DNA of 64,000 nt from Magnetococcales bacterium (GTDB lineage: Bacteria > Pseudomonadota > Magnetococcia > Magnetococcales > Magnetaquicoccaceae). Positions 1-64,000 of this stretch are shown here, one piece after another. The position numbers and the translations under genes are program-made. The stretch lies in the NCBI GenBank assembly GCA_015231755.1, contig JADGAZ010000009.1, positions 62,001 to 126,000 of the forward strand, written 5' to 3'. The notes beneath the pieces were generated by a model. It did not search any database. It was not told where the DNA came from and saw nothing but the letters and a program-made list of their open reading frames with translations. The first letter of the stretch is position 1; the number at the start of each line of letters is the position of its first letter.

Positions 1-577
1 GGATCAGGGACTCCTCGTCCGGCTCTCCGTGGCGCATGAGTTCCAGATAGAATCCCGGCGCTCCGGTCTGTTCATCTTGGAAGAGATCCCCGAGCCATTG
101 GGCGGCTTTGTGGGCCAGATCGGTCCGACCCGCGTTGAGCAGGCGTCCCACCTCCCCTTTGGCTCCGGCGGACAGGGCGATGAGGCCCTGTTTGTGGCGG
201 CGCAGGAGTGCCGGGTCCACCCGGGGTTTGTCGTGACTGCCTTCCAGGTGTCCCGCGGAGACCAGACGGGTGAGACTGCGCCAGCCGGTGGCGTCGCGGC
301 ACAGCAGGATCAGTTGATCGCGGGTTTCTTGATCGGGTCGGGTGGTTTTGTCGTGGCAATCGGGCACCACGTAGACCTGCGCCCCCATGATGGGTTTGAT
401 GCCGGCTTTCAGGCAGGCCAGATAGAATTGCACCGCGCCGAAGAGATTGCCCTGATCGGTAAGGGCCAGGGCCGGCATCTGGAGCTGTTTGGCCCGTGCG
501 ATCACGGCCTCCAGCCGGACCGTGGACGCAAGCAGGGAAAAACAGGAGTGGACGTGCAGATGAATGAACGAACTCAT
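1..577 (-). CDS. dnaE: DNA polymerase III alpha subunit, N-terminal part (runs off the window)
   Basis: Replicative polymerase catalytic subunit; only the first 192 codons are inside the window. The reading frame is open to the left edge. The protein begins MSSFIHLHVHSCFSLL, the PHP-domain opening typical of bacterial DnaE (H-x-H-S motif), followed by ALALTDQGNLFGAV and IKPIMGAQVYV, which are also standard PHP blocks. The ATG at 577 overlaps the TGA of the upstream Sel1-repeat gene as ATGA, so translation is probably coupled. The palm, fingers and C-terminal domains are outside the window. Identity is firm; being part of a Bat/Sel1 transcription unit is an inference from orientation and overlap. 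Confidence 0.93.
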   Translation of the reverse strand, partial: MSSFIHLHVHSCFSLLASTVRLEAVIARAKQLQMPALALTDQGNLFGAVQFYLACLKAGIKPIMGAQVYVVPDCHDKTTRPDQETRDQLILLCRDATGWRSLTRLVSAGHLEGSHDKPRVDPALLRRHKQGLIALSAGAKGEVGRLLNAGRTDLAHKAAQWLGDLFQDEQTGAPGFYLELMRHGEPDEESLI

Positions 578-1407
578 TCGCTTTTGGTGCGGGCGGGGGG
601 AGTGGGGGCGGGATCGGTGTTTTTCCCCCCCTGGTGGGCCGGAGAGAGTTTTGTCAAGGCGGGTGGAGTCCACTGTTCGGCCAGGGTGTTGGCCTTCTTG
701 ATTTGTTCCGGGGTCATCTCCTTGTGGAGTTGGGCGCGTTTTTTCAAGGCGGCGGGATCCCCCTGGGAGATGGCGAGATTGAACCACAAGGCGGCTTCAA
801 CCGGATCCTTTTCCACGCCCTGGCCCGCGGCCAGCAGGCCAGCCAGCGCGGTTTGCGCCTTGGCGAACTCCTGATCGGCGGCCTTGCGCAGCCAGGAGAC
901 CGCCTGCTGCGGCTCTTTTTCCACCCCCTGGCCCCCATCCCGCAGGGCGATTCCCAGATTGTACTGGGCCTCGGCCAACCCCTGTTCGGCGGCCTGACGC
1001 AGCCATTTTTGCGCCTCTTGGGTGTCGGTGCGACGATGGATCTCCCACAAGGCGACCTGAGCTTCGGCCTGTCCCTGTTCGGCGGACTGGCGGAACCAGC
1101 GGATCGCCTCCCGATCGTCCTTGGCGACGCCTTTGCCGTCGTGAAACATCATGCCCAGATGGTATTGGGCCTCCGCGTGTCCTTTTTCGGCGGCCATGCG
1201 ATACCATTTGATGGCGGCCTTGTAGTCCCGGGGTACCCCCAGGCCGTCCCGATGGATCATGGCGAGATTGTTTTGCGCTTCGATCACCCCCTGGTTGGCG
1301 GCGCGTATGGTTTCGTCCAGGGACTGGACTTTTTCGTATTCGGCGGCCAGGGTCGGGGTGGTGGAGAGCAGAGTCAGGAGAAACAACAGTGCCGGTACTT
1401 TGAACAT
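574..1407 (-). CDS. Sel1-repeat (TPR-like) secreted protein
   Basis: Predicted exported protein of 277 residues built of Sel1-like repeats, which act as protein-protein interaction scaffolds. The N-terminus MFKVPALLFLLTLLSTTPTLAA is a Sec signal peptide. At least five repeats follow (for example AEAQYHLGMMFHDGKGVAKD, AEAQYNLGIALRDGGQGVEK, AKAQTALAGLLAAGQGVEKD), then a Pro/Lys-rich tail. The ATG at 1407 is chosen because AGGAAC lies just upstream; an ATG at 1425 is also in frame but has no ribosome site, and the longer frame reaching 1722 would bury the signal peptide. It follows batD by 209 bases and overlaps dnaE. Partner and substrate are unknown. Confidence 0.85.
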   Translation of the reverse strand: MFKVPALLFLLTLLSTTPTLAAEYEKVQSLDETIRAANQGVIEAQNNLAMIHRDGLGVPRDYKAAIKWYRMAAEKGHAEAQYHLGMMFHDGKGVAKDDREAIRWFRQSAEQGQAEAQVALWEIHRRTDTQEAQKWLRQAAEQGLAEAQYNLGIALRDGGQGVEKEPQQAVSWLRKAADQEFAKAQTALAGLLAAGQGVEKDPVEAALWFNLAISQGDPAALKKRAQLHKEMTPEQIKKANTLAEQWTPPALTKLSPAHQGGKNTDPAPTPPARTKSE

Positions 1408-1616
1408 CGGCCAGTTCCTGTTCATGATGCGTTGGTGCCACGATAAGGGGAATACGTTGAATGCGGATATAGTGACGTTTTTCGTGCCAAAGAGAAAGGA
1501 TTTAGTTGCAGCGCTCACGGCCAGGAGTCCGCTTTGGCTCGCATGCTGGGTCACGGTAATGAAACGAACCGCCCTCGGCCTGGCGCCATGAGGGTCGAAA
1601 AGGGGTCGGAAGCGGG

Positions 1617-3458
1617 TCATGAGGGGTACAGGGGAGGCAGAACAAGGGAGTTGGCGGGGGATGTCTGTCCGGCGGTGGCGCGGGTGGATTGCCAGGCTGT
1701 CCACAGTCGTTCTCCCTGCCAAGGGAAGGGGGTGGGACCGTAGAGCGTGGCCTGCAGTTGGGCGATGGCGTCGGCAAGTTCCCCGGGCAGGGGTTCGGAA
1801 AGGGCGAGCATGATCAGGGCGGCCTGGGCGGCTTTGGGGTCATTGGCCAGACAGGCGGCGCGCAGTCGGGCTTCGGCCTGACGGGCCTGGGTCGCGGCGG
1901 CGGCCAGCGGGTCGCTGGAGGGAGAAGCCGGGGCCTTGTGTCGTCGTGTGCCGCGCCACCACAGGAGGGCGGTGATCATCCATCCCAGAATCGCCATCAG
2001 GGCCACCCAGGGCCATGTTCCGGTGAGGGTATGGGCATCGGTCGGGGGAACGGATGGGGACGTGGCGCCGGACTGGGGGATAGATGGCGGAGAGCGGTCC
2101 GGGTTGACGGGGTTGACGGTCTCCGGGGTGGTGGAACGGTTGCCGGATGCAGGCTCGACCGAACGGGACTCCGGGTTCGGGGTGGCGCGGGTATCGGGCT
2201 GGCGGGCCTCCGGGGGAGGGGTGGAGCCGGTGCCGGAGGCGGGCAGCACCGTGATGCGCCGTTCCGGCAAACGGGCGACTTCCTGGCGTTGTTGATCGAT
2301 GTTCCACCAGGGAATGTCGATGGCCGGCAGCAGATGTTCGCCGGGGGTGGTGGGGATCATGGCGATGGTGTGGATCCGTTTGCCGATGATCCCGGTGGCC
2401 TCCTTTTGGTTTTCCAGGATCGGACGGTCGGGATACAGCTTGATCCCTTGCGGATCTTTCAGCGTGATCTCTTCCAGTTGCGCGGCGCTTAAGCCGTCGG
2501 CCATCAGGGTGATGGTGCGGGTCACCGGTTCTCCCACCTGAAAGACAGGGGGATCCGGACTCCATTTCTCCATGAGCATGAGCCGGTGGGCCGGAAGCCA
2601 AGCGCTGCCCCGTGGCCAGGAGGCGGGTTGGGCCTTGGCATCCAGGTGGATCGCCTGGGTGGCCAGTCGCACGGTCTGTCCGGGACGACCGGGACCGATG
2701 GGGAGATTTTGGATGAATGGATCGTTGAAGAACTCTTTCAGCAGGGAATTCTTCCCCTGACCGGGAAGTTGCACCGTCACTGGGACCGGATCGATCACCA
2801 AAGGGCCGCTGCGTTGGGGAATCAGGGCGTAGCGTCGTTCCGAGACCAGATAATGACGCTGATGGCGTTCGGTTTCGTAGGCTTGATCCGTCCCCAGTTT
2901 TTCGATCACCCCATCCCCGGAGGAGAGTTTGGGTTCGGGCATGGAAGCCCCGGCGATGGGGATCGCGTTGAGAAAACGCACGGTGAGGATGGTCTGTTCC
3001 AACCGGTAGGGATTGGGGTTGCTCAACTCCGCTTCGACCAGCAGTTCCGCATCGCTGCCGGGGGTTTGGGTGGCGGTCTTGTTTTTGCCGGGCAGGATTT
3101 TCAGGGTAATGGGGGTACTGCGGTCTTTGCCAAAGGTCAACGGCGGAATGGTGACTTCGCCGTTGTGTTTGGGCATCAACTCCAGGGTCCAGGTGATGGA
3201 GTGGCTCTTGTGCCCGTTGATGAACTGGAAATTGCTGCTTTTCCCCTGATCCAGAATTTCGAAATCCTTGGACAGGGGAGCGAAATCCGGATCTCCGTCG
3301 GGATTTTCGGCGGTGGAGAAGATCAGGGAAAAAGACTCCTCTTGCACCACCGGTTCCCGGGATGCCCGCACTTGGATTTCGGCGGCCCAGAGGGGAAGAG
3401 TCAGGATCCAGGTCAACAGGCCGAGCAGCACAGCCGGTTTCTTGAGGGGAGTCACCAT
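1617..3458 (-). CDS. batD: BatD-like membrane-anchored protein
   Basis: 613-residue protein of the BatD family, a large periplasmic protein encoded with the VWA proteins BatA and BatB in aerotolerance-type operons. It starts with a signal peptide (hydrophobic stretch around LLGLLTWILTLPLWAA), then beta-rich repeats containing EIQVRASREPVVQEESFSL, a Pro/Thr/Ser-rich linker at about 430-500, one membrane helix (WPWVALMAILGWMITALLWW) and a cytoplasmic alanine-rich tail. The ATG at 3458 has GGAGG upstream and overlaps the end of the batB-batC fusion by 7 bases. Family assignment rests on architecture and gene order; the molecular role of BatD is not established. Confidence 0.85.
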   Translation of the reverse strand: MVTPLKKPAVLLGLLTWILTLPLWAAEIQVRASREPVVQEESFSLIFSTAENPDGDPDFAPLSKDFEILDQGKSSNFQFINGHKSHSITWTLELMPKHNGEVTIPPLTFGKDRSTPITLKILPGKNKTATQTPGSDAELLVEAELSNPNPYRLEQTILTVRFLNAIPIAGASMPEPKLSSGDGVIEKLGTDQAYETERHQRHYLVSERRYALIPQRSGPLVIDPVPVTVQLPGQGKNSLLKEFFNDPFIQNLPIGPGRPGQTVRLATQAIHLDAKAQPASWPRGSAWLPAHRLMLMEKWSPDPPVFQVGEPVTRTITLMADGLSAAQLEEITLKDPQGIKLYPDRPILENQKEATGIIGKRIHTIAMIPTTPGEHLLPAIDIPWWNIDQQRQEVARLPERRITVLPASGTGSTPPPEARQPDTRATPNPESRSVEPASGNRSTTPETVNPVNPDRSPPSIPQSGATSPSVPPTDAHTLTGTWPWVALMAILGWMITALLWWRGTRRHKAPASPSSDPLAAAATQARQAEARLRAACLANDPKAAQAALIMLALSEPLPGELADAIAQLQATLYGPTPFPWQGERLWTAWQSTRATAGQTSPANSLVLPPLYPS

Positions 3459-5272
3459 GGATTGGCCTCCGGACGGGTCTGTCCGTGTCTTTGATATTGA
3501 TAGAGAAATTTTCTTCTCAGTAGTCCGCCCGGATCGTCCGGGATGCGGCGCAGCCACTGCTCTTCCGCCTGCCGGTTTTCCTCTTCCGCCTCCTGACGCG
3601 CTGCATCCGGGTGATCGGTTTTGGGATCGGCGGCGGGGTCGGGTTTGGGCGTGGCGGATTGTTCTTTATCTTTCGATAATGATTGATCCGCCTCCCTGGA
3701 AGCGGCGGAGGCGTCGGGCTTCTCCGGATTGGGGGAGTCCGGAGAGGATTGGGAGTCGGATTTGGGATCTTTGGGATCCGGCTTCCCGGATTGGTCGGGA
3801 GAAGAGGAGGCGTTTTGCTGGTCCTTCTCTTTGTCCTTCTCTTTGTCCTTCTCTTTGTCCTTCTCTTGGTCTTTTTGATCCTCGGGTTTGGTGGCGGGTG
3901 GGGGGTTGGGGAGGTTTTTTTGCACCAGTTCTCGGTTGTGGCGGGCGTCGGCGTGCTGGGGATCCCGTTTCAAAGCCTCGTCGTAGGCCTGGAGGGATTC
4001 TTCCAGGCGGTTGAGTCGGGCCAGGGCGTTGCCTTTGTTGTACCAGGAGTCGGCGTTGTTCAAAGTTTCCAGGGCGGCGAGGGACTCTTCGTAGCGTCTG
4101 GCTCGATACAGGGCCGCCGCTTTCCAGGCCGGATCGGTGAACAGGGCCGCCGCCGAGTGGGGATCGTTGGCGGTCCACTTTTCGGCGGCTTTTTGATCCG
4201 GGCGTTGCCACGCTCCATCCCAATCCAGAGCGTGGGCCGGGGGGGTGAGCAGAAAGGGCAGCCACCAGAAGATGAGTACTCCCCGCCGGAATCCCAATGC
4301 CGCCAACGGCAGGATCAACACCAGCAGCCAGGGGCCTTCTTCGTGCCACAGGTCGGCGGTGAGGGTGGTTTGTCGGGTGTTGTCGTCGAACCGGTCGGAG
4401 GGACGTTCGGCGAGCAGCAGATCCAGGTCGGCATCATCCGTCACCAGACGGGAGAATGGGCCGTCTCCCGCTTTGGCCAGTGCCCGCAACGGGGCTTCGT
4501 CGAGCCGGGGCACGACGATGGCTCCCCGACCGTCTTGCAGCAATCCCCCTTTGGGCAGCGGGATCGGTGCCCCTTCCGGGGTACCCACCGCCAGTACCGC
4601 CAGTCGGTGTCCCTGTTGATTAAAGTGTCGCGCCGCGTCCAGGGTGGCGGGGGGCAGTTCTCCGTCGGTGATCAGCAGGGCTTCCCCCCGGGTGTGTCCC
4701 GCCTGGGCCAGCATCCGTTCCGCCAGGGCGATGCCCAGATCCGGACGGCTCCCCTGGGCGGGCATGATGTCGCTGCTCAGGGCCTGAAGATGGGCTTGAA
4801 TGGTCTCCCCATCCGACGTGAGGGGCGTGACCGGAAACGCCGCGCCGGCGAAGGCGATCAGGGCGGTGCTGCCTTCCCGGCGGCGTTTGAGCAGGTCGGC
4901 AATTTTCAGTCGGGCCCGTTCCAGACGGCTGGGCTTGAGGTCCGTGGCGTCCATGGAGCGGGAGAGATCCAGGATGATCACCAGGGCGGTCTGTTTCTGA
5001 TAGACCGGTTGGGGAAGCTTCTGCCACGCCGGACCCGCCAGGGCCAGGATGGCGAGGGCGGCGGTCAGGGTGACCAGGAGCGGGGCGTGACGGCTGGTGG
5101 TGGCGCCTTCCCGGGTGGGCTGGCGCAGCAGACGGGGCAGCAGATGGGGATCGCACACCCGTTGCCAGTCGCTGCGGGCTGAACCGGAGCGTCGCAGCAG
5201 CCACCAGAGGGGAACCAGCAGCGGCAGGGTGGCGAGCCACCCGGGGCGCAGCCAGTGGAAGGTTTCGATCAT
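3452..5272 (-). CDS. BatB-BatC fusion: VWA membrane protein with C-terminal TPR domain
   Basis: 606-residue fusion of two Bat proteins usually encoded separately. Residues about 1-70 hold two membrane helices; the VWA domain follows with a MIDAS motif (DLSRSMDATD) and LITDGELPPA; a further membrane segment lies near residue 315 (WLLVLILPLAALGF). After ALDWDGAWQRPDQ comes a TPR region (YRARRYEESLAALETL, WYNKGNALARLNRLEESLQAYDEALKRDP), then a very charged low-complexity tail containing a KDKE repeat and ending in LRRIPDDPGGLLRRKF, the typical BatC/YfbK-type end. The ATG at 5272 overlaps the batA stop as ATGA. The frame continues upstream of 5272 to 6253 but that part is an antiphase shadow of batA. 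Confidence 0.87.
   Translation of the reverse strand: MIETFHWLRPGWLATLPLLVPLWWLLRRSGSARSDWQRVCDPHLLPRLLRQPTREGATTSRHAPLLVTLTAALAILALAGPAWQKLPQPVYQKQTALVIILDLSRSMDATDLKPSRLERARLKIADLLKRRREGSTALIAFAGAAFPVTPLTSDGETIQAHLQALSSDIMPAQGSRPDLGIALAERMLAQAGHTRGEALLITDGELPPATLDAARHFNQQGHRLAVLAVGTPEGAPIPLPKGGLLQDGRGAIVVPRLDEAPLRALAKAGDGPFSRLVTDDADLDLLLAERPSDRFDDNTRQTTLTADLWHEEGPWLLVLILPLAALGFRRGVLIFWWLPFLLTPPAHALDWDGAWQRPDQKAAEKWTANDPHSAAALFTDPAWKAAALYRARRYEESLAALETLNNADSWYNKGNALARLNRLEESLQAYDEALKRDPQHADARHNRELVQKNLPNPPPATKPEDQKDQEKDKEKDKEKDKEKDQQNASSSPDQSGKPDPKDPKSDSQSSPDSPNPEKPDASAASREADQSLSKDKEQSATPKPDPAADPKTDHPDAARQEAEEENRQAEEQWLRRIPDDPGGLLRRKFLYQYQRHGQTRPEANPW
3821..3868. repeat. 12-bp tandem repeat, four copies, inside batB-batC
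   Basis: Plus-strand unit GTCCTTCTCTTT is repeated four times in a row (the fourth copy ends in G). On the coding strand it gives the repeated tetrapeptide KDKE in the charged tail after the TPR domain. Such a repeat could vary in copy number by slippage without breaking the frame. Confidence 0.9.
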
Positions 5273-6267
5273 CGCCGTGCCCCTTCTTTCAACCGGGGGA
5301 GCAGCAACGACGCCGCCAGCAGCATGGCCGGAATCAACAACCAGAAATAAAGGGCGGTGGTGGGGCGATGGGTTTGTTGTTCCCGGGCGACCGGTTCCAA
5401 CTGGTCGAGGAGCCGATAGATCTCTTCCAAGGCGGTGGTCTCTTTGGCGCGGAAGTAGCGGCCCTGGGTCAGGGTGGCCATTTCCGTGAGGGTTTTTTCG
5501 TCCAGGTCGCTGGAGGGATTGATTTTCTGAGGTCCGAAAAAGGAGCGCACGGTCATTTCGTCCGCGCCTACGCCGATGGCGTAGATTTTGATGCCCGCGT
5601 CGGCGGCCAGTTGGGCGGCCTTGAGGGGAGGCACCACCCCGGCGGTGTTGGCGCCGTCGGTGAGCAGGATCAGGGCGCGGCTGTTTTTCGGCCCTTCGCG
5701 AAATTTCTTCACCGCCAGTCCGATGGCTTCGCCGATGGCGGTCTCCTTGCCCGCCAGACCGATTTCCGACTCTTCCAGCAGATGGGCGGTGGTTTCCCGG
5801 TCCAGGGTGAGGGGGGCTTGCAGATAGGCGTTGAGACCGAAGAGAATTAAACCCACCCGATCCCCCACCCGGCGTCGGATGAAATCGGCGGCCACCTGTT
5901 TGGCCACGGTGAGCCGGTCCACGGGTTGATCGTGGAGCCGGAAATCCTTGGTCTGCATGCTGCCGGACAGATCCACCGCCAGCATCAGATCCCGTCCGCT
6001 CGCCGGCAGTTCCAAAGGCTCGCCCAGCCATTCGGGTCGGGCCGCGGCCCCCACAAGCAGCAGCCAAGCCACAATGGCCACGATCCAGCGTTTTTTTTCG
6101 GTGCGGAGCCGGTTTTCCGGCGAGGAGACGAAACACGCCGCGAAATCTTCCGCAAAGGGAATTTCCAGCACCGCTTCTTCCTGTCGGGGCACGGACGCGA
6201 AAAAACGTCTCGCCAGCCAGGGCAGGGGCAGGGCCAAAAAGAGCCAGGGCCATTCAAAATGGAGCAT
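5269..6267 (-). CDS. batA: BatA-like VWA-domain membrane protein
   Basis: 332-residue integral membrane protein with a von Willebrand A domain. It has N-terminal membrane segments (WLFLALPLPWLARRFF; WIVAIVAWLLLVGAA), a MIDAS motif DLSGSMQTKD, the second metal motif LLTDGANTAGVVPPL, and a C-terminal membrane helix (YFWLLIPAMLLAASLLL). First gene of the Bat block; the MoxR ATPase and DUF58 genes that commonly precede batA are not seen here. The start is uncertain: ATG 6267 gives MLHFEWPWLF, the usual BatA opening, while ATG 6291 would add eight residues; neither has a clear ribosome site. Bases 6268-6541 upstream must hold the divergent promoters, but no convincing elements were identified. Confidence 0.86.
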   Translation of the reverse strand: MLHFEWPWLFLALPLPWLARRFFASVPRQEEAVLEIPFAEDFAACFVSSPENRLRTEKKRWIVAIVAWLLLVGAAARPEWLGEPLELPASGRDLMLAVDLSGSMQTKDFRLHDQPVDRLTVAKQVAADFIRRRVGDRVGLILFGLNAYLQAPLTLDRETTAHLLEESEIGLAGKETAIGEAIGLAVKKFREGPKNSRALILLTDGANTAGVVPPLKAAQLAADAGIKIYAIGVGADEMTVRSFFGPQKINPSSDLDEKTLTEMATLTQGRYFRAKETTALEEIYRLLDQLEPVAREQQTHRPTTALYFWLLIPAMLLAASLLLPRLKEGARR

Positions 6268-6541
6268 GTTCGCCGCTGTTTCGCGTGGCACGATTTTTCA
6301 GGTCATGAAGGAGTACGTCACGGGTGCAACGGGATCAGAATAGCGTTGATCCGACACGAAGATCAACCCCGCAGGAATCCGGTGTTTCATTTGCGTTGGA
6401 TCGGGTTGTTTTCTCCAGCTTTGTCTTGTCAATTTCCGATCCCTGAGTTACGCTTGACCCGAGAAAAAGGATCGGTTTGGATCCTTGGGATCCACACCCG
6501 ATTGGCAGACCTTTACCCAATAAAAGGAACACGGTTCCGAC

Positions 6542-7171
6542 ATGAATGCACCCCCGCGCCAGATCGGCGAATTCTCCGATTGGGAGAGCCGTTATCAAAG
6601 TCAGCCGGTGACCCAGCTTCCCTGGTTCACCACCGATCCGGATCGGGATCTGCTGGCCACCCTGGAGGGGCGTCGGATCGATAGCGGGCGTTTTTTGGAT
6701 CTGGGAACCGGACCGGGCACCCAGGCCGCGTGGTTGGCGCAACGGGGTTTCCGGGTCACGGGCAGCGACCTGTCCGCCACCGCCATTGCCGCTGCCGGGG
6801 ATTACTGCCGGGAACGGGGGGTGGAGGTGGCGCTGGTGGTGGATGACATTTTGGCCTCCGCGCTGCCGGGGCCGTTCGAGTGGATTTTCGACCGGGGTTG
6901 TTTTCACGTCCTGCCCCCGGAAAGTCGTGGGCGGTATGTTCAGACCGTACACAGGCTGGTTGATCCCAATGGATTGCTGTTGTTGAAGTGTTTTCACGTC
7001 AAGGAGACCCTCATGGAAGGGGGACCGTACCGTTTCGCCCCCGAGGATATCGAGGCCATTTTCTCCAGCCATTTCCGGGTGCTGGAAAGCCGTGAAACCC
7101 GCTTCGAGGGGACGTTGGACCATCAGCCCGTGGCGTTGTTCACCCTGTTGCAACCCCTGGATCGTCCATGA
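6542..7171 (+). CDS. Class I SAM-dependent methyltransferase
   Basis: 209-residue methyltransferase with motif I LDLGTGPGTQAAWLAQRGF at about residue 52, the acidic residue after beta-2 (VTGSDLS), and a motif IV-like FDRGCFHVLPP. The arrangement (WESRYQSQP then motif I, then FDRGCFH) is like the thiopurine/TehB-type small-molecule methyltransferases. Its TGA overlaps the ATG of the cytochrome b561 gene, so the two are co-translated. Substrate cannot be read from sequence. Confidence 0.85.
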   Translation: MNAPPRQIGEFSDWESRYQSQPVTQLPWFTTDPDRDLLATLEGRRIDSGRFLDLGTGPGTQAAWLAQRGFRVTGSDLSATAIAAAGDYCRERGVEVALVVDDILASALPGPFEWIFDRGCFHVLPPESRGRYVQTVHRLVDPNGLLLLKCFHVKETLMEGGPYRFAPEDIEAIFSSHFRVLESRETRFEGTLDHQPVALFTLLQPLDRP

Positions 7172-7704
7172 ATCCGCTCCCGATCGACCGTTACGATCCG
7201 GTGGCCCGCTGGCTCCACTGGGCCATGGCCGTGCTGTTGATCGGCATGGTGGGATCGGGATTTTATGCGACCAGTCTCACCTATTATGATCCCTGGTATC
7301 ATCGTTCCGTGTTCTGGCATCGCTCTTTCGGGGTGGCGGTTTTCGCGGTGGCTTGGTTGCGTCTGGGGTGGCGTCTGGGCCATCCGGCTCCCCCCTTTCC
7401 CGCCGCGTCCCCGGCCTGGGAACGGTTGGCTGCCACCTGGACCCATCGCATGCTTTACCTGTTGATGATCCTGTTGCCCATCACCGGTTATCTGATTTCC
7501 ACGGCGGATGGGCGCGGGGTCTCGGTTTTCGGCTGGTTCGAGCTGCCGGCGCTGCTGGAGCCCGACAAGGACCGGGCTTCTTGGATGGGGCGGATCCATC
7601 TCGGCGCGGCGGTTTCCTTGGGCGCTTTGGTGCTGTTGCATGTGGCCGCCGCCTTCAAGCATCACCTCATCGATCGCGACGGCACCCTGCGTCGCATGTG
7701 GTAA
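7168..7704 (+). CDS. Cytochrome b561 family membrane protein
   Basis: 178-residue diheme membrane cytochrome with four predicted helices. Conserved histidines sit in RYDPVARWLHWAMAVLLIG (helix 1), HRSFGVAVFAVAWLRLGWR (helix 2), THRMLYLLMILLPITGYLIS (helix 3) and IHLGAAVSLGALVLLHVAAAFKHH (helix 4). Such proteins move electrons between quinol and periplasmic partners. It is followed after 48 bases by a YceI gene; b561/YceI pairing is common in proteobacteria and suggests a shared isoprenoid or quinone-linked role. Confidence 0.92.
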   Translation: MNPLPIDRYDPVARWLHWAMAVLLIGMVGSGFYATSLTYYDPWYHRSVFWHRSFGVAVFAVAWLRLGWRLGHPAPPFPAASPAWERLAATWTHRMLYLLMILLPITGYLISTADGRGVSVFGWFELPALLEPDKDRASWMGRIHLGAAVSLGALVLLHVAAAFKHHLIDRDGTLRRMW

Positions 7705-7752
7705 TCTGTGGTCATCTTGCGTCAATCACACCCATGGAATGGAGAAACAAGG

Positions 7753-8346
7753 ATGAAGAAAACCCGAATTCTGCCCCAATTTCTGCAAGTAACCGCCCTG
7801 GCCTGTGCCCTGTGGATGGGTGCCTCACCCGTCTGGGCCGCGTCGGAAAAATATCAGATCGATCCCACCCACTCGTTCGTCACCTTCACCATCCCCCATC
7901 TGGGCTACAGCCTGTTGCAGGGACGGTTCAACAAGGTTTCCGGTCAATTCTCCCTGGATCTGGCCCAGCCCGAAAGCGGCGCCATCCAGATCGCAGTCGA
8001 GACCGCCTCCATCGACAGCAACCACGCCGAACGGGATAAGCATCTCAAAGGCAAGGACTTCCTGGAAGTCGAGAAGTTTCCCAAGGCCGAATTCAAAAGC
8101 ACCCGCATCGTGGAAAACGATGGCAAGGTCAAGGTGGACGGGGATCTGACCCTGCATGGCGTGACCAAACCGGTCTCCTTCGAGGCCAAACTGGTGGGCA
8201 CCGGACCGGATCCGTGGGGGGGATTCCGTCGGGGCTACGCGGGCAGCCTGCGGGTCAAGCGTGCCGATTTCGGGATCAGCTACAATCTGGGACCAGCCGC
8301 CGAGTCGTTGGATCTCGGGCTGTTCATCGAGGGCATTCGGCAATAA
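7753..8346 (+). CDS. YceI-family periplasmic protein
   Basis: 197-residue secreted lipocalin-like protein. It has a signal peptide (MKKTRILPQFLQVTALACAL, ending at VWAA), then the YceI hallmark YQIDPTHSFVTFTIPHLGYS, followed by FSLDLAQPESGAIQIAVETASIDSNHAERDKHLKG and the C-terminal VKRADFGISYNLG. The family binds isoprenoid-type lipids such as polyprenyl chains. Start ATG 7753 follows an AAGG site; extending upstream to 7708 would place extra residues before the signal peptide. Probably co-transcribed with cytochrome b561. Confidence 0.93.
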   Translation: MKKTRILPQFLQVTALACALWMGASPVWAASEKYQIDPTHSFVTFTIPHLGYSLLQGRFNKVSGQFSLDLAQPESGAIQIAVETASIDSNHAERDKHLKGKDFLEVEKFPKAEFKSTRIVENDGKVKVDGDLTLHGVTKPVSFEAKLVGTGPDPWGGFRRGYAGSLRVKRADFGISYNLGPAAESLDLGLFIEGIRQ

Positions 8347-8379
8347 TACCCAAAGGAAAGATCAGGAAGGATCCCCCCC

Positions 8380-8982
8380 ATGGATGTTGTATCCGCTATT
8401 GAAAATCGTCGTTCCGTCAAGCGTTTCGACCCCTCCCACAGCATGAGCCGGGAAGAGGAGACCAAACTCATTCAACTGGCCATGCTCTCTCCCACGGCCT
8501 TCAATCTGCAACATTGGCGTTTTGTGGTGGTGCGGGATCGGGGATTGCGTCAGAAGATCCGTGCGGTGGCGTGGAATCAGGCCCAGTTCACCGATGCGTC
8601 GATGCTGGTGATTCTGTGCGCCGATCTGCGGGCCTGGGCCAGAAAACCGGAACGGTATTGCGTCAACATGCCCCCGGAAACGCAAGAAAAGCTGTTGCCC
8701 GTCATTCGGGGCTACTACGAGGACAACGAGGGGGTGCAACGGGATGAGGTGATGCGTTCCTGTGGCATCGCGGCTCAGACCTTGATGCTGGCGGCCCAGG
8801 GCATGGGATACGACTCCTGCCCCATGACCGGATTCGATTTCGAGGCGGTGGCCCGGTTCATCAATCTGCCTCCGGATCACGTCATCACCTTGTGCGTGGC
8901 GGTGGGCAGACCCCTTGAACCCGCCCGTCCCCGTGGCGGACAACTCCCGCTGGATGAAGTGATGATTCTGGACAACTTCTGA
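8380..8982 (+). CDS. Nitroreductase-family FMN protein
   Basis: 200-residue FMN-dependent oxidoreductase. Family signs: ENRRSVKRFDPSH near the N-terminus (FMN phosphate binding), LAMLSPTAFNLQHWRFVVVRD, and the C-terminal AAQGMGYDSCPMTGFDFEAV. An AAGGA site precedes the ATG. Substrate (quinone, nitro compound or enoate) cannot be decided from sequence. It is last in the plus-strand group and converges on the phosphatase response regulator at 9073. Confidence 0.9.
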   Translation: MDVVSAIENRRSVKRFDPSHSMSREEETKLIQLAMLSPTAFNLQHWRFVVVRDRGLRQKIRAVAWNQAQFTDASMLVILCADLRAWARKPERYCVNMPPETQEKLLPVIRGYYEDNEGVQRDEVMRSCGIAAQTLMLAAQGMGYDSCPMTGFDFEAVARFINLPPDHVITLCVAVGRPLEPARPRGGQLPLDEVMILDNF

Positions 8983-9018
8983 AGGCGATAGCGGGACCTT
9001 GCACGCAACGAAGCTTGC

Positions 9019-9054
9019 GGATCCATGGCGTTTTTGGTCGAACGTCATGGATCC
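9019..9054. terminator. Stem-loop between convergent genes
   Basis: Inverted repeat GGATCCATGGCG / CGTCATGGATCC: a 12-bp stem with one G-U pair and a 12-base loop, lying between the ends of the nitroreductase and the response regulator genes. No good T run follows on either strand, so intrinsic termination is only a guess. Confidence 0.4.
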
Positions 9055-9072
9055 AATGGGGCATGTTGATGA

Positions 9073-10212
9073 TTATACTTCTATTTCGATCATCGCAATA
9101 TCATCTTCGTGGGTTTCGCGTCCGCAATGGGCATGGAGACGGGTCAGGATGGTCTCCAGGGGTGCCCCGCCCCACAGCGGATGGATCAGCATCTCTTCCA
9201 GCCGTGCGCCGCCGAACATCTCCCCTTGGGGGGTGACGGCTTCGACGATGCCATCGGTGTACAGATAGATTTTTTCTCCCGGTTGCACCAGGATGGGGAC
9301 TTCCAGGGTCGGGGAGTCGGCCATGAAGCTCACCCCCAGGGGGTGAAAGGTGGAGATGACCCGTCTTGGTGGGATGCTCGGGTGGATCAGCAGGGTTTCC
9401 GGCATGGCGGCGTTCAAAATGAGGGCCTGTTGACGGAGGCTGTCCAGTTCCACCAGGGTGGCGGCGAAAAAAATGCCGGTGGGAAGCCGGGCGTGCAACT
9501 GGTTGTTGATCTCCCGGAACAGATCCGGTCCGGAGTCGCCACGGGCGGTCATGGACTGGAAAATATAGGCCACCATCGGTCCGCCGATGGCCGCCGTCAG
9601 ACCGTGACCGGTGAAATCCCCCAGCAAGACCCGTTGTCGGCCATCCGGAGTGCTGGCGGACAACAGCAGGTCTCCGGCGGTCTGTTCCACCGGATGATAC
9701 AGATGACGTACCCGACGGGTGGCAAAATGATCGGCCCCACGCATGCGCAACACGATGTTTTCGATCATCTCCCGCTCTTCCGTGAGCAGCAGGTTCTGGC
9801 GTTCGATAATTCGTGATGCCTCCCGCAGGGCCAGTTGGGTCTGGACCCGCGCCCGCACGATGGCCGGGCGGATCGGCTTGGTGATGTAGTCCACGGCTCC
9901 CAGTTCCAGGCCGAGCAGTTCGTCGGCGTCGTCGCTCAATCCGGTGATGAAAATGATCGGAATCTCCCGGGTGACCGGATCCTCCTTGAGATGACGGCAT
10001 ACCGCGTGGCCATCCATTTCCGGCATCATCACATCCAGCAGGATCAGATCCGGTATCGGCTCGATGAGTACCGCCTTCAGGGCGGCCCGGCCATGGATCG
10101 CGGGTCGGATGCGGTACAGGTCGCTCAATACCCCCTTGAGGATGGTGATGTTTTCTGGCGCGTCGTCCACCACCAGCAGGGTCTTGGGGCGGGTTTCCTG
10201 ATCTGTTTTCAT
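9073..10212 (-). CDS. Response regulator with SpoIIE/RsbU-type PP2C phosphatase output
   Basis: 379 residues. Receiver domain at 1-125 ([11 protein letters not shown]; phosphoacceptor Asp60 in [13 protein letters not shown]; Lys in DYITKPIRP), coiled linker, then a PP2C-type serine phosphatase domain ([39 protein letters not shown], and [11 protein letters not shown], which carry the metal-binding aspartates). Such proteins control anti-anti-sigma partner switches or other phosphoserine targets. The ATG overlaps the stop of the upstream hybrid kinase (ATGA), so that kinase is the likely phosphodonor. No STAS or anti-sigma gene is seen nearby. Confidence 0.92.
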
Positions 10213-13200
10213 GGGGGTGACTCCAGTTCGACCCCGGCCTCGGTGGCCCATTGGCGCAGGGCATCCAGCGCCCCTTCATAATCGTAGCCTTCCAGCAGAA
10301 TTTTCAAGGTGCGCAAACGTTCTCGTTGTGCATCGGTGGTGATCACCCCTTCCATGGCGTCGATCACGGCATCGGCTCCGGAATCAAAGTGATAGATCAA
10401 GGTGTTGGCCTGTCGGAACAACGGGGTCAGCCGTGCCGCATCCGTGGCGTGATCCGGCGGGGGGTGGGGCGCCTGTGGTTCCGGAGTCGGAAAGGCATGG
10501 GTAATGGTGGCCACCACGGCTTCCAGTTCTGTGGTGGCCCGTTCCACCAGCAGGGGCAAGGGGGCGTGGTCCTGGCCGCCGCCGGGATGGGTGGCCCGTT
10601 CGATGGCTGCGGCGGCGTCCCGCAGACCGCAGGCGCCGATGCTGGCCGCCACCCCTTTGAGGGTGTGGGCGGTCCGTTCCAGGGTGGCGTAATCCGGTTT
10701 GGCGAGCAGTTCGGTCATGACCCGTCCCGCCTCCCCCTGATTGTGGACAAAGCGTGACAGAATATTGCGATACAACGTTTCGTCTCCGCCCATGGTGGCC
10801 AGTCCCATGCGGGTATCCAGACCGGGCAGGGGAGGCAGGGTCGTGGTTTTTCCGGTTCGGACGGCGGTGGCCTCGGGGAGGGATGGGAGGTGTTCCTCCA
10901 GAGACGGGGAGGGTTTTTCCACGGTGTCCGGCAGCCACTTGAGCAGCGTGTCGTAGAGAATATGCGGTTCGATGGGCTTGGTGACATAGTCGTTCATGCC
11001 GGCCCGCAAACACAACTCCCGGTCTCCGCTCATGGCGTTGGCGGTCATGGCAATGATGGGCAGGGTTTGCCATTTCTGGTCGGCCCGGATGCGCCGGGTG
11101 GCCTCGAAACCGTCCATCACCGGCATCTGCACATCCATGAGCACCAGATCGAAACCACCGGTTTGCACCTTTTCCACCGCCTCGACCCCGTTGACCGCCA
11201 CCTCCACCCGGCAGCCCGCCATGGCCAGAATGCCTTTGGCCACCTCTTGATTGAGTTCATTGTCTTCCACCAGCAGCAGTCGTCCGCCGATGACGGGTTT
11301 GGTGTGGATCTCCCGGACCCGGGGCAGATTGCGTCCTCCCTGGGCGTGGGCGATCATCTCCAGGAGCGCCGAGGCGGTGAAGGGTTTCATCAGGAACCAG
11401 GGCACCTCCTCGCGGCTGGAGGAGGTGTTGACCTCATCATGGCCGAACGCGGTCACCAGGATGACTGGCGGCGCCTCGGTGCCCAACGTTTCCCGGATGC
11501 GACGCATCGCCTCCAGGCCATCCATGCCGGGCATGCGCCAGTCCATGAGCACCAGATCGAACGGATCGTCCGGGGCGGCGCGCAAGACACGATCCACGGC
11601 CTGGAGGCCGTTTTCCGCCTCCTCGATGCGGCAGGGATAGGGGGCGAGCATCTCCCGGCATACCCGGCGGGCCATGGGATGATCATCCACCACCAGCATG
11701 CGGGAGGCGGTGAGCCGCAAGGGGATTTCCGGGGTGTCGGGGAGGGTGTCGTTGTGTTTGCCGGCGAGGGGAAAGGGAAGCTGGAAGGAGAACTGACTCC
11801 CTTGACCCGGTTCACTGGTCAAGCGGATTTCTCCACCCATTTGTTCCACCAGATGACGGCAGATGGCCAGACCCAGCCCGGTGCCCCCATAGCGGCGGGT
11901 GGTGGAAGAGTCAGCCTGGGTGAAGGCGTTGAAAAGACGTGCTATTTGATCCGGAGTCATGCCGATGCCGGTGTCGCGTACCCGGAAGTCTACCCGGGCG
12001 GTCTGATTGGTGATCCCGGCGCACAGGATTTCCAAAGAGACCTCCCCCGACTCGGTGAACTTGACCGCATTGCTCATCAGGTTGAGCAGGATCTGTCCCA
12101 GTCGCAGAGGATCCCCCATCAGCACCGAAGGGAGTTGGTGATCCACGAAGACGATCAGTTCCAGGGCCTTGTCCTGGGTTTTGGGCGCCACCATGGCGGC
12201 CACCCGATCCGCCACCTTGTCCAGGGCGAAGGGGATGGATTCCAGGGAGAGCTTGCCGGCTTCGATTTTGGAGAAGTCCAGAATGTCGTTGATGATGTGC
12301 AACAGGGTGCGTCCCGCCTCCTCGATGCGGGCGAGATAATGGCGCTGCTGGGTGTTGAGATTGGTCTGCAAGGCCAGATGGATCATGCCCATGACCGCGT
12401 TGATGGGGGTGCGGATTTCGTGGCTCATGTTGGCCAGAAAATAGGATTTGGTCTGGCTGGCGTCTTCGGCCATTTTGCGGGCGTTGAACAGCACCGTGGT
12501 CTCCCGGTGGAGCACCAGATAATAGGTGAGCATCAGAATGCTGACCAGCAGAGCGATGAGAATGCCCAGCATGCGGTTGACCCGGGTGGTTTTTTCGGCT
12601 TTCAGCAGCAGGATCGACCACCCTTCCTGGTTGATGGCCAGACGCCCGACGATATACGGGGTATGCTCGATTTCCAGCCGGGTGTCATCCAGCAGTTCTT
12701 TTTTGAAGACCGATTTGTGTTCGTTCAAGGGGCCGAATTGTTTGGAGGTTTCCAGATGGTTCAGGATGGCGGCATCCAGGGGCCAGAGGGGTCTGGGGGT
12801 GAACCCCTCCTGGCCGGAGAGCAGCGCCACGCCATGCGGATTGAGCAAAAAGGCGTGGGAGAATTTTTTGAATCCCAGTTCGGATTCGAGGAGTGTTTTT
12901 TTGATCACCGCCACCGCGATGATCTCCTGGCTTCCTCCACGGGCGCGAATGGGGGCGCCGGCGTAATAGCCCGGTTCGCCGGAGGTAACCCCGTAGGCGA
13001 AATAGTGTCCGATCCGGCCTTCCATGGCTTCCTGGAAGTAGGGACGGAAACGGTAGTTCTGGCTTAGAAAGCTGCCGGGGGTGTCCCGGTTGGAGGCGGA
13101 GAACACCACCCCTTTGGGATCCATCAGATAGGCGATGCCTTTGACCGACGAGGCCAGTTGATCCAGGGTGCTTTGGATTTCCCAGGCATGTTCCGATGGC

Positions 13201-14123
13201 GTCATGTCTGAGTGCAGCATGGGCTGGATGATGCCCGCCAGGGCGATCACGCTGCCTTCGATGGCGAAGGTTTCCCGATTGAGCCGGTTGGCCAGTCCTT
13301 CCAGGTCATTGCGCAGGGCTGTGGACTGATCGGTTTGGTAGAGCTTGCCCAGATGTTCGGTCAGACCCCATCCGGCGCCGAGCAGGAGCAGAAATCCGCC
13401 GATGAACAGGGAAAAATAGCGTTTTTGTTTCTGGAATAGCGGGTTGATTTCCGGTTGATCCGTGGCCACCCCCCACAAGGAAATGGTGAGCAGCATGGCC
13501 GCTATCGCCCGCAGCAGTTGAATGGGCACCCCGGTGGTGGCCAGGAAGCTTTGAGTGTTGAGTGCCGTGGCGGGCCAGACAGTCATCGGGGGTACCACCA
13601 AGCCGCTGGCCAGTCCATAAGCCAACATGCCCAAGGCGCCAAAACGCAGCCAGAGCCGTTTGCCGCGCGTGGATGTGCTCCCGGCCTGCCAGAAAAGTCC
13701 CGCGCCGATCAGGCAGGAGGGTAGAACCAGCCCATAGCGCATCCAGGCAGGAAAATATTCCACTCCCTGAATCCAGGCCACCACCCCGACCCCGGTCAGG
13801 GGGACCAGGGAGAGTCCGGGTGCCCAGTGGCGTGCCAGTCGCGTCGCCAATCCAGACAGGGCAAACTCCGCCAGAAAGAGGAAAGAGACTGCATGGATGA
13901 AAAAACGTATGGCATAGAATTCGGGGGAGTCTCCGAAGATCATTTCGAGCAGTTCCAGCCACTCGCTCACCCCATGGCACAGGCCGAATCCCCCCAGAAG
14001 ACGCCAGGAAAGTCCGGAAGGGTCATCCCGGGGCATGGATTGACAGACTACCCCCAGAATGAGAAAGCTCAGTCCGTAGACAAAAAAGATGTAATCCATC
14101 TGTTGTGAGAACCAATCGGCCAT
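10209..14123 (-). CDS. Hybrid histidine kinase: polytopic sensor, Cache-like, HisKA, HATPase, two receivers, Hpt
   Basis: 1304-residue membrane sensor kinase with a complete internal phosphorelay. About eight membrane helices fill residues 1-260; a Cache-like periplasmic domain follows (about 265-510), then a helix at about 515-535. HisKA has His568 ([10 protein letters not shown]); the HATPase carries [20 protein letters not shown] and [10 protein letters not shown]. Receiver 1 has Asp861 ([13 protein letters not shown]), receiver 2 Asp997 ([13 protein letters not shown]), and the Hpt domain His1153 ([12 protein letters not shown]). AAGGA lies upstream of the ATG. It is divergent from the kinase at 14212 and translationally coupled to the phosphatase response regulator. 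Ligand unknown. Confidence 0.94.
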
Positions 14124-14153
14124 TGACTTTTTCCTTGATTTGATCTACAATAT

Positions 14154-14176
14154 TTGCATATATTGCAGAAATTGCA
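14154..14176. repeat. Three TTGCA units in exact 9-bp register (divergent promoter region)
   Basis: TTGCA occurs at 14154, 14163 and 14172, exactly 9 bp apart, within the 88-bp gap between two divergent kinase genes. The unit reads roughly TTGCA(T/G)A(T/A)A. Its position suggests a regulator-binding site serving one or both kinases; a similar 9-bp-phased cluster is present at 23721. Function is inferred only from position and periodicity. Confidence 0.5.
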
Positions 14177-14211
14177 GAAGAGCGTCAAGTATCAAACCGT
14201 GACAGGCAGAT

Positions 14212-16992
14212 ATGAACGAATCCATGCGACCCCGAATCCTCATCGTTGACGACAAACCGGCCAACCTCAAGGCGATGCGCGCCCTGTTGACCGGTGTGGC
14301 CGCCGAGATTCTGGAGGCGGGTTCCGGCAACGAGGCTTTGGGCCTGATGCTGGAACACGAACTGGCGTTGGTGCTTTTGGATGTGGATATGCCGGGCATG
14401 GACGGTTTCGAGGTGGCGCGGACCGCTTTCAAGCTGGAGCGGACCCGGAACTTGCCGATCTTGTTCGTGACGGCGGCTTACAAGGATGAATTTCATCGCC
14501 TTCAGGGGTATGGGACCGGGGCGGTCGATTACATCGAAAAGCCGGTCAACGATGTGATGTTGCACGCCAAGGTATCTCTTTTTCTCAATTTATACAATGC
14601 ACGTGCCGAGTCCGAGCGGTTGCGCCAGGAGTTGCAGGTCACCGAGGAGCGGTTCAAGCTCGCTCTGGAAGGCAGCGATGACGGCTTGTGGGATTGGGAT
14701 GTTCCCTCCGGAGCGGTCTATTTCAGTCCCAGACTCATCAGCATGCTGGGCTACGGGTCGAACGATCTGGAACCCCATGTGCGCGCCTGGGAGCGTTTGG
14801 TTCATCCGGATGATCTGCCCGGGGTCATGTTGGTGCTGGATCAGCACATGGCGGGTCGCACGCCATTTTATCAAACCGAACATCGGTTGCGCACCCGCAA
14901 CGGAGCGTGGTTGTGGATTCTCGACCGGGGCAAGGTGGTGGCCCGCAACCGAAACGGCGCTCCGGTCCGGATGGTTGGCACCCACCAGGATATCTCCCAG
15001 CGCAAACGGATGGAAGAGGAGATCCGTCAGGGCAAGGAGCGTTATGAGGAGTTGACCTCACGGATTCCGGTGGGGGTGTACAAATTCCGCTACAGCACCC
15101 AGGGGGCCATGTCTTTCGATTATGTCAGCCAGCCTTTCTGCACCCTGCTGGGTCACGAGCGGGAAGCGTTGATGAAGGATCTGTCCCTGGTATTCCGTTC
15201 CGCCCACCCGGACGAACAAGAGGAGATGATCCGGCTCAATCTGAGAGTGGCGCGCAACAAGGAGCCTTTTTTGTGGATCGGGCGGTTTGTCGTGTCGGGC
15301 AACACCCGTTGGTTGCAGATCCAGTCCACGCCCCACGAGGAGTTGAACGGGGATACCACCTGGGATGGCGTGGTGATCGACATCACCGACCGGCAACTGC
15401 TGGAAAACGCCCTGCGGGTGGCCAAGCAGGAGGCGGATCGGGCCAGTCGGGCCAAGAGTCGTTTTCTGGCCACCATGAGCCATGAGATTCGTACCCCCAT
15501 GAATACCATTCTGGGCATGGGGGAGATGTTGCGGGAGTCTCCCCGTCTTTCACCCCGGGAGCGGCAGTTTGTGCAGATCGCCAATCGGGCCGGGGATGCC
15601 CTCATGGCGTTGATCAACGATATTCTGGATTTGTCCAAGATCGAGGCGGGTCAACTGCGTCTGGAACAGATCACCTTTTCCCCGGAGGCGGAGATCCGTC
15701 AGGCTGTGGCCATCACCCGTCCCGGGGCCGTGGGCAAGGGGATCGAGTTGGTCTGCACGGTGGATCCCGGCTTGCCGCGCCATGCGTTGGGGGATCCCCA
15801 GCGATTGCGTCAGATCCTGTTGAATTTATTAGGTAATGCGGTCAAGTTTACCCAGCAGGGGCAGATCGTGATGCGGGCCAACGCCCTGGAAGGGGAGATG
15901 GCCCATTTCAGCGTTCAGGACTCCGGCATCGGCATTTCCGAAGATCGGCTGGAAGCGATCTTTTTGCCGTTCATGCAGGCGGAAGACTCCACCACCCGCC
16001 GTTTCGGGGGAACCGGACTGGGGTTGAACATTTGCCAGCAACTGGTGACGCACATGGGCGGGCGGATCTGGGTGGAGAGCCGGGTGGGGGTGGGGAGTGT
16101 GTTTCATTTCACGGTGCGCCTGCCCAACGCCATGCCTGTGGAAGAGGTGTCGGCGGCGGGAGGGCATGGCCCGGGTCCGGAGACCGGAGAGCGGGTTTCC
16201 AATCCCCGCATCCTGCTGGTGGACGATACCGAGGACAATCGCTTGGTGGTCGGTGCGTTTCTGGAGGGCGGACCGTATCAACTGGTGGAGGCGGCCAGCG
16301 GTGCCGAAGCCTTGTTGCAGGTGGAGTCGTCCCGGTTCGATCTGATTTTCATGGACGTGATGATGCCGGACATGGATGGCCTGGAGACCACCCGTCGCAT
16401 TCGGGCCCTGGAAGGGTTGCGGGGCATGAAACGGACTCCGGTGATCGCCCTGACCGCCAACGCCATGAAAGAAGACGTGGAACAGACCCTGGCCGCCGGT
16501 TGTGATCAGCATCTGTCCAAGCCCTTGCGACGCGGGGATCTGCTGGAGGTGTTGGGTCGGTATGTCGGGCATGGGCCGTCGCTCTCCTCCGACGTTCCCC
16601 TCCTGGCCAAACGGCCTGCGCCGCTTCCCTTTCCAGCGCGGGTGGTGATCGATCCGGATACCCTGGCCCAGCTCAAGGAGGAGACCGGACGGGGATTCGT
16701 GCGCGTCCTGGAGATGTTTCTCAAGAATCTGCCGGGTCGTCTCGATGCGTTGCGCACCGCCTGGGAGATGCACGATTCCGAAGGGTTGCGTCAGGTATCC
16801 CACAAGCTCAAGGGCACCTCCAGCACCTTCGGGGCGGCGCGTTTTTCCGGGTTGTGCGCCGAACTGGAGCAACTCGTCGTCCGGGAAGCGGCCCTCGCTT
16901 TGCTTCAGGACTCCTTGAACCAAGTGCTGGAAGAGGGCAGCGCGGTTCAAAAACAATTGGAAGCGGTATTGCGTGAATTCCAGCTTCCATGA
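14212..16992 (+). CDS. Cytosolic hybrid kinase: receiver, PAS, PAS, HisKA, HATPase, receiver, Hpt
   Basis: 926 residues without membrane helices. N-terminal receiver has Asp57 (LVLLDVDMPGMDG) and DYIEKPVND. Two PAS domains follow (about 145-265 with the PAC-type end MVGTHQDISQRKRMEE, and 280-395 ending VVIDITDRQLLE). HisKA carries His424 ([13 protein letters not shown]), the HATPase has NLLGNAVKFT, DSGIGISEDR and GGTGLGLNIC. The second receiver has Asp715 (LIFMDVMMPDMDG), and the Hpt domain His864 (SHKLKGTSSTFG). The leading receiver means its activity is probably set by another kinase, for example the divergent gene at 14123. The binding-protein gene follows after 26 bases. Confidence 0.94.
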   Translation: MNESMRPRILIVDDKPANLKAMRALLTGVAAEILEAGSGNEALGLMLEHELALVLLDVDMPGMDGFEVARTAFKLERTRNLPILFVTAAYKDEFHRLQGYGTGAVDYIEKPVNDVMLHAKVSLFLNLYNARAESERLRQELQVTEERFKLALEGSDDGLWDWDVPSGAVYFSPRLISMLGYGSNDLEPHVRAWERLVHPDDLPGVMLVLDQHMAGRTPFYQTEHRLRTRNGAWLWILDRGKVVARNRNGAPVRMVGTHQDISQRKRMEEEIRQGKERYEELTSRIPVGVYKFRYSTQGAMSFDYVSQPFCTLLGHEREALMKDLSLVFRSAHPDEQEEMIRLNLRVARNKEPFLWIGRFVVSGNTRWLQIQSTPHEELNGDTTWDGVVIDITDRQLLENALRVAKQEADRASRAKSRFLATMSHEIRTPMNTILGMGEMLRESPRLSPRERQFVQIANRAGDALMALINDILDLSKIEAGQLRLEQITFSPEAEIRQAVAITRPGAVGKGIELVCTVDPGLPRHALGDPQRLRQILLNLLGNAVKFTQQGQIVMRANALEGEMAHFSVQDSGIGISEDRLEAIFLPFMQAEDSTTRRFGGTGLGLNICQQLVTHMGGRIWVESRVGVGSVFHFTVRLPNAMPVEEVSAAGGHGPGPETGERVSNPRILLVDDTEDNRLVVGAFLEGGPYQLVEAASGAEALLQVESSRFDLIFMDVMMPDMDGLETTRRIRALEGLRGMKRTPVIALTANAMKEDVEQTLAAGCDQHLSKPLRRGDLLEVLGRYVGHGPSLSSDVPLLAKRPAPLPFPARVVIDPDTLAQLKEETGRGFVRVLEMFLKNLPGRLDALRTAWEMHDSEGLRQVSHKLKGTSSTFGAARFSGLCAELEQLVVREAALALLQDSLNQVLEEGSAVQKQLEAVLREFQLP

Positions 16993-17018
16993 TCCTTGCC
17001 TGAATTCGGGAGGTTGTC

Positions 17019-18383
17019 ATGTCCAGCCCGAGTCTGAATCCCGGTCCGAATCCCGGTCCGAATCCCGGTCCGAATCCTGGTCCGAATCCTGATCCGAATC
17101 CCGTTTTGCAGCCAGCGCCGGAATCGGGGCTGTCCCGGCGGCAACTGCTGGGTGCGGCCGGCGTGCTGGGTGCCGGAGCCTTGTTGCGCGGCGCCCCGTT
17201 TGTCCATGCCTCCGAGCCTCCGGTGTTGCGGGTGCTGGGTACCCACGTCACCCTCCGGGAGGCGATCCGCAAAAAGGCCGAAGAGGATCTGGGATTTTCC
17301 ATCCGTTTTGAGCCGGGGGGGGATGCCCTGGTCCAGCAGAAGGCTTCCGCCCGTCCCCAGGACTTTGATCTGTACGAACAGTGGAGCAACAGCATTCACA
17401 TTCTGTGGCGTGCCGGTTCCATCCAGCCCATCGAAATCGAACGTCTGCATCGTTGGGACGAAGTCAACAATCTCACCAAAATCGGTCGTCTGACCCCGGA
17501 AGCCCGTATTGGACTGGGTGATGCGCCCCATACGCTGCTTTATGTCCAGCCAAATGGCAGGCTGGGGTCCACGCCGGGCAAGGGGATCAGTTTTTTGCCT
17601 TATGTCCACAATGTGGACTCCTTTGGCTACGACAGCCGCGTCATTCCCAAGGGGATCGCCTACGAAACCGAAAGCTGGGGATGGCTGCTGGATGACCAGT
17701 GGCATGGCAAGGTGGCGGTGATCAATGAACCGACCATCGGCATTTTCGATCTGGCCCTGGCCGCCGAGTCGAAGGGGCTGATGCGGTTCCGGGATATGGG
17801 CAACATGACCGAAGACGAGGTGGATCAACTGTTTGAATTGTTGATCGGCCTGAAACGGCGGGGACACTTCAGCGGTTTCTGGACCTCGGTGCCGGAGTCC
17901 GCCAGCATGCTGGCCACGGGTCGGGCCGTGGTGGCGAGCATGTTTTCCCCGGCGGTGGCCGACCTCAACGAACAGGGGATTCCCGCTGTCTATGCCGCGC
18001 CCAAGGAGGGATATCGGGCCTGGCATGGGGTGATGTGCCTGTCGTCTCGCACCGGGGGACAGCGCAAGGAGATGGCTTATGACTTCATGAACTGGTGGCT
18101 CTCCGGCTGGCCGGGGGCTTTTGTTGCCCGTCAGGGTTATTACATCTCCAATCCGGAGCGCTCCCGTCCCTTCATGAGTCCGGCGGAGTGGGACTACTGG
18201 TATGAAGGCAAACCGGCCCGGGAGGATCTCACGGGACCGGAAGGCCGCATCTCCGTGCGTCGGGGCATGGTGCGCAACGGCGGCTCGTATTGGCAACGCT
18301 TCGCCAATGTGGCGGTTTGGAACACGGTCATGGATACCTATGAGTATTCCTTGCCCCGTTGGCACGAATTTCTGCTCTCCTGA
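17019..18383 (+). CDS. Tat-exported extracellular solute-binding protein with N-terminal PNPG repeat
   Basis: 454-residue periplasmic binding protein resembling the polyamine/iron class (PotD-like). After an unusual 39-residue N-terminal stretch of PNPG repeats comes a twin-arginine signal (Arg40-Arg41 in LSRRQLLGAAG, hydrophobic core to LLRGAP, cleavage near VHA). The mature part includes LRVLGTHVTLREAI, IQPIEIERL and DSFGYDSRVIPKGI. GGAGG sits upstream of ATG 17019, so the repeat is probably translated. No ABC permease or ATPase gene is adjacent; the next gene is a membrane sensor kinase 19 bases on, which suggests the protein presents a ligand to that kinase (as in TorT/TorS-type systems) instead of feeding a transporter. 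That role is inferred. Confidence 0.85.
   Translation: MSSPSLNPGPNPGPNPGPNPGPNPDPNPVLQPAPESGLSRRQLLGAAGVLGAGALLRGAPFVHASEPPVLRVLGTHVTLREAIRKKAEEDLGFSIRFEPGGDALVQQKASARPQDFDLYEQWSNSIHILWRAGSIQPIEIERLHRWDEVNNLTKIGRLTPEARIGLGDAPHTLLYVQPNGRLGSTPGKGISFLPYVHNVDSFGYDSRVIPKGIAYETESWGWLLDDQWHGKVAVINEPTIGIFDLALAAESKGLMRFRDMGNMTEDEVDQLFELLIGLKRRGHFSGFWTSVPESASMLATGRAVVASMFSPAVADLNEQGIPAVYAAPKEGYRAWHGVMCLSSRTGGQRKEMAYDFMNWWLSGWPGAFVARQGYYISNPERSRPFMSPAEWDYWYEGKPAREDLTGPEGRISVRRGMVRNGGSYWQRFANVAVWNTVMDTYEYSLPRWHEFLLS
17036..17103. repeat. 12-bp tandem repeat in the 5' end of the binding-protein gene
   Basis: Unit GAATCCCGGTCC (last copies with CCTGGT and CCTGAT) repeats over about 5.7 copies and encodes the PNPG repeats ahead of the twin-arginine motif. 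In-frame copy change would only alter the length of the leader. Confidence 0.9.
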
Positions 18384-18402
18384 GGCATTAAGGAAAACGG
18401 CG

Positions 18403-21237
18403 ATGTTCAAACCCGCATTTCGCATGCCACGCACCATCGGGGTGCGGATTTTCGCCGGATTCGGCGTGATCCTCCTGATTGTGGTGGCGGAGGCGGTGGT
18501 CGGCAAGCTGGGATTCGATAACGCGGTCTTCTATTTCAACCGGCATCGGGAAGCCAACCAGGTGGTGCGGGAGATCCTGGAACTGGAACGCAATGTTTTG
18601 GAGTTGCAACGGGGGGTGCTGGCCTACACCTATTCGGGTTACGCCGGTGTGGCGGCCCGGGTCAAGGAGCAGCGTCAACTGTTGACCACCCAGATGACCC
18701 GGGCCAGGGAGTTGATTCACGATCCGGCGCGTCTGGCGATTCTGGATCGCATGGATGCCCATCTGGGGATCTATTCCGACAGCTTCAGCTCCGCCATCGA
18801 GGAGCGCACCCTGCGGGATGAAATGGCTTTTTCCCAGATGGCCCGGATTGGCGACAGTACCGTGGAGATTCTGTCACGTCTGAGCGAGGAACGGCGCTCT
18901 CTGCCGGATCCGGAAGGATCGTTGCTCTCCAGTCGTTTGCAGGAGAAACTGCTCTACGCCCAACGGGACGCGCTGCGTTTTTTGATCAAACCCAACTCCC
19001 GGTTGGTGCGGGAGAATCTGGAACAACTGCCCCGCATCGAACGACTGCTGACCCAACTGGGAACCCACCTGGGGCAGGGCGGTCCCGACACGGAAATCGT
19101 CCAGGCGCTCCAGACCGGGATCGCCCGTTTCGATCAGGCTTTCAATGGCATGGTGCAGGCCACCCGCGCCTACATGCATCTGGTCTATGTGGTCATGGGG
19201 GGCGAGGCGGCGGAGATCGCCTATCTGGCCCGGGAGCTCAAGGATTATACCTTGCGGGATCAGGCCCAAGCCGAAGCGGACATGACCACGGCCATCGTGC
19301 AATCCCAGACCATCGCCCGTTGGGTCTCTTTCGGGGCCTTGCTGCTTGGTCTTTATCTCGCATGGCGGATCAGCCGGGACATCTCGAATCCCATCCGCGC
19401 CATGACCCTCACTTTGCAACATTTGGCCCGAGGGCGCATGGATGCGGAAATTCCCGGCACGGGCCGCTCCGACGAAATCGGCACCATGGCCCTGGCGGCC
19501 CACGTCTTCAAGGAAAAAGCCCACGAACTGGCCAATGCCAGCCGCTATAAATCCGAATTTTTGGCCAACATGTCCCACGAGTTGCGCACGCCCCTCAACA
19601 GTTTGTTGATTCTGGCCAAGATGTTGGCCAAAAACGAAGAGGGCAATCTGACCCGGGGGCAGGTGGATTCGGCCCAGGTGATCCACGAAAGCGGCAGCGA
19701 TCTGCTGCGTCTGATCAACGATATCCTGGATCTTTCCAAGGTGGAGGCCGGGCGCATGGAGGTGCTTTGGGAAAACCGGGGATTCGAGTCGTTTTTACGG
19801 AGCATCGAACGGCTGTTCCGTCCGGTGGCCGAGCAGAAAGGCCTTGCCTTCCGGTGCGACATCGAGCCGGGAATGCCCACCGAACTGCGCAGCGATTGGG
19901 CCAAGGTGGAACAGGTGATCCGCAATTTTCTTTCCAACGCCTTCAAGTTCACGGCTCAGGGTCATGTTCGGGTGCAGGTGACTCGGCCCCGGGTGGGCAC
20001 GGTGTTTCTCAATCCCGGACTCTCCGTGGACAACTGCGTGGCCATTGCGGTGAATGACTCCGGAATCGGCATTCCGGAGGACAAGCAGGAGCAGATCTTT
20101 GAGGCGTTCCGGCAGGTGGATGGCACCACCAGTCGCCAATATGGTGGCACCGGATTGGGGCTTTCCATCTCCCGCAAGTTCGCGGAGTTGATCGGCGGCG
20201 AGATCCGGGTGGAAAGCCATTTGGGGCAGGGGTCCACGTTTTCGCTGCTGATTCCCACCCTGCCCCCGGAATCTCTGGATCCACGATTCCGCCATGCCCT
20301 GGTGTCCCCGGAGGGGGAAAACGACGTCACCGCGTCGGAGTCCACCTTCCGGGATCCGACCCGTATCCTGTTGATCGTGGATGACGATTCGCGCAATCTT
20401 TTTGCGTTGCGGCAGTTGCTCGAAAGTCGGGTGGGGGCCATCCACACCGCCCGCAACGGACGGGATGCCATCGAGATGTTGGAAGCCCATCCCGATGTGG
20501 ATCTGGTGTTGATGGACATCATGATGCCGGAGATGGATGGTCTGGAGGCCATGCGTCAGATTCGTTTGCAGAGCCGGTTCAGTCGTCTGCCCATGCTGGC
20601 CTTGACCGCCAAGGTCATGCCTGGGGATCGGGATCAGTGCCTGGAGGCGGGTGCCAGCGACTATCTGTCCAAACCGGTGGAGCCGTTCAAGTTGTTCAGC
20701 GCCTTGTCCGACTGGCTGGGTACGCCCAAGCCGGTTTCCATCCTGCGGCCCCGTGGCGGGGAGTCGCCCGAATCGGGAGAGGAACCACCGTCCGGTGAGC
20801 CTCTCCGGGAGGTGCTTGCCGTCACGGTGCTGATCGTGGATCCGGATATGCGCAGTACCTTCAGTCTGGCCCAGGTGCTGGAAAAAAGAGTCGGACGGAT
20901 TCTGGTGGCGCGGGATGAGGGCAAGGCCCTGGAGATGCTGGAGCGGGAACCGGCCATCAATCTGATTTTCATGGACAGCCAAATTTTCCAGGCTGGAGGT
21001 TTGGAAGCTTTGTGCGCCGTGCGACAGCGTGAAACAACCCGTGCGCTGACGGTCATTGTCTTGCTCGCCGACAGTCAGCCCGACGCTGTTGTCTCTTCGA
21101 TCCTACAGGCGGGAGTCGATGATTGCCTTATCAAACCCGTGGCTCCGGACGTTTTGCTGCGGATTTTGAATCAATGGCGTCCGCAGGGCAATCCGCTTGA
21201 TCCGGATCCGTGCAATACGCCCGAATCGGTGTCATGA
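18403..21237 (+). CDS. Membrane hybrid kinase: helical periplasmic sensor, HAMP, HisKA, HATPase, two receivers
   Basis: 944 residues. A membrane helix (VRIFAGFGVILLIVVAEAVV) is followed by a long, mostly helical periplasmic region to about residue 300, a second helix (VSFGALLLGLYLAW), HAMP (SNPIRAMTLTLQHLARG) and HisKA with His392 (ANMSHELRTPLNS). HATPase motifs are NFLSNAFKFT, DSGIGIPEDK and GGTGLGLSIS. Receiver 1 is standard (Asp705 in LVLMDIMMPEMDG); receiver 2 is divergent (Asp858 in LIFMDSQIFQAGG) and lacks the usual Thr/Ser position. The ATG follows AAGGA and lies 19 bases after the binding-protein gene. The long frame starting at 18202 overlaps that gene and was trimmed. No Hpt domain, so a separate phosphotransfer protein is needed. 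Confidence 0.93.
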   Translation: MFKPAFRMPRTIGVRIFAGFGVILLIVVAEAVVGKLGFDNAVFYFNRHREANQVVREILELERNVLELQRGVLAYTYSGYAGVAARVKEQRQLLTTQMTRARELIHDPARLAILDRMDAHLGIYSDSFSSAIEERTLRDEMAFSQMARIGDSTVEILSRLSEERRSLPDPEGSLLSSRLQEKLLYAQRDALRFLIKPNSRLVRENLEQLPRIERLLTQLGTHLGQGGPDTEIVQALQTGIARFDQAFNGMVQATRAYMHLVYVVMGGEAAEIAYLARELKDYTLRDQAQAEADMTTAIVQSQTIARWVSFGALLLGLYLAWRISRDISNPIRAMTLTLQHLARGRMDAEIPGTGRSDEIGTMALAAHVFKEKAHELANASRYKSEFLANMSHELRTPLNSLLILAKMLAKNEEGNLTRGQVDSAQVIHESGSDLLRLINDILDLSKVEAGRMEVLWENRGFESFLRSIERLFRPVAEQKGLAFRCDIEPGMPTELRSDWAKVEQVIRNFLSNAFKFTAQGHVRVQVTRPRVGTVFLNPGLSVDNCVAIAVNDSGIGIPEDKQEQIFEAFRQVDGTTSRQYGGTGLGLSISRKFAELIGGEIRVESHLGQGSTFSLLIPTLPPESLDPRFRHALVSPEGENDVTASESTFRDPTRILLIVDDDSRNLFALRQLLESRVGAIHTARNGRDAIEMLEAHPDVDLVLMDIMMPEMDGLEAMRQIRLQSRFSRLPMLALTAKVMPGDRDQCLEAGASDYLSKPVEPFKLFSALSDWLGTPKPVSILRPRGGESPESGEEPPSGEPLREVLAVTVLIVDPDMRSTFSLAQVLEKRVGRILVARDEGKALEMLEREPAINLIFMDSQIFQAGGLEALCAVRQRETTRALTVIVLLADSQPDAVVSSILQAGVDDCLIKPVAPDVLLRILNQWRPQGNPLDPDPCNTPESVS

Positions 21238-21311
21238 TGCAGATGTGATGATATGATCGTGTTTTGCGTCTACCATTTGGGACAATTTGAGATCATTCGG
21301 GACACGTTCCT

Positions 21312-23021
21312 ATGGCGATTCCGCGACCTGCGTCTCTCCGTGACAGGGCTCCCTGGCTGACCGGCATGTTGACGACGCGTTTTTTGCGTTCGAGTTTTTT
21401 TTTGAGCGTGATTCTGGTGGTTTTGATTCCGGTGCATGCCCTTTGGGTCACCCATCCGGCCTTCCGCGATCTGTTGATCCGGTTCACCGAAGAGAATGCC
21501 GTGCGGTTGGCCAACCGCATGGCCGATTCGGTGGTGTTTGATGCCTCCACCGGCAAGCCATTGATCACGAATGCGTTGCGGGCCGATATGGCGCAACTCG
21601 CCAAAGGGTTTCAGCTTTACAAGTACCGGCTTTTTGATGCCCAGGGATCCATTTTGCTCTCTTCGGTCGAAGGCGATGTGGGTACTATCAACAAACATGA
21701 TTATTTTCATCAGATTGTCGCCCAGGGGCGCACCCACAGTCTGACCGTGAAAAAGAATCACCCCACCCTGGAACAAGAACGGTTTCAGCGGGATGTGGTG
21801 GAGACTTACGTACCCATCATGCGTGACAACCATTTTTCTGGGGCTTTCGAGCTTTATTCCGACATCACCGAATGGCTTTGGGCCATGGAGTGGATTGTGT
21901 CCAGAACCTCGTGGGTGCTGGGGGGCATGGCCATGGTGTTGTTGTTGGTCATTGTGGTCACCCGTTCTCAGGTGATGCGCCGTGTGGGTCTGTTCACGCA
22001 CGCCATGGCCGCAACCGCCTTGGGAGAGTTTCAGCATCGGCTTTTCCTATCCGGACGGGATGAGTTGACCGATATGGCCCTGAATTTCAACCGTATGAGC
22101 GATGAGTTGCACAAGCTCCATTGGGGATTGCAAAACGAGAAAAACAAGTTGACCACGATCATCCTGAGTGCCCGGGAGGGGATCGTGGTGACCGATGATC
22201 AAGGACAGGTGGTACTGGTCAATCCCGCGGCGGAGCGGTTGCTGGGCAAGTCCGGGGAGCAGGTCCAGCGGGAGGGCTTTGTGCGGGTGGTGGATGATCC
22301 GGAGTTCGTGGGCCGCTTCTTGGAACAAGAAGGGGTGGATATGCCCGAAACGCTGGTCTTCAATCAACATGTGCTGCAATTTTATGCCTCCACCATTCGC
22401 AACCGGGAGGGGGAGAGGATCGGATCGGCGGCTTTGATGCGGGATATCACCGAGGAAAAGAAGCTCGAAGAGAAATTGCGTAATCAATCCATCACCGATG
22501 CCTTGACCACGTTGTTCAACCGTCGCCACGCCATGGATATCCTGGGCATCGAATGGCAACGCTGTCAGCGTACCGGAATCGGATTTGCCTTCGCCTTGTT
22601 GGATGTGGATTTTTTCAAGCGGTTCAATGATGAATACGGTCACGACCAGGGCGACCGGGTGTTGAAGGCTGTGGCCAGGAGTCTGCTTTTGTACTATCGG
22701 CAGATCGATGTCTGCTGTCGTCACGGAGGGGAGGAGTTTTGCGTCATCATGCCCGGCACCACCCTTGCAGGGGCGGTGCTGGCGGCTGAACGGCTACGGC
22801 AGGGGATCGAGAGGATGCGGATCGATGGCCTGCAGGTGACCGTGAGCATCGGGGTGACGGTCAGTGATCCGTCCATGTTGCAGCATGATGATGTGGTGAA
22901 ACGGGCCGATGTCGCCCTGTATGCGGCCAAGCATGGGGGGCGTAACCGGGTGGTCGAGTGGAACGCATCTTTTGAGCCAACCGGAAAACCATGTGTGGCC
23001 CCGTCAGGGGAGTGTGTTTGA
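21312..23021 (+). CDS. Membrane diguanylate cyclase (periplasmic sensor, HAMP, PAS, GGDEF)
   Basis: 569 residues. Two membrane helices (FFLSVILVVLIPVHALWV; VLGGMAMVLLLVIVVT at about 205) flank a periplasmic sensor; then HAMP, a PAS domain (EGIVVTDDQGQVVLVNPAAERLLGK) ending in ALMRDITEEKKLEEKL, and a GGDEF domain with GGEEF at 472-476. The sequence RQID five residues before GGEEF matches the RxxD inhibitory c-di-GMP site, so product inhibition is likely. It makes c-di-GMP from GTP. Start uncertain: ATG 21312 is used, ATG 21366 (MLTTRFLRSS) also fits and neither has a strong ribosome site. Confidence 0.92.
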   Translation: MAIPRPASLRDRAPWLTGMLTTRFLRSSFFLSVILVVLIPVHALWVTHPAFRDLLIRFTEENAVRLANRMADSVVFDASTGKPLITNALRADMAQLAKGFQLYKYRLFDAQGSILLSSVEGDVGTINKHDYFHQIVAQGRTHSLTVKKNHPTLEQERFQRDVVETYVPIMRDNHFSGAFELYSDITEWLWAMEWIVSRTSWVLGGMAMVLLLVIVVTRSQVMRRVGLFTHAMAATALGEFQHRLFLSGRDELTDMALNFNRMSDELHKLHWGLQNEKNKLTTIILSAREGIVVTDDQGQVVLVNPAAERLLGKSGEQVQREGFVRVVDDPEFVGRFLEQEGVDMPETLVFNQHVLQFYASTIRNREGERIGSAALMRDITEEKKLEEKLRNQSITDALTTLFNRRHAMDILGIEWQRCQRTGIGFAFALLDVDFFKRFNDEYGHDQGDRVLKAVARSLLLYYRQIDVCCRHGGEEFCVIMPGTTLAGAVLAAERLRQGIERMRIDGLQVTVSIGVTVSDPSMLQHDDVVKRADVALYAAKHGGRNRVVEWNASFEPTGKPCVAPSGECV

Positions 23022-23056
23022 CCCCCCCCCGTCAGTGGGTTTTGACGATGATGCAT

Positions 23057-23683
23057 TTACACGTTGCTTGCGTTGGTTCGCCGGTTGCGTTGATGGGTGA
23101 AAAGAGACTCCATGACCACGATTTTCAGACGATCATAGGGGGTTGGCTTTTGGAAGACCTCCACATCTTCGGGCATGCCGCCTTTGGCGGCGATTTGGGT
23201 TTCGTCCATGGCGGTCACCACGATGATCCGGGTGCGGGTCAATTCCGAGGACTCCCGCAGGGCGCGGATCATCTGGAATCCATCCATGGCCGGCATCATC
23301 AGGTCGGCGATGATCACTTCGGGTTTGTGCAGGCCGGCCTGGATCAGGCCGTCGTAGCCGTCCTCCGCCACCACCAGTCGCACCGGCAATCCCCAGTTGG
23401 CCACCACTGCTTTGGTGATTTCCCGCAGATTTTCATCGTCTTCCACCAGCAACAGGGTCAGTTCCAGAAGATCGGGATCCTGGAGTTGTTCGCGGCGTTT
23501 GGCCAGCAGTTGGTTGATGGAACTCATGGGGATACGGCAGTGGCCCCCGGCGGTTTTCCAGGATTTGATGATTCCCCGTTCCATCCAATAGTGGATCGTT
23601 CGTTGGGAAACCCCCAACATCTGGGCCGCCTTGGAGGTGGTGACCACTGGATCGGCAACTTCCGGTGTCCGTGACAATGGCAT
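23057..23683 (-). CDS. Response regulator with N-terminal excisionase/MerR-type helix-turn-helix
   Basis: 208 residues. The N-terminal 60 residues are a winged HTH of the excisionase/BldC/MerR type (TTSKAAQMLGVSQRTIHYWMERGIIKSW followed by the wing TAGGHCRIP). A receiver domain follows (LTLLLVEDDENLREI; Asp127 in VIIADLMMPAMDG). The order HTH-then-receiver is the reverse of most response regulators. It lies alone on the minus strand between the diguanylate cyclase and the seven-gene phosphorelay group, with a 9-bp-phased repeat cluster upstream. It is probably a transcription regulator of neighbouring genes; the target is not known. Confidence 0.88.
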   Translation of the reverse strand: MPLSRTPEVADPVVTTSKAAQMLGVSQRTIHYWMERGIIKSWKTAGGHCRIPMSSINQLLAKRREQLQDPDLLELTLLLVEDDENLREITKAVVANWGLPVRLVVAEDGYDGLIQAGLHKPEVIIADLMMPAMDGFQMIRALRESSELTRTRIIVVTAMDETQIAAKGGMPEDVEVFQKPTPYDRLKIVVMESLFTHQRNRRTNASNV

Positions 23684-23720
23684 GGTGTTTCCATCGAATT
23701 CAGGAGGTGGATCGGAGAAA

Positions 23721-23743
23721 ATGCAAAAATTACAAAAATTGCA
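23721..23743. repeat. Three TTGCA-like units in exact 9-bp register
   Basis: ATGCA (23721), TTACA (23730) and TTGCA (23739), each followed by A-rich spacer, repeat every 9 bp, just upstream of the HTH response regulator gene (minus strand, start 23683). The same geometry occurs at 14154. Possible operator; not matched to a known box. Confidence 0.45.
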
Positions 23744-23811
23744 AGAATTCCGCTAATTCCAATTTTAAATGGTAATCATACTCCGTCTAGAAAGCTTGGG
23801 CAAGGAAAAAC

Positions 23812-23840
23812 TTGACCGATTAACACATAAACGTTAATTA
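23812..23840 (+). promoter_or_regulatory. Candidate sigma-70 promoter for the 24072 gene group
   Basis: TTGACC and TAATTA separated by 17 bp, in an AT-rich region. It would give an untranslated leader of about 220 bases before the ATG at 24072. Sequence match only. Confidence 0.4.
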
Positions 23841-24071
23841 ATGTATTCGTGCCTAAAGTTTGGGCGGACAGCTTTAAGGAAAAATATGCAAAAAAAGCAA
23901 ATCACGAATGGAAAAATCTTGCAATATACGAAAAACGGGAAAATAATATGAGCCATGCCGTAGGTGCTGGCGGTGCTTGATCAGGAAGCAAGCAGAAATC
24001 CCTTGGATTCGGTGTGGCCAGGATGGCCAGTCACCCCTATCCTTTTGAATCATGAAGAGTGGAGAATACCC

Positions 24072-25250
24072 ATGGAACCCAATATCGGAATCGGCAGTGT
24101 GGTCAGGTCAGGGCTTTTCACCGGGAGCCTGAAAAATGATGGGGTGGTCGAGCATCATCCCATCGTGGTCACGGTTTCGCGGAATTTTGGTTGCAATGGA
24201 GGCAAGATCGCGGAATTGTTGGCGGAACGGCTGAGTGTGAACTGCTATGGCCATTCGATGATCGATGATTTGATGAATAAAACGCATACGACCAAAAAAC
24301 TCATGTCGCTGATGGATGAAAAATTGCCCCGCGCCATCGACAGTTTTTTGTATTCGTTGCTCGTCAAACCCGAACAGTCCGTGACCGGTTATTACAAAAA
24401 TATCATCAAGACCATTCTGAACATCGCCAAGAGTGGTGGCGTGATCGTGGGACGGGGAGCCCGGTTGATTCTGGCCCATGATCCCCGGGTGTTCCGGATC
24501 CATCTGGAAGGCTCCAAGGATGTGTGCGTCAGGCGGGTCGCGGAACGGGAGGGGATCGATCCCAACGCGGCCAAACGCAAGATCGCCGAAATCGAAAAGG
24601 AACGCTCCCGTTTTCTCAAGGGCTTGTTCAAACGTTATCCCAATACCCGCACCTATTATGACCTGGTGCTCAACACGGATCGTCTCGACCCGGTACACGC
24701 GGTGGAGATCATCATCAACGCCATGGAGAAAATGGGCTATATCGACCATCTCCAGTCCGATGCCCAACCCCATCGGGAGACGGTCCCCGAATGCAAGTCT
24801 TTGCCGCCTTTGCATTTGGGACTGCATCTGCTGGTGGTCGAAGACGAGATGGAGTTCTTTTCGTTGATCAACGGCTGGCTGGAAACCTGGCCTGGCTCCG
24901 GTGGCAAGGAGTCGGGACAATCTCCGCCATTGCATTTGACCCATGCGAAAAGTTACAAGGAGGCGGAGTCGTGTCTGGATCACAATCAATACGATTTGAT
25001 TCTGCTCGATCTCAATCTGGCCGACAGCCAGGGTTTGGAACAGACCTTCGGACGGATCAACCAGAAAATTCATGACACCCCGATCATTGTTTTCACCGGC
25101 ATGGATGATGACCAGAAGGCCATCCAGGCGGTGGAGCAGGGGGCGCAGGATTATCTGGTCAAAGGACAGGTGAACAAGAAAACTCTGGTGCGCTCCATCA
25201 AACACGCGCTCTCCAGGTACAGGATCATGAAAACGTATTCCAAGAAATAA
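24072..25250 (+). CDS. Cytidylate-kinase-like domain fused to a response-regulator receiver
   Basis: 392 residues. The N-terminal 230 residues match the cytidylate-kinase-like group (Cytidylate_kin2): VTVSRNFGCNGGKIAELLAERL at the nucleotide-loop position (36-45), a mobile helical segment, GGVIVGRGARLIL, then FRIHLEGSKDVCVRRVAEREG and YDLVLNTDRL. The loop lacks the classic GKS/T lysine, as is usual in that group. The C-terminal receiver has Asp258/Glu259 (VVEDE), phosphoacceptor Asp313 (LILLDLNLAD), FTG, and Lys364 (DYLVKGQ). GGAG precedes ATG 24072. It is the first gene of a run with two receivers, an Hpt, a GGDEF response regulator and two hybrid kinases. Phosphorylation may control a nucleotide kinase or nucleotide-binding output; the activity itself is untested. 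Confidence 0.85.
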   Translation: MEPNIGIGSVVRSGLFTGSLKNDGVVEHHPIVVTVSRNFGCNGGKIAELLAERLSVNCYGHSMIDDLMNKTHTTKKLMSLMDEKLPRAIDSFLYSLLVKPEQSVTGYYKNIIKTILNIAKSGGVIVGRGARLILAHDPRVFRIHLEGSKDVCVRRVAEREGIDPNAAKRKIAEIEKERSRFLKGLFKRYPNTRTYYDLVLNTDRLDPVHAVEIIINAMEKMGYIDHLQSDAQPHRETVPECKSLPPLHLGLHLLVVEDEMEFFSLINGWLETWPGSGGKESGQSPPLHLTHAKSYKEAESCLDHNQYDLILLDLNLADSQGLEQTFGRINQKIHDTPIIVFTGMDDDQKAIQAVEQGAQDYLVKGQVNKKTLVRSIKHALSRYRIMKTYSKK

Positions 25251-25273
25251 ACCACGTTCATGAGGAGTTGGCC

Positions 25274-25654
25274 ATGGCCCGGATTCTGATCATTGACGAT
25301 GATGAACCCTTTCGGGTCCACCTTGGAATGCTGTTGAGAAATGCCGGTCATATGGTATTGGAGGTCGAGTGCGCTCTACATGCTTTGGACAAGATCGCAC
25401 TCGATCCTTTCGATTTGCTGATGACCGACATTTTCATGCCGAAGATGGATGGGTTTGAATTGCTCTCCACCTTGCTTCGGAGGCATCCAAGCATCCGGGT
25501 GATCGCCATGAGTGGCGGTGGTTCGGGGATGACCCCGGCTTTGGCGCTCAATGTGGCGCGCAAACTCGGGGCGGTCGAATGGATCAGAAAACCGTTTCAA
25601 ACAAGCGAGGTGCTCCGGGTGGTGGATCGCGCCTTGCTGTCAACTCCAACTTGA
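25274..25654 (+). CDS. Stand-alone receiver protein (CheY-like)
   Basis: 126-residue single-domain response regulator. ARILIIDDDEPF gives the acidic pocket, Asp52 (LMTDIFMPKMDG) is the phosphoacceptor, and IRKPF supplies the lysine. The usual Thr/Ser region reads VIAMSGGGSGM. GAGGAG precedes ATG 25274. It is about half identical by eye to the next gene and is probably its tandem duplicate. No output domain, so it likely works as a phosphorelay intermediate or by protein binding. Confidence 0.92.
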   Translation: MARILIIDDDEPFRVHLGMLLRNAGHMVLEVECALHALDKIALDPFDLLMTDIFMPKMDGFELLSTLLRRHPSIRVIAMSGGGSGMTPALALNVARKLGAVEWIRKPFQTSEVLRVVDRALLSTPT

Positions 25655-25688
25655 ACCAAGCTGTATTTATTAAGAAAGGCGCACGATC

Positions 25689-26087
25689 ATGGCACACATT
25701 CTGGTGGTGGATGATGATGAGAGCTTCCGGATCTATCTGGTGACCCTGCTCCGGCAGGCTGGCCACACGGTCTTGGAGGCGGACAATGGGCAGACAGGCT
25801 TGGAGTTGTGTGCGGCTTCGCCTGTGGAACTGATCATCACCGATATCTTCATGCCCAAAATGGATGGGATCGATCTGCTCGCGGCGGTGCGGACAGAGCG
25901 TCCCCAGGTCAAGGTGATCGCCATTTCCGGGGGGTACAAGGCGATGAACTCCCGTTTGACTCTGGAAATGGCCACCTCTTTTGGCGCCATGGACATCATC
26001 ACCAAGCCATTCCAGGCCGGAACGGTTTTGCAGAAAGTCACCAGGGCGCTTGAATCCACGGATGCTGAACCAACAAAGGATAAGTGA
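25689..26087 (+). CDS. Stand-alone receiver protein, paralogue of the preceding gene
   Basis: 132 residues: AHILVVDDDESF, phosphoacceptor Asp52 (IITDIFMPKMDG), VIAISGGYKAM and IITKPF. It shares the DIFMPKMDG block and the SGG feature with the protein at 25274, supporting tandem duplication. Stop codon at 26085-26087 lies directly before the Hpt gene, so both are probably co-expressed and may exchange phosphate. Confidence 0.92.
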   Translation: MAHILVVDDDESFRIYLVTLLRQAGHTVLEADNGQTGLELCAASPVELIITDIFMPKMDGIDLLAAVRTERPQVKVIAISGGYKAMNSRLTLEMATSFGAMDIITKPFQAGTVLQKVTRALESTDAEPTKDK

Positions 26088-26089
26088 AG

Positions 26090-26500
26090 ATGGAAACCGT
26101 TTTCCCATATCAAGAGTTGCTCGACTTGCAGAAATTGAGCGAAATGAAACAGGAGCTGGAAGGCGGATTCCAGACCGTGGTGCGTCACTATCAGGCCGGG
26201 ATTCTGCATCGGCCCGAAAGAATCCGTCAGGCGATCCGCGACCAGGATGCCGAACGGGTCGCCATGGAAAGTCACTCCTTGAAGAGTGTTTGTCGTCAGG
26301 TTGGTCTGGTGCGGATGGGTGAAATGGCCGCCGAGTTGGAAGCCATGGGGGTGGCCGGCAATCTCGCACAGGCCGAATCCCTGGTCGAACGGTTGATCGC
26401 CGCCAGTGTCACGGCCAACCAGGAGTTGACTTGTCATTGTGCCGGGGTCGAGTTGCCCCGACCGTTTTTCGAGAAAGGGGAAAGTTCGTCCAACCCGTAG
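26090..26500 (+). CDS. Stand-alone Hpt histidine phosphotransfer protein
   Basis: 136 residues forming a single helical Hpt domain; His62 in MESHSLKSVCRQVG is the phosphorylation site, followed by the LVRMGEMAAELE helix seen in Hpt domains. The ATG at 26090 is chosen because AAAGGA sits 9 bases before it; a GTG at 26084 is too close to that site. The hybrid kinases downstream (27535, 30017) and the one at 18403 end in receivers and lack Hpt domains, so this protein is the obvious shuttle from them to the single-domain receivers and the kinase-like fusion. That wiring is inferred from domain content. Confidence 0.87.
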   Translation: METVFPYQELLDLQKLSEMKQELEGGFQTVVRHYQAGILHRPERIRQAIRDQDAERVAMESHSLKSVCRQVGLVRMGEMAAELEAMGVAGNLAQAESLVERLIAASVTANQELTCHCAGVELPRPFFEKGESSSNP

Positions 26501-26530
26501 CCGTGACTGTTGCTGAAAGTTGAGGTCGAG

Positions 26531-27463
26531 ATGAATACCACCGCTCCGGCGGGCCGGAAAGGTCTTATTCTGGTCGCTGATGACGACATCTTGATGCGTG
26601 AGGCTCTGGTCGTCTTTTTCCAAAAGAATGGCCATGAGGTCGTCGTGGCCAAAGATGGCCAGGAAGTCTTGCAGATTCGCGCCCTGACCGTGCCGGATCT
26701 GATCGTTTTGGACGTGTGCATGCCCAATCTGGACGGCTTCGAGACCTGCCGCGCCCTGCGCAGGGATTGGGTCGCCCCCCGGATTCCGATCATCATGCTC
26801 ACGGGCCTGTTCGACACCCAATCCGTCGATCAGGCTTTCGAGGCGGGCGCGGATGATTATGTCACCAAACCCATTCATTGGGCGATCCTGCGACAACGGG
26901 TGTTGCTGTTGCTGCATCGCAGCGATGTGGAGGCCAGAATTCGCCATCAGGCCAATTTCGACGGCCTCACCGATCTGCCCAACCGCGTCTTGTTTCTGGA
27001 TCGGCTGACCCATGCCCTGTCGTTGGCCTGTCGCAATGGTGAGTCCCTGGCGGTGTTGTTCATCGATCTGGACCATTTCAAACCGATCAACGATACCCTG
27101 GGTCATGGGGCCGGGGATGAACTGTTGCGTCAGGTCGCCCAGCGACTGAGGCAGTGCGTGCGTCAATCCGACACGTTGGCCCGGCTGGGTGGGGATGAGT
27201 TCACCATCATCGTGGCCAATCTGTGTCAACCGCCGGATCCGGAGATCGTGGCGGAAAAGGTGCTGGCAGCCCTTTCCAGACCGTTTTGTCTGCATGGCAC
27301 CCACGCCATCATTTCGGCCAGTGTGGGTATCGCCTTGTATCCGGATCATGGCACCGAACTGGAAATCCTGCTCAGGAATGCGGATCAGGCCATGTATCAG
27401 GCCAAAAGCTTGGGCAGGAACCGGTATCAACGCTTCAAGCACTCGGGAGGGCCGGCTGCATGA
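26531..27463 (+). CDS. Response regulator diguanylate cyclase (receiver-GGDEF)
   Basis: 310 residues. Receiver with Asp61 (LIVLDVCMPNLDG) and DYVTKPIHW, then a GGDEF domain (NFDGLTDLPNRVLFLDRL; GGDEF at 220-224). RQSD five residues upstream fits the RxxD inhibitory site. Start ATG 26531 follows a GAGG site; a frame extension to 26510 is less likely. Its phosphorylation would switch c-di-GMP synthesis, giving the local phosphorelay a second-messenger output. Confidence 0.93.
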   Translation: MNTTAPAGRKGLILVADDDILMREALVVFFQKNGHEVVVAKDGQEVLQIRALTVPDLIVLDVCMPNLDGFETCRALRRDWVAPRIPIIMLTGLFDTQSVDQAFEAGADDYVTKPIHWAILRQRVLLLLHRSDVEARIRHQANFDGLTDLPNRVLFLDRLTHALSLACRNGESLAVLFIDLDHFKPINDTLGHGAGDELLRQVAQRLRQCVRQSDTLARLGGDEFTIIVANLCQPPDPEIVAEKVLAALSRPFCLHGTHAIISASVGIALYPDHGTELEILLRNADQAMYQAKSLGRNRYQRFKHSGGPAA

Positions 27464-27534
27464 GCGGACGCCAGGGGCGTCCGGGATTCAAGAAACAGCA
27501 CGCGTGATTGGCTTCAAGGGGGAGGAGAGGGATC

Positions 27535-30012
27535 ATGCCAGATCCGTTTCGGGGTTTGTTGGGGGGGTGTCAGACTCCCATGCGTTTTTTTCTGGGTCTG
27601 GCTTTGATCGGACTGGGAGAGACGGCGGTGACGGTTTTGCTGTTTCCGGATCATGGTGGTCTCATTTCACCGGTCATGCTGTTGACCCATTTTCTGTGCA
27701 TGACAGCCTGGAATCTTCTGATTATTCTGATCTTTTTTCATCTCCCCCTCTTTCGGGAGCTGAGAGACCGGCAGTGGATCCACGCCACCCATCACGCCTT
27801 GAGCCGTCGCATGCGGGATGTCGGAGTGGTGCAATCCCTTGGCGAAATGACCCTGCAATTTCTCCTCGAACATCTGGGCGCCCTCAATGGGGTGATCTAT
27901 CTGGCGGAAGAGGGGAATCGTCTCCAGTGGCTGTCCGGGATCGGCATCCCTTCGGAGCGGGAACTGTCCCAAACTCTGGAACCGGGTGAAGGACTCCTCG
28001 GACAGGTGGCCATCACCCGTAAACCGGTACGGCTCAAGGATGTGCCGGTGGAGCCGTTGCGGCTCAAGGCGGAACTGCTGGCGGGCTGGCCCCGGGATCT
28101 GATCATCACCCCTTTGATCCACGACGACCAATTGCAGGGAGTGTTGGCTCTGGGCAATCGGGAGCTTTTCCAGGATCGTCACCGGTGTTTCCTGGAGCGG
28201 GCCGGCGAGACCATCGCCCGGGCCATTGCCGGGGTGCGGGCCAACGCGGTGCGGCAGCAACTCCTGGAAGAAAGTCGCATGAAAACCCAGGAGTTGGCCA
28301 TCAATCAGCAGGTGCTCCGGGATACCATCGAACTGTTGGAACAGACCAGCGGTTTCAAGTCCCGTTTTCTCGCCAACATGTCCCACGAATTGCGTTCCCC
28401 CCTCAACAGTCTGTTGATCCTCGCCCAACTGCTCAAGGAAAACAAACAGGGCAATCTCACCCCCAAACAGGTGGAGTTCGCCTCTACCATCCATGCCGCC
28501 GGATCCGATCTGTTGACCATGATCGACGAAATTCTCGATCTGGCCCGCATCGAGGCGGGACGGATTCGCGTTTTCAAGGATCCGGTCAAGCTTTCCGAAT
28601 TGGCCATCGGTCTGGAACGGCTGTTTGTGCATGTGGCCCGGGAGAAGAAACTGGATTTCGAGGTGTTGTTGCAAGGCATGTTGCCCGTGGCCATCCGCAC
28701 CGACCGGATGCGGGTGGAACAGATTCTTAAAAACCTGATCACCAACGCCATCAAGTTCACCCATGCCGGCGGGGTGACGGTGACCATCCGACCGGTGCCA
28801 GATGGGGTCGGCACCCTGATCGCCATGTCCGTGGCGGATACCGGGGTGGGCATTCCCAGGGATCAGCACGCCGAGGTGTTCGAGCCGTTCCGCCAGTTGG
28901 ATGACGGCTCCAATCGGAAATACGGTGGCAGCGGATTGGGTCTGGCCATCAGCAAGGAGTTGGCCCAACTGTTGGGAGGACGCATCGAACTGGTGAGCGA
29001 ACAGGGACAGGGCAGTCTGTTTACCTTGTATCTGCCCCTGGAAAGCGTGGAATCTTCCCCGTTGCCCCAGGCCACTCCGGTGACGCCCCGGAACGAAGAG
29101 CGCAACCAGGGTATCGACGCCATCCCGGATGACCGGCGTCGTTTGGGACCGGATGACCGTTCGGTCTTGCTGGTGGGCATGGATTATCACCGGATTCGCG
29201 CCATCGGGGAAGCGGCCCGGGTCTTGGGACTCGGGGTGATTGTTGCCGGGGATCAGAGCGCCGCGCTTTTCCTGGCCAATTTTTTGCGTCCGGTGGGTTT
29301 GATCATGGTGGGGGATCTGCCCGGCGTGGCTACGTTTCCCCTGGTGAAACGGTTGCGGACCACTGCGGATCGGGATGCCCTGCCGGCTTTGTATCTTCAT
29401 CCCGCCAACGCGACCCTGGAAATCGATGGTGCCGCAGAAGAGGTCCAACTGGTTCCTTTGCTGCGGGAGAGTGATCAAACCAGCCCGGAGTGCCAACGAT
29501 TCCTGCAATCCGTTCTGGCGGTGCCCGCGGCTTGTGCGCTGGAAGATTCCGGAGCGGATCCGACGCGTGATCGTGGGGGCGTGGGCTTTCCGTCCGACCC
29601 GCTCCTCAAGGGGCATCCGGCTGTGTGCAATCTGGTTGGTCGGCGTGTTTTGTTGATTGATGATGATATCCGCAATATTTTTGCTCTGACCAGTTTTCTG
29701 GAAGAGCAAGGATGTCAGGTGATCATGGCGGAGAGTGGTCGGGTTGGGATGGAGCGGTTGCGTCAGCAACCCTTGCTTGACATGGTATTGATGGACATCA
29801 TGTTGCCCGACATGAATGGTTATGATTGGTTGGGAGAGATTCGCCGTCAGCCGGCCTGGCGTCATCTTCCCTTGCTGGTTCTGACCGCCAAGGCCATGCA
29901 GGGGGAGCGGCAACGCTGTCTGGAGGCCGGGGCGTCGGACTATCTTTCCAAGCCGGTGGATACATTGAAACTGCTTTCCATGATGCGTCCTTGGCTCGAT
30001 AAGAATCGGTGA
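27535..30012 (+). CDS. Hybrid histidine kinase: two membrane helices, GAF, HisKA, HATPase, degenerate receiver, receiver
   Basis: 825 residues. Two N-terminal membrane helices (FFLGLALIGLGETAVTVLLF; AWNLLIILIFFHLPLF), a GAF domain at about 85-235 (GEGLLGQVAITRKPVRLKDV), HisKA with His284 (ANMSHELRSPLNS), HATPase (NLITNAIKFT, DTGVGIPRDQ, GGSGLGLAIS). Residues about 544-640 (VLLVGMDYHRIRAIGEA onward) look like a receiver fold but carry no phosphoacceptor Asp. The C-terminal receiver is intact (Asp754 in MVLMDIMLPDMNG). GGAGG precedes ATG 27535. The membrane part has almost no periplasmic loop, so sensing is probably cytosolic through GAF. Confidence 0.92.
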   Translation: MPDPFRGLLGGCQTPMRFFLGLALIGLGETAVTVLLFPDHGGLISPVMLLTHFLCMTAWNLLIILIFFHLPLFRELRDRQWIHATHHALSRRMRDVGVVQSLGEMTLQFLLEHLGALNGVIYLAEEGNRLQWLSGIGIPSERELSQTLEPGEGLLGQVAITRKPVRLKDVPVEPLRLKAELLAGWPRDLIITPLIHDDQLQGVLALGNRELFQDRHRCFLERAGETIARAIAGVRANAVRQQLLEESRMKTQELAINQQVLRDTIELLEQTSGFKSRFLANMSHELRSPLNSLLILAQLLKENKQGNLTPKQVEFASTIHAAGSDLLTMIDEILDLARIEAGRIRVFKDPVKLSELAIGLERLFVHVAREKKLDFEVLLQGMLPVAIRTDRMRVEQILKNLITNAIKFTHAGGVTVTIRPVPDGVGTLIAMSVADTGVGIPRDQHAEVFEPFRQLDDGSNRKYGGSGLGLAISKELAQLLGGRIELVSEQGQGSLFTLYLPLESVESSPLPQATPVTPRNEERNQGIDAIPDDRRRLGPDDRSVLLVGMDYHRIRAIGEAARVLGLGVIVAGDQSAALFLANFLRPVGLIMVGDLPGVATFPLVKRLRTTADRDALPALYLHPANATLEIDGAAEEVQLVPLLRESDQTSPECQRFLQSVLAVPAACALEDSGADPTRDRGGVGFPSDPLLKGHPAVCNLVGRRVLLIDDDIRNIFALTSFLEEQGCQVIMAESGRVGMERLRQQPLLDMVLMDIMLPDMNGYDWLGEIRRQPAWRHLPLLVLTAKAMQGERQRCLEAGASDYLSKPVDTLKLLSMMRPWLDKNR

Positions 30013-30016
30013 CTCA

Positions 30017-31957
30017 ATGAAACCTTACATCCTGATCGTGGATGACCTGGACAACAATCTGACCGCCACCGCCGGTTTGCTGGCCGACATGGGCGCGGAG
30101 ATGGTGTTGGCGCGCAATGGCCGCGAGGCGTTGCTCCAGATGACCAAACACGATTTCGCCGTGGTGCTGCTCGACGCCCATATGCCGGACATGGATGGTT
30201 TCGAGGTGGTGCGGCTCATGGCGGGGGTAAGCCGTACCCGGACCATTCCGATCATCTTCATGTCGGCGGTTTTCAAGGATGACCAACACGCTCTGGTCGG
30301 TTACGACCTCGGGGCCGTGGATTATCTGGTGAAACCCTTTCCCCCGGAGTTCTTGCGGGCTAAGGTCAAGGTGTTTCTGGAACTTTTCCGCCAGAAGGAG
30401 CGGATTCATGCCCAGGATCAGGCGTTGCGGCTGTTTCGCAATCTGTTGGACGAGTCCAGTGATGAGATTCTGATTTTTGATCTTGATTCCGGGTTGTTGC
30501 TCGATGCCAATGTGACCGCCTTTGAACGTCTGGGCATGCCCCGGGAAGAGTCCATCGGGGCGTTTCATCTGGAGGATTGTCATCTCATCATTGGCAAGGA
30601 CCGGCAGATGGATCTGCTTGTGGAGCGCATCCGCGCCCATGGCCGTTTGATCGTGGAAGGGGAGTATTTCGACCGGAGTCGGCAACTTCACTATACCGAA
30701 ACCAATCTCCAGTTGTTCGAGCAGCCCGGTCAGGCGCTGCTGTTGGCCATGTTACGGGATGTGACCCAGCGCAAGCAGATCGAATTGGCCTTGTGTCGCG
30801 CCCAGGCTGAGGCCGATCAGGCCAATCAGGCCAAAAGCGATTTTCTGGCCGCCATGAGCCATGAAATCCGTACCCCGATGAACATCATCATCGGCATGAG
30901 CGACGTGTTGCTGGAAACCCATCTGGGGCCGGAGCAAAAATATTATCTGTCGATGTTGCGCACCGCCGGGGACAATCTGATGGTGCTGATCAACGATATT
31001 CTGGATTTGAGCAAGGTGGAGGCCAATAAATTGCAAATCCTGGTGGAGCCGGTTCATGTGCGGGCCGTGGCTACCGAGGTGATCGACATGCTGCGGGTGT
31101 TGGCCGGCAACAAGGGGATCAGTCTGGAGATGCGTCTGGATCCGACGTTGCCGGAATGGATCCAGTCGGATGGGATGCGGGTTCGGCAATGTTTGTACAA
31201 TCTGCTCAGCAATGGTTTGAAATTCACCGAGCGGGGATGGGTGGTGGTGGATATCGGTCGGAAGCCGAACGATGCCGACACCCTGTTGGTGGTGGTGGCG
31301 GACAGTGGCATCGGGATTCGTCCCGACCATTTGGAGCGCATCTTTGAGAGTTTCACCCAATCCGATTCGGGCATCTCCCGGCGGTATGGCGGCACCGGGC
31401 TGGGGCTTTCTCTGACCCGGCGGCTGGTGGAGATGATGGGGGGACGGATCTGGGTGGAAAGCCGTTTTGGCGAGGGGAGCCGGTTCTTTTTTACCTTGCC
31501 CCTGCGACCGGCGGCGGCTCCGGATCAGAGCCGGGAGTATCCCGGAGGCGGGCGGGGCAAGCCGGATGGGGTGGTGCGTCCCTTGAAGATTTTGCTGGTG
31601 GAGGATATGGAGGAGAACCGGGAGCTGGTGAACCTGTATCTGGAGAGTTCCCCCCATCATCTGAGCATGGCCACCAATGGGGCCGAGGCGTTGGATCGGG
31701 TCATGCGGGAGGCGTTCGATGTGGTGCTGATGGATATCGAGATGCCGGTCATGAACGGTTTGCGGGCCACGACCCTGATTCGCGCCTGGGAAAAAGAGAG
31801 CCGGCGGGAGTCATCGCTTGTCATTCTGGCCCTGTCCGCCCACTCCATGGAAGGGGAGGCGAAGCTGTGTCGGGAGGCGGGTTGCAACGACCATCTGGGC
31901 AAACCCATCAGCAAGAAGAATCTGCTCGCCGCCCTGGAACGGTATGGCAACCGGTGA
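30017..31957 (+). CDS. Cytosolic hybrid kinase: receiver, PAS-like, HisKA, HATPase, receiver
   Basis: 646 residues, no membrane helices. N-terminal receiver with Asp53 (VVLLDAHMPDMDG) and DYLVKPFPPEF; a PAS-like domain (LLDESSDEILIFDLDSG to MLRDVTQRKQIE); HisKA with His282 ([13 protein letters not shown]); HATPase (NLLSNGLKFT, DSGIGIRPDH, GGTGLGLSLT); C-terminal receiver with Asp573 (VVLMDIEMPVMNG). It starts 4 bases after the previous kinase and ends the group, converging on the ABC permease gene 12 bases away. No Hpt domain, so it would need the separate Hpt at 26090 or another. Confidence 0.93.
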   Translation: MKPYILIVDDLDNNLTATAGLLADMGAEMVLARNGREALLQMTKHDFAVVLLDAHMPDMDGFEVVRLMAGVSRTRTIPIIFMSAVFKDDQHALVGYDLGAVDYLVKPFPPEFLRAKVKVFLELFRQKERIHAQDQALRLFRNLLDESSDEILIFDLDSGLLLDANVTAFERLGMPREESIGAFHLEDCHLIIGKDRQMDLLVERIRAHGRLIVEGEYFDRSRQLHYTETNLQLFEQPGQALLLAMLRDVTQRKQIELALCRAQAEADQANQAKSDFLAAMSHEIRTPMNIIIGMSDVLLETHLGPEQKYYLSMLRTAGDNLMVLINDILDLSKVEANKLQILVEPVHVRAVATEVIDMLRVLAGNKGISLEMRLDPTLPEWIQSDGMRVRQCLYNLLSNGLKFTERGWVVVDIGRKPNDADTLLVVVADSGIGIRPDHLERIFESFTQSDSGISRRYGGTGLGLSLTRRLVEMMGGRIWVESRFGEGSRFFFTLPLRPAAAPDQSREYPGGGRGKPDGVVRPLKILLVEDMEENRELVNLYLESSPHHLSMATNGAEALDRVMREAFDVVLMDIEMPVMNGLRATTLIRAWEKESRRESSLVILALSAHSMEGEAKLCREAGCNDHLGKPISKKNLLAALERYGNR

Positions 31958-31969
31958 GAACAAGGGGGA

Positions 31970-32755
31970 TCAGGATGGCATGTCGATCCCTTTTTCCACC
32001 CGGTTGACCCGCCATAACGCCAGCCAGAGACAGACCACCGCCCAGGTGACGGCGATGAGCAGGGCATTCCAGTAGGCCGGGGTGGCGAGAAAGACCGACG
32101 GGGCATGGTACAAAGGGGTGCGGATCAGGGTCAGGGCGTGGGTGACCGGATTGACCACCATCAAGGCCCACAGCCAGCCCGGGGCGTGATCCAGGGGAAA
32201 CAGGGCGCCGGAAAGCATCCACATGGGCATCAGCAAGATCGACATCACCGCATGGAACCCGGCGGTGCTTTCCATGTTCCAGGCGATGAGGAATCCCAAC
32301 GCCGTGAACCCCAGACAAGAAACCAGAAAACCGAACAAAATCCATACCAGCCCGCCCCACTCCAAAGGAATGCCCAGAAAGGGCGCGGCCAGCAGCAGGG
32401 GTGCGGCCTGGATCATGGCGATGGCGATGCCTCCGGCCACCTTGCCCAGCACGATGGCCATGCGGGGGGCCGGAGAGGCCAGCACCCCTTGCATCAGCCC
32501 CTGGGCCCGATCCTCGATCAAGGTGATGGTGGAAAAAATCCCGGCAAACAGCATCAGCATCAACAAAACGCCCGGATAGAAATATTCGGCGTAGGAGAGG
32601 TGTTCCATGCCCGGCGCCCGGAACGAGGGGGAAAAACCCGCCCCGAGAAAGGCCCAGATCAGCAGGGGTTGGGCCAGACTGCCCACCACCCGGTGGGGTT
32701 GGCGGAAAAAACGCACCAGTTCCCGTTTGGCCAAAGAGAGGGCGGGACGGATCAT
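31970..32755 (-). CDS. ABC-2 type exporter permease
   Basis: 261-residue permease with six predicted helices and the ABC-2 signature region (IEDRAQGLMQGVLASPAPRMAIVLGKVAGG). Its ATG overlaps the stop of the ATPase gene as ATGA, so they form one exporter. The ABC-2 family includes NodJ, drug exporters and NosY-type permeases; the substrate cannot be read. Placement beside a NnrS-like membrane protein and opposite a heme-copper enzyme cluster suggests a link to cofactor or enzyme maturation, as an inference. Confidence 0.9.
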   Translation of the reverse strand: MIRPALSLAKRELVRFFRQPHRVVGSLAQPLLIWAFLGAGFSPSFRAPGMEHLSYAEYFYPGVLLMLMLFAGIFSTITLIEDRAQGLMQGVLASPAPRMAIVLGKVAGGIAIAMIQAAPLLLAAPFLGIPLEWGGLVWILFGFLVSCLGFTALGFLIAWNMESTAGFHAVMSILLMPMWMLSGALFPLDHAPGWLWALMVVNPVTHALTLIRTPLYHAPSVFLATPAYWNALLIAVTWAVVCLWLALWRVNRVEKGIDMPS

Positions 32756-33732
32756 CGGTTTTGCTCCTCCTCGTCGCTGAAGAGATCCCGACCGGTCAGG
32801 TGGATGTAGACATCCTCCAGGGTCGGCTGTTTGATGGCCAAGGCATGGATCCGTTCCCGATGGTCTTGCAGGAGTTTGGCCATCAGTGGCAACAACTCCC
32901 GGCTTTCCCCCTGGATGCGCAGTTCATGATTCTGGACTTGCAGGGTGATGCCGGCACGAGTGGTCAGGCCCTGGGCCACGGTTTCAAGCCCCTCACCCTG
33001 GACCACCAGAATCTCCGCCCCCAGTTGGCGGGAGAGATGAGTTGGCGAGTCCAAAGCCAGCAGTTTTCCTTGGCGCAGGATTGCCACCAAATCGGCTTGT
33101 TCCGCTTCGGCAAAGACGTGACTTGTCATCAGAATTGTGACACCATGTTTTTTCTGTAGCCTCTTCAAGGTGGCCAGAAAGGCCAGTCGTCCGCCGGGAT
33201 CCAGTCCTGCCGTGGGTTCGTCCAGCAGCAACAGGGCCGGCGCGTGCAGCAGCACCTTGACCAGTTCCGCCTGTCTGGCCAGTCCCCCCGACAGGGTTTC
33301 CACCCGATCCCCCAATCGTTCCCGCAGATCGCTCCAAGCCAGGGCGTCGGGCAGGCGTTGCCGGAACAGATCCGGGGGGATGTCGTGCAGATCCGCGTGG
33401 ATTTTTAAGTTTTCCTCGACTGTCAGATATTTGTCCAGGGCCGGTTTTTGGAATACCACCCCCATGGCGCTTCGGGCCGCATTCGGGTTGGCGATCAGAT
33501 CGTGGTCGAAAATGTGAATCGTTCCGGTGCTGGGTCGGGTCATGCCGCACAGGATCTTGAACAAGGTGGACTTGCCGCTGCCATTGGGGCCTGTCAGGAC
33601 AAAAAAGGTGCCTGTCGGAATGGTGAGATCCAGCCGGTCCAGCGCCTTGCGGGGTGCTTGTCGACGGGTGGCCCGATAGCAGTGGCCAAGTTGGCGGATG
33701 ACGACCGCCGGTGAAGAGTCGTCAGGGATCAT
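32752..33732 (-). CDS. ABC exporter ATP-binding protein
   Basis: 326 residues. Walker A GPNGSGKST, signature LSGGLARQAELV, Walker B LLLLDEPTAGLD and the switch histidine in TSHVFAEAE are all present. A C-terminal extension of about 90 residues (EILVVQGEGLETV onward) is typical of NodI/DrrA-type subunits. ATG 33732 overlaps the upstream gene's stop as ATGA; upstream frame extension to 33978 is not real. Partner of the permease at 31970. Confidence 0.94.
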   Translation of the reverse strand: MIPDDSSPAVVIRQLGHCYRATRRQAPRKALDRLDLTIPTGTFFVLTGPNGSGKSTLFKILCGMTRPSTGTIHIFDHDLIANPNAARSAMGVVFQKPALDKYLTVEENLKIHADLHDIPPDLFRQRLPDALAWSDLRERLGDRVETLSGGLARQAELVKVLLHAPALLLLDEPTAGLDPGGRLAFLATLKRLQKKHGVTILMTSHVFAEAEQADLVAILRQGKLLALDSPTHLSRQLGAEILVVQGEGLETVAQGLTTRAGITLQVQNHELRIQGESRELLPLMAKLLQDHRERIHALAIKQPTLEDVYIHLTGRDLFSDEEEQNR

Positions 33733-35054
33733 GGTGTGTCTCCCAACCGTTCGGCGCGGATGAACAGAATGGCGGACCCGAGCAGCGCCCCCCCTCCGGC
33801 CCGCCAGAGGAGGCCATCCCACGACAGGAACAATCCCGCCACGGGCAGGGCCACGCCAAGCAAGTGGATGACCCGGTGCAACAGGCCCAGACGGCCTGAT
33901 CGTAGTCGGTCGTATACCCCGAAGAATTGGCTCAAGGTCCAGCCCGGCAGAATCAGCAGCCCGAACACAAAACGCCACCGTTCATCCGGCCACACCGGCC
34001 AGGAACAAGCGGTCAGGATCGCCAACAGCCCAAGCAGATCCCCGATCCGTCCGTAGTGGTTGTGGGTATCCAGGCCGTGACTCCGTGCGGCCCAGGTGAT
34101 GGCCACCAGGGCAACAAATCCAGGGAGCAGGGCGGGCCAGAGCCAGCGGGGATCGGCCTGGGGGGTGAACAGCACCAGGGGAATGAAAACCAGGGAGAAA
34201 AACAGTCCCGGCACCACCAGGGGGGAGAAGGAGGGAAGTTGGACCGGGTGGGTATCGGTTCCCATGCCGGTCAGGCGCGTCACCATCAAGAGGATGCCGG
34301 CCCAGCCGAAAATGCCCCAGGTCAGATGGGTGCCCACCATGGCGAAGCGGTCATGGGGCAGGAATCCATGGGCATACTCCCCCAAGAAGATTCCCCCCAG
34401 CACAAACACGCCGGTCAACGACAGAATCGACAGGGCCAGCAGGGCCATCACCCGATCCCGACGGGGACTTCTGAACAACAGCACGTATGCCTGAAGCAGA
34501 AAAAAAAGACAGGCCAGTCCCACCCCCAGGGAGGCCGCCAGCAGGTTCCAGCGGTGCAGATTGGTGCCGACTCCCAGAAAAACCGTCAGGGCGCCCAAAG
34601 CCAGGAATCCCAGGATCCAGGGGGTCAGGCGCGGCCAAGGGAGGGGAACCCGAGTCCAGAGGGGCAGTTGGCGCAACGCCACCCCCATCAGTCCCATGGT
34701 CAACACTCCCAGGACAAACAGATGCACCGTGGCCACTGTGCCCGGAAACAGGGGGTGTTCGTGCAGGGTGGTGCCCCAGGCCAGCATCACCGAACCGGTG
34801 AGGCCCAGAAAAAAGGCCGCAACCTGGAAAAAACCGTGTTCCGGACCCCGGGGAGCCGGGATCGGGTGGATGTCGGGACGGATGTCCAAAGTGTGGGTTT
34901 CCCGTGGGTTGATGAATGACAAGCAGAGGGCTGCGTTTTTCGTGGATCCAGTCTCGCAAAATGGGTGGCGGCGCGTCAAGTCCCCGGCATTTTCACATTT
35001 TTTGGGTTGGATCGATTTTCTTGATTTTTCTTGATAGAGGTCAAGGAAGGCCAA
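33729..35054 (-). CDS. Polytopic membrane protein, NnrS-like
   Basis: Up to 441 residues with about 11-12 predicted helices and several membrane histidines (LHEHPLFPGTVATVHLFVLG, LHRWNLLAASLGVG, FAMVGTHLTWGIFGWAG, SHGLDTHNHYGRIGDLLG). Size, helix count and the histidine pattern suggest the NnrS family, heme/copper membrane proteins tied to nitric-oxide metabolism; the match is by eye and moderate. The first 50 or so residues from ATG 35054 look unlike protein-coding sequence and overlap the divergent promoter region, so the true start may be a TTG near 34915 or 34890. It is coupled to the ABC ATPase gene and divergent from the CuA/heme-copper genes. Confidence 0.6.
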   Translation of the reverse strand: MAFLDLYQEKSRKSIQPKKCENAGDLTRRHPFCETGSTKNAALCLSFINPRETHTLDIRPDIHPIPAPRGPEHGFFQVAAFFLGLTGSVMLAWGTTLHEHPLFPGTVATVHLFVLGVLTMGLMGVALRQLPLWTRVPLPWPRLTPWILGFLALGALTVFLGVGTNLHRWNLLAASLGVGLACLFFLLQAYVLLFRSPRRDRVMALLALSILSLTGVFVLGGIFLGEYAHGFLPHDRFAMVGTHLTWGIFGWAGILLMVTRLTGMGTDTHPVQLPSFSPLVVPGLFFSLVFIPLVLFTPQADPRWLWPALLPGFVALVAITWAARSHGLDTHNHYGRIGDLLGLLAILTACSWPVWPDERWRFVFGLLILPGWTLSQFFGVYDRLRSGRLGLLHRVIHLLGVALPVAGLFLSWDGLLWRAGGGALLGSAILFIRAERLGDTP

Positions 35055-35160
35055 TCACAATCCCGTTAAATTGCAATGATACAGTGCGGATTTTTTGCGG
35101 ATGTTTCACATTGACCGTTTTTTTAGTCCACTTCCACTACTTCCAGATGAGGGAAATCCC

Positions 35161-35331
35161 ATGCAAAGAAACGAGAATCAGGAGTCGAATTCGATAGAGG
35201 AGCCGGTGCCAGGAATGCAGCAGTTGTTGGACAATCCATTTATGTTGTTGTTCATTGGTGTGCTGTTTCCAACGGTTTTCTATATCTTGTGGGGGATCAT
35301 GGAGATCATTTCAATCCCTGCGGTTAAATAA
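35161..35331 (+). CDS. Small single-helix membrane protein of the heme-copper cluster
   Basis: 56 residues with an acidic, Asn/Glu-rich N-terminus and one membrane helix (PFMLLFIGVLFPTVFYILWGIME). GAGGGAA lies just ahead of ATG 35161. Small one-helix subunits are often encoded with B-type and related heme-copper enzymes (for example CbaD of ba3 oxidase), and its place as first gene before subunits II and I supports that role. Too short for a family call by eye. Confidence 0.7.
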   Translation: MQRNENQESNSIEEPVPGMQQLLDNPFMLLFIGVLFPTVFYILWGIMEIISIPAVK

Positions 35332-35386
35332 AATTTAACAAACAAGGAACTTCTATGCGCAACAATCAAGGAAGGAGGGTTACCGT

Positions 35387-35923
35387 ATGAGCATTCTGCC
35401 TCCCTCGCAGAAAATCTGGTGGAAAGAACCGATCCACGGCATCGAAATGATGTGGATCATCCTGGCATTGATCTGGTGTCTGGTGCTGTTCTTGTGGATG
35501 CCTTATTGGCATGTGTATGGAAAACAGAATCTTTCCAATGAATCCTACAAGACCTCCCCCGAGAAATTCGAGTCCAAGGCCAACGCCATGGCCAAGGAAC
35601 ACACGGTGCGGACCGATACCAAATCCAACATTCCAGTGGTGCATCCTCCTGCGGGTAGCGATGTCTATCTGTTGGGTCGCATGTGGCAGTGGTGGCCGAT
35701 CCTGGAGCTGGAAAAAAACAAGACCTACCGCCTGCACATCTCCTCACTGGACTGGCAGCATGGTTTTTCTTTGCAACCCACCAATATCAATCTGCAAATC
35801 CTTCCGGGATACGAGACGGTGGTGACCATTACCCCAGACCAATCCGGTGAGTTCGCCGTTGTCTGCAATGAATTTTGCGGCGTCGGCCATCACACCATGT
35901 TGGGCAAGATCTACGTGAAATAG
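35387..35923 (+). CDS. Heme-copper enzyme subunit II with CuA site
   Basis: 178 residues: one N-terminal membrane helix (MMWIILALIWCLVLFLWMPYW) and a periplasmic cupredoxin domain. The CuA ligands are complete: His125 (DWQHGFSL), then Cys160, Glu162, Cys164, His168 and Met171 in CNEFCGVGHHTM. It takes electrons from cytochrome c and passes them to subunit I. A single helix and short length resemble B-type (ba3) oxidase subunit II and also NorS of the CuA-containing sNOR enzymes; most databases would call it cytochrome c oxidase subunit II. Subunit I follows after 14 bases. Confidence 0.92.
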   Translation: MSILPPSQKIWWKEPIHGIEMMWIILALIWCLVLFLWMPYWHVYGKQNLSNESYKTSPEKFESKANAMAKEHTVRTDTKSNIPVVHPPAGSDVYLLGRMWQWWPILELEKNKTYRLHISSLDWQHGFSLQPTNINLQILPGYETVVTITPDQSGEFAVVCNEFCGVGHHTMLGKIYVK

Positions 35924-35937
35924 GGAGTCGATCACAC

Positions 35938-37668
35938 ATGGCCGCCAAGATGTTTCGTCAATGCCCGGATTCGGGCCTGTTCTTCCACAAATCCGCCGAG
36001 TCCCTCATGAAGGCCCACGCCGTTTTGGGTGTGGTCTATCTGCTGGTCGGTGGCTTCCTCGGGCTGCTGGTCGCGTTGACCCGCATGCCCTCGTTGCATC
36101 TCCTGAGTGCCGAGGATTTTTATCTGGCTCTTTCCATCCATGGAACGGCCATTCTCATCTTCTGGATCATCTTTTTTGAAATGGCGGTGCTTTATTTCGC
36201 CGCCTCGACCCTGCTTCGCTGTCGTCCGGCCACCCCGGGCATCGGCTGGGTCGGGTTCCTGCTCATGGTGATCGGCTCTGTCCTGGTGATGACCGCCTTC
36301 TTCCGGGGCAACTCCAGCGTCATGTTCACCTCCTATGTGCCCATGCCCGCCGAGCCGATCTTTTACCTGGGCTTGATCCTCTTCGCCGTGGGGGCGTTGA
36401 TCGGATGTTTCATCTTTCTGGGTACTCTGGTCATCGCCAGACAGGAAAAAACCTACGACGGCTCCGTTCCTCTGGTGACCTTCGGCGCCTTGACCGCCGC
36501 CATCATCGCCATCTTCACCATCGCCTCCGGCGCGGTCATCCTCATCCCCACGTGGCTGTGGTCGTTGGGTTTCATCAATCACATCGATCCGTTGATGTAC
36601 CGCACCGTCTGGTGGGCTTTGGGTCACTCCTCCCAGCAGATCAACGTGGCGGCTCACGTCTCCATCTGGTATGCCGTCGCCGCCATTCTGTTCGGCGCCC
36701 GGCCCATGTCTGAAAAGGTCAGCCGTACCGCCTTTCTGCTTTACATCCTCTTCCTGCAACTGGCCAGCGCCCATCACATCCTGGCCGATCCCGGCGTCAG
36801 CTCCACCTGGAAGGTCTTCAACACCAGCTATGCCATGTATCTGGCCGTGCTCGCCAGCATGGTCCATGGCTTGACCGTTCCGGGCTGTATCGAAGTGGCC
36901 CAACGCAAGAAAGGCTTCAACAACGGCCTGTTCGAGTGGCTCAAAAAGGCTCCCTGGGCCAATCCGGTCTTCTCCGGCATGTTCATCGCCATGATCATCT
37001 TTGGCTTCATCGGCGGCATCACCGGTGTGGTCATGGGTACCGAACAGATCAACCTGATCATCCACAACACCATCTTCGTGCCTGGTCACTTCCACGCCAC
37101 CGTGGCGGTGGGCACGACCCTGACCTTCATGGCCATCACCTACTTCCTGATCCCGGTCTTGTTCCGTCGTGAACTGATCTGGCCCACCGCCTGCAAATGG
37201 CAACCCTACATCTTTGGCGGCGGCATGTTGATCTTGAGCCTCTTCCTGTTGGGTGCGGGCACCTTGGGGGTTCCCCGTCGTCACTGGGACATCAACTTCT
37301 CCGACGCCCTGTTGCAGTTCCAGTTCGCCGGAACGGCCATCACCATGCTGGGCATCGCCGGTTTCGGTGGATTCCTGGCTGCGGTGGGTGGTGCCCTCTT
37401 CTGCCTGATCGCCGTCGGTTCCCTGATCTTCGGCAAACGCCTGGATCCGGGCGCCAGCCTGTTCAGCAGCTTTGGCTTCCCCATGGCTTCCTCCTGCTAC
37501 AACGTCGAACGTCCGGGCAAACTGGGGCTCGCCCCGGTGGAACAGACCGGTGACGGCGGAGTCCAGGCCAAGGGTACGTTCGTGTTGGCTCTGGTCTTTC
37601 TGGCTTCCTTCGTCGTATACTTCTTCATCAATGCCAAGTATCTTTCGTCCATCTGGCCGATGGGCTGA
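35938..37668 (+). CDS. Heme-copper oxidase superfamily subunit I, tyrosine-less (oxidase or sNOR/NorY-like NO reductase)
   Basis: 576 residues, about 14 helices. Metal ligands are present: His68 (SIHGTAIL, low-spin heme), His230 (WWALGHSSQQIN, CuB), His279-His280 (ASAHHILADPG, CuB), and His384/His386 (VPGHFHATVAVG, hemes). The residue four after His230, a Tyr in A- and B-type oxidases, is Gln234, and the position six before His279 where cbb3 oxidases place theirs is Leu. Loss of that Tyr is known in NO reductases, including B-family-derived CuA types such as sNOR. The downstream order ctaB, SCO also recalls norSY-senC clusters. It could still be an unusual oxidase. Start ATG 35938; the extension to 35875 overlaps subunit II. 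Confidence 0.85.
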   Translation: MAAKMFRQCPDSGLFFHKSAESLMKAHAVLGVVYLLVGGFLGLLVALTRMPSLHLLSAEDFYLALSIHGTAILIFWIIFFEMAVLYFAASTLLRCRPATPGIGWVGFLLMVIGSVLVMTAFFRGNSSVMFTSYVPMPAEPIFYLGLILFAVGALIGCFIFLGTLVIARQEKTYDGSVPLVTFGALTAAIIAIFTIASGAVILIPTWLWSLGFINHIDPLMYRTVWWALGHSSQQINVAAHVSIWYAVAAILFGARPMSEKVSRTAFLLYILFLQLASAHHILADPGVSSTWKVFNTSYAMYLAVLASMVHGLTVPGCIEVAQRKKGFNNGLFEWLKKAPWANPVFSGMFIAMIIFGFIGGITGVVMGTEQINLIIHNTIFVPGHFHATVAVGTTLTFMAITYFLIPVLFRRELIWPTACKWQPYIFGGGMLILSLFLLGAGTLGVPRRHWDINFSDALLQFQFAGTAITMLGIAGFGGFLAAVGGALFCLIAVGSLIFGKRLDPGASLFSSFGFPMASSCYNVERPGKLGLAPVEQTGDGGVQAKGTFVLALVFLASFVVYFFINAKYLSSIWPMG

Positions 37669-37679
37669 TCTTGTCAAAT

Positions 37680-37705
37680 CCGGGGTGGGTTTCGGCCCAC
37701 CCCGG
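37680..37705 (+). terminator. Stem-loop after subunit I gene
   Basis: Perfect 10-bp inverted repeat CCGGGGTGGG / CCCACCCCGG with a 6-base loop (TTTCGG), 12 bases after the subunit I stop. The downstream stretch has few T residues, so it may be a partial terminator or an mRNA 3' stabiliser separating subunit I from ctaB. Confidence 0.55.
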
Positions 37706-37728
37706 GCCTGTTTGCCTCCAGGAATGGT

Positions 37729-38682
37729 GTGATTGATTTTTCCATTTTTATGATGATCGGGAATGTACGGAACATGGCCATGTTGTCCTCGCTCAGGCAG
37801 ATTCTCGTTTTGTTCAAGCTGCGCATCGGCGTGGCCATGGCCATGACCGCCGGGGCCGGGATTCTGGCCATGCCCGGACCCGCGCCAGCGGCGGGACAGA
37901 TCACCTTGTTGATTCTGGCTGTGCTGCTCTCCGCGGGGGCCGCGGGGGGGCTGAACCACTATCACGACTACGACATCGACCGCTTGATGGATCGGACCCG
38001 CAATCGACCCTTTGTCACCGGAGCTTTGCGCCGTTCGCCTTTCTGGCTGCTTTTTTTCGCCCTGTTGCTGCTGGTCCCCGTGGCCCTGGTGTGGCACTAT
38101 ATCAATCCGGTCGCCGCGATCCATGTGTTCATGGGAGCCTTTTTTTATGGTGTGGTCTATACCGTCTGGCTCAAGCGTCGCACTTGGCTCAACATCGTCA
38201 TCGGTGGATTGGCGGGCAGCTTCGCCATTCTTTCCGGAACCGCGATTCTCCATCCCCAACCCACTCCGTTGGCCCTGTCGTTGGCCTTCATCCTGTTTTT
38301 GTGGACGCCGCCCCATTTCTGGAGTCTGGCCATCGCCTTGAAGAAAGACTATCTGGATGCGGGCATCCCCATGCTTCCCGTGGTGGCGGGGGAGGCCCGG
38401 GCCGCCCGTACCGTGTTTTTCAATACCGTGTTGCTGGCGTTGGCCTCTTTGCTGCCGCTCTTTTTCGGCATGGGGTGGATCTATCTGGTGGGCGCCCTGA
38501 TGGGCAGCACGGTCTTTCTGATGAAAAGCTGGCTGTTGGTGCGTCATCCCACGTCGGATCAGGCCATGATCAGCTTTCGGGCCTCCCTGATTCAACTGGC
38601 GCTCTTTTTGACGGCCATCTATATCGAAGGGGGTTTCTTCCAGACGCCACCCGCCAAGGGTGTGTTGGTGGCACTGCTGTAG
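37729..38682 (+). CDS. ctaB: Protoheme IX farnesyltransferase (heme O synthase)
   Basis: 317-residue UbiA-family membrane enzyme adding a farnesyl group to heme b to give heme O. The two acidic motifs are NHYHDYDIDRLMDRTRNRP and LWTPPHFWSLAIALKKDY, and about eight helices are predicted. The start is uncertain: GTG 37729 has AGGA five bases upstream, while internal ATGs at 37750 and 37774 are also possible. Presence next to subunits I and II implies a heme O or heme A cofactor in that enzyme. No heme A synthase gene is in the window. Confidence 0.92.
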   Translation: MIDFSIFMMIGNVRNMAMLSSLRQILVLFKLRIGVAMAMTAGAGILAMPGPAPAAGQITLLILAVLLSAGAAGGLNHYHDYDIDRLMDRTRNRPFVTGALRRSPFWLLFFALLLLVPVALVWHYINPVAAIHVFMGAFFYGVVYTVWLKRRTWLNIVIGGLAGSFAILSGTAILHPQPTPLALSLAFILFLWTPPHFWSLAIALKKDYLDAGIPMLPVVAGEARAARTVFFNTVLLALASLLPLFFGMGWIYLVGALMGSTVFLMKSWLLVRHPTSDQAMISFRASLIQLALFLTAIYIEGGFFQTPPAKGVLVALL

Positions 38683-38729
38683 GCTGTGCTGTCTCGCTTT
38701 TTTCTCCTTTGTCTGCAACGTGGTGGATC

Positions 38730-39590
38730 GTGCCCTGGTTAGACTCCTCCCCTTTCTGGCGGCGTCGGAGTGTGGTGCCGACCCTGCTCCTCGGATGGCT
38801 TTGCGTTTTTCCGGCCTGGGCCGAGGCCCCGGTCGGGAAGGGACGTGATCCGGTCTTTGAGAGCCGGGTGGCCCTGGAGACCAGTCAGGCCGCCCTGGGT
38901 CGCACCCTCGAAGCCTATACCTTGACCGATCCCGAAGGCAAAAAGGTCGAATTGTCCTCTTTTCTGGGCAAGCCCCTGGTGATCAGCCTGATCTATACCA
39001 GTTGCTACCATACCTGTTCGGTCTCCACCCGGTTTTTGGCCTCGGTGGTGGACAAGGCCCGGGAGACCTTCGGGGCGCAAAGCTTTCAGGTGGTCAGCAT
39101 CGGCTTCGACACCCGCTACGACACCCCGAAAGCCATGGCCGCCTTCGCCCGACAGCAGGGCATCGCCGCGCAACCCGACTGGAGCTTCCTGAGCGCCTCC
39201 CCGGAGACCATGGTACGCTTGACCCATCAATTGGGCTTTGTTTTCGCCCCCTCTCCCAAGGGATTCGACCATCTGGTGCAAGCCACCATCGTCGATGCCA
39301 AGGGGGTGGTCTATCGTCAGGTGTATGGGGAGTCCTTCCAGACCCAACTGCTTACCGAACCCTTGCGAACCCTGATCCTGGGAACCCCTCCCACGGAGGC
39401 CGAAACCCCGGTGGACGAACTGGTGCGCCGGGTTCGGTTCTTCTGCACCACCTATGACCCCAATACCGACTCCTACCGTTTTGATTATTCACTGTTCATC
39501 GGGCTTTTTTGCGGCGGATCGGTCATTCTGGGCACCTTCTTTTTTCTGCTGCGGGAGTGGTGGTATGCCCGCAAAAAGAGGCGCGACTGA
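38730..39590 (+). CDS. SCO1/SenC-type copper chaperone, membrane anchored
   Basis: 286 residues. The N-terminus (RRRSVVPTLLLGWLCVFPAWAEA) is a signal peptide; the thioredoxin-like domain carries the copper-binding CxxxC (Cys92, Cys96 in SCYHTC) and His181 (GFDHLVQ), the normal SCO ligand set. A C-terminal membrane helix (LFIGLFCGGSVILGTFFFLL) is an addition also found in some SCO proteins. No in-frame ATG precedes the signal peptide; GTG 38730 is the best start, with GTG 38772 as alternative. It delivers copper to the CuA site of subunit II; senC follows norSY in sNOR clusters. Confidence 0.9.
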   Translation: MPWLDSSPFWRRRSVVPTLLLGWLCVFPAWAEAPVGKGRDPVFESRVALETSQAALGRTLEAYTLTDPEGKKVELSSFLGKPLVISLIYTSCYHTCSVSTRFLASVVDKARETFGAQSFQVVSIGFDTRYDTPKAMAAFARQQGIAAQPDWSFLSASPETMVRLTHQLGFVFAPSPKGFDHLVQATIVDAKGVVYRQVYGESFQTQLLTEPLRTLILGTPPTEAETPVDELVRRVRFFCTTYDPNTDSYRFDYSLFIGLFCGGSVILGTFFFLLREWWYARKKRRD

Positions 39591-39655
39591 CAGATTCGGG
39601 CTGGACGTTTTTGACGCCTTGTCGGTAACTGCTTGACAATCCAACCGAAGACTGC

Positions 39656-39672
39656 TTGGCAGGGAAAATGCT
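39656..39672 (+). promoter_or_regulatory. Candidate sigma-54 promoter
   Basis: TTGGCAGGGAAAATGCT has GG and GC separated by exactly 10 bases and agrees with the -24/-12 consensus at most positions. It lies 46 bases before the ATG of the small gene at 39718. The match is good but the window encodes no recognisable sigma-54 activator. Confidence 0.4.
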
Positions 39673-39717
39673 ATCTATTAGCTCGAACAGCGTAACCCTT
39701 GCCTTGCGGAGTCAATC

Positions 39718-39909
39718 ATGGAGACTTTGAGGATTATTTCAAAGAAAAACGATTACGAAATTTACGATACTATAGAAAAAATGACCGTGATTAAAGGAAT
39801 AGAGACGTATCAGACCGCTCTGATACTGCAAAGAAAGCTGATGAAACTCAAGCAGGATGCGGCTGTTTATTCCGTGCGTCCGACCCACCACCGCGCCAAC
39901 ATGGGCTAG
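39718..39909 (+). CDS. Small AT-rich hypothetical protein
   Basis: 63 residues (METLRIISKKNDYEIYDTIE then a basic helix-rich part, QTALILQRKLMKLKQD). GCGGAG precedes the ATG and a sigma-54-like element lies upstream. Its composition is clearly more AT-rich than its neighbours. No family recognised and no membrane or signal segment; a recent acquisition or a small regulator are both possible. It ends 39 bases before the uracil-DNA glycosylase gene. Confidence 0.6.
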   Translation: METLRIISKKNDYEIYDTIEKMTVIKGIETYQTALILQRKLMKLKQDAAVYSVRPTHHRANMG

Positions 39910-39948
39910 CCGATTTCAAGAACCGTTCGACTCCCAAGGGAGAGTGAT

Positions 39949-40827
39949 ATGGACCTGGGGGCTGCCTTGCTGGCCACCCTGCGGTATTGGCGGGAGTGCG
40001 GAATCGACCGGCTCTCCGGAGAGAGTTATGGCTGGAAAGAGGCCAATCGTCTGACCGGTCCTCTCTTCCCTGCCAGACCGCAACCCCAGTTCATGCCTCC
40101 CGCCACCCCGGCGCCACGGGTGGTCGCAGTTCCAGCCGTTCCGGTTGTGCCTGGATCGCTCCAGACTCGGGTTGCTCCCCGGGTGGAGCCTGTTCCCTCT
40201 GCCGCCTCACCCTCATTGGATCGATTTCTCACCCCCGCGGTGGCGGTGGAGGAGCGGGGAGTGCTGTTTCAGGGGTGGGCGCGTCAGGTTTCCCAATGTC
40301 AGCAGTGCGGGCTTTCCTTGACCCGTCAGGGGGCGATTTATGGCGCCGGCCCTCCGGATGCCCCGGTGGTCTGGATCGCCGACGCCCCCAGCGCAGCGGA
40401 TGAACGGGCCGGTTTTCCCTTTGGCGGGGAGACCCGGGAGCTGTTTTCCGGAATGGTCCGGGCCGCCGGATGGCAGCGGGGAGAGGTTTATACGACCTAT
40501 ATAATCAAATGTCGCCCCCCCGGGGATCGCACCCCCCGGTCCGACGAGATCCGCCAGTGTCAGGGATACTGGATTCAGGAGTTGGAGACCTTGCGCCCCA
40601 AAGCCATCGTGGCCTTGGGCAAGGTGGTGGTGGAAACGTTGCTGGGACCGACGGATCAACTGGCCCGTGCCCGGGGCAAGGTTCACTCCTGGCGGGGGGT
40701 GCCGTTGATCGTCGCCTATCATCCCGCCTACTGCCTGCGTTCCCCTCTGGCCAAACGGGCCATGTGGGAGGATTTGATCCGGTTGAGAAAGGTTTGGGAA
40801 GGCTTGAATCCTGCGGAATATCCTTAG
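39949..40827 (+). CDS. Uracil-DNA glycosylase, family 4-like, with N-terminal extension
   Basis: 292 residues. The C-terminal ~200 residues fit the iron-sulfur family 4/5 uracil-DNA glycosylases: a CxxC pair (SQCQQCGLSLTR), IADAPSAADERAGFPFGG as motif 1, KCRPPGDRTPRSDEIRQCQGY supplying the other two cysteines for a 4Fe-4S cluster, LGKVVVETLLG, and HPAYCLRSP as motif 3. Motif 1 reads ADAPS where family 4 normally has GEAPG, so the activating Glu is an Asp. The first ~85 residues are a Pro/Val/Ala-rich extension of no known fold. It removes uracil from DNA if active. Confidence 0.87.
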   Translation: MDLGAALLATLRYWRECGIDRLSGESYGWKEANRLTGPLFPARPQPQFMPPATPAPRVVAVPAVPVVPGSLQTRVAPRVEPVPSAASPSLDRFLTPAVAVEERGVLFQGWARQVSQCQQCGLSLTRQGAIYGAGPPDAPVVWIADAPSAADERAGFPFGGETRELFSGMVRAAGWQRGEVYTTYIIKCRPPGDRTPRSDEIRQCQGYWIQELETLRPKAIVALGKVVVETLLGPTDQLARARGKVHSWRGVPLIVAYHPAYCLRSPLAKRAMWEDLIRLRKVWEGLNPAEYP

Positions 40828-40839
40828 AAGCGGCTGTTT

Positions 40840-41631
40840 TTAGCTTTTTTCGTATTCCCCATCCAGATCGGTCAGCACCTCATAACCGGTGGGGGTGATC
40901 AGGATGGTATGCTCGAACTGGGCCGAGAGGGAGTGGTCTTTCGTGACCACGGTCCATTTGTCAGGCATCAGGCGGATGTCGGCTTTGCCCAAATTGATCA
41001 TCGGTTCGATGGTGAAGATCATGCCGGGTTTGAGTTCCGGGCCTCGTGGAAGTTTGTCGCCGTTTTCCTTGGTGATGTAGTGCAGCACGGCGGGTTCTTC
41101 ATGGAACTCCCGACCGATGCCATGGCCGCAGTATTCCCGCACCACCGTGCAGCGATAATAGTCGGCCACCGCCTCGATGGCCGCGCCGATATCCCCGAAG
41201 TATCCCTTGGGACGCAACGCCCGGATGCCGGCATCCAGACATTTTTTGGCGATCTGGACGATTTTTTCCCCTTTGGGGGAGGGGGTGCCGACGTGATAGG
41301 TCTTGTTGGTATCGCCATGCACACCGTTCAGGTAGGCGGTCACGTCGATGTTGACGATATCCCCGGCCCGTAGCGTTCTGGGTCCGGGAATACCGTGGCA
41401 CACCTGCTGGTTGACCGAGGTGCAGATCGACTTGGGAAAACCCCTATAGTTGAGAGGGGAAGGACGGGCATTGTTGTCGATCAGAAAATCGTGACACAGA
41501 TCATTGAGTTGCTGGGTGGTGACGCCCGGCTGAACATGGGGTTCGATCATCTTCAAGGTGAGCGCCGCCAGTTGGCAGGAGGCGCGCATCAACTCGATCT
41601 CTTCGGCGGTTTTGATCTTGATGGCAGGCAT
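40840..41631 (-). CDS. map: Methionine aminopeptidase, type I
   Basis: 263-residue metallopeptidase that removes the initiator methionine. Metal ligands are visible in VNIDVTAYLNGVHGDTNKTY (two Asp), GHGIGREFHEEP (His), FTIEPMI (Glu) and FEHTILIT (Glu). Length and the absence of an N-terminal zinc finger fit bacterial type Ia. It is convergent with the glycosylase gene 12 bases away and follows the PDZ gene by 5 bases on the same strand. Confidence 0.97.
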   Translation of the reverse strand: MPAIKIKTAEEIELMRASCQLAALTLKMIEPHVQPGVTTQQLNDLCHDFLIDNNARPSPLNYRGFPKSICTSVNQQVCHGIPGPRTLRAGDIVNIDVTAYLNGVHGDTNKTYHVGTPSPKGEKIVQIAKKCLDAGIRALRPKGYFGDIGAAIEAVADYYRCTVVREYCGHGIGREFHEEPAVLHYITKENGDKLPRGPELKPGMIFTIEPMINLGKADIRLMPDKWTVVTKDHSLSAQFEHTILITPTGYEVLTDLDGEYEKS

Positions 41632-41636
41632 GATCT

Positions 41637-42569
41637 TTAAGGGGTTCCTCTCACGGGGTCGGCATCGGGGTGTTGTGTCGCGGGGGGCGCGGCCAATTGG
41701 GCCTGGGAGTCGATCAGTTGGCCGTTGCGGTTGAGGGTCACTTCGATCAGATCGCCGGGACGAAAGCCGCGCAGAATGCGCGCCATGGCCCGGGGGGAGG
41801 AGACCGATTGTCCATTCAAGGAGATGATCATGTCGCCGGCTTTCATGCCGGCCTTTTCTCCGGGTCCGCCGGGGGCCACTCTGGTCAGCACCACCCCATG
41901 GGTCGAAAGTTCCGGGGCCACGCCCATCCAGGCGGTGGGGGGCGGTTCCGGCGGTTCGGCGGCGGGAGCGGCCCGTTCCCGGAGCGCAGGTTCGGACAGA
42001 GGCGGGGGTTGATGGCCTTCCGACCGGCCCGGTGGAGTGGCAGCCTGGGGGGGCGGGGATTCGGGTATGGGCGCGGGGGGCGGCAACGCGCCCGGTGGCG
42101 GTTCACGGCCCGGATCCTGGAGGGAGTTGGGGGGGGGGAACGGGGGGGAAGCGGGCCAGGGTTCGGAACGGTGCCAGATCTTTCCGGAGTTGGATTCCAG
42201 GGGTTCGACGGGGCGCCCTTCCGGAAACCGGGAGGGGTGATTGTTGCTGTCGTCCGGGATGATTTTGATCTCTTTTTCCTCCCCTTTGCGCACCACGGTC
42301 AGGCGCAGTTCCTTGTCGGGGGTGGCGTTTTCCACAACCGTCAGGAAGTGGGGCAGAGAGGTGATGGGTTTGCCGTCCGCCTTGATCAGGATGTCGTTTC
42401 TGGCCAGACCGGCCTTGTCCGCCGGACCGTCTTTGAGGATCTCGCCGATCTGCACCCCTTCCGGGGTTTGAACCGTGATCCCCAGCCATCCCCCGGCCAG
42501 GGCCGGAGAGGCGATCCCAAGGGACAGAATCGAAAGCACGGATGCAATCCGGGTGGAAAAGCGCGTCAT
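41637..42569 (-). CDS. Secreted protein with two PDZ domains joined by a proline-rich linker
   Basis: 310 residues. Signal peptide (MTRFSTRIASVLSILSLGIA, ending at PALA), a first PDZ domain (GWLGITVQTPEGVQIGEILKDGPADKAGLARNDILIKADG), a Pro-rich linker at about 130-210, and a second PDZ (WMGVAPELSTHGVVLTRVAPGGPGEKAGMKAGDMIISLNG). No protease domain is present, so it is not a DegP/HtrA peptidase; it may be a periplasmic adaptor. ATG 42569 has GGAGG upstream. Divergent from carA; the 196 bases between hold both promoters. Confidence 0.86.
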   Translation of the reverse strand: MTRFSTRIASVLSILSLGIASPALAGGWLGITVQTPEGVQIGEILKDGPADKAGLARNDILIKADGKPITSLPHFLTVVENATPDKELRLTVVRKGEEKEIKIIPDDSNNHPSRFPEGRPVEPLESNSGKIWHRSEPWPASPPFPPPNSLQDPGREPPPGALPPPAPIPESPPPQAATPPGRSEGHQPPPLSEPALRERAAPAAEPPEPPPTAWMGVAPELSTHGVVLTRVAPGGPGEKAGMKAGDMIISLNGQSVSSPRAMARILRGFRPGDLIEVTLNRNGQLIDSQAQLAAPPATQHPDADPVRGTP

Positions 42570-42765
42570 GGGTGGGGCCTCCGGTGCGTGAGCAACGATG
42601 GATCGGGTACGATGGATTCGGCGCGCTTCAAAGAATAGAGGGATTTTTGAGGCGCGTCCACCCGCGTTGACTTTGGGGTGGTGCAGGGGTATAAATGATA
42701 GTTGATCCAAGGAATGGCTTGGACCATGGATGGGGATTCCGGCAACGATTGCGAAGGATGGTCGC

Positions 42766-43914
42766 ATGGCAAACGACAACGGGCGGGCTGTGCTGGTGCT
42801 GGAGGATGGAACCCGATTTGACGGGGTCTCCTTCGGCGCGAGCGGCGAACAGGTGGGAGAGGTCTGTTTCAACAGTTCCATGACCGGCTATCAGGAGATC
42901 ATCACCGATCCTTCCTATGCGGGTCAGATCGTGACCATGACGGCGCCGCAGATTGGCAATGTGGGGGTCAACCCCGAGGACATGGAGTCGGAACGACCCA
43001 GGATTCGCGGGTTTGTGGTCAAAGAAAATGCCCGGCTGCTCTCCAATTGGCGCGCCGCCGAGACCTTGAGCGCCTTCCTGACACGACACGGCGTGCCGGC
43101 CATCGAGGGGATCGACACCCGGCGTCTGGTGAATCACCTGCGGGAAAACGGCGCGCAACGGGGTGTGCTGTCCACCGTGGATTTCGACACCGGTTCCCTG
43201 GTGGCCAAGGCCCGGGCTTGGCCGGGTCTGACCGGGATGGATCTCACCCCGGAGGTGACCTGTGGGGCCGCTCACCACTGGACCGATGGGCCGATTGCCT
43301 GGAAAAGCGACATCTGGAGTACAGCCGAAAGCCGAAGCGCGGACCAGCCCGCGGCGGGCAAACGGGTGGTGGCCCTGGATTTCGGGATCAAGCGCAACAT
43401 CCTGCGGGGGTTGGTGTCGGTGGGATGCGACGTGTGGGTGCTTCCGGCCACAGCCACCCTGGAGGAAATTCTGGCCTTGCAACCCGCTGGGGTGTTTCTG
43501 TCCAACGGTCCCGGAGACCCGGAGGCGGTGCATCACGGCATCGGGGTGATCCGGCAGGTGCTCCAGCGTGATCTGCCTGTGTTCGGTATCTGTCTGGGGC
43601 ATCAAATGCTCTGTCTGGCCCTGGGGGCCAAAACCCGAAAATTGAAATTCGGTCATCGGGGGGGCAACCATCCGGTGAAAAATCTTCAGACCGGCCAGGT
43701 GGAAGTCACCTCCCAGAACCATGGCTTCGTGGTGGAATCCGACGGATTGCCGGCGGATCTGGAAGTGACCCATCTCTCTTTGTTCGACGGGACCGTGGAG
43801 GGGGTGCGGTTGCGTTCGGCCCCGGTTTTTTCGGTCCAATACCATCCCGAGGCCAGTCCCGGACCCCATGATGCCCATTATCTGTTCCGTCAATTTGCGG
43901 AGCTGCTAGCGTAA
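42766..43914 (+). CDS. carA: Carbamoyl-phosphate synthase small subunit
   Basis: 382 residues. Provides glutaminase activity to CarB for arginine and pyrimidine synthesis. The N-terminal domain ([27 protein letters not shown]) and a class I amidotransferase domain with Cys276 (FGICLGHQ) and the His/Glu pair in [11 protein letters not shown] are intact. AAGGA precedes ATG 42766. It is one base from carB and heads a carA-carB-greA-rlmE-guaB-guaA series. Confidence 0.98.
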
Positions 43915-43915
43915 C

Positions 43916-46900
43916 ATGCCAAAACGCACTGACATCCAAAGCATTCTCATCATCGGGGCCGGTCCCATCGTCATCGGGCAGGCCTGCGAGTTCGACTATT
44001 CCGGGGTTCAGGCCTGCAAGGCCCTCAAGGAGGAGGGATACCGGGTCATTTTGGTCAATTCCAATCCGGCCACCATCATGACCGATCCGGAGTTGGCGGA
44101 CCGCACCTACGTCGAACCCCTGACCGTGGACTCTTTGGCCTGCATCATCCGCCAGGAGCGCCCGGACGCTCTGCTGCCCACCATGGGTGGTCAGACCGCC
44201 TTGAATCTGGCCATGGCTTTGGCGGATGCCGGTATTCTGGAACAGTATCAGGTGGAGCTGATCGGGGCTTCCCGCAAGGCCATCGCCAAGGCCGAAGACC
44301 GGATGCAGTTCAAGGAGGCCATGACCCGCATCGGTCTGGGACTGCCCAAGTCCGGCTTCGCCCACACCCTGGAAGAGGCCCTGGAGGTGCTGGAGGTGGT
44401 GGGATTTCCCGCCATTCTGCGCCCGAGCTTCACCCTGGGGGGGACGGGTGGCGGTGTGGCCTACAACCGCCAGGAGTATGTGGAGCTGATCCGCCTGGGA
44501 CTGGCCGCCTCCCCGACCCGGGAAGTGTTGGTGGAAGAGTCCCTGCTGGGCTGGAAGGAGTTCGAGATGGAGGTGGTGCGGGATCGCGCCGACAACTCCA
44601 TCATCATTTGTTCCATCGAAAACCTCGATCCCATGGGGATCCACACCGGCGACTCCATCACCGTGGCCCCGGCTTTGACCCTCACGGACAAGGAGTTGCA
44701 GGAGCTGCGTGACGCCTCCATCGCGGTGTTGCGGGAGATCGGTGTGGACACCGGCGGCTCCAATGTGCAGTTCGCCCTCCATCCCACCACGGGACGGATG
44801 ATCATCATCGAGATGAATCCCCGGGTCTCCCGTTCGTCGGCCTTGGCCTCCAAGGCCACCGGGTTCCCCATCGCCAAGGTGGCCGCCAAGCTGGCGGTGG
44901 GTTATCTGCTGCCGGAGATCATGAACGATATCACCGGAGTGACTCCGGCTTCGTTCGAGCCGTCCATCGATTATGTGGTCACCAAGATTCCCCGTTTCAC
45001 CTTCGAGAAATTTCCCCAGGCGGAAGCCATTCTCACCACCCAGATGAAATCGGTGGGAGAGGCCATGGCCATCGGGCGCACCTTCAAGGAGTCCTTGCAG
45101 AAGGCGTTGCGCTCCATGGAGACCGGTCTGACCGGATTTGATCCGGTATTCGATCCCGGTACATTTTCTTCCGTCGGAGAGATGGAGGCGGATCTGGCCT
45201 ACCGTTTGAGCCATCCGGGGCCGGATCGGCTGTTGCTGCTGGCCGACGCCTTGCGTCTGGGCAAGAGTACCCAATGGCTCCACGAGACCACCGCCATCGA
45301 TCCATGGTTTCTGGATCAGATCCAGCAAATCGTCGAAGCCGAACAGTCCCTGGCGGGGGTCACCCCGGAAAGCCTCCCGCCGGAGCGGTTGCGGGCCTTG
45401 AAGAGCATGGGTTTTTCCGATCAGCGATTGGGTGCGCTGCTGGGCTGTCCCGCCTCCGGGATTCGTTCCGCCCGTCAGGATCACGGGATCGTGCCGGTGT
45501 TCAAGCGGGTGGATACCTGCGCCGCTGAGTTCGCCTCCCAGACCACCTATCTGTACTCCACTTACGAGCAGGAGTGCGAGGCCCGTCCCAGCGACCGGCG
45601 CAAGATCATGATTCTGGGAGGGGGACCGAACCGCATCGGTCAGGGGATCGAGTTCGATTATTGTTGTGTGCACGCGGCCTTCGCCCTGAAGGCGGCGGGG
45701 TTTGAGACCATCATGGTCAACTGCAACCCCGAGACCGTCTCCACCGATTACGACACCTCGGACCGGCTTTATTTCGAGCCGTTGACCTTCGAGGACGTGA
45801 TGGCCATCGTGGAGACGGAAAAACCCGAAGGGATCATCGTGCAGTTCGGCGGACAGACCCCGCTGAAGCTCGCCAAGGCGCTGGAAGCCGCCGGAGCGCC
45901 CATCATTGGCACCTCCCCGGATGCCATCGACGTGGCCGAGGACCGGGAGCGGTTTCAGGTGCTGTTGCAGGATCTGGACCTGAAACAGCCGGAGAACGGG
46001 CTGGCCCGTTCCCAGGCCGAGGCCCGGGAGGTGGCGGCGCGGGTTGGTTATCCGGTGGTGGTGCGTCCTTCCTATGTGCTGGGGGGACGGGCCATGGAGA
46101 TTGTCCACGATCCGGCCAATCTGGATCGTTACATGGTGTCGGCGGTGCGGGCCTCTCCGGATCATCCGGTGTTGATCGACCATTTCTTGAGCGACGCCAT
46201 CGAGATCGACGTGGATTGCGTCTCCGATGGCCATGAGGCGGTGATCGGCGGTATCATGGAGCATATCGAAGAGGCGGGGGTCCATTCGGGGGATTCGGCC
46301 TGTTCGTTGCCGCCGTATTCGGTGGAAGAGGGGTTGCTGCAGGAGATCGAACGTCAGACCCTGCTTTTGGCCAACGCCTTGAAGGTGGTGGGCCTGATGA
46401 ATGTGCAGTTCGCCATCAAGGATGGGGAGATCTATCTGCTGGAGGTCAATCCCCGGGCATCCCGCACGGTGCCGTTTGTTTCCAAGGCCACCGGTGTGGC
46501 CCTGGCCAAGGCGGCGGCGCGCATCATGGCCGGTGAAACCCTGGCACAGGTGGGATTGACCCATTATCCACGGATGGATCACGTGGCGGTCAAGGAGGTG
46601 GTGTTTCCCTTCCAGAAGTTCCCCGGGGTGGATACCGTGCTCGGACCCGAGATGAAATCCACCGGTGAGGTGATGGGGTTGGCAAACGATTTCGGACGGG
46701 CCTTCGCCAAGGCCCAGGAGAGCGCCGGAACTTTTCTGCCTCGTTCCCCCAAGGATGGGGGAGGCTCGGGAATGGTGTTCATTTCCGTCAAGGACGCGGA
46801 CAAACAAGGCGTTACCGCGCCGGCCCGCAGTCTGTTGGAAATGGGTTTCCGTCTGTGCGCCACCCGGGGCACGGCTTCCCATCTGATCCGGGAGGGTCTG

Positions 46901-47164
46901 GTGGTGCGGGTGGTCAACAAGGTGCTGGAAGGCGGCAGGCCCGATATCGTGGACATGATGAAAAATGGCGAAGTGGCCATGGTGTTCAACACCACTCAGG
47001 GCAAACAGGCTCTGGCGGCCTCTTTTTCTTTGCGTCGCACCGCGTTGATGACCGGAATACCCTATTTCACCACCGTGGCCGGAATGCGTGCGGCGGTGGA
47101 GGCCATGGCCGCTGTGCGTGAGTCCGATCTTCAATGCAAGGCTTTGCAGGATTATCATCCGTAA
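43916..47164 (+). CDS. carB: Carbamoyl-phosphate synthase large subunit
   Basis: 1082 residues, normal full length. Two homologous ATP-grasp halves ([17 protein letters not shown] near the N-terminus; [16 protein letters not shown] near residue 565) and a C-terminal MGS-type regulatory domain ([29 protein letters not shown]). Makes carbamoyl phosphate from bicarbonate, ammonia and two ATP. Gene order carA-carB-greA is common in proteobacteria. Confidence 0.99.
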
Positions 47165-47181
47165 GGGATCCAGGGGGCACC

Positions 47182-47655
47182 ATGTTAAATAAAGTACCGA
47201 TGACCCTGCAAGGGGCGGAAAAACTTAAAGCCGAGCTGAAGCGTCGCAAGACCGAGGATCGTCACCGGATCGTGGAGGCCATCTCCGTGGCCCGGGATCA
47301 TGGGGATCTGTCGGAAAATGCCGAATATCACGCGGCCAAGGAGCAGCAATCCTTCAACGAGGGGCGCATCCAGGAGATCGAAAGTTCTCTGGCCAACGCC
47401 GAGATCATCGACACCAGCCGGATCCGTTCCAGCAAGGTGGTGTTTGGCGCCCAGGTGCGGGTGGTGGACGAAAAAAGTGATGTGGAAAGCCTGTATCGCA
47501 TCGTGGGAGAAGACGAGGCGGATCTGGAACAGGGCATGATTTCCATCACCAGTCCCATGGCCCGTGGCATGATCGGCAAGGAGGTTGGCGACTCCATCGA
47601 GGTACGGGCGCCGGGTGGCGTGCATCGTTACGAAATTTTGTCGATTCAGTTCTGA
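47182..47655 (+). CDS. greA: Transcription elongation factor GreA
   Basis: 157 residues: N-terminal coiled coil with the acidic tip ([18 protein letters not shown]) that enters the RNA polymerase secondary channel and promotes cleavage of backtracked RNA, then the FKBP-like C-terminal domain ([18 protein letters not shown]). AGGGGG lies ahead of ATG 47182. Confidence 0.98.
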
Positions 47656-47668
47656 CCGGCTTGACAGG

Positions 47669-49824
<2,156 letters not shown>

Positions 49825-51387
49825 ATGGACGATCTGCTCCACTCCCAGAAAATCCTGATTCTGGATTACGGCTCCCAGTACACCCAATTGATCGCCCGTC
49901 GGGTGCGGGAAACCGGGGCCTATTGCGAAATCCACTCCTGGCGCATGGAGCCGGAAGAGCTGCGCGCTTTTGCGCCCAAGGGGATCATTCTGTCCGGCGG
50001 ACACCATTCGGTCTATGACCCCGGCGCCCCCGACATGAACGAAGCGGTGCTGGCCCAGGCGGTGCCGGTTTTGGGGATCTGTTACGGCATGCATCTGCTG
50101 GCCCGTCATTTCGGTGGCGAGGTGGCTCCCTCCGCCACCCGGGAGTATGGGCACGCCACCATCCAAATGGTCGGAAAGGAACATGCCCTGCCCGGCGGTT
50201 TCCTCTCGCAGGGCGAGGGGCGGGTGTGGATGAGTCACGGGGATCACGTCAGCCGGGTGCCTTTCGGTTTCCAGCCTCTGGCCACGAGCGACAACGGCAT
50301 CCTGGCCGCCATGGAACACGAGGATCTGGCCATTGTCGGGGTGCAGTTCCATCCCGAGGTCAACCATACTCTGGATGGGGAGAAGTTCATTCAGGGGTTC
50401 GTGCGTGATGTGTGCGGTTGTTCGGGTCTGTGGACCGCCGGCAATGTCATCGAACACGAAATCCAACTGGCCCGGGAGAAGGTCGGTGCCGACCGGGTGA
50501 TTCTGGGGCTTTCCGGGGGTGTGGATTCGGCGGTGACGGCGGTTTTGCTGCATCGGGCCATCGGCGAGCAGTTGACTTGCGTGTTCGTGGACAACGGCCT
50601 GCTGCGCATGAACGAAGGCGAGGAGGTCATGGCCACCTTCGCCAGTCATCTGGGGGTCAAGGTGATTCGCGTCGATGCCGAGGAGCGTTTTCTCTCCCGT
50701 CTGGTCGGGGTGACGGATCCGGAACAGAAACGCAAGATCATCGGTCACACCTTCATCGAGGTGTTCGAGGAAGAGGCCAGAAAGATCGAAGGGGCCAAAT
50801 GGTTGGCACAGGGGACCATCTATCCGGATGTGATCGAGTCCGCCGGCGCCAAGACCAAGGCGGCCACCAACATCAAGTCCCATCATAATGTCGGCGGTCT
50901 GCCGGAACGCATGGGCTTGAAATTGCTGGAACCTTTACGGGAGTTGTTCAAGGACGAGGTGCGCACCGTGGGGCTGGAATTGGGTTTGCCGGCCCGCATG
51001 ATCCTGCGCCATCCGTTTCCGGGTCCGGGTTTGGGGGTGCGGATTCTGGGGGAGGTCAAAAAAGAGTTCGCCGACCTGTTGCGTCGCGCCGACGCCATCT
51101 ATCTGGAAGAGCTGTACACCACCGGACACTACGACAAGATCGCCCAGGCTTTCGCGGTCTTTTTGCCGGTCAAGAGCGTGGGGGTGATGGGGGATGGTCG
51201 CAGTTATGACTACGTGGTGGCCCTGCGGGCCGTGGAGACCCGGGACTACATGACCGCCTCCTGGTATCCCATGCCCCATGACCTCCTCTCCCGCATTGCC
51301 AACCGGATCATCAATGAAGTCAAAGGGATCAACCGGGTGGTCTACGACATCACCTCCAAGCCGCCGGGAACCATCGAGTGGGAATAA
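49825..51387 (+). CDS. guaA: GMP synthase (glutamine-hydrolysing)
   Basis: 520 residues. Class I amidotransferase domain with Cys86 ([10 protein letters not shown]) and [15 protein letters not shown] pyrophosphatase loop [10 protein letters not shown], and the C-terminal dimerisation domain ending [11 protein letters not shown]. Converts XMP to GMP. The ATG begins immediately after the guaB stop. Confidence 0.99.
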
Positions 51388-51657
51388 AGCGGATTTTGTG
51401 ATCATGCCTTGACCGGGTTTGTGGAATGTTGTAGCCTGTCAGGCAACAATTGGGTGGTTTCGTGTTGGAGACAAGCCTCATCTTGCGTGGAAAGTTAAGC
51501 CTGACAGTCGGTTCGCACACCCTCCGTGGTTTCTGGAATCCTCTCGCGGTTTTTTTCTCCTCAATCGTGGCCCCTGTTGCAAGTTTTTCAGTTGAATCTT
51601 GTGACAGGGCGCGTCACCCAATCCACACCTTTTTTCTTTCGCAGGGAGTTGTTAAGA
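51388..51657 (+). other. Leader region of the cold-shock gene
   Basis: 270 bp without a gene. A weak promoter pair (TTGACC near 51410, 17 bp, TAGCCT) would give a long leader of about 200 bases, as in cspA-type genes where the leader folds and controls expression with temperature. The short palindrome GCCTGTCAGGC lies at its start. Function inferred by analogy. Confidence 0.35.
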
Positions 51658-51870
51658 ATGTCGGATCGTGAAACAGGCACAGTGAAATGGTTCAACGACA
51701 GCAAAGGCTTCGGTTTTATCGAGCGGGATCATGGCAAGGGTGATGCTTTCGTGCATCATAGCGCCATTGTGATGGAAGGGTTCAAGAGCCTGGCCGAGGG
51801 TCAGCGCGTGGAACTCAGTGTTTCCCAGGGTGAGAAAGGCCCCAAAGCGGAGAATGTCCGGGTGATCTGA
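51658..51870 (+). CDS. Cold-shock domain protein
   Basis: 70-residue single-stranded nucleic-acid-binding protein of the CspA family. RNP1 (KGFGFIER) and RNP2 (DAFVHHSAI) are present, and the opening [14 protein letters not shown] is canonical. GGGAG lies ahead of the ATG. Likely an RNA chaperone or antiterminator. Confidence 0.97.
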
Positions 51871-52381
51871 TCACCCCGGAGCCGTTCCCGATCCGGCTGA
51901 GGCGCTGTTGTTTGTTTGGCCCTCGCCTGGATTCCACCGGGGTTTTCGCACGTGGCGAATCTGTTTACAGGTTCTTGAGTGCGGAAACCCCGGCTGGTGA
52001 TACAATCCGGCGTTTCTTGAAAAGCCGGTTCAGCAGGTTTCAAACAGAGATCCCCACGTTTTTTGTTCACGTTTCCCCGGTTTGACAATCCCGCAAAATT
52101 TTGTGTTGTTTTCCGATCCCTGCGACCTTGTTGCAAGAGGTGTCGTCCGCATTTTTGTGACCGTTGCACAGAGAAAAAACGAGACTTTTGACCGGGTGTC
52201 TTGAAAAAAATCCGGATCCCATCCATGATGGTTCCGAATGGGGCGTGGCCACCGGTTGAGGAGGGGGTGACGACCCATGGCTCGGACTATTCATTGCGTT
52301 TGCTTTGTACGTACTTGTTTCGTGGATTTTTGATGGCCATGATTTTTTTGGTTTGCATTGTCGCGTCTCGGGGCCAACACC
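51871..52381. other. 511-bp intergenic region with no supported gene
   Basis: Lies between the cold-shock gene and the GAF/GGDEF gene. Short frames here lack ribosome sites and family features. The palindrome GGGTGATC-T-GATCACCC straddles the cold-shock stop but its loop is too small for a terminator. A promoter for the 52382 gene is expected; none stands out. Confidence 0.5.
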
Positions 52382-54127
52382 ATGTATATCGACCACAAAC
52401 TGGGATTGGGATTCGGAGGCGTTGTCAGCCTGGTTTTGCTGTTGGCCATGCTGGCTTGGCAGAACATGCAGATTCTGGTCGGCATGGAAAAGGGGCACGA
52501 ACGTTTGCAATTGATGCATGCATCGCTGCTGGAAGCCAGACGGCACGAAAAGAACTTCTTGTTGCGCCATGAGGAGACCTGGGCGGTTCAGACCCGGGAT
52601 TGCATGACCCGTCTGATTCCGATGATCCGTGACGAAGAGGGATTGGCCGGGGCTGCGGAGTTGGATGTCTGGCACGAGGCGGAACGGTTGGTCCAGGAAT
52701 ATCTGGATCGTTTCGAGGATATGGTCAAGGATGAGGGGGCTTCCCAGACAGAGCGCATCGAGATCGTGGAGCGCTCGGTGGTTCCTGTGGCGCGACGACT
52801 GCATGAACTGTTCTCTGCCCGCATGAAGGTGCGCGCCAGTACCCAGGAGGCCCATTTGGAGCGCACCGAACGGTTTTATGCCGGTTTTGTGGTGCTCTCG
52901 ATGCTTCTGTCGGGGTTGTTGGTTTTTTTTCTCACACGTTCCATTCTGACCTCCTTGCGTATCGGCGTTCGTTTTGCCCGGGAGATTGCCGCAGGCAATC
53001 TGCGCGCCACCATTCCGGTGGTCCCCCAAGATGAAGTCGGTGTTCTGCTGACCGCCATGCAGCAGATGGGGCAGGGGCTGCAACGTCTGGAAGATGCCAA
53101 TGTTCGTGCCCAGACCTCGCGGCTGGCCTTGAGCGCCCTTTTGGAAAGTTCGTTGGAACCCCTCTCTTTGCAACGACAATTGGAAGTGGCTTTGCAGATC
53201 GTGCTGACCGTTCCGTTTTTGCACGTCGAGCGCAAGGGGGCCATTTTCTTGGTGGACGAACACGATGGTTCGTTGCGCATGATGGCCTCTTATGGGTTGT
53301 CCACACCGATTCATCAGGCCTGTCAGGTGGTGGCGTCGGGTTGGTGTTTGTGCGGTCGGGCCGCGTTGGAGGGCAAGCTGATTTATTCGGCCTGCGTGGA
53401 TGAACGGCATGAGACCCATTACGAGGGCATGCCGGCCCATGGCCATTATTGTCTGCCGATTGTCTCCCGGGGGCGGGTGCTGGCGGTGTTGACCCTTTAT
53501 CTGAATGCCCATCACGCCCAATCGACGGACGAGGAGGATTTTCTGGCCGGTGTCGCTTTTACCCTGGCCGGAATTCTGGAGCGCAAACGCCTGGAAGATC
53601 GCATGCAGCATCTGGCGCATCACGATCTGCTTACGTCGTTGCCCAACCGGGTGCTGTTCAACGAACATCTGGTCCACGCCCTCACCAAGGCAACCCGCGA
53701 TCAGGAACCGTTGGCCTTGATGCTCATCGATCTGGATCGTTTCAAGCAGGTCAACGATACGTTGGGTCATGCCGCCGGGGATCAGGTGTTGATTGCCACC
53801 ACCCAGCGCATCCGGGAGTGTCTGCGGGCCTCGGATCTGGTGGCGCGCTTGGGAGGGGATGAGTTTGCGGTGATTTTATCCGATCTGGCGGACCCCGGAG
53901 CCGCTGGACTGGTGGCGGACAAGATCGTGTACAGCGTCAGCCAACCGATTGCCGTGGCCGGGGAGATCGTCACTGTGGGGGCTTCCATTGGCATTGCTGT
54001 GTTTCCCGCCCATGGTCGGGAAGGGCAGGAGTTGATGGCCTGCGCCGACATGGCCATGTACGGGGTCAAGGAAAGAGGACGGAATGGGTATCGGTATTAT
54101 ACCAAGGGAGACGGCAAAAATCGTTGA
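52382..54127 (+). CDS. Membrane diguanylate cyclase: helical periplasmic sensor, HAMP, GAF, GGDEF
   Basis: 581 residues. Membrane helix (GFGGVVSLVLLLAMLAW), a helical periplasmic sensor (ASLLEARRHEKNFLLRHEE resembles HBM/4-helix chemosensors), second helix (GFVVLSMLLSGLLVFFLT), HAMP, a GAF domain (about 260-400, with GWCLCGRAALEGKLIYSA) and GGDEF at 491-495. RASD five residues upstream is an RxxD inhibitory site. ATG 52382 used; an upstream TTG at 52358 is less likely. No EAL or HD-GYP domain gene is in the window. Confidence 0.92.
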   Translation: MYIDHKLGLGFGGVVSLVLLLAMLAWQNMQILVGMEKGHERLQLMHASLLEARRHEKNFLLRHEETWAVQTRDCMTRLIPMIRDEEGLAGAAELDVWHEAERLVQEYLDRFEDMVKDEGASQTERIEIVERSVVPVARRLHELFSARMKVRASTQEAHLERTERFYAGFVVLSMLLSGLLVFFLTRSILTSLRIGVRFAREIAAGNLRATIPVVPQDEVGVLLTAMQQMGQGLQRLEDANVRAQTSRLALSALLESSLEPLSLQRQLEVALQIVLTVPFLHVERKGAIFLVDEHDGSLRMMASYGLSTPIHQACQVVASGWCLCGRAALEGKLIYSACVDERHETHYEGMPAHGHYCLPIVSRGRVLAVLTLYLNAHHAQSTDEEDFLAGVAFTLAGILERKRLEDRMQHLAHHDLLTSLPNRVLFNEHLVHALTKATRDQEPLALMLIDLDRFKQVNDTLGHAAGDQVLIATTQRIRECLRASDLVARLGGDEFAVILSDLADPGAAGLVADKIVYSVSQPIAVAGEIVTVGASIGIAVFPAHGREGQELMACADMAMYGVKERGRNGYRYYTKGDGKNR

Positions 54128-54164
54128 TGTTCCATAATCCGAACAACACACAGGAGTGCGCAGG

Positions 54165-55445
54165 ATGAAACTGGAAACCATGGCCATCCACAGTGGTTAT
54201 CGGCCGGAACCGACCACCCGGTCGGTGGCGGTACCCATCTATCAGACCACCTCATACGCTTTCGACGACACCCAACACGCGGCGGACCTGTTTGACCTCA
54301 AGGTGGCGGGCAACATTTACACCCGCATCATGAATCCCACCACCGCCGTGTTGGAACAGCGGGTGGCGGATCTGGAAGGGGGTATCGGCGCGTTGGCGCT
54401 CTCTTCGGGTCAGGCGGCGATTACCTATGCGGTGTTCACCATCTGCGAAAGTGGCGACAACATCATCGCCTCCAGCACCCTGTATGGTGGCACCTACAAT
54501 CTGTTTGCCCACACCCTGCCCCAGTTGGGGATCCAGGTCCGTTTCGCCGACTATCGGGATCCCGCCAGCTTCGCCGCCCTGATCGATGAACGGACCAAGG
54601 CGGTTTTCGTGGAGTCCATCGGCAATCCCCTGGGCAACGTGGTCGATATCGCCGCGCTGGCCGAGATGGCCCATGGTCATGGGGTGCCCCTGATCGTGGA
54701 CAATACGGTCCCCACCCCGGTTTTGTGTCGTCCCTTCGATCATGGGGCGGATATCGTGATCCACTCCCTCACCAAATACATGGGGGGACATGGCACGTCG
54801 ATCGGCGGCATTCTGGTGGATTCGGGGCGCTTTCCCTGGGCCGAACACAAGGCCAGATTCCGCCGTTTGAACGAGCCGGATGTCTCATATCATGGCGTCA
54901 CCTATACCGAGGCTCTGGGAGCGGCGGCCTTCATCGGTCGGGCGCGGGTCGTGCCGTTGCGCAACATGGGAGCGGCCATCTCTCCGTTCAACAGCTTCTT
55001 GATTCTTCAGGGCATCGAGACTCTGGCCCTGCGCATGGAACGTCATTGCGCCAATGCCCTGGCGGTCGCGGAATACCTGGAAAAACATCCCAAGGTGGCC
55101 TGGGTGGGCTATGCGGGATTGAAGAATCATCCCAGCCATCATCTGGTGGATCGTTATTTCCATGGCAAGGCTTCGGGGATTCTCACCTTCGGGGTGCAGG
55201 GGGGACGCAAGGCGGGAGAGCGTTTTATCGATGCCCTCAAGCTGATCACCCATCTGGTCAATATCGGCGACGCCAAGTCTTTGGCCTGCCATCCCTCCAG
55301 CACCACCCATCGCCAGTTGTCACCGGAAGAGTTGATTCAGGCCGGGGTCTCGGAGGACATGGTGCGTCTTTCCGTGGGGCTGGAACACATCGACGACATT
55401 CTCGCGGACATCACCCAGGCCCTGGATGTGGCCACGGGGGCCTGA
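54165..55445 (+). CDS. metY: O-acetylhomoserine sulfhydrylase (aminocarboxypropyltransferase)
   Basis: 426-residue PLP enzyme that makes homocysteine from O-acetylhomoserine and sulfide. ETMAIHSGYRPEPTTRSVAVPIYQTTSYAF opens the protein as in MetY; PLP Lys204 lies in HSLTKYMGGHG; the large insert after it (WAEHKARFRRLNEPDVSYHGV) separates MetY from the shorter MetB/MetC group. An AGGAG site lies upstream. Direct sulfhydrylation fits an organism with sulfide available. Confidence 0.94.
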   Translation: MKLETMAIHSGYRPEPTTRSVAVPIYQTTSYAFDDTQHAADLFDLKVAGNIYTRIMNPTTAVLEQRVADLEGGIGALALSSGQAAITYAVFTICESGDNIIASSTLYGGTYNLFAHTLPQLGIQVRFADYRDPASFAALIDERTKAVFVESIGNPLGNVVDIAALAEMAHGHGVPLIVDNTVPTPVLCRPFDHGADIVIHSLTKYMGGHGTSIGGILVDSGRFPWAEHKARFRRLNEPDVSYHGVTYTEALGAAAFIGRARVVPLRNMGAAISPFNSFLILQGIETLALRMERHCANALAVAEYLEKHPKVAWVGYAGLKNHPSHHLVDRYFHGKASGILTFGVQGGRKAGERFIDALKLITHLVNIGDAKSLACHPSSTTHRQLSPEELIQAGVSEDMVRLSVGLEHIDDILADITQALDVATGA

Positions 55446-55552
55446 AGGGTTTCCGGCTGTCTTTGTTTCTGAGGGTTCTTTTTCGGATTGTGCGGGCTGA
55501 AGGCCGGGGATCGGGAGGGCGATGTCTTCCGATCCCTACCGGCCAAGCCTTT

Positions 55553-56356
55553 TTACGCCTTGTTTCCTTCCCCTTCGACCATGCCCATGATGCGAGAGAC
55601 GTAACGTCGGGTCTCTCCCGGCATGGCGGCGGCGGGTTGCCGTTCCAGGTTGCCCATGCCCCAGTTGTAGGCGGCCAGGGCGGAACGGACGTTGCCATCG
55701 TAGCGGTCCAACAGGCGGCTCAGATACAAGGTGCCGCCCATGATGTTCTCTTCGGCGTTGAAGGGGTTCTTGACTCCGAGTTCCGCGGCGGTGCCGGGCA
55801 TCAGTTGCATCATGCCCTGGGCTCCGGCGGGAGAGACCGCTTTGGGATTGAAGCTGCTTTCCACCTGGATCACCGAGCGGATCAGGTCCGGGTCCACGCC
55901 GTAGCGCTCCGAAGCCCGCTTGATGATTTGATCGTAGTTGCCCCCTTCCATTTTGTCCGGGATCTTGTGGGTCGGATCGGCGGGTGCGCGGGTTTTGGCG
56001 TGGGTGACCACTCCGGAGCGGAACCCCTGCGGCATGGAGATCGGGGTGCTGCTGCTCAAGGGCCAACCCTCTTCTTCGCTGCCGGCGAGGCCGTTGCCGG
56101 CGAGGTTGGTCGGCAGTCCCCCCACCGAATCCTTGGCCTGGCGCAGCGTGGACATGACCGCTTCCACCAGGGCGTTGACCGTGGAGTGGCTCAGGCTGGT
56201 GCTGTTGCCGGCAAGGCCGTTGCGTTCCTCGACGGCCTGCATGAGAAGTTCGTTGAACGGGTTGGCATCGCCCGAGTGGCTGGCCCGCAGACGACTCTCC
56301 CGCAGGCTGCTGGCCTGACGGGCGAGTTCGGGCATGGAAATCGGCGTGGTCGTCAT
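55553..56356 (-). CDS. Lytic transglycosylase, SLT domain, without signal peptide
   Basis: 267 residues. The C-terminal half is a soluble lytic transglycosylase domain: catalytic Glu166 in IRSVIQVESSFNPKAVS, PAGAQGMMQLMPGTA, and AYNWGMGNLER. The N-terminal ~130 residues are Ser/Thr/Ala-rich, with ANPFNELLMQAVEE, and no signal peptide is visible, which is like flagellar or secretion-apparatus muramidases exported by other routes. No flagellar gene is adjacent, so that link is weak. ATG 56356 has AGGTGA upstream; a GTG at 56365 is possible. Convergent with metY. Confidence 0.87.
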   Translation of the reverse strand: MTTTPISMPELARQASSLRESRLRASHSGDANPFNELLMQAVEERNGLAGNSTSLSHSTVNALVEAVMSTLRQAKDSVGGLPTNLAGNGLAGSEEEGWPLSSSTPISMPQGFRSGVVTHAKTRAPADPTHKIPDKMEGGNYDQIIKRASERYGVDPDLIRSVIQVESSFNPKAVSPAGAQGMMQLMPGTAAELGVKNPFNAEENIMGGTLYLSRLLDRYDGNVRSALAAYNWGMGNLERQPAAAMPGETRRYVSRIMGMVEGEGNKA

Positions 56357-56449
56357 CGTTGTCACCTGATCGGGGTGGGATGGATTGGGTAATGCATGAC
56401 GAGACGCAATTTTCGGGCCATATCTAATGTCGGATTGGCGTGTTTTTTA

Positions 56450-57337
56450 TTAGATTGATGCGGGCAGATGGTCGAAAAAACGCGCCCGATACAGCACCCG
56501 TTGTGGGCCCCCCGGTGGATCCGCGAAGGCGGCGCGGGTGTGCAGCACGTTGTTGCAGATCACGCCCCAGCCTTGTTCCAGCCGACCCCGGAAACGCCGC
56601 GGCTCGGCAGCGAAGAGAATCTGACGCAGAATCTCCACCGCCTGCCGGGTGGCGTCATCGTCGCGCCAGCGGATGCTTTTGGTGCGGTTGGTGAACCGCA
56701 TGTGCAGATGACCTGCGGGCGTGACGGAAAAGACCGGACCGGTGCGCTCGGGACGGGCGATGGTGCCATCCGTGGCCATCCGGGGGGGGATGCTCATGGC
56801 CTCCGGGTGCATCAGGGCGCGCAACGCTTCCGGGTGGTGGTCGCGCAGTTGGATGTAGACCAGATCCGGATCCAGCAGTTCATTTTCCCCTCCTTCGTGG
56901 GAGGGGCGTTCGCAGTACAGGCAGAGTGTCTGGACCGGCTGATCCACCGGATTGTAATAACCATCGGTGTGCCAGCCGATGGCCGCCTCCCGATAGGGAA
57001 TGTAATGGGCGAAGGGTGCGAAGGCCGCGCCTCCCGGAGTCAATGCGGAAACCCCCTCGTTGTCGGCCCCGAGATTTTTGTCCAGATTGCCGACCCCCAG
57101 GGTGGTGGTCATGGCGGGCAGGGGATTGTCCCGGATCCGCTCCGGATCCGTCACCCGAAACAAGGCCATGTTGCTTTGGGCGCAGCGGGAGAGGATGCCG
57201 TTGATTTCGTCCGCTGTCATGGCCCACGGATCGCGTACCTCCACCACCAGATCGGCCAGCGTGGCGGGATAACCGGTCTGCTTGCGGGACTTCCAGGAGA
57301 GATAGTCCGCTTCATGCTGGAGAAAGAGCCGTGACAT
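56450..57337 (-). CDS. TauD/TfdA-family Fe(II)/2-oxoglutarate dioxygenase
   Basis: 295 residues. Iron ligands His and Asp in IGWHTDGYYN, the distal His in NVLHTRAAF, and the 2-oxoglutarate Arg in RVLYRARFFD are present. Such enzymes hydroxylate sulfonates, herbicides, betaines or peptidyl substrates; the substrate cannot be told. Divergent from the helicase fusion gene. Confidence 0.86.
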   Translation of the reverse strand: MSRLFLQHEADYLSWKSRKQTGYPATLADLVVEVRDPWAMTADEINGILSRCAQSNMALFRVTDPERIRDNPLPAMTTTLGVGNLDKNLGADNEGVSALTPGGAAFAPFAHYIPYREAAIGWHTDGYYNPVDQPVQTLCLYCERPSHEGGENELLDPDLVYIQLRDHHPEALRALMHPEAMSIPPRMATDGTIARPERTGPVFSVTPAGHLHMRFTNRTKSIRWRDDDATRQAVEILRQILFAAEPRRFRGRLEQGWGVICNNVLHTRAAFADPPGGPQRVLYRARFFDHLPASI

Positions 57338-57454
57338 GGCGTTTTTTGACTCCCGGAAGGTGTGAAAGGGTGAAAATGTCTATCTGACAGGATATACCGG
57401 GGGTTGGGGACAAGTCATCCGGAAATCGGCCCGTCTAAAGAGGGGATCACAGGC

Positions 57455-60400
57455 ATGCGTTTTTTTGCGGATTTGCACATTCATTCCAAGTATTCGCGGG
57501 CCACGAGTCGGGATTGTGATCTGGAGCATTTGGCGTTGTGGGCGCGGCGCAAGGGCATTGCGGTTCTGGGCAGCGGGGATTGCACCCATCCCGCCTGGAT
57601 TGCAGCTCTCGCCGAGCAGACCGTAGAAGCCGAACCGGGATTGCGTCGCCTGAAACCCGAGCTGGAACGGCAGGTGTCCGAGGGCTTGGGGGTGCCGGGG
57701 ATGGCGCCGGGAGCCGGAGAGCCGGTGCGTTTCATGCTGACCGTCGAGATTTCGACCATCTACAAAAAAGGGGATTGCACCCGCAAGGTTCACCATGTGA
57801 TCGGTGTTCCCTCCCTGGATGCCGCCCGGCGGCTGATTGCGCGTCTGGGGCGCATCGGCAATCTCAATGCGGATGGCCGACCGATTCTGGGACTGGATTC
57901 CCGCGATCTGCTGGAGATCACCCTGGAAGCCGATCCGGACGCCTTTTTGATTCCGGCCCACATCTGGACGCCCTGGTTTTCGGCGTTGGGTTCCAAGTCG
58001 GGTTTCGATTCCATCGAGGCGTGTTACGGGGATCTGTCGGAGCATATTTTCGCGGTGGAGACCGGGCTTTCCTCGGATCCCCCCATGAACTGGCGGGTGG
58101 GGCGGTTGGACCGTTATCGACTGGTTTCCAACTCCGACGCCCACTCTCCCGCCAAGGTGGCCCGGGAGGCGACGGTGTTCACCTCGGCCATGGACTATTT
58201 CGCCATGGTGGGCGCTTTGAAAACCGGCGAGGGATATGGGGGAACCGTGGAATTTTTTCCCGAGGAGGGAAAATACCATCTGGATGGACATCGGGCCTGT
58301 CAGGTGTGTCTGGACCCGGTGGAGACCCGGCGTTTGTCCGGAATCTGCCCGGTGTGCGGCAAGGGGTTGACCGTGGGGGTGTTGAACCGGGTCGAGGAGT
58401 TGGCCGACCGTCCCGAGGGGATCGCCGCTCCCAAGGCGGCGCCGTTTTGGTCCTTGATCCCTTTGCCCGAGATCATCGGCGAGGTGGAAGGTGTCGGGCC
58501 TGCCTCGGGGCGGGTGACCCGCAGTTATGACGAGATGTTGCGGCGTCTGGGGCCTGAGCTGTTCATTCTGGAATCGGTCCCGTTGGAGGAGATCCAGCGT
58601 CATATGTCGTGGCGCATGGCGGAGGCGATTCAGCGGGTGCGGGCCGGGGAGGTGATCCGTTCCGGCGGGTATGACGGGGAGTTCGGAGTGATCCGTGTGT
58701 TCGGGGCCAAGGCGGCCAAGCCCAAACAGGAGATTGGCGCGTTGTTCGCCCCCGGCAGCGTGGAGGAGAGAAGCGTGACCAGGCCCGCGCCGGCGGGGCG
58801 CAAGAAAATTGCGGACGCGGTGTTGCCGGCACAGGCCGGGATTCCGGAGCCGGAGGAGCGGGTGGCGCCGTCGGTGGACGGCCTGAAACCGGAGGAGGGG
58901 GAAGGGGCGTCGGTGGATGGGCTGGATCCCGAACAGGCGTTGGCCGCGGCCTATGGTCACGGTCCATTGTTGATTCTCGCCGGTCCGGGCACGGGCAAGA
59001 CCCGCACCTTGACCTATCGTCTGGCCCGACTGGTGCGGGATGGGGCTGAACCGGAGGCGAGTCTGGCGGTCACCTTTACCCGGCGCGCCGCCGAGGAGAT
59101 GCGGGAACGGTTGGCGGTGTTGCTGGGAGATCTGGCGCGGCGTATTCCGGTGATGACTTTTCACGCGTTGGGGTGGTCGATCTTGCGTCAGTATGGGACG
59201 CGCTTTGGTTATCCGCCCCATGTGGCCATCGCCGGAGAGGTGGAGGCGGTGCGGAGGCTTCAGGAGGATCTTGGAATCTCCCGGAGCGAGGCGGGCAAGG
59301 TGTTGGATGGTTTCAGCCGTTTGCGGCGCGGCGCCGGGTCCGCGACGCCGGAAGAGGAAGCTTCCCAAACCCTGTCGTTGGCTTTTCATCGCGAGGGAAT
59401 GCGTACGCGGGGGCTGGTGGAACTGGAGGATCTGGTGGCCCTGCCCGTGGCCTGGATGAACGCCGTTCCCGAGTTGGCGGAAGAACTGCGCGTCCGTTAT
59501 CGCCGTCTGTTCGTGGACGAATTCCAGGACATCGACGCCACCCAGTACGCCTTGTTGCGCCATCTGATGCCGGCGGATGGGGATGTGTGCGTGATCGGGG
59601 ATCCGGATCAGTCCATCTACGGTTTCCGTGGTGGGGATCCCCGGTTTTTCGCGGCCATGGCGCGGGATTTTCCCGCCATCCGCACGGTGCGTTTGACCCG
59701 CAACTATCGATCTGGCCGGGCCATCGTGCAGGGGGCGTTGGGGGTGATGGAGCGGGCGGTGGAGCGTCGCGAGCGGGCGTTGACCCCGATCCTGGAGGAT
59801 GCGCGGCGCATTGTGGTGCATACTTCCGCCAGCGACCACGCGGAGGCGGAGTTTGTGGTCCGCACCCTGGAAGCGATGATGGGGGGACATGGTTTTCACG
59901 CCATGGACAGTGGCCAGGCGGATGGACACGCCGCCGGGGAGTATGCGTTTTCTGATTTCGCGGTGCTGTATCGTTCCGACGCCCTCTCCTTGCCAGTGTG
60001 TCAGGCGTTGGAGCGGGCGGGGATTCCCTATCAGAAGCGTTCCCACAACCGTTTGCGGGATCATGGGGGGGTCAAGGTGTTGGTGGAGACCATGGAGCGG
60101 GTTGCCGGCGCCGGATCGGTGGGCGAACGGCTGAAACAGGCCGCCGCCCTGGCAGGGCCGGATCCGGAGGTGAGCGTGGCTTTGGAGTGGCTGGCCCCTC
60201 TGGCCGAACGGCATGGAGAGGATGAGGCGGGATTTTTGTCCGTTCTGGCGTTGGGGGCCGAGGTGGATTTGTTGGATCCTCGGGCGCAACGGGTCTCTTT
60301 GCTGACGCTGCACGGCTCCAAGGGATTGGAATATCGGGTGGTTTTTGTCATCGGCTGCGAGGAGGGCATGCTTCCCTGGCGGTTTGGCGACGCCGAAGTC

Positions 60401-60640
60401 AGAGAAGAGGAGACCGAAGAGGAGCGTCGGCTATTGTTCGTGGCCATGACCCGTGCCCGTGAGACTTTGTTTTTGAGTTGGGCCAAGAAACGTCTTTGGC
60501 GTGGCGTCGTGCGTTCCCTGGAGATTTCATCGTTTCTGCAAGGCATTCGCGAGGAGTGGCTGGAGTATCGCACGACACGGGCCGCCGTCCCCAAAAAAAG
60601 CACGCCGGGGGGCAAACAGTTGACGCTGCTTTGGGACTGA
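57455..60640 (+). CDS. Endonuclease Q-like PHP domain, zinc ribbon and UvrD-type helicase fusion
   Basis: 1061 residues in one frame. Residues 1-400 match the EndoQ/TIGR00375 type: metal-binding FADLHIHSKYSRATSRDCDLE (His8, His10), GSGDCTHPAW, DAFLIPAHIWTPWFS and NSDAHSPAKV, followed by a four-Cys zinc ribbon (Cys282, Cys285, Cys298, Cys301). EndoQ cuts DNA 5' of deaminated bases. After a linker comes a full SF1A helicase: Walker A (AGPGTGKT, Lys515), VTFTRRAAEEMRERL, motif II Asp688-Glu689 (VDEFQDID), GDPDQSIYGFRGG, LTLHGSKGLEY and FVAMTRARETL. A lesion-cutting nuclease joined to its own unwinding motor is implied. ATG 57455 follows GAGGGG. Confidence 0.9.
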   Translation: MRFFADLHIHSKYSRATSRDCDLEHLALWARRKGIAVLGSGDCTHPAWIAALAEQTVEAEPGLRRLKPELERQVSEGLGVPGMAPGAGEPVRFMLTVEISTIYKKGDCTRKVHHVIGVPSLDAARRLIARLGRIGNLNADGRPILGLDSRDLLEITLEADPDAFLIPAHIWTPWFSALGSKSGFDSIEACYGDLSEHIFAVETGLSSDPPMNWRVGRLDRYRLVSNSDAHSPAKVAREATVFTSAMDYFAMVGALKTGEGYGGTVEFFPEEGKYHLDGHRACQVCLDPVETRRLSGICPVCGKGLTVGVLNRVEELADRPEGIAAPKAAPFWSLIPLPEIIGEVEGVGPASGRVTRSYDEMLRRLGPELFILESVPLEEIQRHMSWRMAEAIQRVRAGEVIRSGGYDGEFGVIRVFGAKAAKPKQEIGALFAPGSVEERSVTRPAPAGRKKIADAVLPAQAGIPEPEERVAPSVDGLKPEEGEGASVDGLDPEQALAAAYGHGPLLILAGPGTGKTRTLTYRLARLVRDGAEPEASLAVTFTRRAAEEMRERLAVLLGDLARRIPVMTFHALGWSILRQYGTRFGYPPHVAIAGEVEAVRRLQEDLGISRSEAGKVLDGFSRLRRGAGSATPEEEASQTLSLAFHREGMRTRGLVELEDLVALPVAWMNAVPELAEELRVRYRRLFVDEFQDIDATQYALLRHLMPADGDVCVIGDPDQSIYGFRGGDPRFFAAMARDFPAIRTVRLTRNYRSGRAIVQGALGVMERAVERRERALTPILEDARRIVVHTSASDHAEAEFVVRTLEAMMGGHGFHAMDSGQADGHAAGEYAFSDFAVLYRSDALSLPVCQALERAGIPYQKRSHNRLRDHGGVKVLVETMERVAGAGSVGERLKQAAALAGPDPEVSVALEWLAPLAERHGEDEAGFLSVLALGAEVDLLDPRAQRVSLLTLHGSKGLEYRVVFVIGCEEGMLPWRFGDAEVREEETEEERRLLFVAMTRARETLFLSWAKKRLWRGVVRSLEISSFLQGIREEWLEYRTTRAAVPKKSTPGGKQLTLLWD

Positions 60641-60730
60641 CCGATGGCCGGATGAGGCGATTGGAGGGCGCTGTCACCGGCTGCGGGATGATGGGGGGCG
60701 GTTGATCGGAGGCGTGATACTGGAAAAATG

Positions 60731-60779
60731 GTTACAAGAAAGTTACAAAATTGTTACATAATGGTTACGAAACCGTTAT
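60731..60779. repeat. Five GTTAC-type direct repeats with exact 11-bp period
   Basis: GTTAC begins at 60731, 60742, 60753 and 60764, with GTTAT at 60775. The spacers are A/T-rich (AAGAAA, AAAATT, ATAATG, GAAACC). An 11-bp period puts every unit on one face of the helix and is the geometry of binding sites for OmpR/PhoB-type winged-helix regulators (Pho box and related). The bound protein and target gene are unknown; the nearest downstream gene is FKBP, 430 bp away. Confidence 0.75.
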
Positions 60780-60968
60780 GGGAGGATGCCTGTTCATATT
60801 TTTAAGTGGTGGGGCCTGGAACACGATGGGATGGCGATGGATCCATCGATGGATCTGTTGGAATGATTCAGTAACGTCTGCTCATTTTTTGGTTGGATCT
60901 GTTGGGGGGTAAGAATTTCGTTAATGGTATTTGCGTGGGCTTCCTGGCTGGGATGGTGGCATTCGGGT

Positions 60969-60992
60969 TTGCAAGAATCTGCAAAATATGCA
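60969..60992. repeat. Three TGCA-type units spaced 10 and 9 bp
   Basis: TTGCA (60969), CTGCA (60979), ATGCA (60988) followed by A-rich spacers; similar to the clusters at 14154 and 23721 but less regular. Confidence 0.35.
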
Positions 60993-61209
60993 ATATCGTT
61001 GTGTTTTTCAAGAGAGAATTTTTCATTTTCTGCGTTGGATCCCTGGATTTTTCAGATGACTTGTCCTGGGGTTTTTGCTACCTTGAACATGTCGTGAATG
61101 GGGATCTGGTCAATAGGAACGGCCTGCAGGGGGTTTTTCGATGGGGCGCCCATGAATCGGTTCGTATCATGGGTCATTTTCCAAGAAGAATGGTTTATGG
61201 GTGGCAAAA

Positions 61210-61671
61210 ATGGCAGGCGGGTTTGGAAAGATCAGGACCATACTGTTCAATCTGCTGCTCGGTCGCGCACGCGGGGAGCATCATCGCAAGGCGGGTGAGC
61301 GGTTTCTTCAGGCAAACGGGGCGCGTCCCGGCGTGACCACCACCCACACCGGATTGCAGTGGGAGGTGTTGCGGCCGGGTGAAGGGGAGAAACCGGGATT
61401 TTCCAGTCGGGTGGTGGTCCACTATCGGGGCACGCTGGTCAGCGGTGTGGAGTTCGACAGCTCTTACGGGCGTGGAGAACCCACCACCTTCGGGCTGCTG
61501 GATGTCATTTCCGGTTGGCGCGAAGGGTTGCAGTTGATGCCCGAGGGCAGTCAATACCGCTTCGTGATCCCGCCGGATATGGCTTATGGGGGTACCGGCG
61601 CCGGTTTGTTGATTCCCGCGTGGTCCACGTTGATCTTCGAGGTGGAACTGCTCAAGGTTGAATCCCGATAG
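61210..61671 (+). CDS. FKBP-type peptidyl-prolyl isomerase
   Basis: 153 residues. The C-terminal ~110 residues are an FKBP domain: VVVHYRGTLVSGVEFDSSYGRGEPTTFGL, the active-site Trp in VISGWREGLQLMPEG, FVIPPDMAYGGTGAG, and the final strand STLIFEVELLKVE. The first ~40 residues (FGKIRTILFNLLLGRARGEHHRKAGERFL) form a short basic helix as in Mip-like proteins, without a clear signal peptide. ATG 61210 has GGTGG upstream; GTG 61201 is an alternative. Confidence 0.9.
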   Translation: MAGGFGKIRTILFNLLLGRARGEHHRKAGERFLQANGARPGVTTTHTGLQWEVLRPGEGEKPGFSSRVVVHYRGTLVSGVEFDSSYGRGEPTTFGLLDVISGWREGLQLMPEGSQYRFVIPPDMAYGGTGAGLLIPAWSTLIFEVELLKVESR

Positions 61672-61689
61672 ACCGGCTGAACCGTCGCA

Positions 61690-61736
61690 AACGGCCCGGT
61701 CGTCACCGGATCCAGACAGGTGGCGACCGGGCCGTT
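61690..61736. terminator. Strong bidirectional stem-loop between convergent genes
   Basis: AACGGCCCGGTCGTCACC pairs with GGTGGCGACCGGGCCGTT: an 18-bp GC-rich stem with one G-U pair and an 11-base loop. It lies between the FKBP stop (61671) and the end of the Gly/Tyr-rich gene (61745), where it would stop transcription from both sides. Confidence 0.78.
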
Positions 61737-61744
61737 GCAAGCTT

Positions 61745-62032
61745 CTACCAGTTCCACGGCATCCAGGATCCGCCGGGACCACGGTTGTAGTAGGGATAGT
61801 AGCCGCCATAATACGGATAATAGCCGCCACCGTAGGGGGGGTAGCCGCCGTAGGGGGGGTAGTAGCCGTTGTAGGGATAGTAGCCGCCGCCGTAGGGGTA
61901 GCCGCCGGGATAGCCGTAGCCGGGATAGCCGTAATAGGGGTTTCCCCACCAGGCGTTGGCGGTGTCGGGGATGGTCATGGCAGCCGTTCCCAGAATGGCG
62001 GCCAGACCCAGTGCGAGAGCATGTTTTTTCAT
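61745..62032 (-). CDS. Secreted Gly/Tyr/Pro-rich low-complexity protein, sulfur globule protein-like
   Basis: 95 residues. Signal peptide (MKKHALALGLAAILGTAAM, cleavage near ANA) followed by a mature part of about 68 residues made nearly only of Gly, Tyr and Pro (repeats like YPGYGYPGG and YGGYYPYY) with Trp and Asn at the ends. Composition and size resemble the sulfur globule envelope proteins SgpA/SgpB of purple sulfur bacteria; Gly/Tyr-rich surface proteins of other function look alike. GGAGG lies ahead of ATG 62032. It has its own transcription unit, ending at the stem-loop at 61690. Confidence 0.78.
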   Translation of the reverse strand: MKKHALALGLAAILGTAAMTIPDTANAWWGNPYYGYPGYGYPGGYPYGGGYYPYNGYYPPYGGYPPYGGGYYPYYGGYYPYYNRGPGGSWMPWNW

Positions 62033-62214
62033 TCTTGCGGTTCCTCCCATGGTTGATAAAGGTTCATGAATGGGAAATGGCCCGACGCAGGGCCTTCCGG
62101 AGTTTCTCCGGCAACGTAGGATTTCATGCTTGTGATAGCAAAAGCGATCACCGATTTCAACAGAGATTTCAGGGTCTGGGGTGCCATTCAGGGGGGACAG
62201 GGGGGAACAGGGGC

Positions 62215-62828
62215 ATGGAACAGACGGTCGGCGTGGTGCTGGCCGGGGGGCGCTCGCGCCGGATGGCCGGAACGGAAAAAATTTTTTTGCCCTTCCTCAA
62301 TGGCCTGCTTCTGACGCGCATTCTGGAGCGTTTCGCCCCCCAGGTGACATCGGTATGGTTGAGTGCCAATGGGGATCCGGATCGTTTCGCGCGTTTTGGT
62401 CTGCCGGTGATCGGTGATGTCCGACCCGACCACCCCGGTCCTTTGGCCGGGGTGGAGGCCGCTTTTCTGGCCACCGGGGCCGATTGGATCGTCTCGGTCC
62501 CGGTGGATGTGCCCTTTTTGCCGACGGATCTGCTGCAACGGTTGCAGGCGGGAGGATTACAGGAAAATCAATCGGTTGTCGCCGCTTCGGCAGGCCGGAT
62601 CCATCCGGTGGTCTGCCTGTGGCCCCAAGGGGTGCTGCCCTCCTTGAGTGCCGCCCTGGAGTCCGGCAATCGTCGTTTGATGGATTGGTTGGCTTCTCAT
62701 GCCCATCGGGTGGTTGATTTTCCGATGCGACCCGGAGTCCCGGATCCGTTTTTCAATGTCAACGATCCGGATTCCCTGTCCTTGGCGGAACAGTGGGCCG
62801 CCACCGAGCCGTCGGGATACGAACCGAT

Positions 62829-62832
<4 letters not shown>
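62215..62832 (+). CDS. mobA: Molybdenum cofactor guanylyltransferase
   Basis: 205 residues. GTP-binding loop [16 protein letters not shown], then [30 protein letters not shown] and [13 protein letters not shown] are MobA features. It attaches GMP to molybdopterin to give the bis-MGD cofactor. G-rich ribosome site upstream of ATG 62215. Its TGA overlaps the ATG of the sensor kinase. Confidence 0.9.

Positions 62833-64000
<1,168 letters not shown>

Follow-up and report, generated by a model that had tools for sequence, protein, structure and literature searches.

A cytidylate kinase-like domain joined to a receiver domain in a phosphorelay gene cluster of one Magnetococcales family

The fusion protein

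A gene residing in a 64,000-nucleotide stretch of a Magnetococcales genome (the window) encodes a protein made up of a Cytidylate_kin2 (CK2) domain followed by an intact receiver (REC). Architecture, conservation, single origin, gene cluster and the partners of an apparent module exchange are documented below. The explanation that we rate best, and hold with moderate confidence, is a lineage-specific phosphorelay protein in which CK2 is a nucleotide-binding module, serving in sensing or in gated binding, coupled to the relay.

The CK2-REC gene (Table 1) is one open reading frame, with an ATG at 24072 and a stop codon ending at 25250 on the forward strand; a ribosome-binding-like stretch, AGAGTGGAGA, lies directly 5' of the start. 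PF13189 matches residues 32-203 at 136.8 bits, above the curated cut-off of 28 (E=1.1e-39), the alignment spanning positions 1-175 of the 176 of the profile. The best stretch for PF00072 is 289-375 (57.3 bits, cut-off 30.2; E=2.1e-15), and no other Pfam domain was matched in the 392 residues. The acidic pair, phosphoacceptor Asp, Thr/Ser and Lys that define an intact receiver are present as E257/D258, D313, T342 and K364, and are identical in 15/15 fusion proteins from related genomes. AlphaFold2 predicts two well-folded domains, with a pLDDT >90 for most residues in 30-60, 110-220 and 250-385; the stretch 231-245 that links the two and the N-terminal tail are disordered. The pTM is 0.52, so that the relative placement of the domains in the model is uninformative. 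The earlier note had described a Cytidylate_kin2 domain joined to an intact receiver; both assignments are borne out, and its residue numbers and domain limits are correct.

Purifying selection acts strongly on both domains, and neither is decaying. Compared with five relatives by the Nei-Gojobori method, dN/dS is 0.05-0.08 in the CK2 part, 0.05-0.09 in the receiver, and 0.17-0.34, where computable, in the linker. A frame antisense to the gene, 24108-25205 (-), lacked support and was taken as a mirror frame.

Table 1. Location of the fusion gene, its domains, the neighbouring genes and the tandem CK2 pairs of other loci
Feature	Position	Strand	Remarks
Divergent MerR-like HTH + REC regulator	23057..23683	-	PF12728 + PF00072; kept beside most fusion loci
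CK2-REC fusion protein, 392 aa	24072..25250	+	Single frame; full-length relatives in Magnetococcia
Cytidylate_kin2 (PF13189) domain, residues 32-203	24165..24680	+	PF13189 match, P-loop residues, fold matches
Receiver domain, about residues 248-392, phosphoacceptor Asp313	24813..25247	+	PF00072 (E=2.1e-15), catalytic residues
Single-domain receiver 1	25268..25654	+	PF00072; 17 bases 3' of fusion gene; conserved
Single-domain receiver 2	25689..26087	+	PF00072; conserved
Hpt phosphotransfer protein	26084..26500	+	PF01627; overlaps preceding gene; conserved
REC-GGDEF protein	26510..27463	+	PF00072 + PF00990; kept in most loci of genus g1
GAF-HisKA-HATPase-REC hybrid histidine kinase	27508..30012	+	Pfam; kept at several other g1 loci
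REC-HisKA-HATPase-REC hybrid histidine kinase	30017..31957	+	Pfam; kept at several other g1 loci
Tandem CK2 pairs with a degenerate copy	L054:7076-7684, L060:7988-8593, L062:1747-2355(-), L065:7260-7853(-), L066:7318-7914(-), L067:6931-7536(-), L061		

Fold, P-loop and the kinase question

In a Foldseek search the CK2 model matches best 3hdt (E=1.6e-11, TMt 0.83), and also 3fdi; shikimate and CMP kinases come next, 2h92 and 4die being among the matches of the fold class shared with Cmk. An NMP-kinase-like P-loop fold, as the earlier note had proposed, therefore holds. 3fdi and 3hdt are structures of PF13189, the family whose profile the fused CK2 matches along its full extent; they have the same fold as the fused CK2, and the 3fdi loop, GREFGSGG, is of the same kind as the loop of the fusion, being devoid of the Walker lysine; both entries are titled only 'putative kinase' or 'uncharacterized protein'. 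Within the open-access literature searched, no PF13189 member came up whose activity had been measured.

None of the CK2 domains examined (60, of which 58 are from Magnetococcales) contains the Walker A motif GK[ST]; five members of the family belonging to Actinomycetota, Spirochaetota, Bacteroidota and Bacillota lack it as well. The usual CK2 loop, where Walker A is expected, is SRxxGxxG, and the fusion features SRNFGCNGG (SRNFGCNGGKI) instead of GxxxxGK[ST]. Residues R37, G40, G43, D82, R128 and R155 are invariant, and E83, R142 and R178 nearly invariant, in 49 fused and stand-alone CK2 domains; all nine are kept in 15/15 fusions, G127-R128 (GR motif) also being among the conserved positions. 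Basic residues of the phosphate-binding type are thus retained, the Walker lysine is not. Position 45 is K or R in every fusion, and is not conserved outside fusions.

Curated (d)CMP-kinase models do not recognize the protein. TIGR02173 gives 37.6 bits with the fusion, far below its cut-off of 102.1, and TIGR00017, searched in the same genome, retrieved above cut-off only a separate, normal Cmk with the loop GPAGAGKGAV, leaving the fusion locus unmatched; the gene adjoining Cmk reads, by eye, presumably as aroA. These results, together with the missing GK[ST], rule out a housekeeping CMP kinase. The alignment by hhalign of the CK2 profile to this Cmk gave no significant match, hence the CK2-Cmk relation rests on structure, not on sequence. 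The CK2 part is probably a nucleotide-phosphate binding domain, and may be an unorthodox kinase.

The latter option bears on a proposal of the earlier note, that a nucleotide kinase is switched by phosphorylation. CK2 would be an active kinase of nucleotides or small molecules having a non-canonical P-loop, with R37 and/or K45 in the role of the Walker lysine and phospho-Asp313 as the switch. Another basic residue can take the place of a Walker lysine, and both the invariant R37 and the K/R found at 45 in the fusions could stand in for it; the conserved R37, R128, R142, R155, R178 and D82/E83 are the kind of set used by the NMP-binding and LID regions of NMP kinases, and fold and purifying selection also suit an enzyme. 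Yet GK[ST] is found in 0/60 domains, K45 is a feature of the fusions only, and neither the curated models nor hhalign bring CK2 close to the canonical Cmk which the same genome carries. We regard a gated kinase as unlikely. Enzyme-domain response regulators as such are a known category, exemplified in section 14 of PMC5847659 by archaeal KaiC-REC and glycosyltransferase-REC proteins. These resemble CK2-REC in combining a receiver with an enzyme-family domain and in their narrow phyletic range; CK2-REC differs in having another domain, devoid of the usual P-loop lysine and of doubtful activity.

Origin and a probable module exchange

The fused receivers form one clade (100/99), adjoining the receivers of proteins with an N-terminal cyclic-nucleotide-binding domain (PF00027; cNMP-REC proteins), and the fused CK2 domains, whose tree otherwise holds stand-alone CK2 proteins around them, likewise group together as one clade (100/100). 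Since the fused domains are monophyletic in each of the two trees, the fusion is, on phylogenetic grounds, of single origin in one Magnetococcales family. The group of 32 rows surrounding the fused receivers (100/99) otherwise includes cNMP-REC receivers of the same family only, and the receivers nearest to the fused ones belong to proteins of this type. PF00027 is absent from the fusion, whose N-terminal part matches PF13189 only. Elsewhere, this receiver group carries an N-terminal cNMP domain, which gives the fusion the appearance of a module exchange, CK2 for cNMP. In the simplest history, a duplicated cNMP-REC receiver would have gained CK2 in place of the cNMP domain in the family ancestor. 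The receiver tree was midpoint-rooted for drawing only and some of its forks are open; the direction is what we infer, the fused receivers being nested in the cNMP-REC receivers, and not sister to them, only if the root lies among more distant receivers.

In three genomes (L012, L016, L017) a cNMP-REC gene lies immediately upstream of the fusion gene. Proteins of this kind, with no other recognised domain, are widespread in Magnetococcales (G000:C1:199314, at L002:763-2067 in the window's genome; relatives at L099-L117). The receiver of the former is 59% identical to that of the fusion, and the two proteins share the layout, a ligand-binding-type N-terminal module followed by a C-terminal receiver, differing in the module, PF00027 in one and PF13189 in the other. 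Other module orders were observed in further Magnetococcales families: CK2-cNMP-REC (L054 and L062, the receiver match being weak in L062), CK2-cNMP (L061) and cNMP-CK2 (L063). The existence of these three unlike combinations argues that the purposes of CK2 and cNMP modules are related.

Tandem CK2 pairs occur in several other Magnetococcales families, one component having the SRxxGxxG loop, the other being degenerate (SGExGxG-like, mostly with no GR motif). The degenerate copies make up one clade of seven (100/99; Table 1). In such pairs, an active-like subunit might form a heterodimer with a degenerate one.

The degenerate copies, found in other families, tell that the fold can persist without its motif. 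CK2 could accordingly be an inert scaffold for dimerisation or protein docking, and the fusion in effect a single receiver acting as a phosphate sink; the protein has no other output domain, and single-domain receivers adjoin its gene. A mere scaffold would not need the active-site-like positions, which are kept in 15/15 fusions, and this makes the scaffold quite improbable.

Distribution

The fusion was monitored in 48 Magnetococcia genomes, 18 of which belong to the family of the window (genera g1 and g2). Full-length copies of the same two-domain order were found in 14/48, the window's own genome included, all in this family (14/18). Of the four family members lacking the fusion, two are only 57% and 77% complete; the other two, G012 and G014, reach 91% and 99% completeness. 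The copies total 15, those other than the window's being 58-94% identical to it. Genome G017 carries two diverged copies (L014:4088-5284 and L015:8001-9194). That two adjacent genes were merged by an assembly or frame artefact, an idea favoured by the separate occurrence of both partners in the order and by the genome being a MAG, can be dismissed, being refuted by the conservation of 15 full-length copies in 14 genomes, with conserved synteny and low dN/dS across both domains.

PF13189 itself is present in 43/48 Magnetococcia genomes, in one to several copies each. Outside Magnetococcia it was detected in three genomes only in a sample of 399 Pseudomonadota, in frames of 302, 260 and 291 aa, lengths too short for a typical CK2-REC. 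A contig scan with narrow patterns found the nearest relatives exclusively in MAGs of Magnetococcales, which are magnetotactic-type bacteria, the source genome being itself such a MAG. CK2 proteins seen outside Magnetococcales stand alone, in contrast to CK2-REC, where a receiver follows. Two plasmids from distant phyla (L123, Aureibacter; L125, [Eubacterium] eligens) carry a cytidylate-kinase-like gene in the vicinity of one for a DASS/SLC13-type anion transporter; in Treponema (L122) such a gene lies directly 3' of an amino acid ABC transporter. Transporters are odd neighbours for a CMP kinase.

Gene neighbourhood

The fusion gene heads a cluster in which genes are separated by tens of bases or overlap, with the divergent HTH-REC gene upstream (Table 1), a layout kept, wholly or partly, at most fusion loci. 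The location in a phosphorelay operon had been recognized in the earlier note, and the Hpt and the two hybrid kinases are circumstantial evidence for phosphate reaching the fusion receiver. At two reduced loci (L050 and L052) only the fusion gene and a single receiver are left of it; in L052 a PilZ protein gene comes next after the pair, and in L050 a similar protein is encoded at the same place. The REC-GGDEF protein in many loci, and PilZ at the reduced ones, suggest c-di-GMP as a further output.

The window's genome has a second CK2 gene (G000:C19; L003:1480-2271(-), 2328-3308(-)), flanked on one side by a gene for polyphosphate kinase 2 (PF03976, E=2e-103) and on the other, only a few bases off, by one for a hybrid histidine kinase. 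This genome, 3.84 Mb in size, contains at least 150 REC and 143 HATPase matches, so that chance accounts in part for two-component genes in the vicinity of CK2 genes, and such proximity is given no weight here.

Discussion

Between the two outputs that had been envisaged for CK2-REC, nucleotide sensing fits the data better; nucleotide phosphorylation gated by the receiver is weakened by the missing P-loop lysine, by the (d)CMP-kinase models and by the cNMP domain of the receiver's relatives, and is doubtful. 'Output domain' may even be the wrong word for the CK2 module, which is possibly an input.

As a nucleotide-binding module of the relay, we infer that CK2 would bind nucleotide phosphates, with weak or no classical phosphotransfer, and would occupy the position held by the cNMP domain in the relatives of CK2-REC. 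Its ligand state and the phosphorylation of Asp313 would influence each other, in a coupling to the receiver analogous to that presumed for the cNMP part of the sister proteins. Intracellular nucleotide status would tune how phosphate flows through the receivers, Hpt and hybrid kinases encoded next to CK2-REC, and from there to a c-di-GMP partner, REC-GGDEF here and the PilZ protein at reduced loci. The replacement of one nucleotide sensor by another is an analogy, the ligands of the cNMP domains being putative. Broader still, and held tentatively as the less probable view, is the idea that a Cytidylate_kin2 fold with no Walker lysine is a nucleotide-sensing module plugged into bacterial two-component systems, where it and the cNMP domain could stand in for each other.

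The earlier note had also considered the architecture non-standard. No paper describing PF13189 together with a receiver was found in the open-access literature searched, the classic output-domain reviews lying outside it, and novelty, judged within this literature and the Magnetococcia and Pseudomonadota samples, is provisional. Narrow-range fusions of receivers to enzymes are a familiar kind otherwise, and the finding is to that extent less surprising; unexpected to a specialist would be the missing lysine and the evidence for module exchange.

The widespread PF13189 family carries the name 'cytidylate kinase-like'. CK2-REC adds to it a receiver architecture absent from the literature searched, and coupling to a receiver and exchange with a cNMP domain are a concrete, testable hint of a role of the family in signalling or sensing. 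If the sensor reading is true, CK2-REC proteins would be phosphorelay components reading a nucleotide pool directly, and this would be the first function for PF13189 in signalling.

Follow-up and report, generated by a model that had tools for sequence, protein, structure and literature searches.

A five-unit GTTAC array with an 11-bp period in a Magnetococcales genome, a candidate operator of an OmpR/PhoB-family response regulator

Between the gene for a UvrD-type helicase (57404-60640, plus strand; PF00580, PF13361) and the gene for an FKBP-type peptidyl-prolyl isomerase (61201-61671, plus strand; PF00254, PF01346), a Magnetococcales genome of 3.84 Mb in 44 contigs carries a row of evenly spaced pentamers, which raises the question of whether a regulatory protein binds there and, if so, which protein and with what effect. 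The row lies at 60731-60779 of the 64,000-nucleotide stretch of DNA that was analysed as a whole (the window) and reads GTTACAAGAAA GTTACAAAATT GTTACATAATG GTTACGAAACC GTTAT. GTTAC begins at 60731, 60742, 60753 and 60764 and GTTAT at 60775, in steps of exactly 11 bp; read on the plus strand, the units of this candidate operator are GTTAC four times and GTTAT, and read on the minus strand, ATAAC and GTAAC four times. The five-unit array of exact 11-bp period described in a first-pass annotation of this DNA is therefore confirmed by reading of the sequence and by comparison with shuffled sequence: all three overlapping matches to GTTAY-N6-GTTAY-N6-GTTAY in the 64-kb window fall within the array, and this three-unit pattern had no match in 100 dinucleotide shuffles. 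A word-free test, which avoids choosing the word afterwards, counted any 5-mer present in four exact copies, with the period free between 7 and 24; it returned 27 such rows in the window, one of which is the GTTAC array, and 0 in each of 15 dinucleotide shuffles. The GTTAC array is not a chance product. Of the remaining 26, some are period-12 tandem repeats and the others are coding repeats of a Tyr/Gly-rich ORF (row starts 61800-61864, periods 18 and 21). There are two period-12 tandem repeats in the window, with starts at 3821-3827 and 17036-17061 and spacer identity of 0.71-0.95. On the minus strand, 61745-62050 would encode a small, secreted-looking protein rich in Tyr, Gly and Pro with no Pfam match, and a stretch resembling this ORF also follows the FKBP gene in another genome, G010.

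One explanation is that the array is a diverged 11-bp minisatellite. TRF reports a period-11 repeat at 60725-60772 (4.4 copies, 72% matches, score 54), plain 11-bp GTTAC minisatellites occur in two other genomes (G040 and G028), and the number of units differs between this genome (G000) and that of its sister species G006. In a minisatellite, however, whole units are alike, spacers included, whereas in the array, despite the 72% match overall, the spacers outside the pentamer are only 39% identical between units and four copies of the 5-mer are identical. With this low identity the spacers are too dissimilar for a fresh minisatellite, and mutation alone would not spare one pentamer, so that an origin with no protein involved appears quite unlikely. 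The array has instead the architecture of an operator, namely direct repeats of a half-site of 5-7 bp that are one helical turn apart.

Judged from its sequence, the array is a reasonable fit to the OmpR/PhoB family, whose tandem binding the first-pass annotation had recognised in the 11-bp phasing. This proposal is strengthened by the architecture, by the 12 Trans_reg_C (PF00486) regulators encoded in the genome, and by genuine-looking 11-bp arrays at phosphate genes of the genus. Several known systems share some of its features. The half-site of ArcA is GTTAA-like and in this unlike the array, and the only TorR/ArcA-like regulator among six that were scanned (L029) has no such array at its own promoter. 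The ArcA sites of E. coli are alike in being multi-element direct repeats at 11 bp: they have two to five direct-repeat elements with a centre-to-centre distance of 11 bp, and 92 of 158 sites have three to five elements (PMC3798270). The half-site of E. coli OmpR, quoted as GTTACAnnnnGTTACA, shares GTTACA with the array, in contrast to the spacing, which is 10 bp in the quoted consensus and 11 bp in the array (PMC7315122). An E. coli-type OmpR box, with GTTACA at 10 bp, is thus not present at this place, where GTTACA is found in three of the five plus-strand units at a spacing of 11. The WalR/VicR site, TGTWAH-N5-TGTWAH, has the 11-bp spacing and a consensus that admits TGTTAC and TGTAAC units (PMC4168254), but it is a two-unit site of a Firmicutes regulator for which no orthologue was identified in this analysis. 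For CenR of Rhodobacter, TGA-N8-TGA is given (PMC9275681).

Arrays with the period of the window array were found at phosphate genes of the genus. Upstream of the gene for the PiT phosphate transporter, nine genomes of the genus share four units of approximately TTAAY/TTAAY/TTCAT/TTAAY at 11 bp. When four genomes of the genus were searched for four KTMAY units with up to two mismatches, using the backward pattern as a control, 62 matches were obtained at 11 bp, versus 13 for the control; the corresponding counts were 20 and 20 at 10 bp, and 67 and 75 at 12 bp. Among the genes downstream of these arrays are those for PiT, DUF47/PhoU-like and PstS-like proteins and a SulP/TauE pair, with the PHO4 and DUF47 targets confirmed by Pfam and the PstS-like and SulP/TauE targets named by reading. 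A matrix of 74 units was built from 17 hand-picked arrays at phosphate genes (L210-L218, L252-L254, L259, L261, L264, L269 and L201), the sulfate and degenerate arrays being left out. These 17 Pho-type arrays at PiT, PstS/pst and DUF47 genes, nine of which belong to orthologues of one PiT gene and two to orthologues of one PstS gene, have four to six units exactly 11 bp apart. Their units are TT[A/C]A[C/T], position 1 being T in 65 of 74 and G in one of 74, and in 16 of the 17 hand-picked arrays the best TATAAT match starts at exactly +15 nt, counted from the initial base of the final unit. Since they adjoin phosphate genes and phoB is located in the same gene region, these arrays may be read as PhoB sites. 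In this magnetotactic lineage the promoters of phosphate genes seem as a rule to have long arrays, and, with four to six units here and the element counts given above for ArcA, the four to five units of the window array are not exceptional, contrary to the earlier view that they exceed the usual two to three. Strict GT[TC]A[CT] pairs were absent upstream of PstS-like genes (0 among 15 PstS loci), because the genus mostly has TT there. In a sister genus, g2, GTAAC/GTTAC/GTAAC/TTCAC is conserved upstream of a PiT gene in three genomes (L183, L184 and L185, at about 1501), so that G-type units can occur in phosphate promoters of this family; in the genus studied here, no such array was seen before the genes of the third PiT group.

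The window array resembles these Pho boxes, which are recognised by their sequence alone, in its exact 11-bp direct repeats, its number of units within the range of four to six, and its [T/G]T[A/C]A[C/T]-like units. On the minus strand it is an exact match to four KTMAY units, and with a matrix from the nine PiT arrays its minus-strand reading (GTAAC) is the best four- and five-unit site of the 64-kb window, the plus-strand reading scoring badly. This would suit a true PhoB site on the minus strand, with transcription that would run leftward from TATCAC (60719-60714) and overlap the 3' end of the helicase gene in antisense orientation. A unit of the sister species that reads GTCAC on the minus strand, changed where Pho units have A or C, the conservation of TCCAGTATCA, and the G-type units before PiT in the three g2 genomes are consistent with such a site. 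In contrast, four of the five minus-strand units have G at position 1 and the remaining one has A, versus G in one of 74 Pho units. Due to this first base (G or A versus the T of Pho units), the 74-unit matrix gives the minus-strand units low scores of 2.7-4.5, compared with a training minimum of 2.5 and a median of 8.7; the plus-strand units score -2.9 to 1.3. The hexamer at +15 is CTGTTC on the plus strand and GTATCA on the minus strand, neither of which is -10-like. The putative -10-like TATCAC (60714-60719, minus strand) is weak, lies at +16 relative to the last minus-strand unit, and belongs to a stretch conserved in G006. Furthermore, no phosphate gene adjoins the array, whose neighbours are the helicase and FKBP genes, and there is no gene leftward, where a minus-strand ORF at 60399-60677 has no Pfam match. 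The array was therefore rejected as a Pho box of the genus, for both its first base and its -10 spacing fail, and a minus-strand PhoB site is, in our judgement, unlikely.

As unit first base and promoter spacing both speak against PhoB acting via the standard Pho box of the genus, the regulator is probably not PhoB in that mode and may be another of the 12 paralogues. In an NCBIfam scan of six of the 12, one was identified as PhoB, with TIGR02154 above its curated cut-off, and the best models for the others were OmpR for two (L024 and L028) and CpxR, TorR and KdpE for one each, all below their cut-offs. Because E. coli OmpR half-sites are given as GTTACA (PMC7315122), the two OmpR-like paralogues are natural candidates. 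No clear GTTAC or GTAAC array was seen in the 400-bp stretches upstream of the 12 regulator genes. At L203 (4126-8841), GTTACAATTTTGTCAT separates genes for an OmpR-like regulator and a kinase from divergent genes that, by reading, encode an HMA-domain protein and a copper ATPase. This site, in the gap between the copper-gene cluster and the OmpR-like regulator gene (L028), resembles a CusR-type palindrome, not an array, and was set aside.

A plus-strand operator of an OmpR-like regulator might act on the FKBP gene or give rise to a long FKBP leader. The resemblance of the GTTACA units to OmpR half-sites as quoted (PMC7315122), the presence of L024 and L028 and the position of the FKBP gene, which is the next gene on the plus strand, would agree with this. 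However, the FKBP gene begins at 61201, 422 bp from the end of the array, so that the earlier statement that no obvious target gene lies within 400 bp rightward holds, and the gene has a conserved promoter-like block of its own at 61040-61084 (plus strand), about 300 bp from the array and too far for ordinary activation. Within this presumptive promoter, 61040-61069 is 97% identical to G006, and an extended -10, TG(N)TACYTT, at 61076-61084 is kept in all four genomes of a 4-sequence alignment. The flanks of the array have only weak -10-like hexamers on either side; the one just to the right, a possible CATATT/TATTTT at 60796-60803 (plus strand), is weak and off the +15 spacing. A consensus promoter scan of 60600-61300 detected no plus-strand promoter, and a sigma-70 search gave nothing convincing. 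The OmpR spacing of 10 bp rather than 11 in the quoted consensus, the copper genes adjoining L028, which suggest another role for this regulator, and a folding score that points to no leader structure (z 0.51) also argue against control of FKBP from the array, which seems to us improbable. In another genome, G018 (C1:77511-79002), a PiT gene is located just upstream of an FKBP gene, with less than 60 bp between the matches.

It had also been suggested that the array may drive an undescribed small RNA or leader, and our results lend this no backing. Rfam gave no match at the gathering score and one sub-threshold match (E 0.9), the folding of the presumed transcripts is not unusual (rightward z 0.51, leftward z -0.88), and there are no terminator-like sites in 60600-61300. 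An unstructured RNA of no known family could still be made at the array; leftward transcription would cover the 3' end of the helicase gene in antisense.

The genome scan for GTTAC-N6-GTTAC that the first-pass annotation had proposed returned four places in the genome, three of which are within the array. The pattern thus recurs once outside it, in a pair on contig C25 that was discarded since it falls within sequence reading as ftsQ-like coding, and no second array was found: a search for three GTTAY units with at most one mismatch matched only at the array. Without a second GTTAC array in the genome, there is no regulon in support of the operator reading. Three GTTAC units occur in four of 100 genomes, two of which are those with the plain minisatellites, and apart from the genome studied here only the array of G030 resembles the window array in this survey. 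In G030 (L011, about 1490-1527), GTTAC/GTTAC/GTTAC/GTCAC is situated between a STAS-like gene, about 210 bp upstream of it, and a divergent chemoreceptor-like gene, both named by reading. An array of GTCAT/GTTAC/GTTAC in G001 and G002 was dismissed as a coding coincidence, as it overlaps the start of a pal-like gene beside a tolB-like gene (names by reading). Three GTTAY units with at most one mismatch were matched in 26 of 48 genomes and are not enriched, with a total of 56 matches versus 125 for the backward control.

Comparison with relatives, which had likewise been proposed, showed that the array is poorly conserved. The 560-bp intergenic region (60641-61200) was found in five of 41 genomes, including its own, and G006 is the only sister species that aligns across it. 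In G006 the counterpart of the array comprises GTGAC, GTTAC, one broken unit and GTTAT and includes a gap of 10 bp; no 30-bp segment of the intergenic region is less conserved in this comparison than 60740-60769 (identity 0.40). At 18 FKBP loci, one of which (L075) was mis-positioned by the script, four matching units were found only in the genome studied here. Half of what the first-pass annotation had said would speak against its reading is therefore seen, namely the lack of other GTTAC arrays in the genome and the poor conservation. These two observations, together with the absence of a correctly spaced promoter on either strand, would be expected if the array were a genuine binding site that is inert, or a remnant in decay, tolerated as noise. 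E. coli PhoB likewise has many binding sites at which it has no effect, most of them within genes (PMC10294691). In contrast, four perfect units are many for a neutral remnant, since random decay would spoil some of them. We regard an inert site or remnant as a possibility to be taken seriously, somewhat short of an even chance.

The explanation we favour, and consider probable, is a recently formed or expanded multi-unit operator to which a response regulator of the OmpR/PhoB family binds, with a weak, species-specific output or none. We infer binding, regulator and output from what was observed, that is, the array, its non-randomness, the architecture it shares with the phosphate genes and its poor conservation. 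Phosphorylated regulator dimers would bind head to tail, each 11-bp unit being occupied by a single winged-helix domain, and adjacent dimers would cooperate in binding over approximately 55 bp. The array may have arisen or expanded recently, because the sister species has a shorter, decayed form and the array was not found in the other congeners checked. Such a recent origin and poor conservation suggest weak species-specific regulation or no output rather than a dedicated RNA. A more specific version, in which a fast-evolving local operator is bound by an OmpR-like regulator, drives, in this species and possibly in the sister species, a leftward RNA antisense to the helicase gene at its 3' end, and has a threshold set by the number of units, is very unlikely in our view. 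If it were true, sister species would have a natural means of tuning the strength of the response, by gaining and losing 11-bp units. If the array is bound at all, it would be one more multi-unit operator in a magnetotactic lineage, and it shows how sister species may differ by gaining or losing operator sites.

More useful than the GTTAC array itself is the combination of four to six units with a -10 at +15 that was found at PiT, pst and DUF47 genes in several species, as it provides a rule, open to testing, by which the Pho regulon could be mapped in uncultured Magnetococcales. In addition, TTAAC arrays of 11-bp period were observed in pairs, with about 2.5 kb between the two, upstream of TauE-like and SulP-like transporter genes (named by reading) in four genomes, in G000 at C7:26266 and C7:28756 (L242 and L262) and also in G006, G010 and G008. 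It is possible that these pairs represent a sulfate regulon with a Pho-like architecture.
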